Shown in pieces: positions 1 through 25,838 of a stretch of 25,838 nt of DNA (within the stretch, counting starts at the first letter, position 1; each line of letters starts with the position of its first letter). The DNA is taken from IMG/VR virus record IMGVR_UViG_3300032157_000042, positions 1-25,838 of that record; one strand, given 5' to 3'. A program made the position numbers and the translations under genes. The stretch comes from a virus. Under the pieces are notes generated by a model. The model ran no database searches. It had not been told where the DNA came from and worked only from the letters and a program-made list of their open reading frames with translations.

Positions 1-1
1 C

Positions 2-880
2 ACGGACTACGCCTGCGGCGTCGACGACGAGGCGTTCGACATCGGCGAGGCCATCATCGACTGGGCCCTGGCCGAGTGTGAGCGCCGCGGCGCCCGGATC
101 AAGAAGCTGCGCCAGTCCGGGGAGTGCCCGGACGGCATGCTGACCCCCGAGATCGCCGCCCGCCCGGGGTCCGGTCTGCACCCGGTGCTGATCCTGATCG
201 ACGAGCTGCACGAGCTGCTGCTCAACCGCAAGGGCGTGGCGGACAAGCTGGAGCGGGTGCTGCGCCGTGGCCGCGCCATGGGCATCATCTTCGTCCTGGC
301 CACGCAGATCCCGGACGCCAACACCATCCCTACCGGCATCACGAAGATGGTCTCGGTGCGGGTCTGCATGTCGGTGGCGGACTGGCAGTCCAACGACCAG
401 ATCCTCGGCACCGGCGCGTACCGGCGGGGCCACACCGCGACGATGTTCCGGCCGGGCTACGACCAGGGTTGGGGCGTCATGCAGGGCCTGCGGCGCGACG
501 GCGAGACCGGGCGGACGTACTTCCCGGACCCGGAGACCCGGGCGGCGATCGTCGAGCGGATGCGGGTGCTGCGCGGCGGCGTGGTCGGCGGCGAGACCGG
601 CGAGCGGATCAAGGCGCGGGACATGCTGGCCGACGTCCGCGCGGTATGGCGCGCCGGCGAGGCGGGCGTGCCGTGGGGCGTCCTGGCTCAGCGCCTGGCC
701 GAGCTCGCGCCGGAGACGTACGCCGGAATCACCGGCGACATGGTCCGGGAGTCGCTGAAGCGGTACGACGTGCCGACCGAGGACGTGAAGGTCAAGGCCG
801 GCGGCGAGTGGACGAACGTCAAGGGGATGCGCCGCACGGCCCTGGAGACGGCGGAGGCCAAGCATGCGATCGAGGACTGA
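2..880 (+). CDS. FtsK/SpoIIIE-type DNA translocase, C-terminal part (5' end outside window)
   Basis: The frame is open from the window edge, so the start and Walker A lie upstream; 292 residues are visible. A hydrophobic Walker B strand ending in an acidic pair (LILIDEL, about visible residues 63-69) is followed by an ATQ motif (LATQIPDANTIPTGI, about 99-113), as in hexameric FtsK/SpoIIIE/TraB motors. The last ~90 residues (from DMLADVRAVW) look like a winged-helix DNA-binding domain. Family members pump double-stranded DNA at the membrane: chromosomal FtsK/SpoIIIE, or TraB of actinomycete conjugative elements. The adjacent 8-bp repeat cluster and zinc protein favour a mobile-element transfer protein over the host cell-division FtsK. 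The family call is secure; the transfer role is inferred. Confidence 0.88.
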   Translation, partial: TDYACGVDDEAFDIGEAIIDWALAECERRGARIKKLRQSGECPDGMLTPEIAARPGSGLHPVLILIDELHELLLNRKGVADKLERVLRRGRAMGIIFVLATQIPDANTIPTGITKMVSVRVCMSVADWQSNDQILGTGAYRRGHTATMFRPGYDQGWGVMQGLRRDGETGRTYFPDPETRAAIVERMRVLRGGVVGGETGERIKARDMLADVRAVWRAGEAGVPWGVLAQRLAELAPETYAGITGDMVRESLKRYDVPTEDVKVKAGGEWTNVKGMRRTALETAEAKHAIED

Positions 881-1051
881 CGTGTCGCGGCACCCCTACC
901 CCCGCGGGACCGCGTTTCAGCCCGTTTCCGGGGGTCCGGGATTGTCGCCGCGACACGCGACATTGGACCGTTTCCGCAGGTCGGGCCGTGTCGCGGGCCA
1001 TGTAGCGGCTCCGCGACAAGATCCGGTGCCGCGACACGGGAACGTACCGCG
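881..1051. repeat. Cluster of 8-bp repeats TGTCGCGG/CCGCGACA downstream of the translocase gene
   Basis: Five exact copies of the same octamer lie in about 155 bp between two + strand genes: TGTCGCGG at 883-890 and 989-996, and CCGCGACA at 948-955, 1011-1018 and 1029-1036. A partial copy CGCGACA is at 956-962. Three copies extend to CGTGTCGCGG or its complement plus flanking bases. Allowing for G+C richness, only about 0.01 copies would be expected by chance. Possible roles are a recognition site for the neighbouring motor (as the 8-bp TRS repeats in clt loci of Streptomyces plasmids are for TraB), an operator, or a replication/partition site. No promoter could be assigned with confidence. 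Confidence 0.7.
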
Positions 1052-1291
1052 GTGAGCGGCTACGTGGTGGCCGCCGGCGCCGGCCTGCTGTGGCTCGCGG
1101 GCTACCTGATCGCCTGCCGGATCTGGCCGTACAAGGACTGCCGCAAGTGCGAGGGCGCGGGCCGGTTCCGGTCGCCGTCACGCAAGGCGTGGCGGCCGTG
1201 CCGCCGGTGCAAGGGCTCGGGTAGCCGGGTACGCACCGGGCGCCGGCTCCTGACGTGGCTGTCGAAAACCACCGGCAGCGCGGCGGTTTGA
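1052..1291 (+). CDS. Small membrane protein with DnaJ-type CxxCxGxG zinc motifs
   Basis: A 79-residue protein starting at GTG. Residues 3-22 form one hydrophobic helix, probably a membrane anchor. It is followed by two CxxCxGxG motifs (C30/C33 and C50/C53), which together make a DnaJ-like zinc-binding module on the cytoplasmic side. The tail is basic. Small proteins of this layout are common near tra/ftsK genes in actinomycete integrative elements, but I know of no firm function. It follows the translocase on the same strand after the repeat-bearing spacer and may be co-transcribed. The start is chosen because it is the only one preserving the hydrophobic segment; no strong Shine-Dalgarno is visible. 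Confidence 0.72.
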   Translation: MSGYVVAAGAGLLWLAGYLIACRIWPYKDCRKCEGAGRFRSPSRKAWRPCRRCKGSGSRVRTGRRLLTWLSKTTGSAAV

Positions 1292-1729
1292 CCGGCCCCG
1301 GCGCAGCGAAAGCCCCCCATCCGGAGCCCCGCAATGGGCCCCGGCGGCGGCGGCGACCTTTTGCCACCCGTTCGGGGGACAAAAAACCAGTTCAGAGCGC
1401 TTTCGTTGGCGGCTGCGGCGCCGTAGCGTGGTGGGTGTCAGGCGGGGCAGCGCGAGCGGCCCAAGCGCCCGATCCGGGTACGCGCCCCCGGGCTGACCAG
1501 GCGAACCAGGACGCGGAGCGTGGCCACAGCGAGCGAGAGTGTGGTGGGTTCCTCTGGAGACCCGGGGCTTACCGGCCCGAACCGGAGGCGGACCACCGGC
1601 CGTGCCGGTGGCGGGTTCCCGGGAGCCCGGCCCGGAGGCGGGCAGCGTCCCAGGAGGGCAGCGCCGGCGGTGTACCGGTGGAGAGCGCGTACTCCAGGAG
1701 CGGATCTGACCCTGACGCGGACACGACGA
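1292..1729. other. Non-coding, hairpin-rich interval
   Basis: I recognise no protein gene on either strand: open frames here have Arg/Pro/Gly-rich composition typical of frame shadows. Several inverted repeats are present. Examples are CCGGAGCCC/GGGCCCCGG (1321-1344, one mismatch), CCCG/CGGG flanked by TTTTG and CAAAA (about 1360-1384), and CCACCGGC/GCCGGTGG with a 3-base loop (1593-1611, perfect). A bulged GGGTTCC/GGAGACCC hairpin lies at about 1547-1565. The first could be a weak terminator of the translocase operon. The 1430-1729 part, ending at the strong terminator, could be a structured RNA. It does not match tRNA, tmRNA or RNase P RNA features I know. Confidence 0.4.
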
Positions 1730-1774
1730 AAAGCCGCCCCACCCGAGCCCGAAGGCTTCGAGTGGGGCGGCTTT
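1730..1774. terminator. Bidirectional terminator between convergent units
   Basis: A 13-bp perfect inverted repeat, AAAGCCGCCCCAC (1730-1742) and GTGGGGCGGCTTT (1762-1774), encloses a 19-base loop that itself contains CGAAG-G-CTTCG. The stem is G+C-rich with T runs on both sides (TTT on +, TTTT on -). It lies just past the end of the - strand lysis genes and downstream of the + strand module, as expected for a two-way terminator. Confidence 0.85.
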
Positions 1775-1806
1775 GTCGGTGGTGCGGGTTACGGTGTCGG
1801 GTTGGC

Positions 1807-2178
1807 TCAGATGCGCGCCGGAGCGTCCGTGCCCCAGTCGACCGCGGTGGCCGTCCTCGGCGAGACCGCCGGCGCGATCGTGATGCCGAGCGCCGACAGG
1901 ACCGCGAACGCGATCAGCATGACGTCGTTGCCGTCCACCCCGCCGACGATGACCGTGGTGGCCACCTGCAGCCCGGCCAGCACCGCGCCGATCGCCGTCT
2001 TGGTCCAGGGCGCCGACGGCACCAGCGGCACGACGTAGGTCAGCAGCGCGGTGCACGCGGCGATGCCGATGGCGACGGCCTCGGACGGGTCGATGTGGTG
2101 GTCGCCGGAGAACAGCGGCACGGCAACGACGGCGACCGCGTACAGCGCGGCCACGACGAACTTCCCGTAGACCTGCAT
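1807..2178 (-). CDS. Putative holin
   Basis: A 123-residue protein with about four hydrophobic segments (residues ~6-23, 33-52, 62-80, 86-104) and a short polar C-terminal tail. It is the last gene of the late operon, next to the endolysin and an XhlA-like protein. That position and the topology fit a holin, which forms inner-membrane lesions that release or activate endolysin at a set time. The start is ATG with an ideal AGGAGG six bases upstream. The ribosome site is buried in an inverted repeat (2181-2197), which could limit translation. No specific holin family is claimed. Confidence 0.68.
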   Translation of the reverse strand: MQVYGKFVVAALYAVAVVAVPLFSGDHHIDPSEAVAIGIAACTALLTYVVPLVPSAPWTKTAIGAVLAGLQVATTVIVGGVDGNDVMLIAFAVLSALGITIAPAVSPRTATAVDWGTDAPARI

Positions 2179-2180
2179 GT

Positions 2181-2197
2181 CGTACCTCCTAGGTACG
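2181..2197 (-). promoter_or_regulatory. Inverted repeat covering the holin Shine-Dalgarno
   Basis: CGTACCT-CCT-AGGTACG is a perfect 7-bp inverted repeat with a 3-base loop. Read on the - strand it contains the AGGAGG that serves the holin ATG at 2178. If the hairpin folds in mRNA the ribosome site is partly sequestered, a plausible way to delay or dampen holin synthesis. Confidence 0.5.
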
Positions 2198-2214
2198 TTC
2201 GAGGGATGGTGCGG

Positions 2215-2520
2215 CTACTTCGCGGCCGGGCCGTAGACCGCGACGAGGATCGCCACCCCGAGCGCCGCCAGCGGGATCAGGGCGGCCAGTGACGCCAGCG
2301 GCCACCGCGACCGCTCCAGCGACCGCAGCCGGGCCTCGTGGTCGTGCAGCTTGTCCGCCGCGCCGGCCAGCGGCCGCAGCTCCAACTCGTGCTCGGCGAG
2401 CACCTGCTGGTCGCGGTCCTGCTTGGCCAGGGCCGAGTCGACCCGGGTGGTCAGCGCGACCAGCTGGCGGTAGATGTCGGCGAGGGTGATGACGATGCCG
2501 CCGCCGTCCGGGGCGCTCAT
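2215..2520 (-). CDS. XhlA-like coiled-coil membrane protein, lysis module
   Basis: A 101-residue protein with a hydrophilic, heptad-like N-terminal region (about residues 12-70) and one C-terminal transmembrane helix (about 75-96, rich in Leu/Ala/Val). The layout is that of XhlA/haemolysin-type holin accessory proteins. The ATG overlaps the endolysin stop in ATGA, indicating translational coupling. Upstream in-frame extension is possible but would run through the endolysin gene, so this start is preferred. Lying between endolysin and holin, it probably acts as a second holin component or an antiholin; which one cannot be told. Confidence 0.66.
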   Translation of the reverse strand: MSAPDGGGIVITLADIYRQLVALTTRVDSALAKQDRDQQVLAEHELELRPLAGAADKLHDHEARLRSLERSRWPLASLAALIPLAALGVAILVAVYGPAAK

Positions 2521-3329
2521 GACGCCAGGCGGTCGGCCAACTCCTGGGCGACCCGCTCGGCCAGCTCCGCCGGAATCGCCGCGGCGATCGCGGCCGGATC
2601 GAGGCCCTCGAGGACGCCGGCGACGATGGCCGCCTCGTCGGTGAAGTCCTTGCCGGTCAGCGCCGTCAGCAGCGCCTTGATCTGCATCACCTGCGTGCCG
2701 AGGTCCCTGACCGCGACCCACGCGGGCGACTTGTCGCCGGTGACCCCGTTAGGGATGCCCTGGTCCAGGGCGTCACGGCCGATGCGGCTGGTGATGCCGC
2801 CGTTGTCGGGCTGCACACCGCGGGCGAAGAACTTGGTCAGCGCGGTGGTGACATCCTGCTCACTCACGTCGTCGTCCTCCTCGAGGAGCCCCCACGGGCT
2901 GGTGTCGGCCTCCTGCGCGCTGGTGTAGCGGGCGGAGAAGTGCGCGTGTTCGGTGTGCGCGTTGCTGCCGGTGTACGGCCGGGCGGTCCAGCCCCAGGAC
3001 CGCGACCAGATGCGCCGGTTGTAGAGGACGTTCTGCAGCCGGTCGTCGGCGCCGGAGCGGTGCCGGGTGACGATGATCTCGACGCACCGCTCCATCGACC
3101 AGCCGGGCTTGCGCAGGTTGTGGTCCGTGTCGATCGCGTGGACCTCGTTCTTCGAGTCCGCGTCCTCGGACGGCGTGCGGCCGGTCTCGTCGGGGTTGTG
3201 GTCAGAGGGGTTCGCCCCGTGTGAGGTGTCGCCGACGGAGCCATCGCTGGCCTTGTCGCGGTTCGGGGCCAGCCGGTTGAACTCGTCCCGGAGGGTGACC
3301 AGGCATGGCACCAGGGTCCAAGCTGCCAT
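2517..3329 (-). CDS. Endolysin, M15-type zinc peptidase
   Basis: A 270-residue protein. The N-terminal ~135 residues carry the M15 (VanY/D-Ala-type) metallopeptidase pattern: His44 in SDHNPD, Asp67 in AIDTD, and His128/His130 in EHAHFS. It would cleave a peptide bond in peptidoglycan stem peptides or cross-links. After an acidic linker, the C-terminal ~110 residues end in an Ala/Leu-rich helical segment typical of actinophage endolysins, perhaps for wall binding or oligomerisation. The ATG at 3329 is chosen because AGAGGAG lies upstream and the residues before it look non-coding. No signal peptide is seen, so holin-dependent release is expected. Confidence 0.9.
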   Translation of the reverse strand: MAAWTLVPCLVTLRDEFNRLAPNRDKASDGSVGDTSHGANPSDHNPDETGRTPSEDADSKNEVHAIDTDHNLRKPGWSMERCVEIIVTRHRSGADDRLQNVLYNRRIWSRSWGWTARPYTGSNAHTEHAHFSARYTSAQEADTSPWGLLEEDDDVSEQDVTTALTKFFARGVQPDNGGITSRIGRDALDQGIPNGVTGDKSPAWVAVRDLGTQVMQIKALLTALTGKDFTDEAAIVAGVLEGLDPAAIAAAIPAELAERVAQELADRLAS

Positions 3330-3450
3330 CGATGACGCTCCTCTGCCGGTCGTAGGCGTCCAAGGCCCGGTCGTAGTCGCCGCCGTCGCCCTCATCCGCA
3401 CCGATGTCCCAGCCGTCACCGTCGGGCTCGTCGTGCAGTGGCGGCGTCAC
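3202..3450 (-). CDS. Possible small acidic protein overlapping the endolysin start
   Basis: An 82-codon frame starts at a GTG that overlaps the stop of the fibre gene (GTGA), the coupling pattern used across this operon. The first ~45 residues are strongly acidic (Asp/Glu-rich, with DRALDAYDRQ) and look protein-like. The rest overlaps the endolysin gene by 128 bp in another frame and becomes Arg/Pro-rich, as frame shadows do. It fills an otherwise unexplained 117-bp gap. It may be a real short gene with an overlapping 3' end, or just a leader for the endolysin. Confidence 0.3.
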   Translation of the reverse strand: MTPPLHDEPDGDGWDIGADEGDGGDYDRALDAYDRQRSVIDGSLDPGAMPGHPPGRVQPAGPEPRQGQRWLRRRHLTRGEPL

Positions 3451-3944
3451 AGCGGCCTCAGGAACTTCCACGTGACGTGGGACGAGAACCGCGACGACAC
3501 GTTGGTGTTGACCGCGCCGGACGAGTTCTGCAGCGCGAGGATCTCGATGTAGTCGGTGGTGCCGTTCATGGAGACGATCGTGGTGCCGGAGACGCCGGTC
3601 GCGACTGCGGCGCCGGGCGTCCGGGTGCCGGACGCGATGGTTCCCGAACCGTTCTTGCGGGCGCACACGTCCATGTCGGCCGGGGTCGTCTGCAGGGCGG
3701 AGTAATAGGTGAAGCTGAATTCGTAGTAGCCCTCGACGTTCGGCGTGATCCGGGTGTTGTTCGTGACGGTGTCGTGGAACCCGTGGGTGTCGATGTCCTC
3801 GGTGGTCCACGTCAGCGCCGTCAGCGTGTTGTCGGGGATCGACTGCGCGACCGTCTGAACCATGCGGCCGAGCGGCCTTTCGACGGTCGCTTCACGAATG
3901 TCGTTGATGTCGTCGGCGTACGTCTTGGCGCCAGGGCTGACCAT
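3447..3944 (-). CDS. C1q-like beta-jelly-roll fibre/receptor-binding protein
   Basis: A 165-residue protein. The N-terminal ~25 residues (GAKTYADDIND...) look like a short attachment/linker region of the type that opens many tail-fibre proteins. The remainder alternates short polar and aromatic strands (YYEFSFTYYS, SHVTWKF) in the pattern of C1q/TNF-like trimeric heads, which often bind receptors at phage tail tips. ATG is preceded by GAGAGGG. It follows the large tail-tip gene directly and precedes the lysis genes. The fold call is by pattern and is moderately sure; the ligand is unknown. Confidence 0.62.
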   Translation of the reverse strand: MVSPGAKTYADDINDIREATVERPLGRMVQTVAQSIPDNTLTALTWTTEDIDTHGFHDTVTNNTRITPNVEGYYEFSFTYYSALQTTPADMDVCARKNGSGTIASGTRTPGAAVATGVSGTTIVSMNGTTDYIEILALQNSSGAVNTNVSSRFSSHVTWKFLRPL

Positions 3945-3956
3945 TCGTGTCCCTCT

Positions 3957-6743
3957 CTACAGCGCCCAGCGGCCGGCGTCGGCCGCGTGGATCTCGTCGC
4001 CTACCTGCCACTCCGACACCACGCCGTTGACCGACCTGGTGACCGTGGCGGTCTGCGTGTACGGGCCCGACCCGGACGGGGCGCCCATCGCCGTGCAGGT
4101 GACGACCTCGCCCCGGATGCCCTGCCGGCTCACGACGAGGTCATAGGGCGTCTCGGTGGTCGACCAGACGTCGCCGGCCGCAGTCGTCGACAACGTCCAG
4201 GACGTGCCGGTCGTCGTCGGCGCGTTGCCCAGCGTCGTGGTTCGCGAGTCCCAGCGGGATTCGTCCGCGTCGTAGACGCCCACGTCGTGGGTGCCGGCCG
4301 GCACCGTCGTCGCGGTGATGTCCCACGTGTCGGTGGTCAGGGTCTCGTTGGTGCCCTGCGGCAGCATCGGCACCGGATCGGGCGGCAGCCAGGCCGGCAG
4401 CGAGTCGACGGTGAAGCGGCGGCCGATGTCGACGCGCACGGAGTCGGAGGTCGTGCCGGCGTCGCCGGTGAACGCTGAGTTGCCGAGGATGAAGGAAACC
4501 GACGGGTAGCGCAGCTCGTCGTAGGTGCCGATGTGCCGCAGCCACTCCGCCGCGGCGGCGAGACGCGCGTCGGTGTCGACGTTGACGTCGTAGGAGGCCT
4601 CGTAGCGGCCGACGCCGCCGGCGCCGGGCGGCAGGACCGACAGTGGGCCGGTCAGTTGCTCGGCCACCGCGCCGGTCGAGCTCCCCGGCCTGGTCGCGGT
4701 GATCGCGTTGCGGACCCGCTGGTCGTCGTCGGTCGGCTCGAACGGCGCCGCGATGTGGGTGCCGTAGTCGAACGTCGGGCCCTCGGCGTTGTAGAGCGCG
4801 GTCCGCGGCCAGTAGCCGTAGCCGAGCAGGTCGCGGGGCTCGTACAGGACGCCGAGGTCGGCGTCCTGGCATTCGGTGATCAGGTCGACGAAGGTGGCGA
4901 TGCTCTGCGGGCCCATCGTGGCGGACAGGTCGTCGGGCACGTAGTGCACGCGCAGGTCGACGGACTCCTCGTCGCAGAGCCGCCGCAGTCGGGTCACGGC
5001 GGTCTCGCCCTGGTAGCCGTTCGACGATTCCGCGAACGCGTTGTCGGTGAACGGGAGCGTGTTGCGGCCGATGTAGACGTGCGCGATGGATGCGTCGACC
5101 AGGTAGGTCTGGCCGCTCAGGGACCAGCCGCGCGGCGAGCCGGGCGCCCCGGAGTACGTGGACGAGTTGCCGTAGAAGGTCGTGGACCCGATGGCGTGCC
5201 AGCCCAGCGAATAGGTGACCGTGCCGGCCGAGACGATCGTGTCGGCACGCATCGCGATCCACTGATTCGGCGACGCCTCCGACCCGAACAGGGTGGTGAG
5301 GTTGAGGACCAGGCTGCCCGTCGAGTCGTAGCCGTACAGGTTGTACGTGGCGGTCCCGACGATGAGCTGCCAGGTCGCGATCGTGCCTGACGACGTCCAC
5401 CGGATCAGGTTGGTGTCGGCGCCGGGGACGGCGGGGAGCTTGAAGTAGAGCAGCACGGACCAGCCGGTTGCCGCGCTGGGCAGGGTGCGCTTCACCGACC
5501 CGAAGATCCGGCTCGTCGTGGCCTCGATCGTCGCCACCGGGCCGGCGCCGGGCAGGGAGTCGTCGGCGGCGAACGTGATGCTGGTGATCGTGGCCGGCTG
5601 GCCGCCGGACACCGACGACGCGGCGGTCGTCGCCTGCGCGTCGTCCTCGAACGTCCAGTAGCCGAGCGTCGTGTTGTTCTCGTCGTCGTACTGGGACAGG
5701 TTCCGGAAGATCGTCGATCGCAGCGGCGTCGCGCCCTGGGTCAGCCGTCGGGTGATGCCGCCGGCCTCGATCGGGGTGTAGACGTCGCGGCCGGACAGGT
5801 CCCAGCGGGTGGGCCACGTGGGGACCTCGCCGCGGAACCGGATGCCGTCGCTGGTGACGTATCCGGGGGCGACGACCGTCCATGTCCGGTACGTGTCGGA
5901 GAAGCTGGTGGTCTCGGCGTCCAGGCCGGTGAAGTCCGGGTCCGCGACGATGGTGCCGGCGATGCCGTTGCGGACCTGCGCCCGGTACACCCGGCCGGCG
6001 AGCTTCTCGTCGCCGCTGATGACGACCGTGCCGGCGTTGGCCGAACCGACCTCGAGGGCGGCGGTGCCCGAGAAGATGCTGACGACCCCGGCGGTGGTGA
6101 TGACCGCGCCGAGCTGGGTCGTGGCAGTGGTGACCGAGTCGCCGGTGTAGAAGGTGACGGTGTGGTTGCCGGCGTTCGAGACGTCCAGGACCGCGCGGAC
6201 GGCCAGGCGTCGGGTCGTGCTCGGTACCGCCGCGGTGGACGTCGCCGTCTCGTAGGGGAATGTCCCGGCGGCGCTCCAGCCGAACTCGAGCTCGCCCGCG
6301 TCGGTGAGGCTCAGGTACCAGGAGCGCTGGTTGCCGGTGAGCAGTGTCTTCGACATGACGTTCTGCGTCGTCGCCGGTCGCCACGTCTCGGGCTCGATGT
6401 CCGCGCGGACGTCGATGTCGCCGGTGATGTCCAGGGCGGCGGCGTCCGGTGTGGTGGCGTAGCCCTCCCGGTCGAGCCGCAGGTGGACGGGGAAGCCGGC
6501 CATCGACTGGCGGATCGGGGTGTTGCGGCCCAGCAGCCCGAAGTACGGGCTGGCGGGGTTGCGGTTGGAGAACCGGCCGTCGCGGTTGTTCAGAGTCAGG
6601 CCGAGACGCGACGGGCTGATGTCGCCCTGTTCGTCGGAGCGGCCCCGGCCGATCTCGACGCCGGTGGCGTAGCGGACGTAGTTGCTGACGTCTTCCCACG
6701 CGCCGTCGATGTAGAGCTCGGTGCGGGGGTCGAACAGCGTCAT
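3957..6743 (-). CDS. Large tail-tip/minor tail protein with LamG-like domains
   Basis: A 928-residue protein beginning ATG, with ATGA overlap to the tape-measure stop. The N-terminal ~80 residues (LYIDGAWEDVSNYVRYA... LTLNNRDGRFS) resemble the Dit-like start of actinophage minor tail proteins. Residues ~82-300 form a LamG/concanavalin-like sandwich, often carbohydrate-binding. A second such region runs from about 350 to 545 (FEDDAQ..., YIGRNTLPFTD). Residues ~560-830 resemble tail-associated protein folds, and the C-terminus is a short beta domain. It probably sits at the tail tip, linking tail to fibre and touching the cell surface. No separate Dit or Tal gene is present, so this one protein may combine those roles. 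Confidence 0.8.
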   Translation of the reverse strand: MTLFDPRTELYIDGAWEDVSNYVRYATGVEIGRGRSDEQGDISPSRLGLTLNNRDGRFSNRNPASPYFGLLGRNTPIRQSMAGFPVHLRLDREGYATTPDAAALDITGDIDVRADIEPETWRPATTQNVMSKTLLTGNQRSWYLSLTDAGELEFGWSAAGTFPYETATSTAAVPSTTRRLAVRAVLDVSNAGNHTVTFYTGDSVTTATTQLGAVITTAGVVSIFSGTAALEVGSANAGTVVISGDEKLAGRVYRAQVRNGIAGTIVADPDFTGLDAETTSFSDTYRTWTVVAPGYVTSDGIRFRGEVPTWPTRWDLSGRDVYTPIEAGGITRRLTQGATPLRSTIFRNLSQYDDENNTTLGYWTFEDDAQATTAASSVSGGQPATITSITFAADDSLPGAGPVATIEATTSRIFGSVKRTLPSAATGWSVLLYFKLPAVPGADTNLIRWTSSGTIATWQLIVGTATYNLYGYDSTGSLVLNLTTLFGSEASPNQWIAMRADTIVSAGTVTYSLGWHAIGSTTFYGNSSTYSGAPGSPRGWSLSGQTYLVDASIAHVYIGRNTLPFTDNAFAESSNGYQGETAVTRLRRLCDEESVDLRVHYVPDDLSATMGPQSIATFVDLITECQDADLGVLYEPRDLLGYGYWPRTALYNAEGPTFDYGTHIAAPFEPTDDDQRVRNAITATRPGSSTGAVAEQLTGPLSVLPPGAGGVGRYEASYDVNVDTDARLAAAAEWLRHIGTYDELRYPSVSFILGNSAFTGDAGTTSDSVRVDIGRRFTVDSLPAWLPPDPVPMLPQGTNETLTTDTWDITATTVPAGTHDVGVYDADESRWDSRTTTLGNAPTTTGTSWTLSTTAAGDVWSTTETPYDLVVSRQGIRGEVVTCTAMGAPSGSGPYTQTATVTRSVNGVVSEWQVGDEIHAADAGRWAL

Positions 6744-9388
6744 GCTGCGGCGCCCCGGGGTCCCAGAAGCCTCTGTGCGCTGCCGCGGCCGGCGGTCCGG
6801 ACCTCGTACTGCAGGCCGGAGACGAGCGCCCTCATCAGCGCGTTGTCGGCGCCGGGCGCGAGCCGCAGGATGATCTCGGCTGGGCCACCCGCGCCGATGC
6901 CTCCGGCGCGGTCGAGGGGGATGACGGCCTCGTCGCGGCCGCCCTCACCGAGCACGGCCAGGCGGCCGCCTGGCGTGGCCGGCACGATTCCACCCTGGGC
7001 CAGGTACGCGATCTGTCTCGTGCGGAACGTCGCCGAGGGGATGCTCTGACCCAGGAAGGAGCCGCCGCCGATGGTGAAGCTCAGGTTGTTCCACTTCGAG
7101 ATCAGCCAGTTGACCGCGGACTTGAACGAGGTCTTGATCCCGTTCCACATGCCCGATGCCGCCCGCGAGATCCGCCTGGGAAGGCCGCTGAACCAGGACG
7201 CCAGGGCGTTCCACTTGTTGACGATCCAGTCCTTCGCGGCGCCGGCGGCGTTCTTCACCGCGGCCCACCACCGTGGGGCGTTGTCCCCCACCCACTTGAT
7301 CGCCGCGCCGATGCGCTTCACCTGGTCGACCAGGACCCGGATGGTGAAGATCGACCCCTGTAGCGAGATTTTCAGGGCCGTGAAGACGGGGCCGACGATC
7401 GGCATGATCTGGCGGAACAGCGACATGATCTCGCCGCCCCAGTTCTTGAGGTCTCCGACGAAGTCGCCGATCTTCTTCTGGTTCTCCGGGTTCTTGAACC
7501 AGGCCGCGACGGAGTCGAGGGTGTTCGCCAGGCCCTTCCAGGCGTTCGTGCCGCCCTTGACCTTGTCGCCGAAGATCGCGCCCAGCACCGAGCCGGCGAT
7601 CGACCCGATCGCGCGGAGCATCCGGAACGTGTCGTGCAGGACGTCGGCGGCCGAGCGGAAGAACCGGGACAGCTTGCTGTTCTCGCCACCCTCGGACAGC
7701 TTGTCGATCTTCGCCGAGAAGCTGGTGAGCAGGCCGGCGACCTCGGTGCCGATCGCCTCGACGAACGGCGCGCTGGCCTTGGCGAGCTGGCCGAAGGCCT
7801 TCGTCAGCGGGCCGGCGGCGACGTTACCGACCTTGTCCAGTGCCGACCTGACGGCCTCGACGCCGGCGGCCACGTTGGTGATGAACTCGGGCTTGCTGGC
7901 GGTGTCCATGAACCGCTTGGCGATGCCGTTGAAGGTGGTCGCCATGGCGCCCAGCGACCGGTGCAGCTGCGGCAGCCACGCCGTGGCGAGGGTCCGCAGG
8001 CGATCGCCGAGGCCCGCGAACAGCCGCTCCTGGACGTCGAGCTGCAGGCGCTTGAACGCCGGCTGCAGCTCCTTGAGGACGTTGAGGAACTCGCGCGCCG
8101 AGGCGGCGATCTTCGGTGTGATCGGGCCGCCGCCACCGCCACCGCCCTGGGGCGCGTTGAGCGCCTTGCGGGCGTCGGCCAGGCGCTGCGTCGCCTCGGT
8201 CTCGGCGTCACGGGCATCGGCGACTCGGCGGACCGCCAGAGCGCGCTGATCCTCGGCGTCCTTGACCCGCTGGACCGCGTCCTTCTCCCGCTCCCTCGCG
8301 GCCTGCACGAGGTCGGAGTCCTCGAGGGCGGTGCTCGCCGCCTTGGCCTGCTCGTCGCCGAGTTCCTTCGCACGGAGCCGGCTGTTCTCCAGCGTCAGCT
8401 GCGCCCGCCGGTACGCCCGGTCGAGGTCGTCGACCTCCTCTGGGCCGGCGCCGTTCGCCCGGGCCGCGGCCAGCTCCTCCTCGGCCTGCTGGACGGCATC
8501 GACCGCATCCTCGACGTCGAGGATCGACGCCTGCATGTCCCGGGCCAGTTCGCCGCGGCGGCGCCGCTCTTCTGCGACCGCGTCGGCGACGGCGAGGGTC
8601 GCCCGGCGGGCGTCCTCCTGCGCCTCGGCGACGGCCCGCTCCGCCTTCGTGACCTGCTTGACCGCGTCGGCGGTGTCGCGGTGGGCGCGGGTGACCTGCT
8701 TGCCGGCCTGCTCCACCGCGCGGTGCGCGGCCGTCATGTCCCGGGCCGCGCCGGCTGCGCCGCCGGTGGCGGTGGTCATGGCCTTCCAGTTCTCGGACAG
8801 ACCCATCACGCCGAGCTTCAGCGTCGCCAGCGCCGCGGCGGCGCCGGCGACGATCGCCGGCAGGGAGCCGATCGCGCCGCCGGCCAGATACGCGGCCGGG
8901 CCCAGTGCGGCCAGCCCGGCGGCGGCAGCGGCAGCCGCCGGGATCAGGTTCCACACGTTCGTGGTGAGGTTCGTCAGCGCCGACCCAGCCGACGACATCC
9001 CGGACGCCAGCGCCCCTGACGCGGCGTCGCCGAGCCGGGCCAGTGCCGCGCCGGCGCGGCTTCCGCGGTCTTCCGTGCGGCCGATCTCGTCGTTGGCCCG
9101 CGCCACCTCGTCGCGCACCGACCGGAGCTGGGTCAGCAGGGACCGGTCGCGCTTGATCCGCGCGAAGATCTCCTTGTTGCCGGTCGCGGCGAACTCCGCG
9201 TTCAGCGCGGCGAGGGACCGCTCCACGTCGTGGATCTCGCGGTCGAGGCGCTCGGTGGACTGCGTCGCCTTCCGGGTCGCCTGCTCCGCCTGCTGCCCGG
9301 CCGACCGGAACAGCGCCGCGGTCCGGCTCAGCGCGGTACCGACGCGCTCGCGGCCGAGGACGTTGAAGACCAGGGAGGTGTCCGACAC
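6740..9388 (-). CDS. Tail tape measure protein
   Basis: An 882-residue protein, the second-longest gene in the window, directly after the tail chaperones. The N-terminal half is a long coiled coil (about residues 25-115 and 215-410, Ala/Glu/Arg/Asp-rich heptads) interrupted by an Ala/Gly hydrophobic stretch (about 133-205) that likely inserts in the host membrane. A run of glycines near residue 415 separates it from a helical C-terminal half with Trp-rich segments. This is the usual plan of siphovirus tape measures, which set tail length and help DNA cross the membrane. The GTG start lies three bases after the frameshifted chaperone stop, with GAGGAGGG as ribosome site. No peptidase or lysozyme motif is seen. 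Confidence 0.92.
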   Translation of the reverse strand: MSDTSLVFNVLGRERVGTALSRTAALFRSAGQQAEQATRKATQSTERLDREIHDVERSLAALNAEFAATGNKEIFARIKRDRSLLTQLRSVRDEVARANDEIGRTEDRGSRAGAALARLGDAASGALASGMSSAGSALTNLTTNVWNLIPAAAAAAAGLAALGPAAYLAGGAIGSLPAIVAGAAAALATLKLGVMGLSENWKAMTTATGGAAGAARDMTAAHRAVEQAGKQVTRAHRDTADAVKQVTKAERAVAEAQEDARRATLAVADAVAEERRRRGELARDMQASILDVEDAVDAVQQAEEELAAARANGAGPEEVDDLDRAYRRAQLTLENSRLRAKELGDEQAKAASTALEDSDLVQAAREREKDAVQRVKDAEDQRALAVRRVADARDAETEATQRLADARKALNAPQGGGGGGGPITPKIAASAREFLNVLKELQPAFKRLQLDVQERLFAGLGDRLRTLATAWLPQLHRSLGAMATTFNGIAKRFMDTASKPEFITNVAAGVEAVRSALDKVGNVAAGPLTKAFGQLAKASAPFVEAIGTEVAGLLTSFSAKIDKLSEGGENSKLSRFFRSAADVLHDTFRMLRAIGSIAGSVLGAIFGDKVKGGTNAWKGLANTLDSVAAWFKNPENQKKIGDFVGDLKNWGGEIMSLFRQIMPIVGPVFTALKISLQGSIFTIRVLVDQVKRIGAAIKWVGDNAPRWWAAVKNAAGAAKDWIVNKWNALASWFSGLPRRISRAASGMWNGIKTSFKSAVNWLISKWNNLSFTIGGGSFLGQSIPSATFRTRQIAYLAQGGIVPATPGGRLAVLGEGGRDEAVIPLDRAGGIGAGGPAEIILRLAPGADNALMRALVSGLQYEVRTAGRGSAQRLLGPRGAAA

Positions 9389-9391
9389 GGG

Positions 9392-9990
9392 TCAGCCCTC
9401 CTCGGCGGGTTGGTTATGGCGGTCCAGCCAGGAACACAGCTCGAGGAAGTCGCCGACGGTGAGCAGCGGGATCTCCCAGGGGCGGATGTGCAGCTGGCTC
9501 GCGAAGAGGCCGAGGTTGCGCTCGCGCAGCGACCTCAGTCGGCTTTTCCCACCGGCTCCGTCTCGGCGGCACCCTCAGCTGTTTCGGCGTTGCCGTGCTC
9601 GCGCAGCAGCGCGTCGGTCAGCTCGACCTGCAGCCGCCGGCCGGCGGCGTCCAGCTCGGACAGCACTTCGTCGCTGAGGCCGGTGCGGTCGGTGCGGTCG
9701 AGCCTGTCGGCCAGGTCGCGGAGCTCGGACGAGGAGAATTCGACGGTCAGCTCCCCCATCCGGAACCGCGGGGTGTCCTCGAACCGCAGCTTCGGGTGCA
9801 CCTGGCGGGTGAGGTACCAGAGCAGCACTCGGCGCGGGCGCGCCTGACCGGACTTGAGGCCGTCTACGAACTGGTCCCATTCGCCGCCGTAGTGCTTCTC
9901 GATCAGCTCGGCGTCGTCCTCGAACACGTCCTCGGGCGTGAAGTCCCAGGTCTGCGGGTCGCCGTCCTTGGGCTTGTACTGCACGAACAC
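9392..9990 (-). CDS. Tail assembly chaperone, long form made by -1 frameshift (G-T type)
   Basis: The upstream frame (9990-9535) is left by a -1 slip at GGGAAAA (9550-9544), giving 149 shared residues plus 50 new ones (S-R-L-R-S-L... ending P-A-E-E-G) and a stop at 9394-9392. The extension contains WEIPLLTVGDF and LCSWLDRH, a motif typical of the second chaperone in actinophages. It has no good start of its own. Lambda-like phages make both G and GT proteins this way, and both bind the tape measure and tail tube subunits during tail assembly. The next gene begins three bases later. The frame arithmetic was checked by hand. Confidence 0.85.
9535..9990 (-). CDS. Tail assembly chaperone, short form (G type)
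   Basis: A 151-residue acidic protein starting at GTG (AAGGGG upstream) and ending two codons after the slippery site. It is the product of ribosomes that do not shift. It is largely helical (SSSELRDLADRLDRTDR...) with a charged tail, as expected for the G-type chaperone coating the tape measure. It sits between the HK97-gp10-like gene and the tape measure, the canonical place. The long form shares residues 1-149. Confidence 0.86.
   Translation of the reverse strand: MFVQYKPKDGDPQTWDFTPEDVFEDDAELIEKHYGGEWDQFVDGLKSGQARPRRVLLWYLTRQVHPKLRFEDTPRFRMGELTVEFSSSELRDLADRLDRTDRTGLSDEVLSELDAAGRRLQVELTDALLREHGNAETAEGAAETEPVGKAD
9544..9550 (-). promoter_or_regulatory. Programmed -1 ribosomal frameshift site GGGAAAA
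   Basis: On the - strand the heptamer reads G-GGA-AAA in the zero frame, the X-XXY-YYZ form that allows both tRNAs to re-pair after a one-base slip. It lies nine bases before the zero-frame stop and is close to the GGGAAAG site of lambda G-T. The downstream open frame continues for 50 codons and carries a recognised chaperone motif. Confidence 0.87.
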
Positions 9991-9992
9991 GG

Positions 9993-10484
9993 CTATCCCC
10001 TTCCGGCCCGGCGGGCGATCCGCTGGGACATGTCCTCGACCGCGCGCGCGACCGCCTCACGCATCTCGTCGCGGCGCTCCTGCAGCGGCCGGTCGAAGTA
10101 GCCGGGCGCGCCGCGCTGGGTGACCCAGCGGTCCCGGTTGCCGAACAGCGGGTGGCGGAAGCTGTCGGCGTTGAGCCGCTTCGGCGCATTGCGGAACCCG
10201 CGGATCTGCGGCGTCCGGCCAATCGAGACCCGCACGCCGGCGCGGCTGCCCGTAGCCCGAGTCGCGATCCGGACCCGGCTGGCGATGGTGGTGCGCAGCG
10301 CCGGGGTGGCGCTGCCGTGGCCGCCCATCGCCATGACGCCGGCCCGGATGACCGGGATCGCCGGGGCGACGGCGGCCCGCAGGTTGGCGGTCATCTCCTT
10401 GCGGAGCTGCTTGCCGTCGGCCTCGTATGTCAGCGCCGCGACGACCTCTTCGAGGCGGGCGGCCTCGAAGCTCATCTCGATCAC
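9993..10484 (-). CDS. HK97 gp10-like tail-completion/minor virion protein
   Basis: A 163-residue basic protein (GTG at 10484; an ATG at 10475 is an alternative). The region PLFGNRDRWVTQ...PGYFDRPL near the C-terminus is characteristic of HK97 gp10-like neck proteins in actinophages, and a long amphipathic helix ends the protein. Family members help close the head-tail joint or finish the tail. Its place is unusual: such genes normally precede the tail terminator and tube, yet here it follows both tube paralogues. The family call is reasonably sure. Confidence 0.68.
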   Translation of the reverse strand: MIEMSFEAARLEEVVAALTYEADGKQLRKEMTANLRAAVAPAIPVIRAGVMAMGGHGSATPALRTTIASRVRIATRATGSRAGVRVSIGRTPQIRGFRNAPKRLNADSFRHPLFGNRDRWVTQRGAPGYFDRPLQERRDEMREAVARAVEDMSQRIARRAGRG

Positions 10485-10496
10485 GGCGCCGGCCGG

Positions 10497-10907
10497 TCAG
10501 GACTCGGCGCGGGTGACGGCACCGGAGGTCGGGAAGGTCACGGACAGCTCGTTGACGTCGCCGGGCGAGCCGGAGATCGGCGTCCAGCCGTTGATCAGCA
10601 CCGACCCGGTGTACTTCGGGTTCGAGGTGCCGACGGCACTGGAGGTCGCCCGGACCTCGAACGCGACGATGGTCCCGAGCAGCGCCCACATCGTGTCGTC
10701 GAGGGCCGAGTCGGCGACATCGTTCTTGAACGTGATCGCGATGCTGCCCGACTTGAGACCGCCGAGGACTTCCTTCCAGCCCGCACTGGTGAAGACCGTG
10801 ACGTCCTTCTCCTCGACCTCTACGGCGACCTCGACCTTGGAGGTCCAGGACGAGCGGTCGACCGAGTTCAATCCGAGGTAGGTGCTGGTGAGAACCATCT
10901 TGGCCAC
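10497..10907 (-). CDS. Tail tube protein paralogue (shorter copy)
   Basis: A 136-residue beta-rich protein (MAKMVLTSTYL...). Its N-terminal half matches the neighbouring 250-residue protein in spacing and key residues: K-V-E near residue 26, E-E-K-D at about 32, T-x-F, then W-K-E-V-x-x-G-L-x-S. It is close to the size of the core tube fold. It may be a second tube subunit, a tube-end protein or a decoy copy. It starts at ATG, or at the GTG just upstream in frame context, after a 71-bp spacer from the larger copy. The relation to the larger gene is clear by eye; which one is the main tube is not proven. Confidence 0.7.
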   Translation of the reverse strand: MAKMVLTSTYLGLNSVDRSSWTSKVEVAVEVEEKDVTVFTSAGWKEVLGGLKSGSIAITFKNDVADSALDDTMWALLGTIVAFEVRATSSAVGTSNPKYTGSVLINGWTPISGSPGDVNELSVTFPTSGAVTRAES

Positions 10908-10978
10908 GACAGGCCCCTTTCAGGCGCACGACGAATAGCCCGGGCACCGAGGGAGCCGGGTGGAAGGTGGGGCGAGGG

Positions 10979-11731
10979 CTAGGAGACCGCGATGCCTGCG
11001 GCGGCGGCGAACAGGAACGACGGGTCGGTGCCGGAGATCGTGTAGTTCACGCGCCAGAACTGGTCGGTGACCGGGCCGACGATCCGCGTGACCTGGCCGC
11101 CGGGAGCGGTCGCCGCAGTGAAAGTCGCCCTGGTCGTCGGGGAGCCGAACCCGACGAGGGACGCCGACTGGATCGCGACCGTCAGGGACGGCGTGGTGCC
11201 GGCCGCGGACACGACGTGCAGCGCCACGTACAGGCTCTGCCCGGTCGCGAGAGCGCCCAGCTGGGTGATCGTGCCGGTGCCGGTGGTGGTCCGGGCCGTG
11301 CCGACCGGGTGGATGACCTTCCCGCGCGCGAGGGGCCACGTCGATGCGGCCTGGCCGGCATACGGGGCGACCTCGCCGACCTGGTCCAGCAGGGTGTAAC
11401 TCGTCCGCAGCGCAGAGAGGACGTAGGCGAGGCTGCCGTCGGTGGCGGCGAGGGGGCAGATCGTCCATGGGCCGATCGCGCCGAGCGTGGCGAACTGGTC
11501 GTTGTCGACCTTGCTGGCGTCGCCTGCCTCCCAGAAGCCGGAGGCCTGCGCCTTCGCGGAGCCGAGGCCGGCCACGACCTCTTTCCAGAGTTCGCCGTTG
11601 GCGTCGACGGAGCCGAAGGTCGTGGTGTCCTTCTCCTCGAACTCCGCCGACAGCTCGACCTTGTTGGACTGGCCGGTCAGGTCGACGCCGCCGGCGAACA
11701 GCCGCACGTTCTTCAGGATGTGCTTGGCCAC
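10979..11731 (-). CDS. Major tail tube protein (longer copy)
   Basis: A 250-residue beta-rich protein starting at GTG (MAKHILKNVRL...), two bases after the tail-terminator stop. Residues ~20-65 (KVELSAEFEEKDTTTFGS...WKEVVAGL) carry the signature shared with the shorter copy. The C-terminal ~120 residues (from about TARTTTGTGTITQLG) form an added beta domain, absent in the other copy, that may project from the tail surface. A longer in-frame extension upstream exists but overlaps the previous gene and looks like shadow sequence, so it is rejected. Position between terminator and chaperones supports the major tail tube role. Confidence 0.82.
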   Translation of the reverse strand: MAKHILKNVRLFAGGVDLTGQSNKVELSAEFEEKDTTTFGSVDANGELWKEVVAGLGSAKAQASGFWEAGDASKVDNDQFATLGAIGPWTICPLAATDGSLAYVLSALRTSYTLLDQVGEVAPYAGQAASTWPLARGKVIHPVGTARTTTGTGTITQLGALATGQSLYVALHVVSAAGTTPSLTVAIQSASLVGFGSPTTRATFTAATAPGGQVTRIVGPVTDQFWRVNYTISGTDPSFLFAAAAGIAVS

Positions 11732-11733
11732 GC

Positions 11734-12159
11734 CTATGCCTCCGGTTCGCCGATGACGTGCACGACCAGCTCGGCGCCGTAGTAGTACTCGCCGCCGTGG
11801 TCGAAGAAGCCGTAGTTCCTGGCCGACCGGACGTGCAGGTCGGAGATGACTCCGCCGAGGGTCTGGGCGACGCCCGGGGTTCCCTCGAGGGCGAGCTTCA
11901 CGCTCTTGTCGCCGCGACTCAGGTAGTCGTCGAGCAGGACCTGGCCGTCGGCGTCGTCGGCCTTGGAGACCAGGACTCGGCAGATCCAGTTGTCCATGTC
12001 GTCGGTGCCGCCGAACGTCACGTCGTAGGTGATCGTCGGCCCGGTGCTGTAGAAGCACGGCACCTCGACGGCCGCCGGGACGAACGCGTAGCAGTTCAAC
12101 TCCGGCACGGCGGCCTGGACCACCGTGGCCATGCCGGCCCGGATCGGCGCGAGGTCCAC
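11734..12159 (-). CDS. Tail terminator-like protein
   Basis: A 141-residue protein starting at GTG (MDLAPIRAGMATVV...), two bases after the stop of the previous gene. The pattern is an N-terminal helix, then a strand with P-x-x-x-x-x-x-x-I-T-Y-D-V-T-F, then LVSKADDADGQVLLDDYL, then a C-terminal strand (YYYGAELVVHV). It fits the small terminator proteins that cap the tail tube and join it to the head. Placement just before the tube genes agrees. The residues before the GTG are a frame shadow of the upstream gene. Confidence 0.7.
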   Translation of the reverse strand: MDLAPIRAGMATVVQAAVPELNCYAFVPAAVEVPCFYSTGPTITYDVTFGGTDDMDNWICRVLVSKADDADGQVLLDDYLSRGDKSVKLALEGTPGVAQTLGGVISDLHVRSARNYGFFDHGGEYYYGAELVVHVIGEPEA

Positions 12160-12161
12160 GG

Positions 12162-12422
12162 TCAGCCCTGCGGCTCGACGGTGGGCTCGGCCGCGGCGGG
12201 CTGGTCGACGTCCTCGTCGACGTGGCCGAGCCAGAACCGGATGTCGACGTCGAGCTGGGCGACCCGTGCGGGATCCTGCGCGGCGGCCCGCTCCGCGCGA
12301 ATCCTGGCCAGGGTCTCGTGGGCGATGATCTGCTGCCGGACGTCGCCGCCTCGCTCCCGCAGGCCCGCGATCAGGCTCTCGGTGGTTCGCGGCGGGTCGG
12401 GCTTGGGCGCGACTTTGGGCAC
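12162..12422 (-). CDS. Small charged helical protein, neck region
   Basis: An 86-residue protein starting GTG with AGGAGG upstream. Central residues (LRERGGDVRQQIIAHETLARIRAERAA) form a charged amphipathic helix; both ends are Pro-rich. No family is recognised. It lies between connector and tail terminator, where head-closure or small accessory neck genes are usual, so a virion or assembly role is likely, but its length is short for a head-closure protein. Confidence 0.55.
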   Translation of the reverse strand: MPKVAPKPDPPRTTESLIAGLRERGGDVRQQIIAHETLARIRAERAAAQDPARVAQLDVDIRFWLGHVDEDVDQPAAAEPTVEPQG

Positions 12423-12431
12423 GGTGCCTCC

Positions 12432-13292
12432 TCAGGCAACCAGGGGGATCATGAACGGGGCGATCAGTGCCTCGACGTCGGGATCCATCCGCGACACCCG
12501 GATAGCGCCCCACTCGGCGTTGCCGAGCACGCCCTGAGGGGAGTCCTTGCGGCGGTACAGGCGCGACGCGAGCAGCGTGTTGGCCTGGGTGATGTCGTCA
12601 GGGACGGCCGGCCAGCCCCACCGTGCGGTGATCCGGACCTTGCCGGTGTACGGGATCCAGGCGCCGGGGGCGCGGATCCGATTCCAGGGCTGGCCGTAGC
12701 TGTCCGCGTTGTCCGGGCCGGCCTCCTGCGTGGCCACCGCGGTCCACGTGCCGCCGATGCCGGTCGCGGTCTCCACGATCAGACCAGCGGTGGTGGCGAA
12801 GTCGTCGACGCGCAGCACGGCGTCGGACCCGTCGCACGACACCCGGCGACCAGGTCGGAAGACGCGCGCCGTGGCTGCCAGGTCGGCGTAGAAGCGGCGA
12901 CCGCAGCGCCGGTCGATCCACCGCGCCCCGGCGATGATCGCAGCCGAGATCAGATCGTCGCGGTCGTCGTCGGTGGTCTTGCCCAGCGCGGCCTTGACGG
13001 TGGTGATGTCGGTGTAGGCCGGCGGGGCCGGGTCGGCGACCGTGAACGCGAAGGTCACCAGATCGGTGACGGCGCCGGTCACCATCCACGCACCGGACCA
13101 GCCGCCGACCTGGTCGGGGATGACGGTGTCCGCGACATACCGGCCGGTGCTCGGATTGGTCAGCGAGGGCGTCGAGGTGGTGCCGTCGGGTGCGGTCACC
13201 GTCAGGACGACGGTTGCGGCCGTGAGCTCGTTGTCGCGGTCGTAGACCAGGTGCTCCAGGTTGACGCCGTCACCGAGGTCGTACGTGGTCAC
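12432..13292 (-). CDS. Head-tail connector (gp6-like) with N-terminal Ig-like domain
   Basis: A 286-residue protein starting GTG. Residues ~95-285 begin with YTDITTVKAALGKTTDDDRD and WIDRRCGRRFY, the helical opening of HK97 gp6-like head-tail connectors, then a beta domain and a C-terminal helix pair (TLLASRLYRRKDSPQG). These rings sit under the portal. The first ~90 residues (VNLEHLVYDRDNEL... LTNPSTGRYVADTV) look like an Ig-like beta sandwich added at the N-terminus, perhaps exposed at the neck. The connector part is well supported; the Ig assignment is by strand pattern. Confidence 0.76.
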   Translation of the reverse strand: MTTYDLGDGVNLEHLVYDRDNELTAATVVLTVTAPDGTTSTPSLTNPSTGRYVADTVIPDQVGGWSGAWMVTGAVTDLVTFAFTVADPAPPAYTDITTVKAALGKTTDDDRDDLISAAIIAGARWIDRRCGRRFYADLAATARVFRPGRRVSCDGSDAVLRVDDFATTAGLIVETATGIGGTWTAVATQEAGPDNADSYGQPWNRIRAPGAWIPYTGKVRITARWGWPAVPDDITQANTLLASRLYRRKDSPQGVLGNAEWGAIRVSRMDPDVEALIAPFMIPLVA

Positions 13293-13310
13293 AGCGGGCC
13301 CCCAAAGGGT

Positions 13311-14552
13311 CTAGGTGGTCAGGGGCTGATCCCGGGAGACCGTGACGGTCACTCGGTTGCGCGTGACCGTGGTGACGACCCGCTCGCGGGTGACTGTGAC
13401 CAGCGGCCGCGTCGGGGACGACGTCAGGCCGCCCGGCGTGACGACCGTGGCGGTGGCGGTGAGCGCGCCAACTCCGGCGACTGTGCCAGCGGCGGCGCGG
13501 GTGGCGGTTGCGCTGAGGGTCAGGTCGGCGGTGCCCGCCAGCAATGCGGTTCCCGGCCGGGTAGCGGCGGGTGCGGCGGCGAGTGAGCCCGCGCCTGCCA
13601 GGGCGGCGTCGGCGACCCGGACCGGCTCTCCGGTCACGGCCAGGGCGGCTGTCCCGGCGAGCGCAGCGGTCGTGCTGCGTGCTACGTCCGAAGCGGCCGT
13701 CAGGGCGCCCGTGCCGGGCGCGGTGGCGGAGCCGTCTCTGGCGGCCGCCGCCGTCGCGGCGAGGCTGCCAGTGCCAGCAGCGGTAGCGGTGCCGGATCGC
13801 TCGGCCGTCGCCGTGGGGGTCAGGCTGCCGGTGCCGTCGAGCGACGCCGTGCCGTCCTGGGTGGCCGGGCCGCCACCGCCGCCATTGTGGGTGGCGACGA
13901 GTACCGGGTGGCCGTAGCCGAGGCCAGGCACGCTCTCCGTCGAGACCGCGGTGCCCGTCAGGGCCGTCTGGTTCCCGCCGCCGCCGGTCCAGTCGACAAC
14001 GTCCTGGGTCGTCGACTCCTGATCCAGGACCCACAGAGACGTCGCGCCGAGGGAGGTCCATGAAGTGAGCGAGAACGGCAGCTCCTCGACCTGCGCATCG
14101 GTCAGGACCTTGTTAGCGAAAAACCCCAGCGCTGCGATGTCGCCGGTGAAACGAACGGATCCGGAAGCATCCCTGCCGATGTAAACCGGATTTCCGACAC
14201 TCCAGTCGGCCATTGAGGAACTGGCATTCTCATGCGTCCATGTATCCGTTTCATACGAATACTTGTGCATGCGAGGGGTCTGTGACCCCGACGCCTTCAT
14301 CGCCGCTAGGAGTACATACCCCTCGCCAGGGGCCGCCCCCACGGTCGGCCCCGCGCGATCCGCGAAGCCGTTCACCACCCAGAGCCGGTCGAGATAGAAA
14401 TAGGCGCTGAAGTTCGGGAGACCGACTGCATCGAATAGCCAACTGTCCGAGGCGGTGACTCGCAATACGACAGCAAAGCCGCCGTACCCTGTCGTCGCCG
14501 ATGCCCCCGGTGCGCACCGGACATTCGAACTGCCGTCGAAGTACCGCGCCAC
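13311..14552 (-). CDS. LamG-like protein with seven 20-residue repeats
   Basis: A 413-residue protein starting GTG. Residues ~1-165 form a LamG/concanavalin-like sandwich (RYFDGSS..., VYIGRDASGSVRFTGDIAAL), followed by a glycine linker. Residues 231-370 are seven consecutive repeats of exactly 20 residues with the consensus R-x-G-x-A-x-x-A-G-T-G-x-L-x-x-x-A. The last ~30 residues alternate Val/Thr/Arg (VTVTRERVV). Codons in the LamG part are less G+C-rich than in neighbouring genes, suggesting separate acquisition. It may be a head fibre or other surface decoration that binds sugar. No close family is recognised beyond LamG. Confidence 0.75.
   Translation of the reverse strand: MARYFDGSSNVRCAPGASATTGYGGFAVVLRVTASDSWLFDAVGLPNFSAYFYLDRLWVVNGFADRAGPTVGAAPGEGYVLLAAMKASGSQTPRMHKYSYETDTWTHENASSSMADWSVGNPVYIGRDASGSVRFTGDIAALGFFANKVLTDAQVEELPFSLTSWTSLGATSLWVLDQESTTQDVVDWTGGGGNQTALTGTAVSTESVPGLGYGHPVLVATHNGGGGGPATQDGTASLDGTGSLTPTATAERSGTATAAGTGSLAATAAAARDGSATAPGTGALTAASDVARSTTAALAGTAALAVTGEPVRVADAALAGAGSLAAAPAATRPGTALLAGTADLTLSATATRAAAGTVAGVGALTATATVVTPGGLTSSPTRPLVTVTRERVVTTVTRNRVTVTVSRDQPLTT
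13443..13862 (-). repeat. Seven 60-bp coding repeats
   Basis: These bases encode residues 231-370 of the LamG protein: seven units of exactly 60 bp each. The protein period is perfect, while the DNA copies have diverged, so the repeat is old or under selection at protein level rather than a recent slippage product. A related unit appears in the 53-residue gene at 15466-15627. Confidence 0.82.
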
Positions 14553-14568
14553 AGTCAGCCACCCCCAG

Positions 14569-15090
14569 CTAGGTGGTGGTGTATGTGATCGCTACTCCGA
14601 CGACTTCTGCGTCGCCGGTCGCCGTGTCCGACCCGTCCGCCGTCGCCCGGGCCAGGCGCACCACCACGAAGTCGCCTGCCGCGACTGAGTCCGCGTTCGT
14701 CAGGGTGACCGAGGTGTCCAGCATGTAACCAGCTGTCCCTGGCGCCGTTCCTGAGGCGGTGTTCGCCGACCCGAAGACCTTCGCATCCACATCAGTGCTG
14801 TCACCGGTCGTCACAGCAGCGATCCGGACGTCCCAGACGACACCGCCCGAAGTCGCCGACGCGGCCTTCCACTGCACGACCGCGACCGGCGCTGAGGCGT
14901 AGTCGGCGGGCATCCGGAACTGCCACGTACACCACTCTTCCGAGCTGGTGTCGAAGGCGAGTTGCAAGAAGTAGACGCCGGGCGCTGTGCCTGAGGACTT
15001 CACCCTTTGCATCGCCGGGGCGAGGTTGGATGCGGTGCCGTCCGGCAGGATGGCCGCTCCGGGTGTCAGCAGGATGCTCCCGGTGGCCAT
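14569..15090 (-). CDS. Beta-rich virion-like protein (jelly-roll type)
   Basis: A 173-residue protein starting ATG one base after the previous stop. It has an N-terminal segment LLTPGAAILPDGT, a strand-rich middle (WQFRMPADYASAPVAVVQW) and a C-terminal VAAGDFVVVRLARA. This layout recurs in uncharacterised structural proteins of many phages and resembles single jelly-roll decoration or fibre proteins. Its place within a run of coupled genes near the head module suggests a virion part. Function is inferred from layout only. Confidence 0.6.
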   Translation of the reverse strand: MATGSILLTPGAAILPDGTASNLAPAMQRVKSSGTAPGVYFLQLAFDTSSEEWCTWQFRMPADYASAPVAVVQWKAASATSGGVVWDVRIAAVTTGDSTDVDAKVFGSANTASGTAPGTAGYMLDTSVTLTNADSVAAGDFVVVRLARATADGSDTATGDAEVVGVAITYTTT

Positions 15091-15091
15091 G

Positions 15092-15469
15092 TCAGGCCGC
15101 CAGCGCGCCCTGCGTCGCCGTGACGGTGACGTTCAGGGTGTCGCCGTTCGTCATCGGCTTCGACGCCGCCAGAGCCGCCGACGCGATGAAGTTTCCGGAC
15201 GAGGATGCGTCCCACACCGACACGTGGCTGATCGTCTCCGACCCGGCCGACCAGGTCGACCAGGTCACCGCCGACGCCGCCGACGACCCGGCGGACGGGG
15301 CCGCGAACGTCAGCGCCTTCCTCGTCGTCTCCGCCGACGCGTTCGACGTGCCGGCGGACCCGGGGTCGCCGGTGTGGAGCTTGAGGTACGGGTTGAACCC
15401 GGTGTAGCTGGTGTTCCGCAGCACGTTCAAGATCGCGTGTGCGTGGGCGGTGGACTGGCCGACCGTCAT
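15092..15469 (-). CDS. Small beta-rich fibre-like protein
   Basis: A 125-residue protein with the pattern YLKLHTGDPGSAGTSN, then ETTRKALTF, then SHVSVWDAS...FIASAAL. This occurs in short phage tail-fibre-like proteins. ATG has GAGGAGGACCG upstream and overlaps the preceding stop (ATGA). It is rich in Ser/Thr (a possible O-glycan acceptor, speculative). Together with the next gene it likely forms a surface structure on the virion. Confidence 0.62.
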   Translation of the reverse strand: MTVGQSTAHAHAILNVLRNTSYTGFNPYLKLHTGDPGSAGTSNASAETTRKALTFAAPSAGSSAASAVTWSTWSAGSETISHVSVWDASSSGNFIASAALAASKPMTNGDTLNVTVTATQGALAA

Positions 15470-15627
15470 CGGTCCTCCTCGTCGTCAGTGGGATCGCCGG
15501 GGATGACCTCGGCCTCGGCGGTCAGGGTGAGAACTCCCTCGGCAGCAGCCGCAGCCCCGCGCGTCACGGCGGCGTCAGCGTCGAGGTTCATCACGCCGCC
15601 GAGATGGTGGTCGTTCGGACTGGTCAT
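15466..15627 (-). CDS. 53-residue acidic protein sharing the 20-residue repeat motif
   Basis: A short frame coupled at both ends by ATGA overlaps (with the epimerase stop at 15624 and the next start at 15469). Residues ~20-43 (VTRGAAAAAEGVLTLTAEAE) match the repeat unit of the LamG protein at 13311-14552, with the same R-G, central G and L-T-x-T-A spacing; the tail is acidic (DDEEDR). Because both ends fit the coupling pattern it is probably a real gene. It could be a short partner of the repeat protein. No function known. Confidence 0.62.
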   Translation of the reverse strand: MTSPNDHHLGGVMNLDADAAVTRGAAAAAEGVLTLTAEAEVIPGDPTDDEEDR

Positions 15628-16499
15628 GCCGCACACACCCTCAGGCAGCGGGCCACGCCGTCGGCGAGCGTCACCGTCGGCTTGTAGTACTGGTGGAACC
15701 GCGCCGGGTCGCCGACCCGGTACGCGACACCCGCCGGCTTATCGGTGAGGTACTGGAACGTCGGCTGGTGGCCGACCTGGTCGCAGGCGATGTGAGCCAG
15801 CTCGGCCATCGACCAGCCGACACCAGTGCACAGGTTGACCGGCTCCTCGGTGCCCGACTCGGCGACGGCGAGCATGCCGGCCACGACGTCGTCGATGTGG
15901 ATCCAGTCCCGCACCTGGTTGCCGTCGCCCCAGATGACGAACGGGTCCTCCCGGCGGCGCGCCCGCTCGACGAGCGCCCGGAACGGGAAGAGCTCGGCCT
16001 GGTCCTCGCCGTAGCCGGAGAACGGCCGGACCACGGTGACCGGCAGCCCAGCCTTGCGCGCGGCCCGGGCCAGGCGCTCGCCGGTGAGCTTCGTCCAGCC
16101 GTAGTCACTGTCCGGCTCCATGGCATCCGCGAGGTCGATGCGGCGTTCCCGGAGGACCTCGTGAATCAGGGTGCCGTCCTGGTAGGCGATCGGGTAGGCG
16201 GCGCTCGACGACAGGTAGAGCACCCGGCCCTGACCGGTTCGGACCGCCCAGTCGAACATCGCCGCGTCGAGCTGCAGATTGCGGGCGAAGTGCTGCGGCT
16301 CGCCGTCGATCGCGGCCCGGTGCGGCGACGACGCTGCGGCGTGGACCACCAGGTCGTATCGAAGGTCCTGGCGGAACTGGTCGAGCGCGTCGCGTCCCTC
16401 GACGATGTCCCAGTAGTTCACCTCGTACCCGCGGCGCACGAGTTCGGCCACCGTGTGCCGCCCGACGAAACCGGCCGAGCCGGTCACCAGCGCTCTCAC
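15624..16499 (-). CDS. NAD(P)-dependent sugar epimerase/dehydratase (extended SDR)
   Basis: A 291-residue protein with the nucleotide-binding motif TGSAGFVG (residues 6-13), an SSSAAYP strand and the catalytic YxxxK (Y133, K137 in YGWTK). C-terminal residues (WGDGNQVRDWIHIDDVV) are those of nucleotide-sugar epimerases/dehydratases such as GalE and RmlB relatives. It would change the sugar of an NDP-sugar in the cytoplasm. The exact product cannot be read. The start GTG at 16499 overlaps the methyltransferase stop (GTGA); a GTG at 16505 is an alternative adding two residues. It belongs with the two methyltransferases and two glycosyltransferases upstream. Confidence 0.88.
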   Translation of the reverse strand: MRALVTGSAGFVGRHTVAELVRRGYEVNYWDIVEGRDALDQFRQDLRYDLVVHAAASSPHRAAIDGEPQHFARNLQLDAAMFDWAVRTGQGRVLYLSSSAAYPIAYQDGTLIHEVLRERRIDLADAMEPDSDYGWTKLTGERLARAARKAGLPVTVVRPFSGYGEDQAELFPFRALVERARRREDPFVIWGDGNQVRDWIHIDDVVAGMLAVAESGTEEPVNLCTGVGWSMAELAHIACDQVGHQPTFQYLTDKPAGVAYRVGDPARFHQYYKPTVTLADGVARCLRVCAA

Positions 16500-17047
16500 G
16501 TGCACGCCCAGATACCGAAGCAGTAGTCGCCCTGCGCGGGTCGCAGGTCCAGCGCCAGGAAGACGCTCACGGTGAACCCAGCCTCAGCGAGCATGCCGTC
16601 CACCTCCGCCCGGTCCCACGCCCAGTAGTGCTCCGGGTTGGAGTCCTCCCACGCCTCGATCGGCGTGGACAACAGCAGCCGCGACGTCTTCGCGCGGATT
16701 TTCTTCAGCACCAGGTCCGGGTCGTCGAGGTGCTCGAGGGTCTCGGCGCAGACGAACAGGTCCACGTCCGGGATCTGCTCGATCGTGGCCTCGACCGGCC
16801 CGGTGATCGGCCAGCCGGGGGCGAAGTCGCCGAAGATGCGGGTCTGCAGCGGGATCGCGCCGAGCAGGGCGCCGTCACCGCAGGACAGGTCCGCCCCGGT
16901 CTCGACGTCCTTGAGGATCGCCTTGGCGAGCATCGCGGAGAACGAGACCCGCATCCGGTGGTCGATCCAGCCCGCATGCTGGTGCGGCACCCGGTAGATG
17001 TCCGCCAGCGCCTGCGGCGAGTGCGCCGGCCGCAGCCGGGCCCTCAC
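16496..17047 (-). CDS. SAM-dependent methyltransferase 2
   Basis: A 183-residue class I methyltransferase. Motif I is DLSCGDG (residues 53-59), and the acidic motif is CAETLEHLDDP (100-110), followed by the substrate-side region LLLSTPIEAWEDSNPEH. The N-terminal start GTG overlaps the stop of methyltransferase 1. It is related to methyltransferase 1 by the shared E-x-L-E-H-L-x-D-P motif. In this setting a sugar O-methyltransferase is the likely role, but the acceptor (sugar, protein, other) is not shown. It is shorter than most of the family. Confidence 0.8.
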   Translation of the reverse strand: MRARLRPAHSPQALADIYRVPHQHAGWIDHRMRVSFSAMLAKAILKDVETGADLSCGDGALLGAIPLQTRIFGDFAPGWPITGPVEATIEQIPDVDLFVCAETLEHLDDPDLVLKKIRAKTSRLLLSTPIEAWEDSNPEHYWAWDRAEVDGMLAEAGFTVSVFLALDLRPAQGDYCFGIWACT

Positions 17048-17628
17048 TTCGCCGCCGCCATGAGCACCTGGAACGGCCCGACGGCCTCGTGCCGGACGAT
17101 CCGCCACCCGGCCGCGCGGAACATGGCCGCGTAGCCGTCGAAGTCCCACGCCCACGTGTGGAACTCGTAGTGGGCGCCCGGCCGCTCGGTGTGCGGCGAC
17201 GACGCCACCACCGCCCGGCAGTTGCCGCGGATCGTCGCCACGAGGGCGTGCGGGTCGACCAGGTGCTCGAGCATCTCCGTGGCTACGGCGATCTGGCCCC
17301 ACTCGACCGGGTCGGACAGGACGTCGGCCAGCCGGACGTCCACGCCGCGGTCCTTGGCGGCCTGCGCGGCCGCCGGGGCGAGGTCGTAGCCCCACGCCTT
17401 CAGCCGCGGCCCGAGCAGCGACAGCATCCCGCCATCACCGGCGCCGAGGTCCACCGCGGTGGACAGGCCGTAGGAGTAGGCGGCCTGCGCCACCATCAGC
17501 GACGACTTGACCAGCCGGGGCCGGTGGTGGGGGTCTTCCAGGTGCGCGGCGTTGTCCCGGCCCTCGTACCACTGCGCGGTGGTGTACTCCGGGATCGTCC
17601 CGGCCTCGAACAGTCGCCACTCACCCAC
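17044..17628 (-). CDS. SAM-dependent methyltransferase 1
   Basis: A 194-residue class I methyltransferase. Motif I is VDLGAGDGG (about 59-67), then YDLAPAA and the acidic motif EMLEHLVDP (118-126). The later strand AVVASSPHTER and FHTWAWDFDGY resemble the C-terminal half of Methyltransf_11/23-type enzymes that modify sugars or small molecules. The GTG start lies inside the upstream gene's end. It is co-oriented and coupled with methyltransferase 2, and the pair may methylate different positions of one glycan, or act together. Confidence 0.82.
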   Translation of the reverse strand: MGEWRLFEAGTIPEYTTAQWYEGRDNAAHLEDPHHRPRLVKSSLMVAQAAYSYGLSTAVDLGAGDGGMLSLLGPRLKAWGYDLAPAAAQAAKDRGVDVRLADVLSDPVEWGQIAVATEMLEHLVDPHALVATIRGNCRAVVASSPHTERPGAHYEFHTWAWDFDGYAAMFRAAGWRIVRHEAVGPFQVLMAAAK

Positions 17629-17800
17629 GGGAACGCTCGCCGTCGTCGGCCCGCGGGTAGGTCCGGAAGATCATTTCCCAGCCGGTGCCGACGCCCGGAG
17701 TCTCGGTGATCTGGACCTGGACGGGCTCGCTCCACTCGCCGTTCATCTGCTTGATCAGCTCTGGGCTGACCAGCACGGTCACGCTCGGATTCTCGATCAT
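17621..17800 (-). CDS. 59-residue protein of unknown function
   Basis: It is coupled to the glycosyltransferase upstream (ATGA) and overlaps the methyltransferase start. The sequence (MIENPSVTVLVSPELIKQMN...) shows a beta strand, a short helix and a second pair of strands with an Arg/Asp tail. No family is recognised. Its constant position between sugar enzymes suggests a small virion or accessory protein, but nothing in the sequence gives a role. Confidence 0.55.
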   Translation of the reverse strand: MIENPSVTVLVSPELIKQMNGEWSEPVQVQITETPGVGTGWEMIFRTYPRADDGERSRG

Positions 17801-18480
17801 CGCAGCGCCCGCACCTTCGCCACGTCCTCGGCGAACCGCGTCCGGACGTACTCGGCGAACGCCTCCTCGTCGGCCCGGTAGACCGCACGGTCGTTGACCC
17901 GGACGTAGCCGGCGTCCCACTGCGCCTTGCCGGCCAGCGGGTGCCGGTGCTCGACGATGACGTCCGGCAGGTAGCGGATGCATTCGGCGGCCTGACCGAG
18001 GGACAGCCAGAAGTTGTCGACGTACATGTGCCGCAGCTGCGGCGGGGCCATGTACCCGAGCGCCTGGACGATGTCTGAGGTCATCGCACACTGGGTGGGC
18101 AGCCGCTCACCCTGGAGCAGGTCGTTGCCGTAGGCGATGCCGGTGCCCAGATCCTTGAGCGCGTCGAGGTACGCCTGATCCCAGCCAAGGGTGCGCGGGC
18201 AGTGGTCGTCGCCCATGAACCCGATGGCGAACGGAGGTTCGTCGAGCAGGGTCTGGCCGACGGCCGCGCTGTTCAGCGCCTCAACCATCGTGGCGTTGCC
18301 GCCGACGTGGACGTGGACCCCATCGTTGCTGATGAGCCGGCCGTAGTCGCTGGGATCGTCCTCGTCGACAGCGAACACCAGCGCCGTGTCGGCGGTGCAG
18401 GTGTCCGCGAACGCCCGCGCCAGGGCCGCCGCCGCCTCGGGCCGGCCGCGCGACGGGACGATGACGACAAGATCGGTCAC
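17797..18480 (-). CDS. GT-A-fold glycosyltransferase 2
   Basis: A 227-residue protein. It opens with LVVIVPSRGRP, the first strand and loop of GT2-like enzymes. AVDEDDPSDY (about 37-46) and GFMGDDHCPRT (about 87-97) supply acidic residues of the nucleotide-sugar/metal site. HMYVDNFWLSLG and VIVEHRHPLAGKAQWD follow as the acceptor side. It would transfer a sugar from an activated donor. The GTG start overlaps the stop of the small gene upstream. Such genes are often found near phage structural genes and are known in some mycobacteriophages to glycosylate virion proteins. The target is not identified here. Confidence 0.82.
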   Translation of the reverse strand: MTDLVVIVPSRGRPEAAAALARAFADTCTADTALVFAVDEDDPSDYGRLISNDGVHVHVGGNATMVEALNSAAVGQTLLDEPPFAIGFMGDDHCPRTLGWDQAYLDALKDLGTGIAYGNDLLQGERLPTQCAMTSDIVQALGYMAPPQLRHMYVDNFWLSLGQAAECIRYLPDVIVEHRHPLAGKAQWDAGYVRVNDRAVYRADEEAFAEYVRTRFAEDVAKVRALR

Positions 18481-18671
18481 GTGCCGGACCGCCTGCCGCG
18501 GGTCGCTCGCTCCTCGGCCACCGCCGCCGCGCCGGTCGCCTCCTTGGTGAACATGTCCGGGTTCGCCTTCACCAGCGAGTCGGAGGTGTCGTAGACATCC
18601 CCGGCGCCGATCCACACCGACTGGCCACCGTGGCCGACGAACTGGTTCACCGTCGCGTAGACCTTGCTCAT
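18477..18671 (-). CDS. 64-residue small protein between the two glycosyltransferases
   Basis: Both ends fit the 4-bp overlap pattern. The sequence (VYATVNQFVGHGGQSVWIG, GDVYDTSDSLVKANPDMF) resembles small proteins found between capsid and connector genes in actinophages, probably a minor structural protein. The C-terminal part is basic and Ala-rich. Its position among sugar enzymes, rather than next to capsid, suggests that the enzymes were inserted on both sides of an original head gene. Confidence 0.6.
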   Translation of the reverse strand: MSKVYATVNQFVGHGGQSVWIGAGDVYDTSDSLVKANPDMFTKEATGAAAVAEERATRGRRSGT

Positions 18672-19420
18672 GCCGCACTCACCTCGGGATGCATCGGGGA
18701 CAGATAGCCCCGTTCGGCCAGGTAGCCGTCCACGGTCAGCACGCGCTGCTTGACGTGCCCGAGCTGGACGGCGGTGTTCACGTACACGGGGATGCCGAGC
18801 AGGCCGGCGCGCCAGCAGAAGCCGATGTCCTCGCTGACCGGGCGCCCGTCGTGCTCGAGCTCCTGGAACCAGGGGTAGGCGTCGTTGAAGCCGGACTTCC
18901 CCGGCCGCGACGGGTGCTGGAAGTCGCGCATCTTCTCGAACACGCTCCGGTGCACCAGCAGGGCGGCGGCGCCGGTCGCGGCGATCTGCATCATCGCGTC
19001 GGGCGGCCACTCGTGGTAGCGGACCACCTGCGGGTTAGCCTCGTCGCCGACGAAGCCGTACAGGGTGGGCTGCACCTGGCCCTCGCCGTCGAAGCCGAAG
19101 CACAGTCCGCCGACGATCGGGGCCTTCTCCGGGTCGGCGTGCTCCAGGAGCCGCTCGAGCAGATCCGGCATGAAGATCATGTCGGTGTCGACCATGAGGA
19201 GCCAGTCGGCCGTGTGCGCCAGGAACTTGCGCACCATCTCGTTGCGCGGACCGGCCAGATTGCAGCCGGCGCGGATCGGCAGCATGCCGCCGCCGTCGAT
19301 CATCCGCTTCGGGCCGGCGAAGTCGTACATCTGCAGGTAGAGCAGCGACTCCATGAAGTCGGCCTTGACGTCGGCCGGCGAGCAGTAGCCGATCACGACC
19401 TTCTCGGATTCGGGTCTCAT
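18668..19420 (-). CDS. GT-A-fold glycosyltransferase 1
   Basis: A 250-residue protein. Residues 53-80 (CNLAGPRNEMVRKF, then WLLMVDTDMIF) contain the DxD metal/donor motif (D78-T-D80) after an N/R-rich loop typical of GT-A enzymes. SEDIGFCWRAG (about 196-206) holds the catalytic-loop E/D residues, and GHVKQ follows (His222). ATG is preceded by AGGAGAAGG. It is the first gene after the hairpin at 19440-19475, so it opens the sugar cassette. It should transfer a sugar to a protein or to a growing glycan; the donor and acceptor are unknown. Confidence 0.85.
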   Translation of the reverse strand: MRPESEKVVIGYCSPADVKADFMESLLYLQMYDFAGPKRMIDGGGMLPIRAGCNLAGPRNEMVRKFLAHTADWLLMVDTDMIFMPDLLERLLEHADPEKAPIVGGLCFGFDGEGQVQPTLYGFVGDEANPQVVRYHEWPPDAMMQIAATGAAALLVHRSVFEKMRDFQHPSRPGKSGFNDAYPWFQELEHDGRPVSEDIGFCWRAGLLGIPVYVNTAVQLGHVKQRVLTVDGYLAERGYLSPMHPEVSAA

Positions 19421-19439
19421 GTCCTTCTCCTGGATAGGC

Positions 19440-19475
19440 GGAAGGCCCCGAGCCAGGAGAGTCTCGGGGCCTTCC
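19440..19475. terminator. Strong hairpin between HNH gene and sugar cassette
   Basis: A perfect 13-bp inverted repeat, GGAAGGCCCCGAG (19440-19452) and CTCGGGGCCTTCC (19463-19475), with a 10-base loop. On the + strand it ends in TTCCCCC, and on the - strand there is no T run. Since the late operon runs on the - strand it could act as an attenuator or mRNA-stabilising stem that lowers cassette expression relative to capsid. Full termination is uncertain. Confidence 0.65.
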
Positions 19476-19517
19476 TTCCCCCGGGGGCGACCTGGGGGCG
19501 TTGATGTCGGGTGGTGC

Positions 19518-20390
19518 CTAGTTCGTCAGCCGGAGCTGCCCGCTACGCCGCTCCTGGCGGCGCGCACGCTGCTCGGCCACCACGAGGTCGGGATAGATGT
19601 CGAGCACCCAGTTGACGAGGTCCTCGGGGCGCTGACCGCACGGCTGCGGCTTCACCCAGAGTTCGAGGTTCTCCGGCCGGTTGTCCGACCTGCGGCCGTT
19701 CTTGTGGTGCACGTTCTCGAACGGGAACAGCTCTCGGCCGAGCAGCTGTTCCATGACGAGGCGGTGCTCCAAGACCTTGCGGCCGTCGATCGAGAGTTGC
19801 ATGTAGCCGTTGCGGTCGAGGTGCCCCTCACCGGCCGCCCGACGTCGGGCGGCGGCCTCGCCCGGCTCGCCGTGGCTACGTACTCGACTCAGGTGACGGT
19901 GACAGAGTCCGTTGGCCCGACTTGGCCGGTCGCACCCCGGAACGGAGCACTCCGGCTTCTTGAGCTCACCGGACTCGTATGCGCGCCACAGATGCATCTG
20001 ACACAGGCCGTGGCCGTAGATCAGGCGCTCGCAGTCCTCCCGCGAGCAGATCTCGCCGCCGAAGTCTCCGAGCCGCTTGTGCTTGTGGTAGCAGGGGCGG
20101 CAGTAGCCGCGAGCCCCGTTCGGGTACCGGTCACAGCCCGGCTCGATGCACGCCGCGTCCGTGGTACGCGTTCTGTCCGACGAGGGCTTGCGGCATTCTT
20201 CGCTGCAGTACTGCCTACGGCGACCGACCTTGGCCGGCGGAATCTCCTTGCCGCATCGAACGCACTCCCGATCGGGAGCAGTTACCTTGCGGCGGTCTTG
20301 GCGGTAGTGAGGTTGACATAGACCCTTGCTGTGAACTGGCTTTTCGCACTCGTCAACCGAGCACGTGGACAGTGGGGGAAGATCTTCCAT
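19518..20390 (-). CDS. HNH homing-type endonuclease with multiple zinc fingers
   Basis: A 290-residue protein. The first ~165 residues hold four treble-clef-like units of the form C-x4-C...G-x-C-x2-H/C (near residues 10-28, 81-100, 112-132, 147-167) and a C-x2-C...C-x3-C unit at about 42-66. Near the C-terminus HRLVMEQLLGRELFPFENV followed by HHKNGRRSDNRPENLEL is an HNH_3 core with both histidines and the Asn. It is predicted to cut DNA as a free-standing homing endonuclease. It lies 34 bp after the capsid stop and is less G+C-rich than its neighbours. Only a weak GTGGGG precedes the ATG. Confidence 0.85.
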   Translation of the reverse strand: MEDLPPLSTCSVDECEKPVHSKGLCQPHYRQDRRKVTAPDRECVRCGKEIPPAKVGRRRQYCSEECRKPSSDRTRTTDAACIEPGCDRYPNGARGYCRPCYHKHKRLGDFGGEICSREDCERLIYGHGLCQMHLWRAYESGELKKPECSVPGCDRPSRANGLCHRHLSRVRSHGEPGEAAARRRAAGEGHLDRNGYMQLSIDGRKVLEHRLVMEQLLGRELFPFENVHHKNGRRSDNRPENLELWVKPQPCGQRPEDLVNWVLDIYPDLVVAEQRARRQERRSGQLRLTN

Positions 20391-20423
20391 GGCCCCACTG
20401 TACCACGTTTCGGTTTCGCTGCC
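20391..20423 (-). promoter_or_regulatory. Short gap with possible weak promoter for the HNH gene
   Basis: The gap between capsid stop and HNH start contains TACAGT nine bases before the ATG (- strand), which could be a -10 box for a leaderless transcript. No matching -35 is seen, so this is weak. Independent expression is common for homing endonuclease genes. Confidence 0.15.
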
Positions 20424-21857
20424 TTAGGCGAGTGCAGTGGCTGCTGCCACCTGATTCAACTGTAGGAGCCTGAAAGCAGCCGGATCGACTACGTCTGCAC
20501 CCACGCGCCAGAAGGCATACCAGCCAGCCTGGCCAGTCGGGCGGTTGTTGCCCGTCGAGCGGATCAGCGGGTCGTAGAGCACCGACATGCCGACCCGGTC
20601 GACGATGTAGTACTCGGCGAAGTTGCCGGCCAGCAGGATGTTCGCCCCGGTCGACACGACGCCGGTCATCGTGGAGCACTCGTACTGGTTCTGGCCGAGC
20701 AGCTGGTTGGGCACGCCCATACCGAGGTTCGCCCAGAAGCTGCCGCCGCCGGAGGTGTCGAACCGCCGGATCAGGCTGAAGATCTTCTTGTTGCCGATCC
20801 AGGACGCCTGCGACGCGTCGCGCGGGCGCAGCGCGTCGGAGGTGTTGTAGACGTCACCGACGGCGAACGCGTTCGTCGCCGCCGCGGTCACGATCGACGC
20901 GGTCACCGCGGCGACGGCCGCGACGACACCACGCGGGATGGTGGCGCCGGTGTTCGCCGTGGCGAACGCGGCCTCCTCCAGGCGCACCTTGGCGTCGGCG
21001 AGCAGCCGGGCCAGCTCCGACGCGAAGCCCGAGTCGGCGAGGACCTCGTAGGAACCGAACACCCAGGCGTCGGCCTTCTTCGGCGTGATGACCGGCTGCC
21101 CGAAGGTCGGGGTGGCGTCCCCGGTCTCCACGCCCTCACCGGTCCATGCCGCGCTGACGCCAGCGGAGGTGACGCCGTTCCAGGTGTCCGTGGCGATGGT
21201 CTTGACGGTGGAGATGGAGCGCAGCGGCCCCGCGATGCCCGAGTTGGTGAGGATCACGGTCGGGTCGAGCGTGAACGGCACCAGGTAGCCGCCGTTCGCG
21301 TCGGTCAGGCTCAGCGCGGCACGCATCGACTCACCAACCCGGTAGCCGCGCGACTTGACGTAGTCGCGGAACTCCTCGTGGTAGATCGGCGAGCCGGTGA
21401 GCAGCATGTGCCGGGCGATCAGCGGTGCGTGGACGTTGTCCAGCTCGAGCAGCTCGGTGAGCCGCTCCTTCGCCGCGTCGTTGACGTGCCGCGGAGCCCG
21501 CTCCACCGCGGCGTGCGCGCGGGAGATGACGTCCTCGACGTCCATCGAACCGCGCCCGATCAGCGACCGGTGCAGCTCGTCGGTGTTGTCGTAGGGGTCG
21601 ACGCGGGTCATCACCTCCGGGCCGCGACGGTCACTCTCGACCTGGGCCGGCCTCACCGACGCGCGCAGCACCTCGGCGACCTGCTCCTCCCGCCCGAGCG
21701 CCTTGTCGTAGGCCTCCTTGCGGATCTTCCACTCGTCGAGCAGAGCCTCCGACCGCGACACCTCGTCGTCGGTCGGCTCCTCCAGCTCGTTGAGGTTGGT
21801 GATCTCGGCCCGGAGCGCTTCGAGCTCCGCGCCGATGACCTCGGACTGCTTCTTCAT
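20424..21857 (-). CDS. Major capsid protein, HK97 fold
   Basis: A 477-residue protein. Residues 1-~80 are a charged coiled coil, like the delta/scaffold domain of HK97 gp5, removed by the protease upstream. The mature part begins around residue 150-180. It includes ANGGYLVPFTLDP, the P-domain helix (EEAAFATANTGATIPRGVV), GVPNQLLGQNQYE, and the C-terminal strand NRPTGQAGWYAFWRVGADVV. Subunits form the icosahedral shell. ATGA overlap with protease stop. The last ~25 codons are less G+C-rich, continuing into the HNH gene, which hints that exchange affected the 3' end. A capsid that the downstream sugar enzymes could modify. Confidence 0.92.
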   Translation of the reverse strand: MKKQSEVIGAELEALRAEITNLNELEEPTDDEVSRSEALLDEWKIRKEAYDKALGREEQVAEVLRASVRPAQVESDRRGPEVMTRVDPYDNTDELHRSLIGRGSMDVEDVISRAHAAVERAPRHVNDAAKERLTELLELDNVHAPLIARHMLLTGSPIYHEEFRDYVKSRGYRVGESMRAALSLTDANGGYLVPFTLDPTVILTNSGIAGPLRSISTVKTIATDTWNGVTSAGVSAAWTGEGVETGDATPTFGQPVITPKKADAWVFGSYEVLADSGFASELARLLADAKVRLEEAAFATANTGATIPRGVVAAVAAVTASIVTAAATNAFAVGDVYNTSDALRPRDASQASWIGNKKIFSLIRRFDTSGGGSFWANLGMGVPNQLLGQNQYECSTMTGVVSTGANILLAGNFAEYYIVDRVGMSVLYDPLIRSTGNNRPTGQAGWYAFWRVGADVVDPAAFRLLQLNQVAAATALA

Positions 21858-22621
21858 CGGGTGACTCCCAGGAAACTGGCCTCAGCGCGGAGGCGTGCGA
21901 TTCGCTGCTGCCGGTCGGAGTGCCGATGTGGCGAGTCCGCGGCGCCGGGTCCCAGGTCGGGAGTGGCGTGGTCGCCGTCCGGGTCATGCTGAGTGGACGA
22001 CGGGAGTGTTCGGGTGAGTTCGGCCAGCTGCCCGCTGATGGTCTCCAGCTGCGACCGCATGGCGAGAATGCCGGCGTCGGCGTATGCCGGCCGCGGGGTG
22101 GGCCCGTACTCGACGAGCCCGAGCTCGGTGCGGGTGACCGTCGGCAGGGCGCCGCCGCGGCTTCTCGGCACCCGGGTTGGCGTGGACCGGAAGATCTGGC
22201 CGCGGAAGCTGTAGCCCTTGATGTCGCCGTTTCGGATCGCCTCGAGGACCGAGTCGGACAGCTCGGACCGGTTGAAGCGGGTGACGGTGCGCAGGCCCTT
22301 GCCGTCGGCGGTGATGCTGACCGGGGAGCCGATGGGGACGCTTCCGACGCCTTCGGCGGGGGTGCCGTGCATGGTCATCGCGTGGTTGTAGAACACGCCG
22401 ACCCGCTCGATGCCGTGGCTCAGGGTGCGGTTGAAAGCCGACCGGGAGATGACCTCCATGTAATGGCCGTGCTGGTCCTTGATCTCGCTCGGCACGTCGA
22501 AGACCGCCGCGTAGGCCTCGACGGTCCGGCCATCGCCGCCCTTCCCGGCACGGACGATCTCGATGTCGTCGAGCGCCCACGACCGGGCGTACGGAGCCGG
22601 TGCGGGCCGGGGCTCTTCCAT
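21854..22621 (-). CDS. HK97-type prohead protease
   Basis: A 255-residue protein; ATG at 22621 follows the portal stop by one base. His80 in VFYNHAMTMHG and Ser138 in KGYSFRG match the catalytic pair of the S78 (HK97 gp4) family, and NRTLS and GLVEYGPTPRPAY follow the family order. It cuts the capsid N-terminal arm during assembly. The C-terminal ~70 residues, after residue 185, form a charged extension that may bind the capsid or act as a maturation target. An in-frame start further upstream would overlap the portal end. Confidence 0.88.
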   Translation of the reverse strand: MEEPRPAPAPYARSWALDDIEIVRAGKGGDGRTVEAYAAVFDVPSEIKDQHGHYMEVISRSAFNRTLSHGIERVGVFYNHAMTMHGTPAEGVGSVPIGSPVSITADGKGLRTVTRFNRSELSDSVLEAIRNGDIKGYSFRGQIFRSTPTRVPRSRGGALPTVTRTELGLVEYGPTPRPAYADAGILAMRSQLETISGQLAELTRTLPSSTQHDPDGDHATPDLGPGAADSPHRHSDRQQRIARLRAEASFLGVTR

Positions 22622-22622
22622 G

Positions 22623-24065
22623 TCAGCCTCCCGGCTTGTCGGTGATGGCGAGCCGCCAGCCGGCGGCGATGAGTTCACGTGCCCGGGCCGCGTCGACGGT
22701 GACCGGGGGGTCGTTGGAGCCGGGCGGCTGCAGCTGCACGCTGTAGAGGCCCGAGTGGCGGCCGCGGAGGCGCGTCACGTCACCGGAGTCGACGAACTCG
22801 ACGGCGGCATCCCATTGCGCGCCCGCGTCGGACAGGGTCCGAAGGGTCTGCGCGTCCTTGAAGCGGATGTCCGCCGCGTCGCGTTCGTCCTCACGGAGGA
22901 AGTCGACGTCGCGGGAGTCGTACCAAAGCCGCGAGGTCGCCGGGTCGGGCGGCGGAACGAGGGTCTCCAGGCTGCCGGCGGCGTTGCGCCACAGCGGCCG
23001 GAAGGTGATCTGCCCGACGGCGCGCTTCGCGGCCTGGAAATTCCCGGCGTTGAGGCTGGAGCCCTGCATGCCCTCGGACAGGGCGGCCACCACTGGGTGG
23101 ACGCCGGCGGCCGCGGCGATCCGGGTCTCCCCCGCACCCTGGACGACCTTGAAGTCCATCTGCCGCATGTCCGCGCCAACGACCGTCACGTCCGCCCCGC
23201 CCGCCGTGTACAGCGTCTTGCCGGCGGATTCCGGGCCCTTGTGCTGGGCGTCCATCGCCTCGACGAACAGATCGAACTGCTCCGGCGTGATCTCCTTCGC
23301 CAGCGACACGGCGAGGTTCGGTGTGGCGGCGTTCTCGAACCACTTCTGCTTGTGCTTGGTCGCCGACGAGTCCGACTGAATCTCTCGCACCACCGGCGTC
23401 AGCCACGACATGCCCCGGTACTCGGCCAGCGGATCCGGCGACGGGGCGAAGTGCGCCACCTCGTCGGCAAGGAACACCTCGGGGTCGGTCTTCGGCTGGC
23501 CGTACATGCCGGCCTGGGCGTTCTTGCCGCCCTCGTAGTAGATGTAGCCGACCTTCTTGAACCCGACCTGGCCGCCGCCGGGCCCGTAGCGTGGCGCGAG
23601 GATGATGTCCACCCAGTCCGGCCGCATCCGCACCAGGTCGCCGTCGATGATCGTCCCGAACCAGTTCCCGGCGAAGTCGGCGTCGAGGATCATCCGGGCG
23701 AGCATGTCGCCGGTCGTCACGCCCGGTGCCGGGCGCTCGAGGATGGACAGGTCCTGGGTGCCGAACAGTTCCGCCGGCCGGCCGCCGCGTAGCGCCTGGA
23801 ACTGGAATCGCGCCTCGGAGAACACCTTCAGCCGGACCATCTCGCACGCGTAGACGATGCCGTTGGCCCGGTAGGCGTTGTTCACGTACTCGGAGAAGCT
23901 GTCGCCGATCGGCTCGGCCGGCAGGTTGCCGTAGGTGGTGCGGTAGCCCATCGGGTCCTGCGGACCGCCGTGCTGCACGACCCACTGCAGGTAGTCCGAC
24001 AGGGTGTATCGGGCGACCTCACCGCGGGGGCGGAAGGGCCTACGCAGGGCACTGATCAGGCCCAC
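22623..24065 (-). CDS. Portal protein (HK97 family)
   Basis: A 480-residue protein starting GTG at 24065, with GGGAGGAGTGCC upstream, thirteen bases after the terminase stop. Hallmarks include NNAYRANGIVYACEMVRLKVFSE, LDADFAGNWFGTI, and a long central stretch with LAEYRGMSWLTPVVREI and the stem helix (QKWFENAATPNLAVS). The C-terminal half has HPVVAALSEG...NAGNF. Portal forms the dodecameric gate of the capsid and docks the terminase. The C-terminal ~45 residues are extended. The longer frame upstream of the GTG is Arg/Trp-rich shadow sequence. Confidence 0.92.
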   Translation of the reverse strand: MGLISALRRPFRPRGEVARYTLSDYLQWVVQHGGPQDPMGYRTTYGNLPAEPIGDSFSEYVNNAYRANGIVYACEMVRLKVFSEARFQFQALRGGRPAELFGTQDLSILERPAPGVTTGDMLARMILDADFAGNWFGTIIDGDLVRMRPDWVDIILAPRYGPGGGQVGFKKVGYIYYEGGKNAQAGMYGQPKTDPEVFLADEVAHFAPSPDPLAEYRGMSWLTPVVREIQSDSSATKHKQKWFENAATPNLAVSLAKEITPEQFDLFVEAMDAQHKGPESAGKTLYTAGGADVTVVGADMRQMDFKVVQGAGETRIAAAAGVHPVVAALSEGMQGSSLNAGNFQAAKRAVGQITFRPLWRNAAGSLETLVPPPDPATSRLWYDSRDVDFLREDERDAADIRFKDAQTLRTLSDAGAQWDAAVEFVDSGDVTRLRGRHSGLYSVQLQPPGSNDPPVTVDAARARELIAAGWRLAITDKPGG

Positions 24066-24078
24066 GGCACTCCTCCCG

Positions 24079-25551
24079 TCATCGCCACGCCACCATCGGC
24101 GCGGTCGGTAGTGGCCTGTGAACCCGTGGCGTGCAGTGCCCGAACAGAGCCAGCGACCCGGCCGCGATCGGCGCCACATCCGAGGTCAGGTCGTGCCGCT
24201 CCCACGCCCACGAGTTGCCGATCTTGCGTTTCACCGCGCCCGCGACCGCGTCCGTCATCGCCTGCTGGCCGAGGTGATGCACGGTCCGGCCGCCCGGGTC
24301 GGGGCCGGCGACGCCGTCGTAGAGCAACTGGCAGCCGGTCACCACGTCGGCCACGCCCGCCCGGTGCACGACCAGGCCGGCCGCCTCCGCCTCGTCAGCG
24401 ACCGCCTTGTCGTCGATCACCATCACCGACGGAACGTGCGTGTCGAGCTGTCGGAGCCGGCCGACGATCCACGCGGTGCCCGGCCGGTAGTCGTCGCCGT
24501 CGAGTTCGTTGCCGGTCAGCTCGATGTGCCGGCCGCCGTCCTCACGCCTGCCCGCGGCGGCGATCGCCGAATAGGAGCGGTCCGGCGGCACGTACACGCC
24601 GATGGCCGGACGGCCGGCGATCTGGCTGGCCGGGTCGAGCATGGCCGTCCAGAACCGTTCGGCGATCACCCGGAATCCGAGCTGGGACGGCTTCGGCGGC
24701 CAGATGCCGAGAATCTCGCGGGCGAAGCCCTTGTTGGTCAGCACGTCACGCATGACCTGCACGTTTTCCTCGCGGACCCGACCGGACCGCATCGACGGCA
24801 GCGCCGCGAGCCAGGCGGCCTTGTCGTCGAGATCCATGTCGTCGATCTCGTCGAGGTTGCCGGCGAGCCCGTAGTCGAACCAGGCCAGCCGCTCCGCGAC
24901 GCCCGCCTCGCCGCGATCGCGGACCGCCATCAGGATCTGCCCGGAGATCGCGTCCAGTGGCGGCGACGACGTGTACCAGACCTGCGCGTTGTCGACCGCG
25001 AGCATCGTCGGCATCGACGCTTCCATCTGCTCGTCGGTGAGCGCGTACGCCTCATCGAGCACGACCAGGTCGCCGGTGAAGCCGCGGCCCGCGTTCTTCG
25101 TCCGGGCCAGGCATTCCAGGACAGCGCCGTTGACCATCTCCAGGCCCTCTTTGCCGTTGGAGTTGATCACCTTCTTGACGCGGCGCCGCAGGTCGTCGGA
25201 GCCGTCGAACAGCCGGATCAGCCGCTTGAAGTGCTTCATCGACGTCTTCAGCTCGTGCGCGGTGTGCACGATCTGCTTCTCGCCGAACAGCACCAGCCCA
25301 GCCAGCTCCCGCGCCTCGAGGACGGAGCCCTTGCCCTGCTGACGGGCCACGACCAGGCCGACCTCGAACGCCGACCAGCGGCCGTCCGGTCGCTCACCCA
25401 TCGCGTTGCGGAGCACGAACTGCTGCCACGGGTCGAGGATCAGGCCGGCCGACGCCGCCAAGTCGATGACCTCGTCGCCGGCGCTCGTGCTGAACCGCGG
25501 CACGTGGACCACCCGCGGCCGTTCGACAGCGGCCAGGTCGATGACGGTCAT
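24079..25551 (-). CDS. terL: Terminase large subunit
   Basis: A 490-residue ATPase/nuclease. Walker A-like ARQQGKGS (69-76) and Walker B LVVLDEA (162-168) are present, with the TSSPP coupling motif near 194. The nuclease domain contains PDRS (D324), VIDDKAV and MTDAVAGA as candidate metal residues. In related terminases an Asp often precedes PDRS by four; here that place is Tyr320 (IGVYVPPDRS), so the first metal ligand may be D324 instead. It packages DNA through the portal. ATGA overlap with the small gene upstream. Confidence 0.93.
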   Translation of the reverse strand: MTVIDLAAVERPRVVHVPRFSTSAGDEVIDLAASAGLILDPWQQFVLRNAMGERPDGRWSAFEVGLVVARQQGKGSVLEARELAGLVLFGEKQIVHTAHELKTSMKHFKRLIRLFDGSDDLRRRVKKVINSNGKEGLEMVNGAVLECLARTKNAGRGFTGDLVVLDEAYALTDEQMEASMPTMLAVDNAQVWYTSSPPLDAISGQILMAVRDRGEAGVAERLAWFDYGLAGNLDEIDDMDLDDKAAWLAALPSMRSGRVREENVQVMRDVLTNKGFAREILGIWPPKPSQLGFRVIAERFWTAMLDPASQIAGRPAIGVYVPPDRSYSAIAAAGRREDGGRHIELTGNELDGDDYRPGTAWIVGRLRQLDTHVPSVMVIDDKAVADEAEAAGLVVHRAGVADVVTGCQLLYDGVAGPDPGGRTVHHLGQQAMTDAVAGAVKRKIGNSWAWERHDLTSDVAPIAAGSLALFGHCTPRVHRPLPTAPMVAWR

Positions 25552-25796
25552 TCGCCCGCGGCCTTCCGGCGCCGATCCTCGCGCCGCTTGCCGATCTCGT
25601 CGGCCGGCGCCATCGCCGCGCCGGACGGGATGGCGTCGAGCTCGGCGAGGATCTGGCGCAGTTCCCGGATCAGTCCAGGGAGCGCGGCGTCAGCGACGCG
25701 GCCGTGGTTCTCGTTGTCGCACGAGCCGCGGTCCTCAAGGCGCTTGACCAGCTCATCACGTGCCGATTCGAGGATCTCGCGGCGGGCTTTCATCAC
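25548..25796 (-). CDS. Small gene before terL, possible small terminase subunit
   Basis: An 82-residue (GTG at 25796; ATG at 25793 is one codon later) highly charged helical protein with two predicted helices (ARREILESARDELVKRLED; LPGLIRELRQILAELDA) and a basic tail. Its place directly ahead of and coupled to terL fits a small terminase subunit, or the short helical proteins found there in actinophages. No HTH motif is clear, so this is inferred from position. It is shorter than most small terminases. Confidence 0.55.
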   Translation of the reverse strand: MMKARREILESARDELVKRLEDRGSCDNENHGRVADAALPGLIRELRQILAELDAIPSGAAMAPADEIGKRREDRRRKAAGE

Positions 25797-25838
25797 TCAC
25801 CGTCCCGTCGAGATCGCTCGGAGGGAGATTTAGGTGAC
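25797..25838. other. Right edge, no gene assigned
   Basis: These 42 bases hold no assignable gene. On the - strand a TAA at 25832-25830 may end a gene lying beyond the window. The late promoter was not found and probably lies further out. Confidence 0.4.

Follow-up and report, generated by a model that had tools for sequence, protein, structure and literature searches.

The window, by which we mean the whole stretch of viral DNA analysed here (25,838 nucleotides), belongs to a virus of soil actinobacteria and carries, amid head genes, seven ORFs on the minus strand between positions 15624 and 19420 (Table 1). In order of transcription these are a glycosyltransferase (GT1), a small ORF (sm1), a second glycosyltransferase (GT2), another small ORF (sm2), two methyltransferases (MT1 and MT2) and an extended short-chain dehydrogenase/reductase (SDR). 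All seven lie on the late strand where the first-pass annotation had placed them. Their description as a run joined by 4 bp overlaps holds for GT1/sm1, sm1/GT2, GT2/sm2 and MT1/MT2, but not for sm2/MT1, which overlap by 8 bp, or for MT2/SDR, which overlap by 10 bp with the listed GTG start. SDR relatives begin at a site matching position 16499 (MRALVTG), and with that start the overlap is 4 bp. The coupling extends beyond 15624: the SDR shares 4 bp with sm3 (ATG at 15627), and sm3 shares 4 bp with a gp80-like gene. The HNH endonuclease gene between the major capsid protein (MCP) gene and GT1 is probably an inserted homing gene and lies outside the cassette. Compared with the closest relative, dN/dS is 0.18-0.37 for the five enzymes and 0.76 for the small sm1. 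The gene arrangement is not due to chance. We did not find DNA similarity to the window in cultured phages.

Table 1. Genes of the cassette and of the head module around it.
Feature	Position	Strand	Evidence
MCP: HK97-type major capsid protein	20424..21857	-	PF05065 E 3e-37
HNH endonuclease between MCP and GT1	19518..20390	-	PF13392, phrog_20891
GT1: GT-A glycosyltransferase, MCP-linked family	18668..19420	-	phrog_34859, AF2 model, Foldseek, MCP linkage
sm1: small head-module protein, 64 aa	18477..18671	-	iterated HMM
GT2: second GT-A glycosyltransferase	17797..18480	-	phrog_14945, AF2 model, Foldseek
sm2: 59-aa ORF	17621..17800	-	translation
MT1: class I SAM methyltransferase (Methyltransf_23)	17044..17628	-	Pfam, family alignment
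MT2: class I SAM methyltransferase	16496..17047	-	Pfam below cut-off, family alignment
SDR: extended short-chain dehydrogenase/reductase	15624..16499 (possible ORF start 16505)	-	PF01370, alignment, PDB profile matches
sm3: Ala-rich ORF, 53 aa, coupled to SDR and gp80-like gene	15466..15627	-	overlaps
gp80-like virion (head/fibre) protein, 29% Ser+Thr	15092..15469	-	PF23140 E 2e-26, phrog_240 head protein, PDB 8jou virion-associated protein
Head-tail adaptor, downstream limit of head module	12432..13292	-	phrog_442 E 7e-20

Two GT-A glycosyltransferases and two SAM methyltransferases had been proposed from the sequence, and both pairs are borne out by family matches and conserved motifs. For the glycosyltransferases the folds agree as well, as the AF2 models of both match GT-A folds in Foldseek. 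GT1 matches the glycosyltransferase family phrog_34859 (E 3e-16), with Glycos_transf_2 just under the Pfam cut-off, and D78xD80, E197-D198 and H222 are invariant across its relatives. Its model (pLDDT 89.6) matches COLGALT1, STIV A197 and ppGalNAc-T2; protein glycosyltransferases and the STIV enzyme have the folds closest to it. GT2 matches phrog_14945 (E 5e-46) and has no Pfam match. D39, D42, D91-D92, D155, H178 and H180 are invariant across its relatives, and its model (pLDDT 95.5) matches the WrtF fucosyltransferase, K4CP, TarP/TarS and RmlT. The fold matches of both cassette glycosyltransferases are weak (TM about 0.5 to 0.65). The DxD/ED/H set in GT1 and D39, D42, GDD and HxH in GT2 indicate that both have an intact donor/metal site. 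A label of DNA methyltransferase for GT2 (phrog_2675) was rejected because the match spans only the N-terminal glycosyltransferase part of a glycosyltransferase-methyltransferase fusion; in phiAsp2 a GT2 homologue is fused to a methyltransferase with a Methyltransf_24 domain.

MT1 matches Methyltransf_23 (E 5e-8) and MT2 does so only below the cut-off. The glycine-rich motif I is kept in the alignments of both families (VDLGxGDGG in MT1 and ADLSCGDG in MT2). The similarity of the methyltransferases is only to generic Methyltransf_23 and UbiG-like proteins, and we found no solved relative of the MT2 family by sequence. The SDR matches Epimerase (PF01370, E 3e-39), and its NAD(P) motif GxxGxxG and the S/Y/K catalytic set (S99/S100, Y135, K139) are invariant in 37 relatives. 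Its best PDB profile matches, aligned over the full length, are GDP-mannose 3,5-epimerase (GME), MoeE5 and GDP-fucose synthase (E 8e-34 to 1e-28). It is not a GME, as an invariant Ala (A102) stands opposite Cys145 and a residue other than Lys opposite Lys217. Nor is it a dTDP-glucose-type 4,6-dehydratase: the window has SSSAAYP, with similar sequences in relatives, and thus lacks the Asp-Glu pair after the catalytic Ser/Thr. Since both the GME Cys/Lys and the dehydratase Asp-Glu pair are missing, the SDR is likelier of the nucleotide-sugar 4-epimerase or 4-ketoreductase type. The extended SDR named in the first-pass annotation as an epimerase/dehydratase stands, with dehydratase activity the less likely of the two.

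The two small proteins counted within the cassette exist as ORFs. Iterated HMM searches for sm1 gave hits in 128 loci, and in most of these the gene is an immediate neighbour of GT1, on one side or the other. A gene of this kind also follows the MCP in cultured Gordonia phages that have no cassette (e.g., Agueybana), which removes sm1 from the sugar cassette, and one relative has a weak match to the phrog_9538 connector. It is an ordinary resident head gene beside MCP and GT1, not an enzyme. No family matches were found for sm2, and neither sm2 nor sm3 can be regarded as a conserved part since no relatives were found in the loci compared.

The cassette is conserved, and many uncultured relatives likewise have it next to their capsid gene. 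More than 500 GT1-family relatives occur in viral contigs, and the MCP is just upstream of GT1 in 53 of 54 GT1-anchored contigs. All MCP-anchored loci at ≥62% identity with enough downstream DNA have GT1. Among 299 bacterial genomes of one actinobacterial order GT1 was found in five, and it directly follows the MCP in each (5/5); in those genomes it is therefore not a chromosomal envelope enzyme. The linkage includes prophages of Spongiactinospora and others. Searches of cultured phages for MT1 or GT1 gave either no match or four matches at ~27% identity or less. On the SDR-anchored contigs GT2 is upstream in 52/59 and a methyltransferase in 48/59, and all 214 scored neighbours are on one strand. 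Elsewhere the GT2-methyltransferase-SDR genes come after genes for the portal and for head morphogenesis, and they thus occur in more than one head-module design.

Distance correlations, which mirror linkage as well as function, divide the genes into two groups. Over the same 45 loci rho is 0.74 for GT1-MCP (subsample range 0.68-0.81), versus 0.53 for MCP-protease and 0.47 for MCP-portal. The values for GT2-SDR, GT2-MT2 and MT2-SDR are 0.64, 0.65 and 0.64, versus 0.07 for GT2-MCP. The cassette as compared here appears to consist of two evolutionary units, GT1 fixed beside the MCP, and GT2, MT2 and SDR co-varying together. The proposed link to the virion, which was the least secure step of the first-pass annotation, has strong comparative support in these data.

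We consider it about two-thirds probable that these genes form a pathway for virion glycosylation within the late operon, built from the two units. Most likely, the cassette would make a methylated sugar chain and attach it to the virus particle. GT1 would add the first sugar to a head protein, most likely the MCP; the SDR would turn a host nucleotide sugar into the donor for GT2; GT2 would extend the chain, and MT1 and MT2 would cap it by methylation. The gene content and order, the coupling, the intact catalytic residues, the conservation and the linkage and co-variation with the MCP are observed, whereas we infer the protein acceptor, the order of action, the donor sugar, the methylation of the sugar, and any antigenic or receptor effect or other benefit to the particle. 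The MCP is the favoured acceptor given its co-variation with GT1. GT1-linked MCPs have conserved Ser/Thr columns, e.g., S231, which are leads only, as just two MCPs from loci lacking GT1 were compared. The MCPs lack a Ser/Thr-rich C-terminus (across 99 of them, Ser+Thr make up on average 0.10 of the final 28 residues), although a single site could still lie there.

Those C-termini would fit a glycosylated virion in which the glycan is carried by a fibre or decoration protein instead, with the gp80-like protein and the Ser/Thr/Ala-rich proteins encoded at 13311-15627 as candidates. The gp80-like protein is rich in Ser and Thr (Table 1) and is overlap-coupled through sm3 to the SDR, and its gene directly follows GT1 in several GT1-only loci (L198, L202, L203, L205, L209). 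We regard this acceptor as unlikely, because gp80-like genes are in only 24 loci of the set compared and sm3 and a 173-aa protein in almost none, while the MCP is nearly always present. It is quite unlikely that the enzymes merely share the late operon and instead alter the host envelope (wall teichoic acid or glycolipid), blocking superinfection or changing the receptor. The position of GT1 beside the MCP and its co-variation with the MCP above other head genes argue against this, and the genes lie within the late head operon, overlap-coupled to a head protein gene, rather than in a separate lysogenic unit. We also found no flippase-like gene alongside the cassette in the window. These points weigh against the resemblance of the GT2 fold to the surface-polymer enzymes TarP, TarS, RmlT and WrtF (wall teichoic acid, O-antigen), the general frequency of serotype-converting glycosyltransferases in temperate phages (PMC12619734) and the occurrence of relatives as prophages. 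Glycosylation or hypermodification of phage DNA is very improbable: phage glycosyltransferases are known in that role (Pyle et al., 2024, as cited in PMC12619734) and some SDR relatives share a replication module with a C5-cytosine methylase gene and a further glycosyltransferase gene, but those loci lack GT1, GT2 and the methyltransferases, and a thymidylate-synthase-type homologue (PF00303) exceeded the cut-off in only 1/20 contigs (may be partial), itself a replication-module case. A search for TET/JBP (PF12851) gave no match, but neither did its positive control, so this result carries no weight.

Virion glycosylation as such is already known, having been shown in the mycobacteriophages Che8, Corndog and Myrna (Freeman et al., 2023, as described in PMC12363180). 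Like the window, these actinophages have tandem phage-encoded glycosyltransferases (gp108-110 in Che8). The Che8 genes are at the right genome end, whereas those of the window are near the MCP. In profile comparisons Che8 gp109 and gp110 resemble neither of the cassette glycosyltransferases (hhalign probabilities 0.2-3.6%), and thus function is not transferred from them by homology. Mycobacteriophage glycans are on the capsid and tail tube, at protein C-termini (PMC12363180, PMC12619734, PMC11600133), a region that is not rich in Ser/Thr in the MCPs compared here. No SDR is reported for these systems in the accessible parts of the literature, while the window has one. The enzyme combination had been described as exceeding the lone glycosyltransferase of many phages, but pairing glycosyltransferases with a methyltransferase has a precedent: in cluster O mycobacteriophages three tandem glycosyltransferase genes adjoin an O-methyltransferase gene (PMC11600133). 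Taken as a whole, the earlier interpretation is partly supported.

Outside mycobacteriophages, the archaeal virus STIV has an essential glycosyltransferase, A197, which is proposed to act on B345, the major capsid protein of STIV and itself glycosylated (PMC10551542). Like GT1 it is a small single-domain viral GT-A protein, and it is the second-best fold match to GT1 (TM 0.55/0.70). STIV differs from the window phage in virus realm and capsid fold, A197 and GT1 are 14% identical, and the A197 acceptor is only proposed. GT2 homologues at 40-44% identity occur beside other glycosyltransferases in the Actinoplanes phage phiAsp2 (pas33-pas35) and in Streptomyces Annadreamy-type and Arthrobacter Mimi-type phages, in each case outside the MCP-connector interval. 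We did not find the GT1, SDR or MT1/MT2 families beside them, and in large phages with GT2 homologues the partner is a cytidylyltransferase-like protein. Cultured phages offer no match for the GT1 and SDR families, for the coupling to the MCP or for the construction from two units.

More tentatively, a large and as yet uncultured actinophage lineage may have built capsid glycosylation into head formation, with GT1 as a dedicated modifier co-evolving with one HK97-capsid clade and the GT2-methyltransferase-SDR genes being swapped for different methylated surface sugars. Virion glycosylation has been proven only in a few mycobacteriophages, and GT1 belongs to an unrelated glycosyltransferase family of which almost all copies examined are tied to the capsid gene. 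The frequency of glycosylated heads among actinophages thus becomes a directly testable question. With one unit bound to the capsid gene and the other, for the sugar, open to swapping, the division also predicts which gene would set the acceptor and which would set the sugar.

The window, an IMG/VR record, is a viral contig of 25.8 kb with 70% G+C, and its minus strand bears the head and tail genes. For the interval between capsid and head-tail connector, the first-pass annotation had described two glycosyltransferases, two methyltransferases, an epimerase/dehydratase and two small proteins joined by 4-bp overlaps. Gene content and place are as it stated, so that description is right with small corrections: with the listed starts, the overlaps at every junction from GT1 through the gp80-like gene are 4 to 13 bp. 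The SDR probably starts at 16499, as in its relatives, and sm3 probably at 15627; with these starts both junctions become 4 bp.

Genes of the window in transcription order (GT, GT-A glycosyltransferase; MT, class I SAM methyltransferase; SDR, extended short-chain dehydrogenase/reductase; sm, small ORF; MCP, HK97-type major capsid protein), followed by two further features
Feature	Coordinates	Strand	Position
TerL	24079-25551	minus	first
Portal, then protease		minus	between TerL and MCP
MCP	20424-21857	minus	after protease
HNH endonuclease, zinc-finger-like repeats	19518-20390		directly downstream of MCP, before GT1
GT1, sm1, GT2, sm2, MT1, MT2, SDR		minus	in that order after HNH gene
sm3	15466-15627	minus	after SDR
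gp80-like head/fibre protein		minus	after sm3
Two Ser/Thr/Ala-rich proteins		minus	after gp80-like gene, before adaptor
Head-tail adaptor, then tail genes		minus	after Ser/Thr/Ala-rich proteins
413-aa protein	13311-14552		
FtsK/SpoIIIE or EccC-like ATPase fragment	137-880	plus	left contig end

The end of the 413-aa protein consists of imperfect Ala/Thr/Gly-rich repeats of ~20 aa each, and sm3 looks like one repeat unit of this sort. Phage, integrative element and host flank are candidate origins of the ATPase fragment. An HNH gene also lies between MCP and GT1 in other loci (L100, L102, L111, L112, L114, L118, L125, L154, L224, L226, L249, L257, L258), and this recurrence directly 3′ of MCP suggests a repeated homing-insertion site.

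The cassette enzymes look genuine and under selection. Among the aligned relatives, GT1, GT2 and SDR have invariant catalytic residues, and motif I is kept in the MT1 and MT2 families. In the comparison with L010, the closest relative, dN/dS values are 0.18 for GT1, 0.26 for GT2, 0.31 and 0.37 for the methyltransferases and 0.32 for SDR, compared with 0.13 for MCP.

GT1 is tied to the capsid gene. Of 54 loci picked on GT1 alone, among the matches listed, 53 have MCP immediately upstream. In the reverse direction, loci found by an MCP at least 62% identical to that of the window carry GT1 wherever downstream DNA suffices; the sole MCP-anchored locus with enough DNA but without GT1 (L281) has an MCP of 40% identity. 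GT1 occurs in five of 299 genomes of one actinobacterial order, directly following MCP in all five, and some of these loci are minimal (MCP-GT1-adaptor).

The SDR search of viral contigs returned at least 80 loci (42-75% identity). Where the listed loci had enough DNA, family HMMs placed GT2 upstream in 52/59, a methyltransferase in 48/59 and GT1 in 29/59, counts that depend on HMM thresholds, on the best 80 loci taken and on possibly partial contigs. The 214 neighbours that were scored are all on the same strand. The most frequent order is MCP-GT1-GT2-MT2-SDR, with zero to two methyltransferases between GT2 and SDR, in either order. SDR is downstream in 40 of the 55 GT2-anchored loci listed, and within ~2.5 kb downstream in 11 of 13 GT2 loci from named bacterial genomes (Spongiactinospora, Nonomuraea, Actinomadura, Micromonospora, Streptomyces). 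As the GT1 and GT2 loci are the matches listed only, these families are larger than sampled.

Pairwise-distance correlations, which are descriptive and affected by linkage, separate two units, [MCP+GT1] and [GT2+MT2+SDR]. Across 45 loci with all four genes the GT1-MCP correlation is 0.74 (subsamples give 0.68-0.81). MCP-protease reaches 0.53 and MCP-portal 0.47, two values that may be lowered because the protease and portal models were each built on a single sequence. In larger sets MCP-GT1 gave 0.71 and MCP-GT2 0.07; GT2-SDR, GT2-MT2 and MT2-SDR gave 0.64, 0.65 and 0.64. MT1 has no clear allegiance to either unit.

The second unit also occurs elsewhere. About 11 contigs have GT2-MT2-SDR, without GT1, after a different portal (phrog_776) and head-morphogenesis gene (phrog_2468), and further contigs have it after another portal/virion gene with extra glycosyltransferases; thus the unit entered head modules more than once. 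Seven SDR relatives (L038, L040, L047, L048, L051, L062, L078) sit in a replication module that contains a different, PF03214-type glycosyltransferase, a ~450-aa protein and a C5-cytosine DNA methylase, without GT2; the L047 contig also bears a thymidylate-synthase-family gene. In this set the sugar may serve DNA, making it a candidate DNA glycosylation system.

Among the cultured phages searched there was no SDR above ~30% identity, no match to MT1 and nothing for GT1 beyond four weak matches. GT2 was found in 69 records (top identity 40-44%). In Actinoplanes phage phiAsp2, pas34 (L083:8001-9791) is a GT2 fused to a Methyltransf_24 domain, independent evidence that GT2 works with a methyltransferase. 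The record labels pas34 a DNA methyltransferase, and the phrog_2675 label of its N-terminal part looks misleading. In Streptomyces and Arthrobacter phages GT2 precedes a cytidylyltransferase-like protein. Gordonia phage Agueybana (MCP 38% identical) is cassette-free; an sm1-kind gene follows MCP and the adaptor comes at once after it. The cassette is thus an insertion in that interval, and sm1 a resident head gene.

Virion glycosylation by phage glycosyltransferases is established for Che8, Corndog and Myrna (PMC12363180); capsid and tail tube carry the glycans at their C-termini (PMC12619734). Cluster O phages have three tandem glycosyltransferases adjoining an O-methyltransferase (PMC11600133), and Rhodococcus phages with a glycosyltransferase and methyltransferase were interpreted likewise (PMC13313380). 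The kind of system is therefore already known. The present one differs from that of the mycobacteriophages in its unrelated glycosyltransferase families, its fixed site adjoining MCP, its SDR and its two-unit evolution. Since the C-termini of the MCPs examined are not rich in Ser/Thr, the acceptor pattern of the mycobacteriophages is not supported in its exact form.

The GT1 model (pLDDT 89.6) has among its nearest folds the collagen galactosyltransferase COLGALT1, polypeptide GalNAc-transferases and A197 of the archaeal virus STIV, and several of these neighbours act on proteins. A197 is an essential viral glycosyltransferase, and the capsid protein of STIV is its proposed substrate (PMC10551542). 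The nearest folds of the GT2 model (pLDDT 95.5) are WrtF fucosyltransferase, chondroitin polymerase and TarP/TarS, enzymes whose acceptors are sugars or polymers. The best solved relatives of SDR are GDP-mannose 3,5-epimerase, MoeE5 and GDP-fucose synthase. In GDP-mannose 3,5-epimerase a Cys and a Lys act in C3/C5 epimerisation; in the alignment both are replaced in SDR and the dehydratase Asp-Glu pair is absent, which makes a 4-epimerase or 4-ketoreductase type likeliest. Which acceptor the cassette modifies, with which sugar and to what benefit, is our inference. The scheme we propose from the two folds and the SDR residues is one in which GT1 would prime a capsid protein, SDR would make the donor sugar for GT2, GT2 would extend the sugar chain, and MT1 and MT2 would methylate.
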